Assembly: GCA_017448845.1 (NCBI GenBank)
Contig: JAFSKT010000086.1
Location: 1-39,481, forward strand
Length of the DNA: 39,481 nt
Direction of reading: 5' to 3'
Source of the DNA: Lachnospiraceae bacterium
Lineage (GTDB): Bacteria; Bacillota; Clostridia; Lachnospirales; Lachnospiraceae
Below, piece by piece: positions 1 to 39,481 of this stretch. Positions within the stretch are counted from its first letter, which is position 1, and each line of letters starts with the position of its first letter. Under the pieces are notes generated by a model. It was not told the DNA's origin and did no database searches. It was given only the letters and a program-made list of their open reading frames with translations. The position numbers and the translations under genes were made by a program.

Positions 1-131
1 CGGCGTAAAGCCGCATAGTACCTTGACATTTTTATACTGTTGCTGTCATCTATCAAGTGATAGAAAAAAGGCCTCTAAATATGGTATAGTGTAAGTACCA
101 CCAAACAACATATGCCATAAGGAGAAGCCCT

Positions 132-1457
132 ATGAACATTTTAAAAGATACTTCACTTGAAAGCAACCCATATTTAAAAATAAACTTTGATGGCGGAGAT
201 CTGTCGTCCGATGCAGGACTTCTCCTGATAAAAGAGTTCGCCGAAAAAATAGGTCTGGTCAAAATCGTATATCAGCTGTTTAAGACAAACGATACCGCGA
301 CATTCAGGCTCCATATAGATCCGGAGAACTTTCTCCAGATGGTCTACCAGACCATTGCTGCATACTTCGAAGATGACTGCTCAGATGAGTTAACGGTTGA
401 CCCGATATTTACAGCAATCCTTGGAAAGCCTGCCTTGGCTTCGCAGCCTACGATATCACGGTTCTTCAACCGTATGGACGATACAACCCTTAAGCAGTTC
501 GACCAGATTGAAAAGCTGATGCGTGACATCGTTTATTCGATCAAAGCACCTGAATATATGCTCTTTGATCTGGACTCCACACTGCTCAATACATATGGAA
601 ATCAAGAGGGCGAGGCTTTTAACTACCACTATCAGGCACATGGTTATCATCCGCTGCTGTGTTTTGACGGGATCACCGGAGACCTATTAAAACTGGAACT
701 CCGTGATGGAACCCACTATTGCAGCAATGGCGCAGATAAGTTTATGGAACCGCTGATAAAGGAGTTTCGCACAAAGCATCCCTCTCTGCCATTATACCTT
801 CGTGGAGATAGCGGGTTTGCATCTCCTGAATTATATGAGGTCTGTGAAGACAACGCATGCGAATATGCCATCAGGTTAAAACAAAACAGTACGCTTGTTG
901 CTCTGGCAGAGTACAAAGCTGAGGATTTAAGGCAAGTCACAAAGCATAACATGGTAGACTATGCGGTAACGTATGGCGAGTTTATGTATCAGGCCGGCAC
1001 ATGGTCGCATCCTCGCCGGGTCGTATTCAAGATAGAAAAGCCTGCAAACCAGTTCCTCTTCGTGTACACCTTTATCGTAACAACAATGGAATCTGAGCCC
1101 TATAAGGTGATCCGGTTTTATTGCGGCCGTGGTAAAATGGAGAACTTCATCAAAGAAGGCAAGGACGGTTTTGATTTCGCTGCCGTTAGCAGCAAATCCA
1201 AGATTGTCAACGCCAACCGCCTCCGCCTGCATGGTCTGGCCTACAACCTCTTCAACTGGTTCAGAAGACTGGCACTTGCAGCAAATATGCGAAAACTACG
1301 CATAGATACCGTTCGGCTTAAGCTGCTCAAAGTAGCAGCAAGAGCTGTTCGTTCAGCACGATATATGACTTTCAAACTGTGCAGCAGTTGCCCATACAAA
1401 AAGGAATTCTATGAGACCCTTCAAAATATCCGGGGATTGCAGCCACAGTTAGAATAG
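132..1457 (+). CDS. IS1380-family transposase
   Basis: This is a DDE transposase for cut-and-paste movement of an insertion sequence. At 441 residues it has the usual IS1380 length. The expected acidic residues are visible: FDLDST near residues 145-150, LRGDSGFA near 223-230, and GRGKMENFIKEGK near 332-344, which carries the family's late glutamate. The ATG follows AGGAG (119-123) at good spacing. The reading frame is intact, so the element may still be active. A small perfect palindrome (CTATCA-AG-TGATAG, 50-63) lies upstream. I could not define terminal inverted repeats or a target duplication, so the element's ends are unknown. Its downstream neighbour is a gene that has lost its 5' part, which fits insertion or deletion at this site. 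Confidence 0.93.
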   Translation: MNILKDTSLESNPYLKINFDGGDLSSDAGLLLIKEFAEKIGLVKIVYQLFKTNDTATFRLHIDPENFLQMVYQTIAAYFEDDCSDELTVDPIFTAILGKPALASQPTISRFFNRMDDTTLKQFDQIEKLMRDIVYSIKAPEYMLFDLDSTLLNTYGNQEGEAFNYHYQAHGYHPLLCFDGITGDLLKLELRDGTHYCSNGADKFMEPLIKEFRTKHPSLPLYLRGDSGFASPELYEVCEDNACEYAIRLKQNSTLVALAEYKAEDLRQVTKHNMVDYAVTYGEFMYQAGTWSHPRRVVFKIEKPANQFLFVYTFIVTTMESEPYKVIRFYCGRGKMENFIKEGKDGFDFAAVSSKSKIVNANRLRLHGLAYNLFNWFRRLALAANMRKLRIDTVRLKLLKVAARAVRSARYMTFKLCSSCPYKKEFYETLQNIRGLQPQLE

Positions 1458-1578
1458 CAACAGTTTTCAATGTACATTGACAGTTTCATATGATGATAGG
1501 GTTTCAAAGGGGATAGTATACTCTTTTTTGAGGTAATACCCCATACTGTCATCAAAGGAACAGTCTAAAACAACGTAT

Positions 1579-1610
1579 CGGGGACGGTCGTTTTATATTT
1601 TAAGTCCCCG
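1579..1610. repeat. Inverted repeat CGGGGAC / GTCCCCG
   Basis: A 7-bp perfect inverted repeat is separated by 18 AT-rich bases, between the transposase and the metallophosphoesterase remnant. The GGGGACGGT core resembles REP-like palindromes scattered in clostridial genomes, but that link is from memory only. It could also be part of the insertion sequence's right end. Confidence 0.4.
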
Positions 1611-1613
1611 TGA

Positions 1614-1943
1614 ATAATTCAGGATAAGGATTATAGATCAGAGGGGGTCGACTGGTTTCCTGAAGAAATGCCGAATGAAGAAGAATATGAAGAAGGACTT
1701 CAGAATCTGGAATCAAATGATTATACGGTGGATTATATCATTACCCACACAGCGCCCCGGGATGTAGCTGCTGCTTTGGGTTATGGAGAAATGTCCGATG
1801 ATGAGGTGGAGTTAAGGAAATACTTCCAGCGAATTGCAGAAGAGGCGGATTTTAAGGCATGGTACTTTGGACATTTTCATGAAGATGATGAAGTGGAAGA
1901 GGTTTTCAGGGCATTATTTGATGATGTTATAAGGATAGCGTAA
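1614..1943 (+). pseudogene. Metallophosphoesterase, C-terminal fragment
   Basis: The open frame starts right after an in-frame TGA at 1611 and reads through to 1943. It encodes the last part of a calcineurin-like phosphoesterase. The metal-ligand segments ITHTAP and WYFGHFHED are present; in this family these histidines bind the active-site metals. The N-terminal half, with the usual DxH and GDxxD ligands, is missing, so the product cannot be a complete enzyme. An ATG at 1668 would give a 91-residue product, but no convincing ribosome binding site precedes it. The break lies beside the IS1380 element, which probably caused the loss. Catalytic function should be regarded as gone. Confidence 0.8.
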
Positions 1944-1970
1944 ATCCTGTATTGAAAAGGAGGGACAGAT

Positions 1971-2786
1971 ATGGCAGTAAAATTCAAGGAATTAAGACAG
2001 TATCTGGCACGGAATATCCGGCTTTCCATATGTTTTGAGAACGGTCATTATGATGATTACAATATCCTGTCAGATATCCCGGATAAAAAGTATGATGAAC
2101 TGTATGTATTTGGGATCGGAAAGATTGATGTGGAGTTTCCTTTGGATGTTTATTCAGAACCATCAGAGATGCCGGAAACCGTTGGGAACAATTTTGATCT
2201 TTATCCTGCGCTGGAGGTTGTTCTGCATGATAAACCGAGAAAGGATATCGGAGAAAGAAAATGCAGAGAATATCTGAAGTTCTCTGACCTGAAAGGATAT
2301 TTCCAGATTTTTGGACATATGAAGGTCGTGATGCAGAAAGACTGGTCTTCAAAGACGTTTAATGAAAGGAAAGATATACCGGATGAATACGGAGACTATT
2401 TTGTCTATGGTATCGGTATGGAGGAAGATCCTGAACCTGAAAAAGGATATGAAGACGTCAAATATGACAGTTCCATGAAAAAACGCATTGTGGTAGTTCT
2501 GTCGGATGAGCCAAGGAAGAATGTCACTGGCGAAGATGATAAAGTGATATATGGCAAAGGACCTTTTTTCCTCGTTCTTACTGCCGAGGAATGGGGGCAT
2601 GATCAGGATGAATGGCTGGGGATCTATACCGGTAAAAAGGAAGCCGGAGAGGCATATGACAGAGCAGTTTCCTATTATGATGAAGAAAGATCACACGGAC
2701 ATTATTTGGAAGACCAGCAAGTGATGTTAGCTGAATACATACCGGAGGAGGATCGTTTCAGGAAAGTAGAGCGGAGTGAGCTTTAA
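1971..2786 (+). CDS. Uncharacterised protein with internally duplicated domain
   Basis: The 271-residue product is not one I recognise. A strong AGGAGGG sits before the ATG, 27 bases after the phosphoesterase remnant, so the two were probably one operon. The protein contains two diverged copies of one module, roughly residues 5-95 and 104-188. Both copies have the order helix, DIPD..Y, (V/Y)(F/Y)GIG, acidic loop, then VVL.D.PRK. A unique acidic C-terminal part (about 190-271, rich in Trp, Tyr, Asp and Glu) follows. There is no signal peptide or membrane segment, so it is likely cytosolic. The acidic composition and lack of catalytic motifs suggest a binding or accessory role, but the function is unknown. 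Confidence 0.7.
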   Translation: MAVKFKELRQYLARNIRLSICFENGHYDDYNILSDIPDKKYDELYVFGIGKIDVEFPLDVYSEPSEMPETVGNNFDLYPALEVVLHDKPRKDIGERKCREYLKFSDLKGYFQIFGHMKVVMQKDWSSKTFNERKDIPDEYGDYFVYGIGMEEDPEPEKGYEDVKYDSSMKKRIVVVLSDEPRKNVTGEDDKVIYGKGPFFLVLTAEEWGHDQDEWLGIYTGKKEAGEAYDRAVSYYDEERSHGHYLEDQQVMLAEYIPEEDRFRKVERSEL

Positions 2787-2867
2787 AACTATTTTCAAGT
2801 GTAACAGTACTATATTAACGGTAAACATTGATTCATCGCTCCAAGGGGAGCAGAAAGGAGGACAGTC

Positions 2868-2945
2868 ATGACGAGAATGACATTGATGGTAACAACAGGA
2901 AACACGGAATACAGAGGCATGATTGTCCGCTTGTCTGATTTCTGA
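2868..2945 (+). CDS. Very short ORF, possible gene stub (25 aa)
   Basis: A 25-codon frame begins MTRMTLMVTTG and ends at TGA, with an excellent AGAAAGGAGG ribosome site before the ATG. A small hairpin, GCTCC-AAGG-GGAGC (about 2838-2851), lies just upstream. The strong start signal with an immediate end suggests the 5' stub of a longer gene cut by deletion. A genuine micropeptide is also possible. No family recognised. Confidence 0.3.
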   Translation: MTRMTLMVTTGNTEYRGMIVRLSDF

Positions 2946-3071
2946 TCAATTCGATTATTTCTCAGATTTTATAGACCGGACAGGGAGAAGCCTCTTGCAA
3001 AAGGGAGGTTTTATTTTGATACCGGTAAAACAGGACCTGCCTTTGTCAGGAATAAGGAGAAAGAAGTTTTA

Positions 3072-3128
3072 TGAATTTACCAATAACAGTCAACCAGGAG
3101 GAACTTATGGAGATCCTCTGTTACTGAA
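3072..3128 (+). CDS. Very short ORF, possible gene stub (18 aa)
   Basis: An 18-residue frame (MNLPITVNQEELMEIL...) follows AAGGAG at 3055-3060. It again has a good ribosome site but stops at once. It may be the leftover start of a deleted gene in this degraded stretch. Between 3129 and 3404 I see no coding sequence, only AT-rich DNA with a TATAAT at 3346-3351 that may be the -10 box of the next gene. Confidence 0.25.
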
Positions 3129-3404
3129 ATACGCAATAATCTGTTTTCTGTTTTCTCATCCTTATTGGGAATGAAAGAAGCGCTTTTTGTAAGTTCCTTC
3201 TTAGTAAGAGTATTATAACATATTGTATGTTACCTTTTCATAGTATTTTACGAAGGAAGTAAGATGAGATGTTTGTTGATGCAACGAAATGGTGGCGAGT
3301 CAGTTTTCTTTATATAACTGATACAATTATGTTGTGTTTTTCGGCTATAATTATGCCATGAATAAACTGCTGGTGTTTGTTTATTTGAAATAAGGGAGAT
3401 ACCT

Positions 3405-3560
3405 ATGGATACAGCGGTGAAGATTGATAAGAGAAATGAAGAAAAATTGGAATTATATGCGCTTCTGGGTTCGGGATATAAAGCCATGCAGGAAGGCCGG
3501 GAATCATCTTTGCAGGAAGTGAAGGAACGCATTGAAAAGAGACGCAATGAATCAAGCTGA
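3405..3560 (+). CDS. Antitoxin-like small protein
   Basis: This 51-residue helical, charged protein is preceded by AAGGGAG and an ATG. Its stop overlaps the start of the ParE-like gene by 14 bases, the usual antitoxin-first arrangement of type II toxin-antitoxin operons. The sequence is short and rich in Lys and Glu, with a GYKAMQEGR segment similar in style to RelB/ParD-type C-terminal toxin-wrapping helices. The role as antitoxin is inferred from position and size; no clear DNA-binding fold is visible. A TATAAT at 3346-3351 could drive it. It appears intact although its partner is truncated. Confidence 0.6.
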   Translation: MDTAVKIDKRNEEKLELYALLGSGYKAMQEGRESSLQEVKERIEKRRNESS

Positions 3561-3712
3561 TATTTTTGTAACAGAACCTGCGGAGCATGATATTGATGAA
3601 ATAGAGTATTACATAGGGGTTAATCTATGTAATAAATCTGCTGCTGAAAATACGGTTGATGGCATAATTTCTGAAATATCGGAATTAGGTAATTATCCGC
3701 TCAAACATCCAC
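3547..3712 (+). pseudogene. ParE/RelE-type toxin, 3'-truncated
   Basis: The frame starts MNQADIFVTEPAEHDIDEI and continues with the helical hairpin typical of the ParE/RelE superfamily up to about LGNYPLKHP (residue 54). The family normally continues for another 40 or more residues with the beta-sheet that carries the active or gyrase-contacting residues. Here the sequence switches near 3712 into the antisense of a tyrosine recombinase gene, and the frame runs to 3846 as nonsense. The toxin is therefore almost certainly dead. It overlaps the antitoxin-like gene by 14 bases. Confidence 0.72.
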
Positions 3713-4183
3713 CAAGCCAGACACCCTTTTCGTCGCAGAAGATGAATTCTGAGGAAATGCCAAGTCTTTCCTGGCTTTCCTTTATTTCGGCAAGAATACT
3801 TTCGATAGCATCGGTCACAGGGAAATATCTGCCGTTTTTGGGATGAAGCCTCTCGTTTTTCGTGTAAGAAAGCTCCTCAAAAGTCCGCCCCTTTCCTTTG
3901 ATCCTTGTCATTCGCTGCTGACGATGGATATGAAGACCTTTATCAGTGATATCAGACCAGCGGAGCGGGGGGATTTCTGATCCTGTTTTTTATGGCTTCT
4001 ATTTCCTCATCGGTAAAAATCTTTTCGTCTGAGCTTTTCACAGAATTATCGCAATTCTTATAGTAATTCTGTATGTCCACGCTGCTAACAGGATTGCTCT
4101 GTATTATCCTGTCATGTCTCAGGTAAAAAAGCTAACTGGGTGGTATACATAAAGTTTCTATGTTTTTTTGAGGTTTTTTTCAT
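3707..4183 (-). pseudogene. Phage-type tyrosine recombinase, broken
   Basis: Read on the minus strand, pieces of an integrase can be followed. There is a possible start (MKKTSKKHRNF at 4183), then in another frame the end of the core-binding domain (RIIQSNPVSS... FTDEEIEAIKNRI, about 4125-3975). A third piece is SEIPPLRWSDI followed by HPKNGRYFPVTD and SEFIFCDEKGVW, down to about 3712. The roughly 50 residues expected between EAIKNRI and SEIPPLRW are missing, and so are the C-terminal RxxH and Tyr motifs. At least two deletions or frameshifts have occurred. It is probably the remnant of an integrative element that once occupied this region. Confidence 0.7.
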
Positions 4184-4340
4184 AAGCATTCACCTATAAA
4201 CTCGAACAAAAATGGCACAGTTTTTTGAGGTGTGCCGCCGTCAATAACAAGCCCTTTACGCAGTAGTAACGCTGTAAATGAGGAAAACACTTTGGCACAG
4301 AATGCCAAATAGAATTCTTTTATAAGATTAGGAGCATTAA

Positions 4341-4380
4341 ACTGCGGAGTCCCGAAAATGGGGCCCCGCAGTATTTTTCT
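4341..4380 (+). terminator. Rho-independent terminator, probably bidirectional
   Basis: ACTGCGG and CCGCAGT form the base of a GC-rich hairpin with a short AAAA-containing loop, followed on the plus strand by ATTTTTCT. On the minus strand the same hairpin lies just after the chemoreceptor stop codon and is followed by a weaker TTT. It therefore most likely ends the chemoreceptor transcript and also insulates it from the left. Confidence 0.7.
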
Positions 4381-4391
4381 ACACCCTTTTA

Positions 4392-6110
4392 TCAGACGGT
4401 AAAGAAGCTCAGATCCTCGTCCAGGCTCTGTGCCAGGCCCATAAGGTCTGATGCAGAATGGCTTATGATCTCGAAGGTAGCATTAAGTTCCTCCATGGAA
4501 GCGTTGGTCTCCTCGGTGGAAGCCGCGTTCTCCTCGGATATCGCAGAAAGATCCGAAATGATCGATACAAGACTGTTCTTGGACTCATTAAGCGTATCCA
4601 CACGGTTGGAGATATTCGCCGAGCTGTCCGTAACGCTCAGCACGTTCTCCTGCATGCTGGCCATATCGCCCTTCGTGGATTCGATCTTCTGAGTCTGCTC
4701 TTCAATGGCCTCATTGAGCTGTTCCACCGTGACTACTGTCTTTTCGGATTCATCGATCAGCTCCTTAATGATGGCATTGATCCTGACCGTAGCCTCCTGG
4801 GTTTGGGATGCGAGGGAACCGATCTCATCGGCAACGACGGCGAATCCTCGTCCTGCCTCCCCGGCTCTCGCCGCCTCTATGGAAGCGTTCAGGGCAAGAA
4901 GGTTGGTCTGTGACGAAATATTCGTAATAAGGTTAGAAGCCTCGGAAATATTCCTTGCCGCCTCATTCGTGGAACGTATCTGCGCGTCGATGCTCTTCAT
5001 GCTTTCGACCGTGCTTACGTTCTGAGCCATCAGCTGATCAAGGGCCTCCATCGCACGGGTGCTGGCTTCCTGCATGCTGTTGGCATATTCGCCAAGCTCG
5101 TCAACGTTCGTCGTGATACCGTCGATATCGTTTCCGATATCGGCAGTGTTGTTTGCCGAGGTCTGTACGCTGTCAGCCTGTCCGACCGCACCCTTGCTGA
5201 TATCATCGATAGCCGAAGTGACCTGTCCGGAAGCTTCCGAAGCCTGCCCTGCCGATTCCGACAGCTCCTGCCCTGCCTTGGACACATCCCCGGAAAGCTT
5301 TTTGGCGGAGCTTAATACGCTGGTAAGCTCATCAACAAGAGTCTTTGAGCTCTCCGCTATGGTTCCAAGCTCATCGGTCCTGGAAAGAGCCGCCTCCGAG
5401 AACTGTACTCTCAGATCTCCCGACGCCATCTGTACCAGCGACTCAACGATATTCTTCATTGCGGATGCACTGCTTCTGTAAAGCACGATACCTATTCCGA
5501 TAACAATGCAGACACAGACAAGAGCCAGCACCACCATGGTTATGATGATCTTACGGATGGCAGCCTCCACATCAGCGGTCTTTCTGAAGGCGCAGGTCAT
5601 GCCTCCGATGGAGCCGTCATCGGCAAGCACCGGTGCGTAAACCCCGGAATATACCTGACCGGCTACCACGTAATTAGGACGGTAATAGGTCTGTCCGCCC
5701 TTCACGACCGTATTGTAGATATCACTCGGCGCCGTCGTGTCCGCATTCTTACGTCCTACCGGCGAGCCCTCCACTGTCGTTATAGCACGGATATTATCAT
5801 AAAAGATCGCATAATCAAGACCGGTCCTTTGCTTTAAGGAGCCGGTAAACTGGCCTCTGAATGCCGTTTCGCCCTTCCAGAGGACATCATCCTCGTCCAG
5901 ATTCCACTCTCCTTCGTACATTCGCTCGATCTCATCAGCCATCTGGATCGCGGCCGTCTTCAGGGTCTCCTCCACCAGCTGCTCATAGGTGCTGGATAAC
6001 TCATTGGAAGCAAATATCGTCAATAGCAGCGCTATGGCGGTACAGGCAGCGACCGATATGATGATAATATTCAGCACCAGCTTTTTGTTCCTTGTCTTTT
6101 TCTGCTTCAT
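4392..6110 (-). CDS. Methyl-accepting chemotaxis protein
   Basis: This is a transmembrane chemoreceptor that senses an extracellular ligand and controls the CheA kinase. The 572 residues show a first membrane helix (about 11-33), an extracellular Cache-like sensor (34-186), a second helix (187-210), and a HAMP linker (211-265). A long coiled-coil signalling domain follows, with the highly conserved hairpin tip at 409-431 ([15 protein letters not shown], then FAVVADEI). The C-terminus (LSFFTV) has no NWETF-type CheR tether. The ATG follows AAGGAGGAAGG. No che genes are nearby, so this is an orphan receptor feeding a pathway encoded elsewhere. The ligand cannot be told from sequence. Confidence 0.95.
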
Positions 6111-6153
6111 ACCTTCCTCCTTATTGTGTTTTTTATGTGCCTAAAAAGATATA

Positions 6154-6168
6154 ATTATACATATTATA
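6154..6168 (-). promoter_or_regulatory. Candidate -10 boxes for the chemoreceptor gene
   Basis: Two perfect TATAAT hexamers on the minus strand (6163-6168 and 6154-6159) lie 44-58 bases upstream of the chemoreceptor ATG in a very AT-rich stretch. No strong -35 was found, so which one is used is open. Confidence 0.45.
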
Positions 6169-6197
6169 TCATATTATTTTAATGCAGTCCTCTAAAT

Positions 6198-6326
6198 TCA
6201 GTCTGTTCCTAGGGTTGTTTCACGAAGCGATGTATTAAAGAATTTCCGTTTATAAGGAAGCCTTGCGGTCGCTCCCGCTCCCTCAAGCCCTTTCATTCTA
6301 TCACGTATAAACTCCTCAACCATCAT
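6198..6326 (-). CDS. Small ORF of 42 residues, unknown
   Basis: The minus-strand frame starts MMVEEFIRDRMKGLEGAG and ends LGTD. An AGAGGGA ribosome-site-like sequence precedes the double ATG. Amino-acid content looks protein-like (charged helix, then ARLPYKRKFF), but the frame is short and no family is recognised. It may be a small gene or the tail of a decayed one. It lies in the 309-base gap between the chemoreceptor and hsdR and points away from hsdR. Confidence 0.3.
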   Translation of the reverse strand: MMVEEFIRDRMKGLEGAGATARLPYKRKFFNTSLRETTLGTD

Positions 6327-6361
6327 ATCCCTCTGTTATTTATTGTCTTTTCGGTGTAAAA

Positions 6362-6367
6362 TATAAT
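6362..6367 (+). promoter_or_regulatory. Candidate -10 box for the type I R-M operon
   Basis: A TATAAT lies 52 bases before the hsdR ATG within AAAATATAATACT. The -35 region is weak (TTATTT-like at 18 bases). It is the only promoter-like signal seen ahead of the five-gene run hsdR-hsdM-mntA-hepT-hsdS. Confidence 0.4.
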
Positions 6368-6419
6368 ACTGGGGCTGAAGTTTTTCAGTATCCATATGTC
6401 ATAAGTTGGGGGTATATCA

Positions 6420-9400
6420 ATGAGTAATTTTTCTTTTCTCGAAAGCCGTTGGACCGATTTATCTAAACTCGGAACACTGGCTGAAAAGTATGTATTTTCA
6501 GACCCCAACTCATCTATATTAAAACAGGGGATGTGTGCCGAACGACTGGTTCAGTACATGCTTGCATATGATGGCATCCCGGAGCCGGATTATGATAACA
6601 CTCATGCGAATCGAATAAAACTTCTGAAAAAAAATGAACTTCTCCCAAAAGAAATAAACAACACTCTTTATATCCTTCGGAAAGACCGTAATGATGCATC
6701 TCATAACGCAATGGACGAACAGAAGAAGGCGTTATCAAATCTTCCCCTTCTATATGACCTCTGTGTATGGTTTATGCAAACCTATGGTGATTATAACTAT
6801 GAGCCTGATGGATTCAAGCCGCCATCAGACATTACTATAGACCTTTCCAGTCTTGAAAAAGAGAATAAAGAACTTGAAGAACAGAACCAAAAACTTCTTT
6901 TAGAACTGGAGACCATAAGGGAAAAAGGAAGTGCAGACAGTTCCCGGAGGTTTAAGGCATATAAAAAAGCTCAGAATATCCACTTAAACGAAGCACAGAC
7001 TCGGGAACTCATTGACGACCAGCTCCGGAAAGTGGGATGGGAAGCTGATACCGATAATATCAGATATTCCAAAGGCACAAGACCGGAAAAAGGCCATAAT
7101 TATGCCATAGCGGAATTCCCCACAGATTCAGAACTTGTAAGCGGTGGGTCTGCGGATTATGCTCTCTTCATAGGAGAAAAACTGGTTGGAATAGTAGAAG
7201 CAAAAAGAAAGCATAAGGATATCCCCTCCGTTCTGGACTACCAGTGTAAGGATTATGCTCGGAATATCAAGTCAGAACATCAAAAATACGTTATAGGAAG
7301 TTTTGGCGAATATAAAGTACCGTTCCTTTTTGCCACAAATGGACGGGAATATTTTGAACAGTATAAGGAAAAATCCGGGATATGGTATCTTGACACCAGA
7401 GATCCATTCAATGTAGGAAAAGCTCTGCGGGGTTGGTTCTCACCTGAAGGTATAGAACAGAGACTTGAAAAGGATATCAAAGAAGCGGAGAAACAGCTTT
7501 TATCAACCAGTTATGAAGTGCTTGAAGACCCGGATGGCTTAAACCTTCGCCCCTATCAGATAGATGCTATTAAAGCAGCGGAGAAGGCTATAGTCGAGGA
7601 TAAAAAGCAGACGGTTCTTCTTGCTATGGCTACAGGTACTGGAAAAACCCGTACTGTCCTTGGGATGATATACAGGTTTCTTTCCTGCGGACTCTTCAAA
7701 AGAGTTCTGTTTCTTGTTGACAGGACTGCTCTAGGAGACCAGGCATCCGACACGTTTAATTCAATAAAACTGGAAGACCTTAAATCCCTTGATAAGATAT
7801 ATGATATCAAGGATTTAGGAGAAAGTGAGATAGAAAAGGATACCAAGCTTGTAATAGCCACTGTCCAGAGCCTTGTAAAAAGAATTGTCTATAATACTTC
7901 AGACGTTATTCCCAGTGCATCAGATTTTGACCTCATAATAGTAGATGAAGCACACCGGGGATATGTCCTTGACAGGGATATGAGCGATGATGAGGTTAAA
8001 TATCGAAATCAGGAAGACTTCCAGAGCAAGTACCGTGCCGTTATTGATTATTTCGATGCAGTAAAGATAGCCCTCACTGCTACCCCTGCTCTTCATACCA
8101 CAGAGATATTCGGGGCTCCTGTATATACCTATGACTACAGGACTGCTGTTGTAGACGGCTTCCTTGTTGACCATGATGCCCCGCATCTTATTACTACAAA
8201 GCTTACTGATGAAGGAATACACCTCAAAGCCGGTACAGTTCAGCCCATATATGACCCGGTAACAGATACCATAATAAACGGTGCAGAACTGCCGGACGAC
8301 CTGGATTTTGATGTAGACGACTTCAATAAGAGAGTGGTTAATAAGCCCACTACTGAAGCTATCATCTCTGAACTTGTGAAATACATTGACCCGAATGAAC
8401 CTGGCAAAACGCTGATATTTGCCGTGGATGATGCCCATGCAGATATGATAGTGAATATCCTTAAAGAGAAGTATACCTCTCAGGGAATTCCTGAGGACGC
8501 AATAAAGAAGATAACAGGCTCTATTGAGAACGGAAACAGCAAAAAGATAAGGGAACACATAAAACGATTCAAGAATGATGAAAATCCCAATATCGTTGTT
8601 ACCGTTGACCTTCTTTCTACAGGAATAGATGTTGAAAGGATAGTCAACATCGTATTCATAAGGCGTATCAAGTCCAGAATCCTTTTTGAGCAGATGCTTG
8701 GAAGGGCCACGCGCCTCTGCCCCGAAATCGGGAAAACCCATTTTGAAATTTATGATGCGGTCAAGCTTTATGAGGCATTATCTCCTGTCTCATCCATGAA
8801 ACCTATTGTGGCTAATCCTGCAGTATCTTTTGATACCCTGATAGACAGCATAGATATTCTTGATACTGATGAACAGAAGAAAAATCAGATAGATATGATA
8901 ATTGCGAAGATGAGGCGCAGTATCAGCAAGATGTCTGATGAAAACCGGGAGCAGTTCACTTCTCTGACTGAGGGAAGGTCACCTGAAGGATTTATTCAGG
9001 ATTTATCCCACTTCTCTGTCGAAAAGGCTTCAGAGACTGTTAAGAAATACCGTGAAGCATTTGATTATGTGAAACGGGAATCATATCTCCGACCACAGAT
9101 TATAAGTGATATTGCGGATAGTGTTAAAAGCCACGAAAGAGGATATGGGAAAGCCACAAAACCGGAGGATTATCTTAAGGAATTTCAAAACTTCATAGAA
9201 GAGAACAGGGATAAGATAGCAGCTCTTACTATTGTGGCAACGCGACCTAAGGATCTTACGAGGCAGTCCTTAAAGGAACTGAAACTTATCCTTGACAGGG
9301 ATGGTTTTAGTGAAACCAAACTTCAGACAGCATGGCGTGAAATGACAAATGAAGATATAGCCGCAGACATTATCAGCTTTATAAGGCAGAAAAGTTCAGG

Positions 9401-9662
9401 AAATGCTCTAATCAGCAAGGATGAAAGAATCCATAAAGCCATGGAAAAACTGAAGGCTGTTCATTCTGAGTTTACAAAAGTTCAGCTTAACTGGCTCATG
9501 CGGATAGAGGAATACCTGAAAAAAGAGACTGTTCTTAACAAGGAATCCTTTGATGCCGCGGCATTTAAGAACAAGGGCGGTTACAATGCGGTTAATAAAG
9601 CTTTCGGAAATAATCTGGATGCAATAATTGACGAAATTAACGAGTATATGTATGCGGCATAA
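6420..9662 (+). CDS. hsdR: Type I restriction endonuclease subunit R (HsdR)
   Basis: This is the motor and nuclease subunit of a type I R-M complex; it translocates and cuts DNA lacking the host methylation. The 1080 residues show an N-terminal DUF4145/HEPN-like domain (1-125) with an RNDASH motif (R90, H95), then a coiled coil (about 143-170). The restriction nuclease core has D246 and E260-A-K262. The SF2 helicase motor has Walker A ATGTGKT (404-410) and DEAH (509-512), plus the QMLGRATR motif VI. The C-terminus is EcoEI-like. GGGGGT precedes the ATG. hsdM follows after 49 bases. The sequence is full length with all motifs intact, so activity is expected. Confidence 0.97.
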   Translation: MSNFSFLESRWTDLSKLGTLAEKYVFSDPNSSILKQGMCAERLVQYMLAYDGIPEPDYDNTHANRIKLLKKNELLPKEINNTLYILRKDRNDASHNAMDEQKKALSNLPLLYDLCVWFMQTYGDYNYEPDGFKPPSDITIDLSSLEKENKELEEQNQKLLLELETIREKGSADSSRRFKAYKKAQNIHLNEAQTRELIDDQLRKVGWEADTDNIRYSKGTRPEKGHNYAIAEFPTDSELVSGGSADYALFIGEKLVGIVEAKRKHKDIPSVLDYQCKDYARNIKSEHQKYVIGSFGEYKVPFLFATNGREYFEQYKEKSGIWYLDTRDPFNVGKALRGWFSPEGIEQRLEKDIKEAEKQLLSTSYEVLEDPDGLNLRPYQIDAIKAAEKAIVEDKKQTVLLAMATGTGKTRTVLGMIYRFLSCGLFKRVLFLVDRTALGDQASDTFNSIKLEDLKSLDKIYDIKDLGESEIEKDTKLVIATVQSLVKRIVYNTSDVIPSASDFDLIIVDEAHRGYVLDRDMSDDEVKYRNQEDFQSKYRAVIDYFDAVKIALTATPALHTTEIFGAPVYTYDYRTAVVDGFLVDHDAPHLITTKLTDEGIHLKAGTVQPIYDPVTDTIINGAELPDDLDFDVDDFNKRVVNKPTTEAIISELVKYIDPNEPGKTLIFAVDDAHADMIVNILKEKYTSQGIPEDAIKKITGSIENGNSKKIREHIKRFKNDENPNIVVTVDLLSTGIDVERIVNIVFIRRIKSRILFEQMLGRATRLCPEIGKTHFEIYDAVKLYEALSPVSSMKPIVANPAVSFDTLIDSIDILDTDEQKKNQIDMIIAKMRRSISKMSDENREQFTSLTEGRSPEGFIQDLSHFSVEKASETVKKYREAFDYVKRESYLRPQIISDIADSVKSHERGYGKATKPEDYLKEFQNFIEENRDKIAALTIVATRPKDLTRQSLKELKLILDRDGFSETKLQTAWREMTNEDIAADIISFIRQKSSGNALISKDERIHKAMEKLKAVHSEFTKVQLNWLMRIEEYLKKETVLNKESFDAAAFKNKGGYNAVNKAFGNNLDAIIDEINEYMYAA

Positions 9663-9711
9663 TATGTATATTTTACGCAGATAAATAGATGACGAGGCAG
9701 GAAGCGGTAAT

Positions 9712-11133
9712 ATGACTAATAACGAAATAGTAGCAAAACTCTGGAACCTCTGTAATGTACTGAGGGATGACGGTATCACATACCATCAGTATGTCACGGA
9801 ATTGACCTATATCCTTTTCTTGAAGATGGCAAAAGAAACAGGGACAGAAGACAATATCCCGGAAGAATACCGCTGGGATGTTCTTAAGAAAAAAGACGGT
9901 CTGGAACTGAAGAAATACTATGGAAATCTTCTTACAGAACTTGGCGGGAAAGGAAAAGGTCGTATAAAGGAAATCTATAACGGTGCCCGCAGTAATATTG
10001 AGGAGCCTGCAAATCTTAAAAAGATTATCACCAATATTGATGCTCTTGACTGGTTTTCCGCAAAAGAAGAAGGACTTGGCAATCTATATGAGGGGCTCCT
10101 TGAAAAAAACGCCGGTGAAAAGAAATCCGGTGCCGGGCAGTATTTTACTCCGCGTGTCCTCATAGATGTTATGACAGAGCTTATCGACCCAAAGCCTGGG
10201 GAACTCTGTAATGACCCAGCCTGCGGAACTTTCGGTTTCATGATTGCCGCAGATGCTCATATAAAAAAGCAGACACAGGAATTGTTTACTTTAAGTGAAG
10301 ATGAACAGCACTTCCAGAAATATAAAGCTTTTACCGGAGGGGAACTGGTGCATGAGACCCACAGGCTTGCCCTTATGAATGCCATGCTCCATGATATCGA
10401 GGGGAAAATAACCCTTGGTGATACCCTCTCAAATCTGGGGAAGTCTATGAAAAACTATGACGTGGTCTTGACCAATCCCCCCTTCGGGACAAAGAAAGGC
10501 GGGGAAAGGGCTACAAGGGATGACTTTACCTTTGCTACAAGCAATAAACAGTTGAATTTCCTTCAGCATATCTACCGCTCACTTAGGAAAGATACCGGGA
10601 CTGCAAGGGCTGCTGTCGTTCTCCCGGACAATGTCCTTTTTGCAGATGGTGATGGTGAGAACATCCGTGTTGACCTTATGAATAAATGCAATCTCCATAC
10701 GGTACTCCGACTTCCTACAGGCATTTTCTATGCACAGGGAGTAAAGACCAATGTCCTCTTCTTTACAAGGGGAAAAACGGATACAGGAAACACAAAGGAA
10801 GTCTGGTTCTATGACCTCCGTACCAACATGCCATCCTTCGGAAAGACGAACCCCCTTACAAAGGAGCATTTCGAAGGCTTCATAAAGGCATATACCGCAG
10901 AGGACAGACATAGCATACAGGATGAACGATGGAATTGTTTTACTGTAGAACAGATAGGGGCTGAGGGTAAGAATCATAGCCTTGACCTTGGGCTTATAAG
11001 AGATGATTCTGTTCTTGATTACAACGACCTTCCTGACCCTCTGGAGAGTGTGGAGGAATGTATCGGGAAACTGGAAGAGGCTGTTGATATCCTGAAGAGT
11101 GTGGAGAAGGAACTGAAGGCTATCAGCCAGTAA
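9712..11133 (+). CDS. hsdM: Type I DNA methyltransferase subunit M (HsdM)
   Basis: This N6-adenine methyltransferase marks self DNA with S-adenosylmethionine and forms the core M2S complex. An N-terminal helical HsdM domain (about 5-125) precedes the Rossmann catalytic domain. That domain has the SAM motif DPACGTFGF (168-176) and the catalytic NPPF (255-258), which together define an adenine methylase. At 473 residues it is of normal size. The start ATG follows a purine-rich AGGCAGGAAG stretch. It lies 49 bases after hsdR and 20 bases before mntA, so it is surely in one operon. Confidence 0.97.
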   Translation: MTNNEIVAKLWNLCNVLRDDGITYHQYVTELTYILFLKMAKETGTEDNIPEEYRWDVLKKKDGLELKKYYGNLLTELGGKGKGRIKEIYNGARSNIEEPANLKKIITNIDALDWFSAKEEGLGNLYEGLLEKNAGEKKSGAGQYFTPRVLIDVMTELIDPKPGELCNDPACGTFGFMIAADAHIKKQTQELFTLSEDEQHFQKYKAFTGGELVHETHRLALMNAMLHDIEGKITLGDTLSNLGKSMKNYDVVLTNPPFGTKKGGERATRDDFTFATSNKQLNFLQHIYRSLRKDTGTARAAVVLPDNVLFADGDGENIRVDLMNKCNLHTVLRLPTGIFYAQGVKTNVLFFTRGKTDTGNTKEVWFYDLRTNMPSFGKTNPLTKEHFEGFIKAYTAEDRHSIQDERWNCFTVEQIGAEGKNHSLDLGLIRDDSVLDYNDLPDPLESVEECIGKLEEAVDILKSVEKELKAISQ

Positions 11134-11153
11134 AATAGAAAAGAGGTGTTGGT

Positions 11154-11450
11154 ATGCAGACGGTAAGTTCGATTAAGGATATAGTTTCACCTATAGCAAA
11201 GGAATATGGGATTAAGAAAGTATTTCTCTTCGGTTCATATGCCAAGGGTACGGCTACTGAAGAAAGCGATGTGGATTTGTTGATTGATGCCGGGAGGAGG
11301 ATGACCTTCATCACACTTTCGGGATTAAGGCAGGATGTATGTGAATCCTTAAAGCTTCCGGTGGATATAGTGACAGTAAACTCGCTGGATGAGGATTTTA
11401 AGGACTCTATAAGGGAAAGTGAGGTTCTGCTATATGAAGAACAGGGATGA
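11154..11450 (+). CDS. mntA: MNT-domain nucleotidyltransferase antitoxin (MntA-like)
   Basis: This minimal nucleotidyltransferase has 98 residues. The motif GSx10DxD is exact: G27-S28 and D39-V-D41 (GSYAKG...SDVDLL). Characterised MntA proteins add AMP to a tyrosine of the HEPN toxin and so silence it; this is family knowledge. Ribosome site AGAGGTG precedes the ATG. The gene ends inside the next one (17-base overlap), which is the standard antitoxin-toxin coupling. Its unusual feature is its place between hsdM and hsdS. It is probably cotranscribed with the restriction genes. Confidence 0.92.
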   Translation: MQTVSSIKDIVSPIAKEYGIKKVFLFGSYAKGTATEESDVDLLIDAGRRMTFITLSGLRQDVCESLKLPVDIVTVNSLDEDFKDSIRESEVLLYEEQG

Positions 11451-11790
11451 AACCGTACTCCTAAAAATATTAAAATATATTTCTCAGGTAGAGGATGCTC
11501 ACAAGGATTACGGGAATAACTTTGAGTCTTTCCAGAGTAGTTCCGTATATAGGAATGCCTGCTGTATGTGCGTCCTTCAAATCGGGGAATTATGCAAGGT
11601 GATTTCTGATGAATTAAGACAATCAGAAAACCAGGTTCCATGGCGTGAATGGTGTGGAATAAGAGATTTATTCGCCCACCAGTATGCTGAAATGGATGTA
11701 GAGATAGCTTGGAACACTCTGGAAGATGACCTGCCGGTTCTGAAAGAAAACGTGGAGCGGATTCTAAGGGAGATTCAGGAAAAAGATTGA
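11434..11790 (+). CDS. hepT: HEPN-domain toxin (HepT-like)
   Basis: This all-helical HEPN protein of 118 residues is the presumed ribonuclease toxin partner of the adjacent MNT antitoxin. The RX4HXY signature is intact: R77-DLFA-H82-Q-Y84. In studied homologues the arginine and histidine form the RNase site, and the tyrosine is the AMPylation target. I chose the ATG at 11434, with GAGG nine bases upstream. A GTG at 11419 would add five residues. It overlaps mntA by 17 bases. It could act as an abortive second line if the R-M system is disturbed, which is inference. Confidence 0.92.
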   Translation: MKNRDETVLLKILKYISQVEDAHKDYGNNFESFQSSSVYRNACCMCVLQIGELCKVISDELRQSENQVPWREWCGIRDLFAHQYAEMDVEIAWNTLEDDLPVLKENVERILREIQEKD

Positions 11791-11870
11791 AAAGGAAACT
11801 GCGCTCTCACCAATATGGACAGAGGCTTGTATCTTTTTGATTAGCGAGTATGCCGAAAGAGAAATAAATC

Positions 11871-13277
11871 ATGGCACGACAGAATAAAAATGAAAACCTG
11901 ACAATTGAGGAAAAACTGGAGAAAGCTCTTGTTCCGGAGGGTGAGCAGCCTTATGAGGTGCCAGGGAACTGGTGTTGGGTGAAAATCGGGGAAATAACAA
12001 ATGTAGTAAGTGGCGGGACACCTTCAACTTCGCATAAGGAGTATTATGAAAATGGCGATATTGCATGGATTTCTCCTGCTGATTTATCAAATTATCATGA
12101 TAAATTCATTTCAAAGGGTGCAAAGAACATCACTAAACTGGGGTTAGAAAAGTCGTCAGCCCGTATTATGCCAGAAAATACAGTGTGTCTTTCTACGAGA
12201 GCTCCTATTGGATACGTAGTTATTGCAATGAACGAACTTTGTACGAATCAGGGATTCAAAAGTTTTCTGCCGTCAAGGGCATATATACCGGATTATTTAT
12301 ACTGGTATTTAAAAGGTATAAAGGAACGTCTTGAAGAAAAAGCGAGTGGGACAACATTTCTCGAGTTATCGGGAACTAAAGCATCACAAATAGAGTTTCC
12401 GATAGCTCCGCTTCCTGAGCAACACCGCATTGTTAAACGCATAGAGAGCCTGTTCTCCCAGCTTGACGAGGCACGGGATAAGGCACAGGAGGCGCTGGAT
12501 AACATACAAGATACCTGGTCTTCTATCTCATATGATGCCTTCTCTGGAAAGCTGACAGCTGAATGGAGAAAAACAAACAATAAGGCAGAAACATGGACAG
12601 AATACAGTTTGCAAGATGTTTGTTCTATGAAGATTACAGATGGAACACATCAAACACCGACCTATTGTAAAAAGGAGGATGGCGGAATACCGTTTATTTC
12701 AGCAAAGGATGTTACATCAAAAAAAATAAGCTGGGATGAAATAAAATATATTGTTCCGGAATTACATAATGAATTATATGCACGTATAGCCCCACAAATA
12801 GATGATATTCTTTTGGCAAAAAACGGAACAACAGGTGTCGCAGCTATTGTAGAGACAGATAAGGTATTTGATATATATGTCACGTTAGCTGTACTCAGAC
12901 CTAATAAAGAGATTATATTGCCACGGTATCTGTTGAATATCGTAAATAGTCCGGTTTGTAAAGACCAATTTAATGAACATCTGACAGGGATAGGTGTGCC
13001 AAATCTACATCTACGTGATATTAAAGCAGTAATGATAAGAGTTCCAGAAATTGATGAACAGAAAGAAGTTGTAAGAATAATAGACAATTTCTGGAATGTT
13101 CAGGAATCTGTCATTGAAGCAACTAAATCTGTCATAGAAAATATTGAATTGACAAAAAAATCCATCCTCTCCAAAGCCTTCCGAGGTGAACTGGGGACAA
13201 ATGACCCGGAGGAAGAGAGTGCGGTGGAACTGATAAAAAGTATTTTAGAGGCAGAGGAATACCCATTCCTTTTTTGA
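11871..13277 (+). CDS. hsdS: Type I specificity subunit S (HsdS)
   Basis: The subunit decides which bipartite DNA sequence the complex recognises. The 468 residues contain two target-recognition domains separated by a long conserved helix. The first begins at VPGNWCWVKIGEI (about 30) and ends with LPEQHRIVKRIESL. The second begins around ETWTEYSLQDV and ends with IDEQKEVVRIID and the closing helix ILSKAFRGEL. The two domains differ strongly, so the target should be asymmetric. The start is 80 bases after hepT. Its 3' end overlaps by 33 bases the convergent DUF3800 frame. No inverted repeats or extra silent hsdS copies were seen, so no phase variation is suggested. Confidence 0.95.
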   Translation: MARQNKNENLTIEEKLEKALVPEGEQPYEVPGNWCWVKIGEITNVVSGGTPSTSHKEYYENGDIAWISPADLSNYHDKFISKGAKNITKLGLEKSSARIMPENTVCLSTRAPIGYVVIAMNELCTNQGFKSFLPSRAYIPDYLYWYLKGIKERLEEKASGTTFLELSGTKASQIEFPIAPLPEQHRIVKRIESLFSQLDEARDKAQEALDNIQDTWSSISYDAFSGKLTAEWRKTNNKAETWTEYSLQDVCSMKITDGTHQTPTYCKKEDGGIPFISAKDVTSKKISWDEIKYIVPELHNELYARIAPQIDDILLAKNGTTGVAAIVETDKVFDIYVTLAVLRPNKEIILPRYLLNIVNSPVCKDQFNEHLTGIGVPNLHLRDIKAVMIRVPEIDEQKEVVRIIDNFWNVQESVIEATKSVIENIELTKKSILSKAFRGELGTNDPEEESAVELIKSILEAEEYPFLF

Positions 13278-13955
13278 GAGTGGTTTAAGGTAGTTTTTCT
13301 TCAAGTCGCGTATGTTGCCGAAAAATAACATTTCGGATTTGGAAAACAAATTGTTTTCGAGTTTAAGGCGGACAAGTTCCATTGTGCATAGAAGATCAGC
13401 CGCCTGGAACAGCTTATATTCTGTGGGCATCACTTTCCTAAAAATGGGGTTTGGGAGTAACGCATTAAAAACTGATGACAGAATTTTGCTTACTTCAACC
13501 TGTCCGTTGTCATAGTAGAGTTTAACGTCATCAAAAGAAAGGAACTCTTCGTATGAAATTGTACAGGTTCAGTAGTTGTTACGAACGAACAGTGAAATCT
13601 GCTTAGAAAGTTTTCCGGTTGCTTCGACAACATCAGAAATGTGTTTTTTCTCAATAAAAAAGCATTTGTAGCGAACGTTAATCTGGCGGATAAAAGCAAC
13701 CATTTTGTTAAAGATGCGACGACGTTCATCAATTATCATTTCCGCATAGATTTCTTCTTTGCGGATTATAGGACCGGTATGTATGCATAGGTTATCCAAA
13801 TGAAGATAAGAGAGTTCCTGACTCAGCCTCGATATGGCAGGTTGAATATCTTCGCTCTGGTCATGAAAGATCATGGTAATGATGTAGAAAGGCGAGTGAA
13901 TGGCATATTCACCAAAATCGCCCGATTCATCTATAAAGATGCTGAGTTCTTTCAA
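13245..13955 (-). pseudogene. DUF3800 protein interrupted by an in-frame stop
   Basis: The N-terminal half starts MKELSIFIDESGDFG, the DUF3800 hallmark with the acidic IDESG motif of an RNase H-like fold, and runs to FVRNNY followed by TGA at 13569-13571. Without any frame change the sequence then continues as YEEFLSFDDVKLYYDNGQ... and FQAADLL, the expected second half, to a stop at 13245. Only a nonsense codon, perhaps with a few inserted residues, separates the halves. The gene may be recently inactivated, or the stop may be a base-calling error. DUF3800 proteins are common near defence genes. It converges on and overlaps hsdS by 33 bases. Confidence 0.82.
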
Positions 13956-13979
13956 TGCAGTTCACCTCTGGCTTTGCTG

Positions 13980-14006
13980 AAAAAAATGGCGGGGAACTTC
14001 CCCGCC
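13980..14006 (-). terminator. Rho-independent terminator
   Basis: A perfect 7-bp GC stem (GGCGGGG / CCCCGCC, extended by AA/TT) is followed on the minus strand by ATTTTTTT. It lies downstream of the minus-strand symporter gene and 25 bases upstream of the DUF3800 start, so it closes the symporter transcript before the DUF3800 gene. Confidence 0.85.
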
Positions 14007-14054
14007 CATGATGGACCTGGGTCTTACGACCAGCCCAAATAAAAACATTGTTTT

Positions 14055-14264
14055 ATGGAAGATATTATAAGGCGAATTAAGCAGGAAATCAAGAGTTTAT
14101 TGCCGAGAGAATTACCATCCTGTGTACCGTATGATGGATGCTGGCCTGCTGAAAGCAAGGAAGATACACGGAACAAAGGCTTTCTGGATCAGACAGAATT
14201 GGATCTTATTCTAACTGTTGCCGTCAAAATCCCCTGCTGTGATCGCAAGGATACACTGTCCTGA
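14055..14264 (+). CDS. Doubtful 69-residue ORF
   Basis: The first 50 codons (MEDIIRRIKQEIKSLLPREL...) read like protein, with a charged amphipathic helix. No ribosome site precedes the ATG, and the last 18 codons overlap the opposite-strand symporter gene. It may be a remnant whose original 3' part was replaced, or chance. No family recognised. Confidence 0.2.
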   Translation: MEDIIRRIKQEIKSLLPRELPSCVPYDGCWPAESKEDTRNKGFLDQTELDLILTVAVKIPCCDRKDTLS

Positions 14265-15770
14265 AAAAATATTAGCTGCCGTGGTGACAAAATCCAGAAT
14301 GCTTGCCAGGGCAAGGATGACAACCAGGTTTGTAAGCGGAAGATGGAGCTGCGTAAACAATACCGAAAAGCATGCGTTCATTCCGCCGGGAACGGGAGGC
14401 GTTGCGGAGGAAAGCAGAATGCACATGATCAGAGTGGTGATGAGCCATGTAAGGGATAAAACACTATCGGAATTTTCGGCGGCACTGATCGCGGCGCACC
14501 AGAACATTACTGAAGAGCTGGGCTTATACAGGATCTGTGCAAAAGGCACGCCAAAGTTCACGATCCTTCTGTTGAGACCAAACTTGTCAATGCAGGTATG
14601 AATGTTGTCCGAGAATGCGGCAGAAGAAGATGCCGTGCTTAAGCATATAAGGAAGGTAGAAAGAGTTTTTTCCCAAAGAGTAAATGGCGACATCTTAAGG
14701 CGCAGGCAGACCAATGCGGTATGCATCAATATTATCAATATACTGCCGATCACTGTGCCAAAGAAGAATTTACCTCCGATTATGATGGATGACACTTCAC
14801 TGGATACGATGATATTGAAAAGACTTCCAAACACGAAGACCGGAACCAGTTGGCTGACCAGCATCATGATGAAATTAACGATAAGGCCTAATTGTTCGGA
14901 CAGATCGGCAACGTTCTGTGTATTTTTGCCATGGATCAGCATGACAATGCCGGTTATACTGGCTATAAACAGGATCTGCAGTGTGTTGCCTTCTATAAAC
15001 GGCGTAAACAGGTTGCCAGGAATAATGTTCAGGATCATCAGATAAAGCTGGGAAAAATCACTTCCGCTCTGAGATACGCCGAATTGCAGTGAAAAAAAGG
15101 GCAGGCTGATCAGTGCGCATATCGTGATCATGATCAGAAGGGAACACCCGAATCTCGCCAGGAGACCCTTGCCGAGCCTGCTAAATGTCGCAGCATCGCC
15201 GATACTGTAAATTCCCCATACCACAGACAGAAAGATCATGGGACCTGCTATTGCGTTCAGAAAGCTCATAAATGTGTTGACCAGGGGAGATATGATACCG
15301 TCGCGAAGCAGTACCTGAACGGATTCCGGCGAAAGCCGTACCAGCAGACCGAGAACAACTGCGGCAACGATCGCAAAAAGCAGATATACCCACTCTGAGG
15401 GTTTCTTTTTTGTAAATGTACAAACGATCTCGTTTGCACTTCGTCTGTACCGCCAGCGGGGAAGTTTTCCCATGCGGATCAGTGCACTCTGCATCAGGGA
15501 ATCCTCGTCAGTACCGGATGCGGATTCTTCAAAAGGATCAAGGGATGATCCGGGGATCGTCAGCCTGATCATTGAGCGGCCAAAACTGCCGCCTGTTTCC
15601 AGGCGAAATCCGGCCTCCTCCCCAAAAGCCTTTTGGTATGATAACAATACTTCTTCAAGGGACAGACGGATACGGATCGCATCCTCGCGTGCAGCCTTTC
15701 GCCTTTTCGTGTATTCTTCAATCTCTGTACAGGCAGTTTCAATATTTTCATTAGTGAGCGAAGTGAGCAT
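14211..15770 (-). CDS. SLC1-type dicarboxylate/amino acid:cation symporter with soluble N-terminal domain
   Basis: Residues from about 125 to the end form a glutamate/dicarboxylate:Na+ or H+ symporter: multiple membrane helices, the hairpin serine motif TASSSAAFSDN, and the late PPVPGG loop. This family imports acidic amino acids or C4-dicarboxylates. Unlike ordinary members (about 400-430 residues), this 519-residue protein has a 120-residue cytosolic N-terminus. That extension (RLSLEEVLLSYQKAFG..., DPF, LPRWRYRRSANEIVCTF) resembles the N-box helix and closing strands of a GHKL/histidine-kinase-like ATPase fold, though canonical G-boxes are not clear. AGAGGTAAAG precedes the ATG. A terminator lies beyond the stop. 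The regulatory role of the extension is inference. Confidence 0.88.
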   Translation of the reverse strand: MLTSLTNENIETACTEIEEYTKRRKAAREDAIRIRLSLEEVLLSYQKAFGEEAGFRLETGGSFGRSMIRLTIPGSSLDPFEESASGTDEDSLMQSALIRMGKLPRWRYRRSANEIVCTFTKKKPSEWVYLLFAIVAAVVLGLLVRLSPESVQVLLRDGIISPLVNTFMSFLNAIAGPMIFLSVVWGIYSIGDAATFSRLGKGLLARFGCSLLIMITICALISLPFFSLQFGVSQSGSDFSQLYLMILNIIPGNLFTPFIEGNTLQILFIASITGIVMLIHGKNTQNVADLSEQLGLIVNFIMMLVSQLVPVFVFGSLFNIIVSSEVSSIIIGGKFFFGTVIGSILIILMHTALVCLRLKMSPFTLWEKTLSTFLICLSTASSSAAFSDNIHTCIDKFGLNRRIVNFGVPFAQILYKPSSSVMFWCAAISAAENSDSVLSLTWLITTLIMCILLSSATPPVPGGMNACFSVLFTQLHLPLTNLVVILALASILDFVTTAANIFSGQCILAITAGDFDGNS

Positions 15771-15789
15771 CTTTACCTCTGATTTTTTC

Positions 15790-15943
15790 TTAAGATCTGT
15801 TTACCACACTATCCACTTCATATGCCGTGTATTCGTGGTCAAACTCGTAACCAAGCTTTTCGGCTAAGCGGACGGAATTCATGTTTTGTGCATCCCAGCT
15901 GGGGTACAGGCCTTCCTTCAGATTATACTGTATCGTACGAAAT
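15790..15943 (-). pseudogene. GNAT acetyltransferase, C-terminal remnant
   Basis: On the minus strand a frame ending at 15790 encodes about 50 residues, including LYPSWDAQNMNSVRLAEKLGY. This is the typical C-terminal motif of GNAT N-acetyltransferases: the Asn..S..lAeklGY helix that closes the acetyl-CoA site. The rest of the gene is absent, and an in-frame stop lies just upstream. It sits 19 bases before the symporter start in the same orientation, so it was probably an upstream operon partner or a deleted neighbour. Confidence 0.75.
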
Positions 15944-15979
15944 AATTAAAGAATGAAATGAGAATTATGGCTGTGCAGT

Positions 15980-15998
15980 ATTAAACCATAAGTTTAAT
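15980..15998. repeat. Inverted repeat ATTAAAC-N5-GTTTAAT
   Basis: A perfect 7-bp inverted repeat with a 5-base spacer lies in the non-coding stretch 15944-16133. It could be an operator, but no promoter is clearly attached to it. Nothing else stands out in this stretch. Confidence 0.35.
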
Positions 15999-16133
15999 GA
16001 CACACTTTGCGGATAGGATAATAATAAGGGTAGAGAATTATTTATGGAGGGTAATTTACAGATCTATCGAAAGTAAATAGATACACCGTTATAATGGCTT
16101 GACAGTATTTGATAAAATTGCTGAAAAAGCGTC

Positions 16134-16161
16134 AAGGATGGGCATTTGCTCATCCTTTTTT
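16134..16161 (+). terminator. Rho-independent terminator
   Basis: AAGGATG pairs with CATCCTT (extended by GC pairs around an ATTT loop), followed by a run of six T. It stands 44 bases before a small membrane-protein gene. It either ends an upstream transcript or works as an attenuator for the TTGACA-containing region at 16099-16104. Confidence 0.8.
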
Positions 16162-16162
16162 G

Positions 16163-16171
16163 TGTTATACT
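16163..16171 (+). promoter_or_regulatory. Extended -10 promoter TGTTATACT
   Basis: TGn directly followed by TATACT lies just behind the terminator and 34 bases before the next ATG. No good -35 is present, as is common for extended -10 promoters. It likely starts the transcript of the small membrane protein and the DUF4037 gene. Confidence 0.5.
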
Positions 16172-16204
16172 ATATTCATTCTATAAATATCCATTGGAGG
16201 GACC

Positions 16205-16396
16205 ATGATAAAAGGATATATTCATAAAATACGGACCGGAAACTGCAGTACTGCTGAATTGACCCTGACCGGGATATGTCTTGTTCTCTTTGGAATGGTG
16301 ATCGGTATGATCATCGCTCCGGCTAAGATAGCTGTTATGGGAAGCTTCAACGGTAATCAGGGAAGCGTTAAAAATCCCAAGCTGATAAAGAAGTAG
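16205..16396 (+). CDS. Small single-pass membrane protein, unknown
   Basis: The 63-residue product has a good GGAGGG site before its ATG. One hydrophobic helix (about 20-42, TLTGICLVLFGMVIGMIIAP) spans the membrane, followed by a short polar tail ending in KNPKLIKK. No family recognised. It precedes the DUF4037 gene by 20 bases and is probably cotranscribed with it. Function unknown. Confidence 0.65.
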   Translation: MIKGYIHKIRTGNCSTAELTLTGICLVLFGMVIGMIIAPAKIAVMGSFNGNQGSVKNPKLIKK

Positions 16397-16416
16397 AAGG
16401 ATAGAAGAGGAAACTG

Positions 16417-17358
16417 ATGGCGGAGGAAAATCGCAGATTCTATGAAGATAAGGTTTTGCCCATGATCCGGGAGCGTTTCCCTGAATATGAAGATAAGATA
16501 GCTGTGGGAATAGCCGGAGAGGGTAGCGACTGCTTTGGGTATGATGACGCTATATCAAGGGATCACGATTTCGGCACCGGCGTGTGTATATGGCTTACAG
16601 ACGATATTTACAGAGAGATCGGAGAAGAACTGGATAAGTCCTATAATGAGCTCGTTGAGGAAAAGGAGAGGTCGTACTTTACGGAAAGGCTGAAAGAGCG
16701 CCGGGGAGTAATGACAGTCCATGATTTCTACTCAAATATCCTGAGGATCGACTGCAACACGAAAGACTGTGTGATGACAGAAGATCAGTGGATCGATCTG
16801 GATCATTCCTGTCTTGCCACTGCTGTGAACGGCAACGTGTTCTGTGACGGAGCCGGGGAGTTTTCTGCTTTCCGGCGGCTTCTTCTAAGTTTTTATCCTG
16901 ATAATGTATGGCGGATCCGTATAGCGGAGAAAATGCATGAATACTCCGCAAACCTTCAGGTTAACTATCAGAGATGTATGACCCGGGGTGATATGGTTGC
17001 GGCGGAGACCTGCAGGATACAGGGGATGACAGCGGCTATGGAACTCTTCTTTCTCCTGAACCGCACATACATGCCCTTCTACAAATGGTCCTTCAGGCGG
17101 CTTACAGAGCTTGATAAAACGGGAGAGTTTTCCAAGCGGATAGAGGAGCTGGCGGCTCTTCACAGCGATAAAGAAGCCTGGGAAGATACAAAGTATCATC
17201 CGAACAGATTGAATTTAAAGGATAGGGTTGTAGGCCTGTCCGAGGATATAGGCTATGACCTGTCGGAGATGCTGAAAGAGGCCGGACTCATCTGGAGGAT
17301 CAATCCATATCTTGAAGCGGATGTAAACACAGTATTAGACCCGGGGAAAAACTCCTGA
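16417..17358 (+). CDS. DUF4037 nucleotidyltransferase-like protein
   Basis: The 313-residue protein has a nucleotidyltransferase-type N-terminus, with GEGSDCFGYDDAISRDHD at 35-52. The G-S and the D49-x-D51 pair are the metal-binding motif of the polymerase beta fold. The helical C-terminal half matches the DUF4037 layout. The reaction is not known; related folds transfer NMP groups to small molecules, RNA or proteins. It sits 75 bases before clpS in the same direction, so a link with the N-degron genes is possible but unproven. AGAGGAAA precedes the ATG. Confidence 0.8.
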   Translation: MAEENRRFYEDKVLPMIRERFPEYEDKIAVGIAGEGSDCFGYDDAISRDHDFGTGVCIWLTDDIYREIGEELDKSYNELVEEKERSYFTERLKERRGVMTVHDFYSNILRIDCNTKDCVMTEDQWIDLDHSCLATAVNGNVFCDGAGEFSAFRRLLLSFYPDNVWRIRIAEKMHEYSANLQVNYQRCMTRGDMVAAETCRIQGMTAAMELFFLLNRTYMPFYKWSFRRLTELDKTGEFSKRIEELAALHSDKEAWEDTKYHPNRLNLKDRVVGLSEDIGYDLSEMLKEAGLIWRINPYLEADVNTVLDPGKNS

Positions 17359-17433
17359 TACCTTCAAGGAACGTATTCAGCAGAGGACCATCGTGTATTA
17401 AGGTAAGGGTCGCTTTCCGGAAAGGACAGTAAA

Positions 17434-17733
17434 ATGGCTACAAAGGATTCGGTAAAGGAACGGACCAACAGCAGAATAAAGGAACCGCGGCAGTATAACG
17501 TAGTTATGTATAATGATGATTTCACCTCAATGGAATTTGTGGTGGAAGTGCTGGTGGATATCTTTCATAAGGATGAGGTTACAGCCCAGGCCATCATGCT
17601 GAACGTTCATAAAAAAGGACAGGCGGTGGTTGGGAAGTATCCCTATGACATTGCATCAACGAAGGTAAGTACCGCACTTTCAAGGGCGAAGGCTTCAGGG
17701 TATCCCTTCAGAATGACTGTGGAGGAAGCGTGA
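17434..17733 (+). CDS. clpS: ClpS adaptor protein
   Basis: ClpS binds proteins with destabilising N-terminal residues (Leu, Phe, Tyr, Trp) and delivers them to ClpAP. The 99 residues show the core YNVVMYNDDFTSMEFVV, whose NDD-T/S-M pocket residues are conserved, and the later HKKGQAVVGKYPYDIA segment. An unstructured N-terminal tail (about 1-20) is as expected. GGAAAGGACAG precedes the ATG. Its stop overlaps the clpA start (TGATG), giving translational coupling. Confidence 0.95.
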   Translation: MATKDSVKERTNSRIKEPRQYNVVMYNDDFTSMEFVVEVLVDIFHKDEVTAQAIMLNVHKKGQAVVGKYPYDIASTKVSTALSRAKASGYPFRMTVEEA

Positions 17734-19949
17734 TGGAACTGTCTAAAGAAGTCATGACCGTGCTTCATCGTGCGGTCTTATATGCTAAAGAAAACGGATA
17801 TGAATATGTCACCCCGGAGACCATCCTTTTGATACTTGCTGAGGAAGGTCTTTTCATCGAGGCCTTTTCCGGATGCGGAGGAGACGTTAAGCTCCTTTCG
17901 AAAATGCTCAGGGAATATATAGCGGAATATGTGGAAAAGGTTCAGGGGAAGGATCCGGAACTGTCGGCAGGAGTTAATAAGATGCTCATGTTTGCCGGGC
18001 AGAGCGCCTATAACAGCGGCAGCGGGGAAGTTTATGTAAGACACTTAGTTCACGCCCTCTGGAATCTGGAAGACAGTTATGCCCTGTATTATATGGAGCA
18101 GCAGGGTATTACGGAAGCCGATATGCTTGAGGAGCTCTCATTCTTGGAAGGGGACGCTGCAAGTACAAATGAGCAGATAAGCCTTGAAGGGGATAAGGAA
18201 ACCGAAGGAAGAGGATTTAAGCTCTATGCCCCCTGCTTAAATGATACCCTTAAGGACGTGAACCCTCTTATCGGCAGGGAAGATGAGCTGGAGAGGACCA
18301 TACAGATCCTCTGCAGGAAGGATAAGAATAACCCTCTTCACATCGGAGAACCGGGAGTGGGTAAAACCGCCATTACCTATGGACTGGTGATGCGCCTTAA
18401 GGAAGATAAAGTGCCGGATGCCATCAAAGGGGCAAAGGTCTTCGCTCTGGATCTGGGCGGAATGCTTGCCGGAACCCAGTACAGGGGCGACTTTGAGAAG
18501 CGCTTTAAGAAGGTGCTTTCCGAGATAAGCAAAGAAGAAAAGCCCATTATCTATATTGATGAGATACACAATCTTTCCGGAGCGGGAGCAGTGGGAGAGG
18601 GATCCTTTGACGCTTCAAACATGCTTAAACCCTATCTTTCTGACGGACATATAAGGTTTATCGGAGCCACCACCTTTGAAGAGTACAAGAAGTATTTTGA
18701 AAAGAACAAGAGCCTTACCCGCCGTTTCCAGAATGTGGAGATAAAGGAGCCTTCAGAGGATGAGACCGTTGAGATACTTAACGGCTTAAAGGACAAGTAC
18801 GAGAAATTCCATGGAGTAAAGTACGCTAAGGGAGTGCTTTCCTACGCAGTAAAGTCCAGTGCGAAATACATCAATGAGAGGTTCCTGCCGGATAAGGCCA
18901 TCGATCTGATTGACGAAGCGGGATCCTATAGAAAGCTCCATCCCCTGGATAAAAAGGTACAGACCGTTGACAGGGATGTGATAAATGAGATACTTACAAA
19001 GATCTGCCGGGTTCCCATAGAGACGGTTGAAACGGATGACGTTAAAGGACTCGCCGGTCTTGAAGACAGAATGAAGAAAAAGATCTTCGGGCAGGATGAG
19101 GCCATAAGCCAGGTGGTGAATGCGGTTAAATTTTCAAAAGCCGGCCTCATTGGCGAGAGCAAGCCTCTTTCCAGCCTTCTCTTTGTGGGGCCTACAGGCG
19201 TGGGAAAGACGGAGATCGCAAGACAGCTCTCTATTGAGCTGGGAGTTAAGCTTATCCGATTTGACATGAGCGAGTATGGGGAAAAGCATGCGGTTGCAAA
19301 GCTCATCGGCTCTCCCGCAGGATATGTGGGATATGAAGAGGGAGGCATACTTACAGAGGCCATCCGGAAATCGCCCTCTGCGGTCCTGCTTTTGGATGAG
19401 ATAGAGAAGGCCCATGCAGATATATATAACGTACTGCTGCAGGTCATGGATTATGCAACTCTTACCGATAATCAGGGTAGAAAAGCGGATTTCAGAAATG
19501 TGGTCATAATCATGACTTCAAATGCGGGGGCAAGCCGGCTTAATAAGCAGGGTATAGGATTTACGAGCACCATGGACAACAGCGCCCTTATGGATGAAGT
19601 AAAGAGGATCTTCCAGCCTGAGTTCAGGAACCGCCTGGATAAGATAGTGGCCTTTAACAGCATGAACGATGAAATGGCGGCTCTGATAGTCGATAAGAAG
19701 TTAAGTGAACTCTCCGAACAGTTAAAACCTAAGAAGATCACAGTCACGGCGGACAAAAAGGCACGGGAGCTGCTTAGGAAAAAAGGCGTTGATCAGGAGA
19801 TGGGAGCCCGGGAAATAGACCGGGTTATTAGAAATGAGATAAAGCCCCTCTTTGTGGATGAGATCCTTTTCGGGAAACTGAAAAACGGCGGTAAGATCAC
19901 GGTAACCGCAGATGGTTCCGCTTTTTCGGTTAAAACCCTTAAAAAATGA
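17733..19949 (+). CDS. clpA: ClpA unfoldase of the ClpAP protease
   Basis: This AAA+ hexamer unfolds substrates and feeds them to ClpP. In 738 residues one sees the N-domain (1-145), then the first AAA+ module with Walker A GEPGVGKT (205-212) and DEIH (276-279). The second module has GPTGVGKT (486-493) and DEIE (555-558). The IGF loop that docks into ClpP is at 608-610, so it can partner ClpP. There is no long middle coiled coil, which separates it from ClpB and ClpC. The ATG at 17733 overlaps the clpS stop; a GTG three bases earlier is also possible. clpP is not in the window. Confidence 0.95.
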   Translation: MELSKEVMTVLHRAVLYAKENGYEYVTPETILLILAEEGLFIEAFSGCGGDVKLLSKMLREYIAEYVEKVQGKDPELSAGVNKMLMFAGQSAYNSGSGEVYVRHLVHALWNLEDSYALYYMEQQGITEADMLEELSFLEGDAASTNEQISLEGDKETEGRGFKLYAPCLNDTLKDVNPLIGREDELERTIQILCRKDKNNPLHIGEPGVGKTAITYGLVMRLKEDKVPDAIKGAKVFALDLGGMLAGTQYRGDFEKRFKKVLSEISKEEKPIIYIDEIHNLSGAGAVGEGSFDASNMLKPYLSDGHIRFIGATTFEEYKKYFEKNKSLTRRFQNVEIKEPSEDETVEILNGLKDKYEKFHGVKYAKGVLSYAVKSSAKYINERFLPDKAIDLIDEAGSYRKLHPLDKKVQTVDRDVINEILTKICRVPIETVETDDVKGLAGLEDRMKKKIFGQDEAISQVVNAVKFSKAGLIGESKPLSSLLFVGPTGVGKTEIARQLSIELGVKLIRFDMSEYGEKHAVAKLIGSPAGYVGYEEGGILTEAIRKSPSAVLLLDEIEKAHADIYNVLLQVMDYATLTDNQGRKADFRNVVIIMTSNAGASRLNKQGIGFTSTMDNSALMDEVKRIFQPEFRNRLDKIVAFNSMNDEMAALIVDKKLSELSEQLKPKKITVTADKKARELLRKKGVDQEMGAREIDRVIRNEIKPLFVDEILFGKLKNGGKITVTADGSAFSVKTLKK

Positions 19950-19970
19950 ACATGATGGAGAAAAGCTGAG

Positions 19971-20633
19971 ATGCCTGTTTTCCAGCTTGATGAAAATGAA
20001 ATAAGCTTTCCGGATCCCATGTATGCTGAGGAAAGCGGTCTTTTAGCAGTAGGCGGAGATCTTTCCGTGGACCGCCTGATCCTTGCATACAGCAATGGGA
20101 TCTTTCCCTGGTATGAAGGAGATGAACCCATACTCTGGTGGTGTCCCCACGAACGGTTCATAATCCGTCCCTCCGAGATACATGTTTCCCGATCCCTTAA
20201 AAAGTACATAAAAAGGCACGAGATAAGTTTTAAGGTAGACAGGGATTTTGCCGATACCATGCACCGGTGCAGGATAAAGCGGGAATTCAACGAAGGAACC
20301 TGGATCACGGACGCCATGGAAGAAGCCTATTATGAACTCTGGAAGAAAGACCTTGCTTTAAGCTTTGAAGCATATGTTGACGGAGAGCTGGCAGGGGGAC
20401 TTTACGGAGTCTGCATGAGAAAATGCTTCTTTGGTGAGAGCATGTTCTCGGACATGGAAAACGGGTCGAAGCTGGCCCTGATAATGCTTGCAAGGCTTCT
20501 TGAAAGAAATCAGTTTGTGATGATAGACTGCCAGTTTTACACCGAACACCTTGAAAGCATGGGAGGTAAGAGGATCAGCTGGGAGGAATTCAGGAAACTG
20601 CTGGATGAAGGGCTTGCATTAGATGAAGATTGA
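19971..20633 (+). CDS. aat: Leucyl/phenylalanyl-tRNA-protein transferase
   Basis: Aat moves Leu or Phe from tRNA onto the N-terminal Lys or Arg of proteins, creating the degron that ClpS reads. The 220 residues carry the family's signature blocks: FPDP, GLLAVGGDLS, YSNGIFPWY, LWWCPHERF, EGTWIT, LAGGLYGV, and FFGESMFS. The gene follows clpA by 21 bases, so the N-degron writer, reader and unfoldase are encoded together. The ATG is preceded by ATGGAGAAAAG. Confidence 0.96.
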   Translation: MPVFQLDENEISFPDPMYAEESGLLAVGGDLSVDRLILAYSNGIFPWYEGDEPILWWCPHERFIIRPSEIHVSRSLKKYIKRHEISFKVDRDFADTMHRCRIKREFNEGTWITDAMEEAYYELWKKDLALSFEAYVDGELAGGLYGVCMRKCFFGESMFSDMENGSKLALIMLARLLERNQFVMIDCQFYTEHLESMGGKRISWEEFRKLLDEGLALDED

Positions 20634-20710
20634 TGCGTATCTTAAGAAAATGGTCTATAATAATGGGAGCTGTCCACTGATTTTGACAGTATCGACAGGA
20701 GAGATACAGG

Positions 20711-22528
20711 ATGCATAAAGAATTCTTAATGGGAAATGAAGCAATAGCCATAGGAGCGCTGGCCGCGGGAGTGAATTTTGTGGCGGGATATCCGGGAACG
20801 CCCTCTACTGAGGTGCTGGAGACCGTTGCAAAGCGGAACCCCGGAAATGTATATGTGGAGTGGTCCGTCAATGAAAAGGCGGCAATGGAAGCAGCGGCAG
20901 GTGCCGCATATTCCGGAGCCAGAGCCCTTGTTACCATGAAGCAGGTTGGCTTAAACGTGGCGGCGGATCCTTTGATGTCACTTGAATATATCGGAGTAAA
21001 GGGCGGCATGGTCATCATGGTCGCGGACGATCCGGGACCGATCTCCTCCCAGACAGAGCAGGATACCAGAACCTTCGCCGCTTTCTCAAAAGTGCCTCTT
21101 TTTGATCCCTCTTCTGTAGAAGAGGCCTTTTCCATGATGAAGGAGGCCTTTGACTTTTCAGAGAAGTGGGGAACCCCGGTGTTTTTCCGTGCCACTACCA
21201 GAGTAGATCACGGGTATGAATCCATTGAAATACCGGATGTGGAAGAATATGAAAAACACGAGGCCGAGGGATTTATAAAAGACCCTTCACGCTTTGTGAT
21301 CTTTCCCAGGCTTTCCGTTAAGAATCACGCATTGATAGAAAAGCGGAATGCCGAACTTTCAAAGACCCTTTCCGAATATCCCCGAAACTTTATCCTGCCT
21401 GCATCTGAAGGCAGTAGGTATACAGGCCACAGGGCAATAGCCACCCACGGCATAAATTACACCTATGTGATGGATGTGTTTGAAGGAAAAGAGCATCCGG
21501 AGATCCTCAAGGTAGCAGTTCCCTTTCCTTTTCCCGAAGAGCTGGCAGCAGAATTCTTAAAGGATAAAGAGGAAGTGCTCTGCGTTGAAGAGCTGGATCC
21601 GGTGATCGAGCGGGCCCTGATCTACGTATGCGGGAAATATGGGCTCACCGTCCGTATCCGCGGAAAGCTTACGGGGGATATAGCTCCCTCCGGAGAAAAT
21701 TCCGTAGACAGCGTTGCCTCTGCATTGGCGGCCTATTTAAGGGATGATTCCCTAAGGTGCACGGCGCCGGAATTAAAGGATATGCCTGAGCTGCCGGTGA
21801 GACCGCCGGTTCTCTGCGCAGGCTGTCCCCATCGTGCATCCTTCTATGCCGTAAAGCAGGCGATGAAGGGACAGAAGGCATTTTATGGCGGTGATATCGG
21901 CTGCTACACCCTTGGCAATGCGCAGCCCCTTGAAATGTGCGATACCTGTCTCTGTATGGGAGCGGGGATCAACATCGCCCAGGGGATCTGGAGAGTTGAG
22001 CCCGACACGAAATGCTTTGCCTTTGTAGGGGATTCCACCTTCTTTGCGTCGGGGATCACCGGCGTGGTAAATGCATTTTATAATCAGGCGGACCTGACCC
22101 TTGTGGTCCTGGATAATTCCACCACAGCCATGACCGGCCACCAGCCCCATCCCGGCAGCGGGCGGACAGCTATGGGGCAGGTGGTGGATAAGGTGAGCAT
22201 AGAAAATGTCCTGAAGGCCATAGGGCTTTCATTTGTGGAGACTGTGGATCCGTTAGATTTAGAGCGGGCGATCGATACCGTAAAGCGTGCTCAGGAGGTA
22301 AAAGGGGTGAAAGCGGTGATCTTCCGTTCACCCTGCATCGCCATTGAGAAATCCGACCGGAAGGCCTCTGTTAACGCGGAAGCCTGTATCGGCTGCAGGA
22401 AGTGCATAAATGAGCTGGGCTGTCCGGCAATAGTTCTCGAAGGGAAGAAAGCAAAGATCAATGCCTCTTTGTGTACAGGCTGCATGCTCTGTTCAAAAGT
22501 ATGTCCGGCCGGGGCCATAGGAGAGTAA
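20711..22528 (+). CDS. iorA: Indolepyruvate:ferredoxin oxidoreductase, alpha subunit
   Basis: IorA oxidatively decarboxylates aryl-pyruvates (from Trp, Phe, Tyr) to aryl-acetyl-CoA and reduces ferredoxin. The 605 residues show the N-terminal pyrimidine domain (GYPGTPSTE...), the TPP-binding segment (GDSTFFASGITGVVNAFYN and VLDNSTTAMTGHQPHPG), and two C-terminal 4Fe-4S sets. The cluster ligands are C559, C562, C565, C571 and C588, C591, C594, C598. Start ATG follows ACAGGAGAGATACAGG. It is followed after 18 bases by iorB. Together with paaK this is an amino-acid fermentation module. Confidence 0.96.
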   Translation: MHKEFLMGNEAIAIGALAAGVNFVAGYPGTPSTEVLETVAKRNPGNVYVEWSVNEKAAMEAAAGAAYSGARALVTMKQVGLNVAADPLMSLEYIGVKGGMVIMVADDPGPISSQTEQDTRTFAAFSKVPLFDPSSVEEAFSMMKEAFDFSEKWGTPVFFRATTRVDHGYESIEIPDVEEYEKHEAEGFIKDPSRFVIFPRLSVKNHALIEKRNAELSKTLSEYPRNFILPASEGSRYTGHRAIATHGINYTYVMDVFEGKEHPEILKVAVPFPFPEELAAEFLKDKEEVLCVEELDPVIERALIYVCGKYGLTVRIRGKLTGDIAPSGENSVDSVASALAAYLRDDSLRCTAPELKDMPELPVRPPVLCAGCPHRASFYAVKQAMKGQKAFYGGDIGCYTLGNAQPLEMCDTCLCMGAGINIAQGIWRVEPDTKCFAFVGDSTFFASGITGVVNAFYNQADLTLVVLDNSTTAMTGHQPHPGSGRTAMGQVVDKVSIENVLKAIGLSFVETVDPLDLERAIDTVKRAQEVKGVKAVIFRSPCIAIEKSDRKASVNAEACIGCRKCINELGCPAIVLEGKKAKINASLCTGCMLCSKVCPAGAIGE

Positions 22529-22546
22529 ATGGAAAGGGTACGTTAA

Positions 22547-23149
22547 ATGCAGACAGTACAGGATTTTAAGGAAGTGAATATCGTCCTCTGCGGAGTGGGC
22601 GGACAGGGAACGATCCTGGCATCCAGGCTTATTGCGGATGCGGCAATGAATAAGGGGATCCATGCCCGCTCGGCTGAAACCATAGGAATGGCGCAGCGGG
22701 GAGGCAGTGTTTTCACCAATCTCCGTCTGGGGGAAGAGATACAGACTCCTCGTATAGGCAGCGGCAAGGCGGATCTCATGATCGCCTTCGAACCGGCAGA
22801 AGCGGTACGCATGCTCCCTTACCTGAAAGAAGGAGGAGCCGCGGTGGTATCCATGGAGCCCATAATGCCTGTAAGTGCTATGGTAGGGGCTTCAACCTAT
22901 CATCTTGAAGAGATACTTACATACCTTAAAGAACATGTGAAAAATCTTACATTGGTTGACAGCGCTGAGGCGGCGGCCGCTCTCGGTTCCGCAAAGTGCC
23001 TTAATGTGGTGCTCCTTGGCGCGGCAGTACGGAGCGGAAGTCTGGGACTTTCAGAGAAAGATATTGAGGAAGCCATAAGGAAAAGGATTCCGGAAAAGCT
23101 TTTGGGTCTGAACATGAAAGCCCTTATGTATACTAAAGAGAAGGAGTAA
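22547..23149 (+). CDS. iorB: Indolepyruvate:ferredoxin oxidoreductase, beta subunit
   Basis: This is the small (gamma-type) subunit of the 2-ketoacid oxidoreductase, 200 residues. GVGGQGTILASRLIADAA and the AQRGGSVFTNLRLG segment are typical of the domain that contacts CoA. It directly follows iorA and precedes paaK by six bases, so the three are one operon. Confidence 0.95.
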   Translation: MQTVQDFKEVNIVLCGVGGQGTILASRLIADAAMNKGIHARSAETIGMAQRGGSVFTNLRLGEEIQTPRIGSGKADLMIAFEPAEAVRMLPYLKEGGAAVVSMEPIMPVSAMVGASTYHLEEILTYLKEHVKNLTLVDSAEAAAALGSAKCLNVVLLGAAVRSGSLGLSEKDIEEAIRKRIPEKLLGLNMKALMYTKEKE

Positions 23150-23155
23150 CATATT

Positions 23156-24391
23156 ATGAAGATCAATGAACAGCAGCTTAAACTCGTGGATCGTCAGATA
23201 AAGCGTCTGGTTGCAGCCGACAATTTCTACGGTGCAAAGCTCAAGAAGGAGGGCATCGAAGGAGTAGAGACCGTTGAGGATTTCCTGAAGCTCCCCTTTT
23301 CCCATAAGCAGGACTTAAGGGACGCCTACCCATTAGGACTTATGGCAGTGCCGGAGGAGGAGATCGTTCGTATCCACTCTTCTTCGGGAACCACAGGTAC
23401 CCCTGTGATCATTCCCTATACCGCAAAGGACGTGGATGACTGGGCGGAGATGTTCAAGCGCTGTTATGAATTTGCGGGGATCACAGAGAAGGACCGTATA
23501 CAGATCACACCCGGATATGGCCTTTGGACCGCAGGTATCGGTTTCCAGAACGGTGCTGAGAAGCTTAAGGCCATGGCAGTTCCCATGGGACCCGGCAATA
23601 CGGATAAACAGCTTCAGTTCATGATGGATATGAAGACTACGGTTCTCTGCGCTACTTCCAGCTATGCGCTTTTACTGGCGGAGGAGATTGAGAAGCGCGG
23701 TATAAAGGACAAGGTTTACTTAAAGAAGGGAGTTATCGGTTCCGAGAGATGGGGCGAAAAGATGCGGAAGAGGATATCTACTGAACTTGGTATCGAGCTC
23801 TACGACATATACGGACTCACGGAGATCTACGGTCCCGGTATCGGCATCAACTGTAAATACGATCAGGGAATGCATATCTGGGATGACTATGTATATTTAG
23901 AGATCATAGATCCGGCTACGGGAGAAAATGTACCGGACGGTGAATTCGGCGAGATTGTTCTTACAACCCTTGTCAAAGAAGGAGCTCCGCTGATCCGCTA
24001 CAGAACCCATGATATTTCAAGGATCATACCGGGAGAATGCCCCTGCGGATCCAAGTTCCCGAGGATCGATGTGATCCAGGGACGCAGCGATGATATGGTT
24101 AAATTCAAGGGTGTGAATTTCTTCCCGAAGCAGATCGAAGAGATCTTAGCGCTCTATCCTGAGGTATCCAGTGAATATCAAATCAGGATATCACACTTAG
24201 AGAGAAGGGATACATTGAGGCTTTATGTGGAGACTACAGGTGATGTGGATTTCATGCAGCTTTCAAAGAAGCTTGAGGCCGCAGTGAAGAGTAAGATCGG
24301 TTTTACGCCCATAGTAAAGGTAGTGGAAGTCGGAGTCCTGCCAAGGAGTGAGAAGAAGACAAAGCGTGTGATAGACGAAAGATATGAATAA
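23156..24391 (+). CDS. paaK: Phenylacetate-CoA ligase family protein
   Basis: This ANL-superfamily enzyme joins aryl-acetates and CoA with ATP, or works in reverse to make ATP from aryl-acetyl-CoA. The 411 residues contain the phosphate loop SSSGTTGTP (75-83), the YGLTEIYGPG region and the C-terminal AMP-binding domain with RSDDMVKFKGVNFFP. Next to iorAB the reverse, energy-conserving direction is plausible in an amino-acid fermenter; this is inference. AAAGGAG precedes the ATG. The Cys-rich CPCGSKFPR segment is typical of PaaK relatives. Confidence 0.93.
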   Translation: MKINEQQLKLVDRQIKRLVAADNFYGAKLKKEGIEGVETVEDFLKLPFSHKQDLRDAYPLGLMAVPEEEIVRIHSSSGTTGTPVIIPYTAKDVDDWAEMFKRCYEFAGITEKDRIQITPGYGLWTAGIGFQNGAEKLKAMAVPMGPGNTDKQLQFMMDMKTTVLCATSSYALLLAEEIEKRGIKDKVYLKKGVIGSERWGEKMRKRISTELGIELYDIYGLTEIYGPGIGINCKYDQGMHIWDDYVYLEIIDPATGENVPDGEFGEIVLTTLVKEGAPLIRYRTHDISRIIPGECPCGSKFPRIDVIQGRSDDMVKFKGVNFFPKQIEEILALYPEVSSEYQIRISHLERRDTLRLYVETTGDVDFMQLSKKLEAAVKSKIGFTPIVKVVEVGVLPRSEKKTKRVIDERYE

Positions 24392-24408
24392 TTAACGGAG
24401 GATATGCA

Positions 24409-25092
24409 ATGCTTTCAGAAAGACCAGGAGAAAAACTGAATACTTATGTCCCTGATTATGTGGTATTTGACCTTGAGACTACGGGGATATCATGTACCTC
24501 GGATGAGGTTGTGGAGATTTCTGCCGTCAAGGTTGAGAATAGGCAGATCGTGGATGAATTCTCGACTTTAGTTAACCCGGGGATGCCGATCCCGGCAGCT
24601 GCCAGCGAGGTGAACGGTATTACTGATGACATGGTGCAGGACAGCCCCACTTTTGAAGAGGTTTTGAGAGATTTTGTAGATTTTATCGGGGATTTTACAC
24701 TGGTGGGGCATAATATCCATACCTTTGACATGAAGTTCATTCAGAGGGATGCCTTAAGGTATTTTGGGCAACAGATCGGGAATGACTACATCGATACCCT
24801 TCAGATAGCAAGGTTATATCTTCCGGAACTTGGTCATCACAGGCTTACGGATCTGGCGGACCATTACGGAATAGACAGTGAAGGGGCTCACAGAGCTCTC
24901 AATGACTGCCGTATGAATCAGCAGGTATTTGAGTTTTTAAGCAGAGAGATAGAAAATCCCTCCGAAGCAGCGAGGAACGTGAGGGTATGTCCGCTGTGTG
25001 GAAGCCCTCTTAAGATGAGAAACGGCAGGTATGGTGATTTTTGGGGATGTACGGCTTATCCCGAATGCAGATATACAAAAAATGTGCAATAA
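24409..25092 (+). CDS. DnaQ-like 3'-5' exonuclease with C-terminal zinc ribbon
   Basis: The N-terminal 180 residues form a DEDD exonuclease: FDLETTG (D21, E23), the HNIHTFDMKF segment (Exo II), and HRALNDC (Exo III), as in the epsilon subunit of DNA polymerase III. The last 37 residues are a topoisomerase-type zinc ribbon with ligands C194, C197, C214, C220 (CPLCG ... GCTAYPEC). The ribbon likely binds DNA. The gene follows paaK by 17 bases but has no obvious metabolic link. Ribosome site ACGGAGG. Confidence 0.92.
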   Translation: MLSERPGEKLNTYVPDYVVFDLETTGISCTSDEVVEISAVKVENRQIVDEFSTLVNPGMPIPAAASEVNGITDDMVQDSPTFEEVLRDFVDFIGDFTLVGHNIHTFDMKFIQRDALRYFGQQIGNDYIDTLQIARLYLPELGHHRLTDLADHYGIDSEGAHRALNDCRMNQQVFEFLSREIENPSEAARNVRVCPLCGSPLKMRNGRYGDFWGCTAYPECRYTKNVQ

Positions 25093-25094
25093 AG

Positions 25095-25149
25095 TGATCA
25101 TGTTTTAAATAAAGGGGTATAATATATTTTGATCATGGATCTGATCATG
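25095..25149 (+). promoter_or_regulatory. Promoter with three TGATCATG repeats
   Basis: TATAAT (25118-25123) is the likely -10 box. The octamer TGATCATG occurs three times: 25095-25102 (at the -35 position, 17-base spacer), 25130-25137 and 25142-25149. No good -35 consensus is present other than the repeat itself. The layout suggests operators for a regulator of the binding-protein and diguanylate-cyclase operon. Confidence 0.5.
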
Positions 25150-25160
25150 AGGTGGGTAAT

Positions 25161-26288
25161 ATGAAGTGCTTAAATCGAGGGAGGTTATCAGCAGCGGTAC
25201 TGGCGGCAGTATTTACCCTGACTGCCTGTTCTTCATCCTCTCCTTCTTCCGGAAAGGATGAGATTCAGGACAGCCCGGATACTGCTGTTGAAACGGTGTC
25301 GGAAGAACAGTCCTCTTCAGGAGGAGGGGATGATTACGTTTCCAGCGCAGTGGATTTTGACCACGAGTTAGATGGGTATATGCCTCTTAAAGATAATTAC
25401 AACTTTTATTTTACCTATAAGATCGTTCATCCCTGGTGGGATGCGGTTGCCCTTGGAATGGAGGAAGCCCAGAGACAGTATTTAGACAGGGGCATAAAGA
25501 TCACATACGAATACATGGCTCCGAAGGAGGCCTCGGCTGAAGACCAGACAGAACGGCTCCACAAAGCGGAAGAGGGTAAATATGATGTGATTGGCGTGGA
25601 TGTTGCGGATGAAGATATCATTTCCCCTGTCCTTGATGAGATGGTGGAAAACGGGACAAAAGTGATGACTTTCTCCAGTTCCGATGCCAAAGAAGGATGT
25701 AAAAGGATAGCATATGTAGGAAATACGCATAACTATGAGGATGGAGCCGATCTGACGGAAGCCCTTTGCGAGAAGCTTGGCTACAAGGGGAAGGTTGCGA
25801 TCCTGGTTGGAAGCGTAGGCGCACCCTGCCATGAAGACAGGGCAAGGGGAGCAAAGGACACCATTGCCAAATATCCGGATATGGAGATTGTAGCTACAGA
25901 GTATGACAATGATTCCATCGACCTGGCATACAATCTTACCATGAAGATACTTGTGGGAAATCCCGACCTCGACGGCATCATCTGCTGTAACATGAGCAAT
26001 CCCGTAGGTGCCGCCAGGGCCATAACCGAGGTTAAGAGTGACGCCGTTATCGTTGGAATGGACCATGACTATGAAGCTCTCCGTTATCTTCATGATGGCG
26101 TGATCTACTGTCTCGGAGTGCAGGACTGCTATTCCATCGGCTTTGATACCATTCAGATCGCAGTAAAGATCGCCGACGGCAACCAGCCGGGCGAGCTTTT
26201 CCCTGAGAAGACTGATGAGACGACTACGGTAATATATCAGAAGGATGCAGCAATAATGCTTGAGCTGCTGTACGGTGAAACGCCATGA
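25161..26288 (+). CDS. Lipoprotein sugar-type substrate-binding protein
   Basis: This type I periplasmic-binding protein (RbsB/XylF-like) is anchored outside the membrane. The signal peptide ends at lipobox LTAC (C23), followed by a Ser/Gly-rich linker. The mature domain shows the fold's usual landmarks: KIVHPWWDAVALGMEEA, GVDVADEDIISPVLDEM, GSVGAPCHEDRARG and DLDGIICCNMSNPVGAARA. I chose the ATG at 25161, behind GAGGTGGG; a GTG three codons earlier is possible. No ABC ATPase or permease is nearby. Instead its stop overlaps the next gene (ATGA), a membrane diguanylate cyclase, so it probably presents ligand to that sensor. Confidence 0.9.
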   Translation: MKCLNRGRLSAAVLAAVFTLTACSSSSPSSGKDEIQDSPDTAVETVSEEQSSSGGGDDYVSSAVDFDHELDGYMPLKDNYNFYFTYKIVHPWWDAVALGMEEAQRQYLDRGIKITYEYMAPKEASAEDQTERLHKAEEGKYDVIGVDVADEDIISPVLDEMVENGTKVMTFSSSDAKEGCKRIAYVGNTHNYEDGADLTEALCEKLGYKGKVAILVGSVGAPCHEDRARGAKDTIAKYPDMEIVATEYDNDSIDLAYNLTMKILVGNPDLDGIICCNMSNPVGAARAITEVKSDAVIVGMDHDYEALRYLHDGVIYCLGVQDCYSIGFDTIQIAVKIADGNQPGELFPEKTDETTTVIYQKDAAIMLELLYGETP

Positions 26289-27793
26289 CAAAGAAAGATC
26301 GCATTACAAGAAAAACCTTTGTACTTACGGCGGTCATCGGAAGCCTTTTACTGATCTTCATGGTGTCTGCCAATACCATCTGGTCTTCAAGACAGACTAA
26401 TGTTGCAACCGATGAAGCAGTTTCCGAGGTGAGCTCCTTCTATCTTGAAGCGATGGCAGACCGCCGGGCAAAGACCATTACGAACCTTATCAACAATAAC
26501 TTTGACCAGATGGATAAGGCTGTTCAATTCATTGATGATGAAGATATCTACACAAAAGAGGAACTGCAGGCTGCCATAGGAAAGGTGAAATCCCTGCTGT
26601 CCCTTGACCGTTTTGCGCTGGTAGACGATGACGATATCGTCTATACGCAATATACCACATATACCGGAGGGAGCCGTCACGCCTTTCTCCTGAATGAAAA
26701 GATGGATGAGAAGAGCATCAGTACGGTATATCTCTATGGCTCTTCCAAGCAGCTCTGCTTAGCGGCGCCCACTTCGGATCTTTCCATCAGGAGAAAGAAA
26801 TTCAAGGCCAGCTTTGTCCAGATAGATATCCGGGAAATTGTGGATCTCTTAGCTTTTGACGATCAGGGAAGGACCTATTTCGGACTGTATTCCCGAAACG
26901 GTAAAAATCTCTCGGATACGGAGCTTGGTCCCTTTATCGGTAAACAGAATCTGTTCGAGGCAACAAAAAGTGTCATTCGGGAAGCAGACTGGAAAAAGTG
27001 CCAGGACAGTTTCGAAAAGGGAGAGGAAGGAAGTCTTGCCTTTACTGCCCTGGGAGTGGAAGAGACTCTCTGCTATGTTCCCATCGAGGATACGGACTGG
27101 GAGATGGTGGTGCTAATAAGTGAGAGCGTGATCCATGACCGTATCCGGAATATCAGTGAGAAAAACCTTGCGGCCAGCAAACATCAGATCATATTTACAT
27201 TGGTCCTGGTATTACTGTTTTCCGCTGTTCTCCTTATTGAGCTTATGATAATGTCCAGGAAAAATCTGGAAGCGGAAAAGGAAACCAGCAAACTCTTCCG
27301 CAACATGGCAAATACGGATTCCATGACGGGAGTCCGGAACAAGCATGCTTATTCGGAAAATGAGGCATACCTGAATCAGAAGATAATGGACAATGAGATA
27401 GAGAAACTGGGTATAGTTGTCTGTGATATCAACGGTCTTAAATACGTGAATGATACCCAGGGGCATGCAGCGGGTGATAAGCTCATAAAAGACGCCAGCA
27501 ACCTGATCTGTGAGTATTATAACCACGGTTCTGTCTTCAGGATAGGCGGGGATGAATTTGTGGTCATTCTCCAGGATAAAGGCTATGATACCATGATCGA
27601 CGTAGCCCGTGAATTAAACCGTAAGATAGAAGATAATATCAAAACCAACTCCGTGGTGGTAGCCATCGGATATTCCGAACTTACGGATGGGGATAATACA
27701 CTCAGGGAAGTCTTTGAAAGAGCGGACCAGATGATGTATGAACGTAAAAAAGAGCTGAAGGAAATAGGTGCAAAGACCAGACTGAATAATTGA
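26285..27793 (+). CDS. Membrane diguanylate cyclase with extracellular Cache-like sensor
   Basis: It makes c-di-GMP from two GTP. The 502 residues have a first membrane helix (about 13-32), a large extracellular domain of dCache type (about 33-300), a second helix (about 302-323), and a C-terminal GGDEF domain. The active-site motif RIGGDEF is intact (GGDEF 421-425). The RxxD inhibitory site normally found just upstream is not present, so product feedback may be absent. The ATG overlaps the stop of the binding-protein gene by four bases, which implies linked translation. It converges with the HD-GYP gene seven bases away. Confidence 0.93.
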   Translation: MTKKDRITRKTFVLTAVIGSLLLIFMVSANTIWSSRQTNVATDEAVSEVSSFYLEAMADRRAKTITNLINNNFDQMDKAVQFIDDEDIYTKEELQAAIGKVKSLLSLDRFALVDDDDIVYTQYTTYTGGSRHAFLLNEKMDEKSISTVYLYGSSKQLCLAAPTSDLSIRRKKFKASFVQIDIREIVDLLAFDDQGRTYFGLYSRNGKNLSDTELGPFIGKQNLFEATKSVIREADWKKCQDSFEKGEEGSLAFTALGVEETLCYVPIEDTDWEMVVLISESVIHDRIRNISEKNLAASKHQIIFTLVLVLLFSAVLLIELMIMSRKNLEAEKETSKLFRNMANTDSMTGVRNKHAYSENEAYLNQKIMDNEIEKLGIVVCDINGLKYVNDTQGHAAGDKLIKDASNLICEYYNHGSVFRIGGDEFVVILQDKGYDTMIDVARELNRKIEDNIKTNSVVVAIGYSELTDGDNTLREVFERADQMMYERKKELKEIGAKTRLNN

Positions 27794-27799
27794 TAATGA

Positions 27800-30043
27800 T
27801 CAATGGGTTTCTACCGGTTCTCCTTCAAAATCGGCTACGGAATAGGTGGGCATCAGATCACCGCTACCGTGGATCTTGAAGAATCCCCGGAATATCCTGT
27901 CGATGGCGATCTTAATACCGTCGTTGTCTGCTCCTAAGAGGATAACAAGGAACTGGTTCCTGTTGTATCGGGTCAGTACATCCACGTCCCTTATGGTCTG
28001 GCGGATGGAAAGCTCCATGTTGAACATGGCTCTTTCCAGCTCTGCGGCACCGACAGCCGGGTTGTCGGCATCATCTAAGGTTATCATTATCAGCTTAAAT
28101 GAGTATGAAAATCTCTGTTTCAGGTTCGTTACGAATTCATAGAGCTTTGTGAATTCCCTGTATTCCACGTTCATTGCGCCGTTATAGCTACCGCTGTTAC
28201 GGATACTGTTTACCAGTTTTTCAATGTCTATCTCATTATTAAGGGAAGCTTCCGATTTGTCATTATAGAAATAATAATCGCTCTTTCCGTTCTGTTTTAC
28301 ATGGTAAAGAGCTTTGTCAGCCTTGTTATATGCATCTGTATAGCTGTCCTCCGGAGTACACATCACAAGACCCGCCGATATGGAGGATATGCATATGGCG
28401 GGATCGGCTTTTTTATTCTCTTCGAAATCCCGGATGATCTTCTTTACACGTTTTTCCGCTTCTTCCGTAGTGGCTTTCTTAATGAAGAGCAGGAACTCGT
28501 CCCCTCCCAGCCTGCAGCAAAGGCTGTTTGAACTGTTGGCTGTCAGGGTATCACCCATAAGACGAAGCACTCTGTCTCCCGCATCATGTCCAAAGGTATC
28601 ATTGATCTTTTTTAAGTTATCCACATCCATGAATATCAGGCATCCGGCTTCTTCCTTCATGTCACGGGCAATGATACTTTCTCCCGCATTCCTGCTCATG
28701 ATACCGGTGGTTATGTCGATCTCGTCCTTAGATCCCTGGGTCACAAAGGTCTCTACCACTTCCTTTAATATAACGGAAGAGGCTTCCACCGCTTCCCCGT
28801 CTTCATTGGAATCCACATTCAGGATATCATTGAGCTTACCCTGATCCCAGAGGTTTATGAAGAGATCGGTAAGATAGGGATCAAACTGGGTTCCCTTTCC
28901 TTCCTTAAGCTCACTCCTGATATGCTCGGGCTCGCAGGCTTTCCGGTATACCCTGTCGGAGCTCATGGCGTCAAAGGAATCCGCAATGGCTACGATCCTT
29001 GCCTCCATTGGAATATCCCCGCCCTTAAGACCGGAGGGATAGCCGGTACCGTCAAATCTCTCATGATGGCATCCCGCCACTTCGTCCGCAAAATCCACCA
29101 TTACCTTATCCTTAAGCATATCCTTGCCTATGGTGGTATGGGACCTGATGATATCCCGTTCCACATCCGTAAGGGATTTCGGATTATTGAGGATGGAATC
29201 GGGTACGCCTATCTTTCCGATATCATGGAGAAGAGCTGCAAACCTTAAGTCATTCACCTTTTCCTTATCCCAGCCAAGGGATTCCGCAAGGCAGGCTGAA
29301 TACTGGCTTACCCTTGTGGAATGACCCTTTGTATAGGGATCCTTTGCGTCTATGGCGTTTGCCAGTGTAAGTATGGTCTCATAGGACATCTGCTCTATCT
29401 TCCGGCTCTGCTCCTTAACCACGGCGGTCTGCCGCTCAACCTCTTCCATAAGACTGTTTGCGTGATCGATCTCAAAAAGAGCTTTGCTGTGATACTGCAT
29501 CATGGCCATTCCGGTAAAGATGGAAAGGGTGGCGAACAATATGGGAAAGCGTCTCAGGAAATCCTCGGGATAATATGCACTGAAACGGGAGCTTAAAGGT
29601 GAATAAAGGACCACGGCAGATAGTATTGTGTAATAGGCTGAAAACAGGATGCCGAATTTGACGCTTACAAAGTAGCATAAACCGATGGGGGCAAGAAGTG
29701 ACCAGAGGATCGATGATCCTTCCCCGACACCGGTTAAGATATAAGCGGTCAAAAAGGAAGCACAGAAAACAGCGGGAAACAGAACGGCCAGTTTACGGTT
29801 TTTAAGCACATGGGCACAGAAAGCACAGCCCACTCCGGCTAAAAGAGTCGCAACCGAGGGGATTATGAGGGGAAGATTCTTTGTGATGATATCAACCACC
29901 AGCAGGGTAAGCCCCAGTAATGCGGAAACAACACTGACAAAGGTAAGCGCGCGCAGATTGGACTCAAGGCGCTCACCTACATAGATATTCCGGTCCAGGT
30001 TCTTCCATTCTGTTTTCAGCGATTCTAACAGCGAATCCTTCAT
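27800..30043 (-). CDS. Membrane HD-GYP phosphodiesterase with GGDEF and a degenerate third domain
   Basis: The 747-residue protein has about six N-terminal membrane helices (32-190), then an HD-GYP domain with HD at 273-274 (LLHDIGKIGVPD) and HHERFDGTGYP at 326-336. A GGDEF domain with intact LGGDEF (513-517) follows. The last 150 residues look like a second, degenerate GGDEF: KLIMITLDDAD, and YNRNQFLVILLG in place of the GGDEF loop. It may both make and break c-di-GMP. I prefer the ATG at 30043; an upstream TTG at 30079 is possible. No good ribosome site precedes either start. Confidence 0.9.
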   Translation of the reverse strand: MKDSLLESLKTEWKNLDRNIYVGERLESNLRALTFVSVVSALLGLTLLVVDIITKNLPLIIPSVATLLAGVGCAFCAHVLKNRKLAVLFPAVFCASFLTAYILTGVGEGSSILWSLLAPIGLCYFVSVKFGILFSAYYTILSAVVLYSPLSSRFSAYYPEDFLRRFPILFATLSIFTGMAMMQYHSKALFEIDHANSLMEEVERQTAVVKEQSRKIEQMSYETILTLANAIDAKDPYTKGHSTRVSQYSACLAESLGWDKEKVNDLRFAALLHDIGKIGVPDSILNNPKSLTDVERDIIRSHTTIGKDMLKDKVMVDFADEVAGCHHERFDGTGYPSGLKGGDIPMEARIVAIADSFDAMSSDRVYRKACEPEHIRSELKEGKGTQFDPYLTDLFINLWDQGKLNDILNVDSNEDGEAVEASSVILKEVVETFVTQGSKDEIDITTGIMSRNAGESIIARDMKEEAGCLIFMDVDNLKKINDTFGHDAGDRVLRLMGDTLTANSSNSLCCRLGGDEFLLFIKKATTEEAEKRVKKIIRDFEENKKADPAICISSISAGLVMCTPEDSYTDAYNKADKALYHVKQNGKSDYYFYNDKSEASLNNEIDIEKLVNSIRNSGSYNGAMNVEYREFTKLYEFVTNLKQRFSYSFKLIMITLDDADNPAVGAAELERAMFNMELSIRQTIRDVDVLTRYNRNQFLVILLGADNDGIKIAIDRIFRGFFKIHGSGDLMPTYSVADFEGEPVETH

Positions 30044-30235
30044 AAAGCATATAATACCAAATTCCTGACAGAGGCTCAATCATTATCAACAGAAAAGGAG
30101 TCAGGAGAGACGGAATAGACGAAGAAATTGACGGATTATCCTGAAACTGTTGTTTTTTCGCAATAAAACCATTAGTATTTATAGGATAATGCCATCAATT
30201 ACGGATGGAAATCATATTTCCCGTATGGAGAATAA

Positions 30236-31378
30236 ATGAGAATAACCTGGATAGTTCCGCATTTTCCTCCCCATATCGGAGGCGGAGAAAAGCTGTATAT
30301 GGACATATGCCTTTTCCTTAAGGAAAGGGGAGAAGAGGTAAGAGTAGTAACCAGCAGCTCAGGCGGCATAAAAGGATACCGTAATGTGAAGGGGATCCTG
30401 GTATGGTATTGTGACTGGCCCCTTTTATTCGGACATCCTGCGGTCAGAATGTCTGATATAATGCCTCATGTCAAATGGTGCGATATAGTGCACACCTCTA
30501 TTTATTCCACTGCATTAAAGGCGAATTTAGCCGCTTTCCTAAATGGGAAGAAGTGTGTGACCACCATCCACGAGGTCATGGACAGAAAGTGGTTCTGGTT
30601 TGAAAAAAATCCTCTGAAGGCTGCCGCCTTTTTTATCTATGAAAGGCTGATAGTGTACAGCTGTCCCTTTGTGCATGTAGTTTCCAGGGCAACTGCCTCC
30701 GACTACAGAGCTGCCGGGGGCAGGTGTAAAAAACCATTTATGATATACAACTATCCGAATCTGCCGCCTGTTTCGGATATTGAAAAGGAGGATATTTCCT
30801 TCAGAGAGTATTTCTCTTTAAAAGAAGGAGAGCGGGGGATACTCTTCTTCGGAAGACCGGCTAAGAATAAAGGGATTTTTGTCCTGTTAAAGGCATTGAG
30901 CCTTTTGTCGGAAAGTGAGATCGCATCTGCAAAAGTGCGGTTATGTTTTATCCTGGCAAGGGATCCTGAACCGGAATACAAAAAGGCGGTTCAGATGATC
31001 CGGGAACTTGATCTGTCCGGATATATAACTGTAAAGCCTCCTCTTCCCAGGCTAAAACTCCTGAAAGTGCTTTCCGGAGCAGACTGCTGTATTATCCCGT
31101 CTGTTACCGAAGGGTTCGGATATGCTGCGGCAGAAGCCTGCGCCCTGAAAAGAAATGTCATCAGCTCTGATGCAGGGTCTTTAAAGGAAGTAGTGGGCGG
31201 CCCATGTCTCTTTTTCAGAAACAGGGATGCGTCTGATCTGGCGGACAAACTATCTGCATATATGAAGCGGGATACAGAGGCTTTCCGCACTGAAAAAGAA
31301 AAACGCTTTAATAAGAACAGGATCACAGAACATTATATGGATATGTACAGATCCCTTATAGAAGAGGAAAAAGAGTGA
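30236..31378 (+). CDS. Glycosyltransferase family 4
   Basis: This GT-B fold enzyme adds a sugar from a nucleotide donor to a growing glycan at the inner membrane face. The 380 residues begin with the family's typical PHFPPHIGGGEK acceptor-side loop. Near the end is PSVTEGFGYAAAEAC, the EX7E motif that binds the donor, and FFGRPAKNKGI in the middle. The ATG follows TATGGAGAATAA. It overlaps the flippase gene by four bases (GTGA) and opens the glycan operon. Confidence 0.92.
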   Translation: MRITWIVPHFPPHIGGGEKLYMDICLFLKERGEEVRVVTSSSGGIKGYRNVKGILVWYCDWPLLFGHPAVRMSDIMPHVKWCDIVHTSIYSTALKANLAAFLNGKKCVTTIHEVMDRKWFWFEKNPLKAAAFFIYERLIVYSCPFVHVVSRATASDYRAAGGRCKKPFMIYNYPNLPPVSDIEKEDISFREYFSLKEGERGILFFGRPAKNKGIFVLLKALSLLSESEIASAKVRLCFILARDPEPEYKKAVQMIRELDLSGYITVKPPLPRLKLLKVLSGADCCIIPSVTEGFGYAAAEACALKRNVISSDAGSLKEVVGGPCLFFRNRDASDLADKLSAYMKRDTEAFRTEKEKRFNKNRITEHYMDMYRSLIEEEKE

Positions 31379-32625
31379 CTGCAAAAGAGGGAAATTTCTT
31401 AAAGAAGTCGGACGTGATCTGGGTCGGTGCTTCAAATATCATGGCCTTAGTCACTGCAGTCATAATAGGACTTGCTCTGCCCCGGTTCACAAGCTACGAG
31501 ACCTATGCCGGTTACAGGGAATATACACTTTTTATCGGATTCTCCGGACTGCTTCACTTTGGCTTTGTTAACGGCGTTGCGCTCCGTTATGGCAGTTTAA
31601 GCTTAAATGAGCTGCCGTCCGAAACTTTCAGGGTATATTCCCGGGTTTTTGCTGTAGCAGAGCTGATCATAGCAGCAATCCTGACCGCAGTATTATTTAT
31701 TGCTCCCGGGGGAAGGATCACACCGCTTTTTTTTGTTGCGGTAAATATGCTTTTTGAAAACCTCAGGGCTTATTTTTCGACGATAACGATCTTCACCGGC
31801 AGGTTCCGGACAGATGCGGTGCTGCAGTTCCTGTACAGAGGGATACAGCTTTTGGGATTTCTTCTGATCTTGTGGCAGGGATCAGGCGGATGGCTAGGGT
31901 TCCTTTTATTTACCACAGTATTAAATGCAGCAATTCTTGCCATATATGCTGTATGTAATTCTGCTCTTATCATTCCTTTTGCCGGGAGTATTACAGATCA
32001 CGGTCCGGATATGATCAAAACGGTCCGACGGGGTATCCCGGTGCTTTTGGGGGAACAGCTTTCCCTTTTGATCCTGGGAGCCGACAGTATATTTGCCCGT
32101 TTATTTTTTGATGCAAAGCAGTTTTCGGTTTATTCCTTTGCGGTTTATATCGTTGTGACTGCATATACCGTAATAAATGCCGCCAATACAGTGATCTTTC
32201 CGTATCTGAAGCGCATAGAAGAAAAGGACATGGCAAAGAGATACAGGGATCTGAAAAATATTTCCCTGATACTTTCCCTTATCATGTCGGTTTTCTTTTT
32301 TATCTGTCCTGCGGCTATAAGGAGGCTGATGCCGGGATATGAGGACAGTATCCCGTTTCTCTGCATTCTTGCAGTGACTCTGTTTTTCAGGACGCTGCAG
32401 GGAATGGCCTGTTCAAATACCATGAAAGCGCTGGATATGGAAAAAGAGTATTTCAGATGCTGCGCTGTCACCTGTGCCGCTGCGGTTCTTTCGGATACGG
32501 CTGTTTATATGATATGGAGAGATCTCAGGCCCATTGCGGTCTGCAGTGTGCTGGTGTTTGCGTTCTGGTATTTCCTTTGTGATCATTTGATAAGAAAACG
32601 GCTGGTAAAGTTTGAAAGTCTTTGA
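31375..32625 (+). CDS. Polysaccharide flippase, Wzx/MATE-like
   Basis: A 416-residue polytopic protein with about 12 hydrophobic segments and the usual start (VIWVGASNIMALVTAVI). It belongs to the oligosaccharide-flippase group that moves lipid-linked glycans across the membrane. A GTG start at 31375 overlaps the GT4 stop. The C-terminus ends in the first arm of a palindrome (32611-32633) that contains the stop codon. Substrate lipid and glycan are not known; context points to the lipid-linked substrate of the STT3 enzyme downstream. Confidence 0.88.
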   Translation: MTAKEGNFLKKSDVIWVGASNIMALVTAVIIGLALPRFTSYETYAGYREYTLFIGFSGLLHFGFVNGVALRYGSLSLNELPSETFRVYSRVFAVAELIIAAILTAVLFIAPGGRITPLFFVAVNMLFENLRAYFSTITIFTGRFRTDAVLQFLYRGIQLLGFLLILWQGSGGWLGFLLFTTVLNAAILAIYAVCNSALIIPFAGSITDHGPDMIKTVRRGIPVLLGEQLSLLILGADSIFARLFFDAKQFSVYSFAVYIVVTAYTVINAANTVIFPYLKRIEEKDMAKRYRDLKNISLILSLIMSVFFFICPAAIRRLMPGYEDSIPFLCILAVTLFFRTLQGMACSNTMKALDMEKEYFRCCAVTCAAAVLSDTAVYMIWRDLRPIAVCSVLVFAFWYFLCDHLIRKRLVKFESL

Positions 32626-32687
32626 CTTTCAAACTTCATCGGTGCCGCTCAAGCACGTCACCGATGGGACACTGATGCCTGCGGCAT
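32611..32687 (+). repeat. Cluster of three hairpins between flippase and GT2
   Basis: Three inverted repeats follow in 77 bases: TTTGAAAGTC/GACTTTCAAA (32611-32633, containing the flippase stop), ATCGGTG/CACCGAT (32638-32665) and ATGCC/GGCAT (32675-32687). None is followed by a T-run, so they are unlikely to be simple terminators. They may mark mRNA processing or uneven expression within the operon. Confidence 0.5.
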
Positions 32688-32698
32688 AAGGTCAGAAA

Positions 32699-33385
32699 AT
32701 GAAAGATCTGTTGATAATAATACCTGCGTTTAATGAAGAAAAGAATATCGGCAGCGTTATTTCGGAACTGAAAGAAAGGGCGGGAGATGCTTCTTTGCTG
32801 GTCGTAGATGACGGATCCTCGGACGGTACAGGAGAGATATTAAAAACCATGGGGGTGAAGACCGTCAGGCACCGGGTAAACCTGGGACTCGCCGAAGCTG
32901 TAAGAACAGGGATGAAATATGCCCTTCGACATGATCTTAAGTATGCCATGCAGTTTGACGCGGACGGGCAGCATGATGCGGCTGCGGTTGAAAGGCTTTA
33001 TAAACAGGCTGTAAAAGGTGAGTATAATATAGTCATAGGCTCCAGATACGCAGAGAAAAAAGCGCCCCTTTCATTAAGAACTATAGGCGGTACCATGATC
33101 TCGCTATGCATATGTATGGTGAGCGGAGAAAAGATCAAGGATCCCACCTCCGGTATGCGCTTATATGACAGGCGTGTTATGGAGTGTTTTGCGGCTTCCT
33201 CACATTACTCACCTGAGCCGGATACTCTGTCGTATCTCATAAGCCGAGGAATTAAAGTAACAGAAGTTCAGGTCAGCATGAATGAAAGGATGAGCGGCAG
33301 GAGCTATCTTGATATCACGGAATCCCTCCGTTATATGTTCAGGATGTGCAGTTCCATACTGCTGTTGCAGTGGATAAGGAGATAG
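32699..33385 (+). CDS. Glycosyltransferase family 2, dolichyl/polyprenyl-phosphate-sugar synthase type
   Basis: A 228-residue GT-A enzyme, the size of soluble DPM1-like synthases that load one sugar onto a polyprenyl phosphate. Motifs: IPAFNEEKNIGSVI at the start, VVDDGSSDGTGEI (nucleotide site), the DxD equivalent FDADGQHD, and the DPTSGMRLYDR segment. No membrane helix of its own; such enzymes often act with a small membrane partner, here probably the next gene (DUF2304), only two bases away. Confidence 0.9.
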   Translation: MKDLLIIIPAFNEEKNIGSVISELKERAGDASLLVVDDGSSDGTGEILKTMGVKTVRHRVNLGLAEAVRTGMKYALRHDLKYAMQFDADGQHDAAAVERLYKQAVKGEYNIVIGSRYAEKKAPLSLRTIGGTMISLCICMVSGEKIKDPTSGMRLYDRRVMECFAASSHYSPEPDTLSYLISRGIKVTEVQVSMNERMSGRSYLDITESLRYMFRMCSSILLLQWIRR

Positions 33386-33387
33386 AT

Positions 33388-33738
33388 ATGCCTTTGATAT
33401 TACGGATACTTTTATTGATTTCATCATTATTGAGCTTTATTTTTGTGGTCAGAAGACTGAGGAAATCCGAAGTACAGCTCTATGACACAACTTTCTGGAT
33501 CACTTTGTCGGCGCTTTTTGTGCTCTTAAGTCTTTTTCCCCAGATAGCGATAAAGGTTGCCGAGCTTATTGGGATACAGTCTCCGGTAAACATGGTATTC
33601 CTTATAATTATTTTCTTCCTTTTGGGACACTGTTTCCTCCAGTCTCTCCGTTTTTCCCATCTGGAGAACCGGTTTAATAAACTGGTGGGAGATGAGGCTC
33701 TTAAAGCTGAAGATGAAAAGCAGGAGGAAGATTCTTGA
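33388..33738 (+). CDS. DUF2304 small membrane protein
   Basis: 116 residues with three hydrophobic helices (about 2-23, 38-55, 69-87) and a charged C-terminal tail. The RILLLISSL...VRRLRKSEV...LFWITLS-type pattern fits DUF2304, a family that commonly sits next to GT2 enzymes. It may anchor the GT2 enzyme to the membrane; this is inference from gene pairing. I chose the ATG at 33388, behind AAGGAGAT, rather than a start 14 codons earlier inside the GT2 gene. Its stop overlaps the STT3 start. Confidence 0.85.
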   Translation: MPLILRILLLISSLLSFIFVVRRLRKSEVQLYDTTFWITLSALFVLLSLFPQIAIKVAELIGIQSPVNMVFLIIIFFLLGHCFLQSLRFSHLENRFNKLVGDEALKAEDEKQEEDS

Positions 33739-36020
33739 AAACAAAAGAAAAGACAATAAATCCGCTGATAAGCGCAATAATACTGATGGTGCTGATCATG
33801 TCCACAGCCCTGTTTTTCAGGATAATGGCTTCCAGGACCGTATATACTTCTTTGGGAGAGGATTATATCGATCCGGAAACCTCTGTTCCGTATCTTACCG
33901 AGATGGACTCCTATTATCATCTGAGAATGACAAGAGATATCAGGGATTACTCCCATCCCGGAAACGAGCTTAAGTATGGGGAACCCTGGGACGGTCTGAG
34001 CTATGCTCCATATGGCAGAAGCGCTGCAGGATACAGTCCCCTTATGGCAGATATCGCAGTCTTTTTCTCAAGGCTGCTTTCTTCTTTCGGGGATCTTACT
34101 CTGGAAAAGGTTGTATATTGGCAGGGAGCGTTTTTGTCTGTGCTGGTTGTTATACCTGTTTTTATCATGGCATTCCGTATGCAGGGAATGATCGCAGCCT
34201 TGACGGCGGCGGTACTGGCCTCCTTAAACTACGGGTACTTCCTTCATACCGTTCCGGGCTTTTATGACACCGATACCGTCCTTTCCTGGTCTTCTGCAGT
34301 GTTCTTCTGCCTGGCCTGTCTGTTGATCAGTTCCTTCAGTGAGGAGAAAGAAGGCAATAAAACCATGATAAAAAGGACAGTATATGGGGTATTGTTCTTT
34401 ATAAGCTTCCTGGTCCTGATCCTTTCATGGAATGTCTATACACTGTTCATGGGGATACTGGCCCTGTCTTTGCTGGTGTTTTTCGCACTTTCTGTCAAAG
34501 CGGATAAATCTTCGATCCGTGCAAAACTCATGGGACCCGGAACGGCGCTGGCTTTGATACTTCTCGGAGTGCTGATATTGGACCGGGGCTTTATTTCCAG
34601 TCTTTTCAGCCAGTTCAAAGGTGTATTCATAGGAAACAGTACCGGGCTTTTTCCTGATGCATATGTATCCGTATCTGAAATGAGAAAGCCATCATTGATA
34701 GCAGGAGGCTTTACCGGTCTTTTTCAGATGAAGGTCCTGTCGGAAGGCAATATAGGCATCATAAACGCGGTGGGAGGCGCCGTTCCCTGCATCATGTCCC
34801 TTGTGATGCTTGTGATCCTTATAAAGAAGGTCATAAAGGGAGAACACCGTTTTGAGTATATCCTATTCAGCATATGGTATTTGATCACCGCTGTTTTAGC
34901 CTTCAGAAGCTGGCGGTTCATAATGCTTTTTGCCGTGCCGGTTGCCATCCTCTCAGGAATGCTGGTGGGAAAGATCTGTACGATCATGGTGGACCGGAAG
35001 CTAATGGACTGGCAGGTATTTGCCACGATGTTGATACTGCTTGCCCTTTTCCCTGCCCTCTACGGGGCTTACCGTTCAAAGGGGGATTCTTTACCACAGG
35101 TAAACCGCTATCTCCATGAACCTTTAAGCAACATCCGTTCGCAGACCGGTACGGATGCCATAGTTGCAAGCTGGTGGGACTACGGATACTTCTTTGAGGA
35201 AAAGACAGGCCGAAGGACCTTATTTGACGGCGGTTCGCAGGACGGAAAGCGTGTTTACTGGGTCGGAAAAGCTTTGGCCGCCGTAGATGAAAAACTTTCC
35301 CGGAATATCATAAAAATGCTCTCGGGCTCGGGAGATGATGCCACAGAAGGTATGATAAAAGCATTCGGAGAAAATAAGGATACCCTGATATTTATGACTG
35401 AGCTCCTTTCTTCGGACAGAGATCCCGCTGAGACAAAACTGATAGAAAGAGGGCTTTCCCCTGAAGAAGCTTCCGCCATGGCAGATCTTCTGTTCCCTGA
35501 AGTGAAGGAAGAAGTTCTTTTTATCGTTACACATGACATGATAAACATCGCCCCCTGGTTTGCTGAATTCGGATATTACGGGGAAGACGATGCCCTGTCT
35601 GACGGGGAATACTCATTGATCTTTAATAACATGGAATATAAGCCGCAAAACGGAAAAGCAGCCTGGCGCTTTTCAAGGAATGGGGAGATTATAGACTTTA
35701 CCATAGAGGATAATAACGGCACTTATGAAGCATATACAAAGAAGCCCGAACAGGAAGGGGATAGCATCCCCGTTGACAGGATCATTAAAATTGAAAACGG
35801 CATGTACATGGAGTATGGGGGATCGGAGGTTTCTTCCGGCACTAAAGGCTGGACGGTTATTTTGAATATGGACGCTTCTTCCCCTATGGTAACTGTCGTA
35901 ACTACCCCGCTGTATGAGTCGGTTTTCGGAAGACTTTATTTTCAGGGAGGCAGCGGAATGGAGCATTATGCATTTTCAGATCTCTCCGGGGGAAGTGCTT
36001 TTATCTATGATGTGAGATGA
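33735..36020 (+). CDS. STT3/AglB/PglB-like oligosaccharyltransferase
   Basis: Family enzymes transfer a whole glycan from a polyprenyl carrier to asparagine in N-X-S/T sites outside the cytoplasm. The 761 residues show an N-terminal multi-helix membrane part (to about 445) and a soluble C-terminal domain. Family motifs are all visible: E57-M-D58-SYYHLR (first external loop, metal and catalytic acid), DTD at 178-180, SVSE at 312-315 (the archaeal-style loop glutamate), RSWRF near 391-395, WWDYG at 480-484, and HDMI at 600-603. The start is a TTG, seven bases behind AGGAGG and overlapping the DUF2304 stop. It lies within a glycan-assembly operon. Intact motifs suggest activity; transfer to Asn is inferred. 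Confidence 0.93.
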   Translation: MKTKEKTINPLISAIILMVLIMSTALFFRIMASRTVYTSLGEDYIDPETSVPYLTEMDSYYHLRMTRDIRDYSHPGNELKYGEPWDGLSYAPYGRSAAGYSPLMADIAVFFSRLLSSFGDLTLEKVVYWQGAFLSVLVVIPVFIMAFRMQGMIAALTAAVLASLNYGYFLHTVPGFYDTDTVLSWSSAVFFCLACLLISSFSEEKEGNKTMIKRTVYGVLFFISFLVLILSWNVYTLFMGILALSLLVFFALSVKADKSSIRAKLMGPGTALALILLGVLILDRGFISSLFSQFKGVFIGNSTGLFPDAYVSVSEMRKPSLIAGGFTGLFQMKVLSEGNIGIINAVGGAVPCIMSLVMLVILIKKVIKGEHRFEYILFSIWYLITAVLAFRSWRFIMLFAVPVAILSGMLVGKICTIMVDRKLMDWQVFATMLILLALFPALYGAYRSKGDSLPQVNRYLHEPLSNIRSQTGTDAIVASWWDYGYFFEEKTGRRTLFDGGSQDGKRVYWVGKALAAVDEKLSRNIIKMLSGSGDDATEGMIKAFGENKDTLIFMTELLSSDRDPAETKLIERGLSPEEASAMADLLFPEVKEEVLFIVTHDMINIAPWFAEFGYYGEDDALSDGEYSLIFNNMEYKPQNGKAAWRFSRNGEIIDFTIEDNNGTYEAYTKKPEQEGDSIPVDRIIKIENGMYMEYGGSEVSSGTKGWTVILNMDASSPMVTVVTTPLYESVFGRLYFQGGSGMEHYAFSDLSGGSAFIYDVR

Positions 36021-36034
36021 GGAGAAATGGCAGG

Positions 36035-37078
36035 ATGATGAAAAAAGGTCTGTATGTAATAGACGGTATTTTTCTCGCAAGGAGGCTTACGGGAGTAGAG
36101 CGCTTTGCTTATAACATGGTTAAGGAAATGGACGCTCTGGTGAAACCCGGGCGTTTTATCCTCCTTGCTCCCATGAAGAGTGAAAATGAAATGGAGCTTA
36201 AAAACATTAAGCTCGTTAAGTACGGGCATTTTAAGGGATATTTATGGGAACAGACCGATCTGGCTTATTTCATCTTAAAACACAGGGCAAGGTGCATATC
36301 CTTTTGTAATACCGTCCCGGTCCTTGCTTCAAGGGGCGTAGTCTTTTTGCATGACATCAGTATGAGAGTCAACCCCGGCTTCTTCTCCACTAATTTCAGG
36401 GGATGCCTCAGCATTTTATGCTGGTGCCTTATGTACCGGGCCATTGTGATGTCCGGAGTGAAAATAGCCACCGTCTCGGAATTCTCAAAATCCGAGATGA
36501 TCCGTTATTATAAAATAGATAAAGACCGGATAAGCGTGATCCACAGTGCCTGGCAGCATATGGAGGATATTGAAGCGGATTACGGGATCCTTCAAAGACT
36601 CGGATTGGAGAAGGGAAAATATTACTTTGGGATGGCTACCGCCGCTCCCAATAAGAATACTAAATGGATAATTGAGGCGGCGAGACAGCACAAAGACAGC
36701 ATTTTTGTGCTTGCAGGGCATATGAGTGAAGGAGTATGCCCGGAAAACAGGCCGGAAAACCTGATCCTTGCGGGATATGTAAGCGACGGTGAGGCAAAAG
36801 CCCTTATGGGCAGCTGCAGAGCCTTTATCCTACCGACATTTTATGAGGGATTCGGACTGCCTCCCATGGAAGCGCTTGCAAGCGGCGCGGAGGGCATCAT
36901 CCTTTCAGACATCCCCTGTCTTCGGGAGATATACGGGGATATCGCTTCTTATATCGATCCCCACGACTACGATAACACCTGCCTGGAAGTAAAGGAGCAG
37001 TCTCCCGGTGATATTCAGAGATTTCTTGATCGTTATTCCTGGAAAATTTCCGCAAAAGCGCTTCTACGGTTGCTTTAA
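36035..37078 (+). CDS. Glycosyltransferase family 4 (second)
   Basis: A 347-residue GT-B enzyme. It begins KKGLYVIDGIFLARRLTGVERFAYNM, the GT4 mannosyl/rhamnosyl-transferase-like N-terminus, and carries PTFYEGFGLPPMEALASG with the EX7E donor motif. ATVSEFSKSEM is also typical. I chose the ATG at 36035, with GGAGA nine bases upstream; another ATG at 36017 overlaps the STT3 stop. It is the last gene of the glycan operon. No initiating phosphoglycosyl transferase or Wzy polymerase is in the window, so the first sugar must be added by an enzyme encoded elsewhere. Confidence 0.9.
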   Translation: MMKKGLYVIDGIFLARRLTGVERFAYNMVKEMDALVKPGRFILLAPMKSENEMELKNIKLVKYGHFKGYLWEQTDLAYFILKHRARCISFCNTVPVLASRGVVFLHDISMRVNPGFFSTNFRGCLSILCWCLMYRAIVMSGVKIATVSEFSKSEMIRYYKIDKDRISVIHSAWQHMEDIEADYGILQRLGLEKGKYYFGMATAAPNKNTKWIIEAARQHKDSIFVLAGHMSEGVCPENRPENLILAGYVSDGEAKALMGSCRAFILPTFYEGFGLPPMEALASGAEGIILSDIPCLREIYGDIASYIDPHDYDNTCLEVKEQSPGDIQRFLDRYSWKISAKALLRLL

Positions 37079-37098
37079 TAAAGCGGTGATGATATAAT
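37070..37098 (+). promoter_or_regulatory. Promoter TTGCTT-N17-TATAAT
   Basis: A well-spaced promoter: -35 TTGCTT (37070-37075, inside the end of the GT4 gene), 17 bases, then a perfect TATAAT (37093-37098). A small hairpin (AGGCG-TTT-CGCCT, 37113-37125) follows. It now faces only a truncated nuclease gene. Confidence 0.5.
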
Positions 37099-37225
37099 TC
37101 TGTCTGTATCTAAGGCGTTTCGCCTAAAGCATGAACAAAAGATGATCATCCGTTCAGGGATATTGCTCATGCTATTTTCACAATTACAATAGCAGGAGCA
37201 GAAGAAACAGAGCATTTCAGGCAGC

Positions 37226-37915
37226 TGTTATTTCCACGTACTCCTCGATGTCAGTGTTTTTCTTAATGACAAGGAAAACATTGATCTGGAGATGCAGGTT
37301 GTAAGAGAGGCGTTCTGGTGTGACAGATCGCTGTCATATATATGCAGATCCTTTGACAGTCTGAACAGAGGCGCGGCATATGGTGAAACCAAACCTGTAA
37401 AGCAGGTAGCGTTTTGCGATTTCACACTTTTTCCGGATCATCCGGAGTTTTGCGCTACGTTCATGATGCTGAATAAAAAAAGGCCGGAGGTTGTGTATTC
37501 GGAGAAGTTTGTCATTACGAATATAGACCTTACCAGGATCGATCTGGCGACCAAAGAAGACAAGAAGGATAAAATTGATCAATGGGCAGAGTTTTTCAAG
37601 GCGAAGACCTGGGAGGACATGAAGATGCTTGCAGAAAAGAATGAATCCATAGGAAGAGCCGTATCCGGAGTATGGCAGCTCACGGAAGAAGAGAAGATCC
37701 GTCAACGATGCCGTGCAAGAGAGGAATGGATCATTAACGACAACTACAAGACGAAAAAACTAAAAGAGCAGGAAGAAGAGCTTAGGCAGAAAGATGCAGT
37801 ATTAGAGCAGAAGGATGCCGCAATATCCGATCAAAAAGCGATCATTGAACAGCTGCAGGATGAAATTGAGCGCCTTAAGAATATGATGGCAAATAAGAAT
37901 GCAGAAGAGGATTAA
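37226..37915 (+). pseudogene. Rpn-family PD-(D/E)XK nuclease/transposase, 5'-truncated
   Basis: The frame carries the second half of a recombination-promoting nuclease (Rpn/PD-(D/E)XK transposase family). It starts at the strand with NIDLEMQVV, which holds the family's E-x-Q catalytic residues, then YICRSFDSLN and PVKQVAFCDFTLF, and ends in a coiled coil rich in Glu, Gln and Lys. The N-terminal 60 or so residues, with the first catalytic acid, are missing; a stop lies in frame upstream. An internal ATG at 37292 would start after the E-x-Q motif, so the enzyme is probably dead. Confidence 0.8.
37605..37798 (+). repeat. Direct repeat, copy 1 (pair at 38179-38372)
   Basis: About 194 bases, beginning AGACCTGGGAGGACATGAAG, recur 574 bases downstream with only scattered mismatches. 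Both copies encode the same Rpn C-terminal stretch (KTWEDMKMLAEKN...EEEL). It marks a partial duplication or the join of two related nuclease genes. Confidence 0.9.
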
Positions 37916-37929
37916 GAAGTGACCAGATT

Positions 37930-38154
37930 ATGAAGAAATTGACGTTAAATGAATATGGGGAACAGGTAGTAACTATGGAAAAGAGTGATTGCGGACCTCT
38001 TACAGAAGAGGAGAAGCAGATGATTGCTGATTTAGACACTTTTGAGGATATGTATGATGAGGAATGTCCTCCAATTCCGGCAGAAATGGCTGAACAGATG
38101 AAAAAGGACATTAATTCCGGGACAAGAAAAGGAAGATTGGCTGCTATTGGATGA
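37930..38154 (+). CDS. Small acidic protein, unknown (74 aa)
   Basis: The frame begins MKKLTLNEYGEQVVTMEKSD and is strongly acidic in the middle (DLDTFEDMYDEECPPIP). It lies between the two Rpn fragments, 14 bases after the first. The ribosome site (AAGAAGTGA) is modest. No family recognised; size and position would suit a small partner protein such as an antitoxin, but nothing in the sequence proves it. Confidence 0.5.
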   Translation: MKKLTLNEYGEQVVTMEKSDCGPLTEEEKQMIADLDTFEDMYDEECPPIPAEMAEQMKKDINSGTRKGRLAAIG

Positions 38155-38177
38155 TTTTGGAGATCGATCTTTTGTAA

Positions 38178-38423
38178 AAGACCTGGGAGGACATGAAGAT
38201 GCTTGCAGAGAAGAATGAACCTATAGGAAGAGCCGTATCCGGAGTATGGCAGCTCACGGAAGAAGAGAAGATCCGTCAAAGATGCCGTGCAAGAGAGGAA
38301 TGGATCATCAACGACAACTACAAAACGAGAAAACTAAAAGAGCAGGAAGAAGAACTCAAGCAGAAGGATGCTGAAATCGAAAAGTTGAGGGCAGAAATTG
38401 AAGGTCTTAAGAGAGAAAAATAA
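38178..38423 (+). pseudogene. Second Rpn nuclease fragment (C-terminus only)
   Basis: A frame directly after an in-frame TAA (38175-38177) encodes KTWEDMKMLAEKNEPIGRAV and a shorter coiled-coil tail ending in EGLKREK. It is a diverged copy of the C-terminus of the gene at 37226-37915. Only about 82 codons remain and the catalytic part is absent. An ATG at 38193 could start a 76-residue peptide. Confidence 0.75.
38179..38372 (+). repeat. Direct repeat, copy 2 (pair at 37605-37798)
   Basis: This is the second copy of the 194-base repeat described at 37605. Differences are mostly single bases, several at third codon positions, which points to two related genes that diverged under selection rather than a very recent copy. 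Confidence 0.9.
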
Positions 38424-38610
38424 GTACTGCTTAAGGGAATCAGTATGTCAGGATCCGGGTTTTAAAACCGGAAATGTTTTCGGAATGGATTTAAAATAAC
38501 AGAATAGACATCAAAAACGACCGAATGTTCAAAATCGGTTGAATTTTATTGAAGGATACCATATTATCGAAAATGGTACCTGACTTTCGGGGTTGAAGTG
38601 GAAAATATAG

Positions 38611-38650
38611 TGCTAAGCCACAGATTAAAACCTGTGACTTAGCATCTTTT
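38611..38650 (+). terminator. Palindrome and T-run at the 3' end of the IS transposase
   Basis: TGCTAAG-C-CACAG pairs with CTGTG-A-CTTAGCA (38611-38644), followed on the plus strand by TCTTTTTT. It contains the stop codon of the minus-strand transposase. It likely stops transcription entering the insertion sequence from the plus-strand side, as is common at IS ends. Confidence 0.65.
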
Positions 38651-39481
38651 TTATCTGACCTTTTGACAGAAAATAGGATGTCAGAGGAAGACCTGTTTTT
38701 TTAGTCAAGTCCTTTATGAAGACACTATTTCTTGCAAGGTTCATATATTTTCGATCAGAGATTTTTGCGATTCTAAAGTCACGGATGAAGGCAAAGATCT
38801 CTTCAGAACAGTACTTATTTTCAAGTACCTTAAACTGGAGCAGTCTTGTAAGAAGGACTGCAAGATAACAGATCAGAAAGTGCCCGGTTATCGTTTCCTC
38901 TTTTTGTAGGTATACAGGACGTGCATCTAACTCCGATTTCATAATTCGAAACGATTCCTCGATTCTCCAAAGATTATGATAAGCTTTATAAATTTCCTGA
39001 TCAGACATTTTTAATTCTGATGTGACGAGCAAGTTATAACCTGCAAGTTTGCGTGCGTTTTCAATAGCCTGATCATTCATGGTCACCTTTACTTTTCCGT
39101 CAGTTTCTTTCCCTTTTTTATCCGCCGAAACAAAATTTACAAACTTTGCACACTCACCATACTCAGATCTCTTTGCTTGGGAGGTCTTTAAATCTCGCGC
39201 TTTTTCTACAAGCTTGTTTATTTCATATATTTGCTTCTTTGCAAGTGCAGGATTGAAGGTTACAACTCTTTTTTCTGTAAAAGTCACTTTTCTTTTCTTT
39301 CCGGTTTTTTCATCATCTATTTCGTATTCAAAGTCATCAATACATTCTTTGATTTTATACAGTACATCGCCATTGCTGCTTTTTATCTCTCGATAGTCAT
39401 TCGGGAGCAGTACCCAGACCTTCTCTTTTTCAGAAAGAGTTTTTACGGATTTGGAGAATATATATCCATCTTTTTCTTTTA
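38625..39481 (-). CDS. IS1634-type transposase, 5' part beyond the window
   Basis: The minus-strand frame is open from the window edge to TAA at 38625, giving 285 codons of the C-terminal part of a DDE transposase of the IS1634/IS4 type. The landmark is YHNLWRIEESFRIMKSELD, which holds the catalytic glutamate in the Y-x2-R-x3-E arrangement, followed by GHFLICYLAVLLTRLL. The GTG at 39287 is only an internal codon, because coding continues upstream through EKEKVWVLLPNDYREI. No disruption is seen in the visible part, so it may be complete. Confidence 0.9.
   Translation of the reverse strand, partial: KEKDGYIFSKSVKTLSEKEKVWVLLPNDYREIKSSNGDVLYKIKECIDDFEYEIDDEKTGKKRKVTFTEKRVVTFNPALAKKQIYEINKLVEKARDLKTSQAKRSEYGECAKFVNFVSADKKGKETDGKVKVTMNDQAIENARKLAGYNLLVTSELKMSDQEIYKAYHNLWRIEESFRIMKSELDARPVYLQKEETITGHFLICYLAVLLTRLLQFKVLENKYCSEEIFAFIRDFRIAKISDRKYMNLARNSVFIKDLTKKTGLPLTSYFLSKGQIKKMLSHRF

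Follow-up and report, generated by a model that had tools for sequence, protein, structure and literature searches.

The asparagine-glycosylating enzyme is familiar mainly from archaea, eukaryotes and Campylobacter; in Campylobacter the flippase is the ABC flippase PglK. In streptococci, glycosylation of the adhesins of the accessory Sec/SRR system is O-linked, cytoplasmic and sequential. Beyond these, PglB-like genes have been tested from the Aquificae (PMC4894442) as well as from Ca. latesbacterium, F. sinusarabici and M. schaedleri (PMC11164674). M. ruminantium has been described as having an oligosaccharyl transferase together with numerous adhesin-like proteins (PMC2812497), and GT66 genes have been counted in rumen metagenomes, in passages that name no host (PMC12335128). 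The available parts of the open PMC literature, including these four sources and PMC4973528, PMC6151902 and PMC3392279, yielded no report of STT3 in Lachnospiraceae.

The window, i.e. the entire 39,481-nucleotide stretch analyzed here, belongs to a draft assembly (84.9% complete, 4.2% contaminated, 230 contigs). Its host is a rumen member of the Lachnospiraceae and falls in the same genus as MC2017 (G030) and AD3010 (G027), in agreement with the Gram-positive-type genome proposed in a preliminary description made from the DNA letters. The ORF at 33735..36020 (+ strand; 761 aa) begins with a TTG that has a GGAGG 7 nt upstream and overlaps the stop of the preceding DUF2304 gene by 4 bp. The family profile search suggested in that description recovered both PF02516 (5.8e-33, 115.4 bits; cut-off 24.5) and STT3-PglB_core (9.8e-12, 46 bits; cut-off 23), and a PDB sequence search returned PglB (5ogl, 1.3e-7) as the best match, followed by other PglB and STT3 subunits. 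The scores against the PglB equivalog NF050801 (61.1 bits, cut-off 1300) and the archaeosortase-associated STT3 model TIGR04154 (76.3 bits, subfamily cut-off 450) fall below threshold. A crude hydropathy plot shows 11 strong hydrophobic segments, the last of which ends by residue 446 and is followed by a soluble part. All motifs claimed earlier are present, namely M57-D58-SYYHLR, D178-T-D180, S312-VSE315, W480-WDYG484 and H600-DMI603. Across 42 aligned sequences D58, D178, T179, E315, R394, W480-D482, G484 and Y485 are invariant, and D180 is conserved in at least 90%; these cover the functional elements of the family, i.e. the WWDYG, the DxD, the first-loop D, the S/T-x-x-E and an R on the carrier side. 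The ORF ends agree exactly with the preliminary description, and the gene is, as judged by sequence, an intact STT3-family oligosaccharyltransferase (PF02516, GT66) with its catalytic residues retained, as that description had held.

This gene is embedded in a tightly packed operon with the order GT4, probable flippase, GT2, DUF2304, STT3, GT4, all on the + strand. The first gene (GT4a, 30236..31378) codes for a group 1 glycosyltransferase (PF00534, 3.5e-19; PF13439, 1.2e-15), which overlaps the next gene by 4 bp, has a 72% identical counterpart in the same place in MC2017 and is inferred to act in lipid-linked glycan assembly. The product of the second gene (31375..32625; 416 aa, 11 hydrophobic segments) has no Pfam match of its own, and direct profile comparison with neighboring PF01943 flippases (two hhalign runs) was not significant. 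Nevertheless, in its family alignment five of the 17 members match PF01943 (Polysacc_synt; best 1.4e-13), and a PF01943 flippase takes its place in other sister loci; through these relatives it is assigned as a probable Wzx-type lipid-linked oligosaccharide flippase. A flippase cluster occurs in 11 of the 17 sister loci examined (c3 in eight, the 416-aa family in three), with PF01943 shown on two representatives of c3 and L027 left out of the neighborhood clustering. The GT2 gene (32699..33385; PF00535, 2.4e-24) resembles polyprenyl-phosphate sugar synthases, its best NCBIfam models being PpgS (2.5e-28) and AglJ (1.9e-21), both under their curated cut-offs. It is followed by a small DUF2304 membrane protein (33388..33738; 116 aa, three hydrophobic segments; PF10066, 1.9e-24 for the longer form). 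The ATG at 33388 is preceded by an AAGGAG ribosome-binding site, and the longer GTG start at 33346 appears less likely. Downstream of STT3, and overlapping it by 4 bp, lies a second group 1 glycosyltransferase (GT4b, 36017..37078; PF00534, 3.1e-11), whose counterparts after STT3 are 61% (MC2017) and 86% (RGIG5105) identical.

The preliminary description had called for a tree with STT3 relatives and considered the protein closer to the archaeal pattern. This stands with respect to motifs, since DSYY-LRMT and S-V/I-x-E are common to the window STT3 and the Methanobrevibacter rows and absent from the Campylobacter rows, and a grouping of the window clade with PglB was rejected (p-AU 0.015). In the trees, however, the clade is not nested among the sampled archaea, which, to judge from the named records, include no Halobacteriota or Methanosarcinales; it appears as a separate gut-bacterial branch. 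The trees omitted rows that were duplicated, partial or frameshifted (L001, L002, L003, L004, L005, L021, L028, L036, L042, L067, L098, L103), ORFs under 520 aa and then 30 more rows, mostly redundant; the careful tree comprised 52 chosen rows.

The distribution of STT3 is patchy: it is present in five of the 37 genomes of the genus, and among gut bacteria STT3s occur in Lachnospiraceae, Christensenellaceae and others. Class-wide, with the window's own genome excluded, 12 of 391 genomes match PF02516 weakly (best 2.5e-8), five of them just at or over the cut-off. In one genome (G008) the gene is split over two contigs and the second piece ends early (the frame stops at 1253 of L021, with similarity continuing to 1685). 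Phage records gave no match and plasmid records just one weak match (Deltaproteobacteria Smac51, 3e-5), and neither origin was retained. The GC content of the operon (0.459) is close to that of window positions 3900-30000 (0.457), and there is thus no compositional sign of recent transfer.

We think that the main advance over the preliminary description is a linked partner protein packed with sequons. In eight of 18 sister loci a gene near STT3 encodes a secreted protein in which N-X-S/T is overrepresented, the full-length versions carrying 27-54 sequons: 54 in the 1267-aa MC2017 protein (18.8 expected), 45 and 41 in the two partners of L024 (14.2 each), 44 in L034 (17.8), 30 in L022 (12.3), 30 in L025 (11.2), 27 in L023 (9.4) and 27 in L026 (11.3). 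The partner of the window's genome lies on another contig (G000:C113:343-3420) and has 42 sequons against 12.6 expected. The sequence lying just ahead of this gene recurs in the window itself (38443..38578, + strand; 99.3% over 136 bp to G000:C113:140-275, the partner ATG being at 343), where it is followed by insertion-sequence-like DNA and the contig end; in RGIG5105 a single contig carries STT3-GT4b-PDDEXK and then the start of the partner. The partners share a signal peptide, KRLTRxGLxxYxxxYCMAFTVCAE, behind which the body is composed of beta-helix and Ig-like parts or is of another kind. This signal peptide was recovered in four of five STT3-positive and none of 32 STT3-negative genomes of the genus (p 7.6e-5, kinship ignored). 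Proteins in 31 of 40 Methanobacteriota genomes match the beta-helix part of the partner, which spans roughly residues 180-340 (best 4.8e-14), and an archaeal origin was considered; however, the MC2017 partner is also matched (3.3e-9) by G043, a bacterium of the order that lacks STT3, and the methanogen similarity is hence not diagnostic. Near the STT3s of a different branch, in L057 and L058, lie Ig/fn3 surface proteins that belong to another family and carry 34 and 30 sequons, which suggests that the pairing of STT3 with a surface protein may have arisen more than once.

The excess is specific in its spacing. In ten pooled partners (of 14 listed; L033, of 219 aa, L049, L057 and L058 were not pooled), which are homologous and whose counts are therefore not independent, S/T occurs at +2 from N 382 times against 150 expected (2.55 times), while eleven other spacings range from 0.64 to 1.13 of expectation. 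NXT (257) exceeds NXS (121) although T and S are almost equally abundant, and proline is avoided (NP[S/T] in 4 of 382, 13.9 expected, p 0.0017). These statistics point to N-X-S/T as the acceptor. The Campylobacter rule of an acidic residue at -2 was also considered and is not favored (29 of 378 sequons, 48 expected). In the L034 and L032 partners S/T-X-N is raised too (28 against 17.8 and 29 against 23.3). Among 813 ORFs in 60 stretches from two STT3-positive and two STT3-negative genomes of the genus, none of at least 250 aa was above z 3.5 and one was above 3. Elsewhere, z values of at least 3.5 were also seen on proteins that are not partners, i.e. archaeal STT3s (L048, L050, L053, L055, L094), a C. 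coli membrane protein (L089), a methanogen protein (L053) and a 221-aa frame in L058. A 663-aa ORF near STT3 in L047 (16 sequons, 6.6 expected) likewise reached at least 3.5 and was not counted as a partner.

Taken together, the locus probably represents a cassette for en bloc N-glycosylation with one linked surface protein as its chief client. The preliminary description had anticipated en bloc protein glycosylation in Clostridia, and both the STT3-type enzyme and the sequon excess, which indicates an N-X-S/T acceptor, are consistent with this prediction. The GT2 with DUF2304 and the GT4 enzymes would assemble a short glycan, carried on polyprenyl mono- or diphosphate, at the inner membrane face, the Wzx-like protein would flip the lipid-linked glycan, and STT3 would transfer it to the asparagine of N-X(not P)-T/S in exported proteins, mainly the giant surface protein. 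It is possible, though we consider it the weaker case, that STT3 instead modifies many secreted proteins as in Campylobacter and that the partner is merely the densest client. PglB and AglB are established to act on many proteins, and several STT3s for which no partner is detected are full-length all the same and would need other clients. Weighing against a single linked client, ten of the 18 clade loci have no ORF at z of at least 3.5 (L021, L027-L032, L035-L037); L021, L027, L028 and L030 are contigs shorter than 8 kb and L036 breaks off within STT3, but L029, L031, L035 and L037 are not short. Similarly, no ORF reaches z 3 in the 34-40 kb covered for each of the AD3010-type STT3s (G004:C1, G027, G770, G789) and of the STT3s of G650 and G795. 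Against many clients, the observed/expected sequon ratio of sampled secreted proteins (crude localization rule) is similar in STT3-positive (G000 1.11, G030 1.03) and STT3-negative genomes (1.04, 1.27); however, general systems need leave no sequon mark, which makes this a weak argument.

It appears very unlikely that STT3 functions in cell-wall or exopolysaccharide assembly with a non-protein acceptor. Wzx, GT4 and LicD, the last present in sister loci, do occur in polysaccharide clusters too, but the +2 spacing and proline avoidance in the linked secreted proteins are hard to explain unless the acceptor is asparagine, and no operon gene has a polymerase-type Pfam match. Least probable of all is that the sequons are a by-product of composition or of Chlam_PMP-type beta-helix repeats and that the STT3 linkage is due to chance. 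The partner repeats do contain N-C-T-F and N-N-T/S patterns, and methanogen adhesin-like proteins with such repeats match them. Yet residues 401-end still show 30 sequons against 7.4 expected in the window genome's own partner and 42 against 13.9 in MC2017, so the excess is not due to the beta-helix repeats. It also holds in the L023 partner (cluster c9), which lacks any Pfam domain, and in the Ig/fn3 protein of L058. The shared C-terminal domain has 36 sequons against 13.9 expected in six partners, but 14 against 15.8 in nine other rows (L176, which overlaps L159 within one protein, L242, at E 0.011, and rows under 90 residues being omitted), and other large secreted proteins of STT3-positive genomes are at expectation (21 against 18.9, 9 against 11.1).

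The proposed one-client cassette would mean that both the likely client and the acceptor rule of a Clostridia STT3 system can be read from the genome. MC2017 and AD3010, whose records have no MAG label and which are presumably cultured rumen isolates, make the N-glycosylation prediction testable. The system is in addition a source of single-subunit oligosaccharyltransferases together with natural acceptors of high density, and might represent a surface code in the rumen, a habitat shared with methanogens bearing a related enzyme.

The window STT3 shares with PglB the family, the WWDYG, the DTD and the catalytic D/E/R positions, and its locus, like that of Campylobacter pgl, is a cluster of glycosyltransferases with a flippase. 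In contrast, identity to four PglB-type rows is 18-19% (alignment A2), DSYY-LRMT and SVSE stand where PglB has DGYAFAEGA and TIQE, the flippase is Wzx-like rather than of the PglK type, and the system is predicted to have one chief client and sites without acid preference at -2. The AglB proteins of Methanobrevibacter and other Methanobacteriota are closer in motifs (DSYYNLRMT, S-V/I-G-E, SWWDFGY) and identity (24-27%), and beta-helix adhesin-like proteins of these archaea match part of the partner; however, the window STT3 has DM-x-x-I after the core where AglB has DM-x-x-K, and it resides outside the sampled archaea, its operon being bacterial and including a Wzx-like gene. The accessory Sec/SRR systems are comparable in that Gram-positive glycosylation genes adjoin the gene for a single giant client whose signal peptide is special, but differ from the N-linked, en bloc transfer predicted here. 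It seems somewhat more probable than otherwise that in gut and rumen Clostridia an archaeal-like oligosaccharyltransferase and the genes assembling its glycan have co-evolved with a hyper-sequon surface protein that has 27-54 sites and its own signal peptide, as an N-linked counterpart of the streptococcal one-client adhesin systems.

The ORF at 33735-36020 on the plus strand (761 codons) is a member of the STT3 oligosaccharyltransferase family: profile searches recovered its membrane and core domains above the cut-offs (Pfam STT3, 5.8e-33; STT3/PglB core, 9.8e-12), and its sequence matches in the PDB are entries of PglB, the Campylobacter-type enzyme, and STT3. It starts with a TTG codon, with GGAGG 7 nt upstream, and its start overlaps the preceding gene by 4 bp. 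Every motif named in the preliminary description was found by alignment, and across the ORF and 41 relatives D58, D178, T179, E315, R394, W480, W481, D482, G484, Y485 and G499 are invariant. Hydropathy analysis yields 11 strong hydrophobic segments, the last ending by residue 446, and the soluble part thereafter holds WWDYG. Judged from sequence, this motif set is no chance pattern, and the description of a real and intact STT3 in a Clostridia-type genome holds, with the operon lying in Lachnospiraceae.

The STT3 gene belongs to a six-gene plus-strand operon with 4-bp overlaps at three junctions, in which it is preceded by genes for a GT4 glycosyltransferase (30236-31378), a 416-aa membrane protein (31375-32625), a GT2 enzyme (32699-33385) and a DUF2304 protein (33388-33738), and directly followed by a second GT4 (36017-37078). 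The 416-aa protein has no match in Pfam, and a flippase match (PF01943) appears in 5/17 members of its wider family. This family is present in three of the 17 clustered sister loci and another flippase family in eight (PF01943 in both members tested); direct profile comparison of the two was not significant. The GT2 is closest to the models for PpgS (polyprenyl-phospho-N-acetylgalactosaminyl synthase) and archaeal AglJ, below both cut-offs, and we infer that the glycan begins on a polyprenyl monophosphate. At one sister locus the flippase adjoining STT3 (L030:2896-5226, ~780 aa) joins PF01943 and a LicD domain (PF04991) in one fusion protein, which suggests phospho-substituted glycans; a same-length member of its cluster adjoins STT3 at L035:12346-14697. 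Elsewhere the window carries type I restriction-modification genes (6420-13277; HsdR, HsdM, a small nucleotidyltransferase-like ORF and HsdS), together with a DDE transposase where the contig begins (132-1457), a PD-(D/E)XK gene of transposase type beyond the operon (37292-37915) and, where the contig stops, another transposase-like ORF (38625-39287).

The genome, with one STT3 copy in 2.78 Mb at 84.9% completeness and 4.2% contamination, is congeneric with strains MC2017 and AD3010. The record titles of both strains bear no MAG label, and both are cultured rumen isolates. Since the six-gene operon is complete and in unchanged order in MC2017, the STT3 is no binning artefact. Within the genus STT3 is patchy (5/37 genomes, this one counted), and one genome, G004, carries three copies from different subclades (L002, L006, L007). 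Across the class, 391 evenly sampled genomes gave 13 matches to the STT3 profile: a strong one in this genome and 12 weak ones, five of which reach or barely pass the cut-off; the core domain occurs in 5/392 genomes of the order, all of this genome's family. Scanning 84,980 species yielded at least 443 relatives, of which 78 loci were kept. The matches listed include, among bacteria, Lachnospiraceae, Christensenella, Eubacterium, Oscillospiraceae, Tenericutes and Saccharibacteria, and also Methanobrevibacter, other archaea and Campylobacterota; rumen or gut samples give many of these records their names. The Saccharibacteria STT3 (L056:9953-11950) is the single match in a 0.7-Mb MAG.

Near STT3, many sister loci have a large ORF whose product bears a signal peptide. 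The bodies of these partners are of two types: c7 contains Chlam_PMP and Big_2 parts, and in c9 the member L023 lacks any Pfam domain. Similarity between the two types is confined to about the first 150 residues and highest over the signal peptide. Sequons (N-X-S/T) are in strong excess over shuffles: 54 vs 18.8 (sd 3.8; reversed S/T-X-N 19) in MC2017, 45 and 41 vs 14.2 (reversed 9 and 12) in the two L024 partners, 30 vs 12.3 (9) in L022, 30 vs 11.2 (14) in L025, 27 vs 9.4 (8) in L023, and 27 vs 11.3 (8) in L026. The reversed motif is near expectation except in L034 (44 vs 17.8; reversed 28, above it) and, slightly, L032 (39 vs 23.3; reversed 29). The partner in this genome (G000:C113:343-3420) has 42 vs 12.6; aligned with that of MC2017 (54 sequons, 40% identity), it has 19 sequon columns in common. 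When ten partners are pooled, S/T at +2 from N is observed 382 times vs 150 expected, and all other distances from -6 to +6 give ratios of 0.64 to 1.13. T exceeds S in these sequons (257 vs 121; overall T 1009, S 927), N-P-S/T is rare (4/382, 13.9 expected, p 0.0017), and an acid at -2 is not favoured (29/378, 48 expected). As read from these counts in the genome, the pattern is the acceptor rule that textbooks give for STT3 enzymes.

In 60 control stretches (813 ORFs of at least 100 aa) from two genomes with STT3 (G000, MC2017) and two without (G032, G014), observed/expected sequon ratios for proteins classed as secreted on a rough hydropathy criterion were 1.11, 1.03, 1.04 and 1.27, respectively; no protein of at least 250 aa in these stretches exceeded z 3.5 and one exceeded 3. 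Two other large secreted proteins of STT3-bearing genomes lie at expectation (21 vs 18.9; 9 vs 11.1). The c7 partners keep the excess past residue 400, outside the beta-helix (30 vs 7.4, 42 vs 13.9, 36 vs 11.0, 33 vs 10.9, 22 vs 7.4, 37 vs 14.1, 25 vs 14.9). In the C-terminal domain that c7 has in common with further proteins of this genus, six partners together show an excess (36 vs 13.9, with an additional partner row dropped for overlap), and nine rows from non-partners show none (14 vs 15.8). The window-clade STT3s counted in the same analysis as the partners hold 0-4 sequons. Some archaeal STT3/AglB proteins are sequon-rich, at z 4.0-4.8 (L048:9872-12592, L053:9986-12745, L055:9998-12691, L094:7717-9801).

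Among the matches listed, an ORF of z at least 3.5 occurs at 8/18 window-clade loci (L020, L022, L023, L024 twice, L025, L026, L033, where it has 219 aa, and L034) and none at the other ten, which include four contigs below 8 kb and L036, cut inside STT3. At L032 the excess is below z 3.5 and the partner carries the same signal peptide. Across 61 genomes the signal-peptide profile matched in MC2017, this genome, RGIG5105 and G004 (twice, each time beside a different one of its three STT3 genes), and elsewhere once, weakly (0.008), in another family. Within the genus it marks 4/5 genomes with STT3 vs 0/32 without (Fisher p 7.6e-5, kinship ignored). In RGIG5105 STT3, the following GT4, the PD-(D/E)XK gene and the partner start lie on one contig, where the STT3 piece ends early. 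In this genome the two are on separate contigs; positions 38443-38578 match the DNA upstream of the partner gene at 99.3%, followed up to the contig end by insertion-sequence-like DNA, and the split is, in our reading, a break caused by assembly or by an insertion. For the AD3010-type STT3s (G004:C1, AD3010, G770, G789), and likewise for those of G650 and G795, no ORF rich in sequons lies in the 34-40 kb covered per locus; these STT3s either serve other clients or have a partner elsewhere.

Other STT3 branches, represented by Eubacterium, Lachnospiraceae and Oscillospiraceae MAGs, also have such neighbours: a large secreted protein with 34 sequons vs 15.6 (L057:1975-5079), one with Ig and fn3 domains and 30 vs 9.9 (L058:2846-5731), and one with a List_Bact repeat and 27 vs 11.9 (L049:5139-9809), all of architecture unlike the window-clade partners. 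A 663-aa ORF near STT3 in a Clostridia MAG (L047:643-2631) has 16 vs 6.6.

Most likely, the Lachnospiraceae operon would N-glycosylate exported proteins en bloc, chiefly the co-inherited hyper-sequon surface protein. We also lean towards the view that in gut Clostridia the archaeal-like STT3, the glycan-assembly genes and this surface protein form a co-evolved N-glycosylation cassette, a leaning slightly lowered because 10/18 loci are without a strong partner.

The window clade is fully supported in phylogenetic trees (20 rows in the first tree, 13 in the careful one), groups with three further Lachnospiraceae rows (97/99), and lies apart from PglB (100/99) and Methanobacteriota (99/98); constraining it to group with PglB worsens the fit by 18.2 log units and is rejected (p-AU 0.015). 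Another clade of gut bacteria (Lachnoclostridium, Tenericutes, Saccharibacteria and others) is placed apart from it, adjoining PglB (87/80, careful tree). According to Lombard 2016 (PMC4973528), bacterial STT3s fall inside the euryarchaea and go back to no fewer than two transfers; the sampling in these trees cannot name a donor. The STT3 family is already known; what is new, as far as literature searches show, is the Lachnospiraceae host and the dedicated pairing of STT3 and partner.
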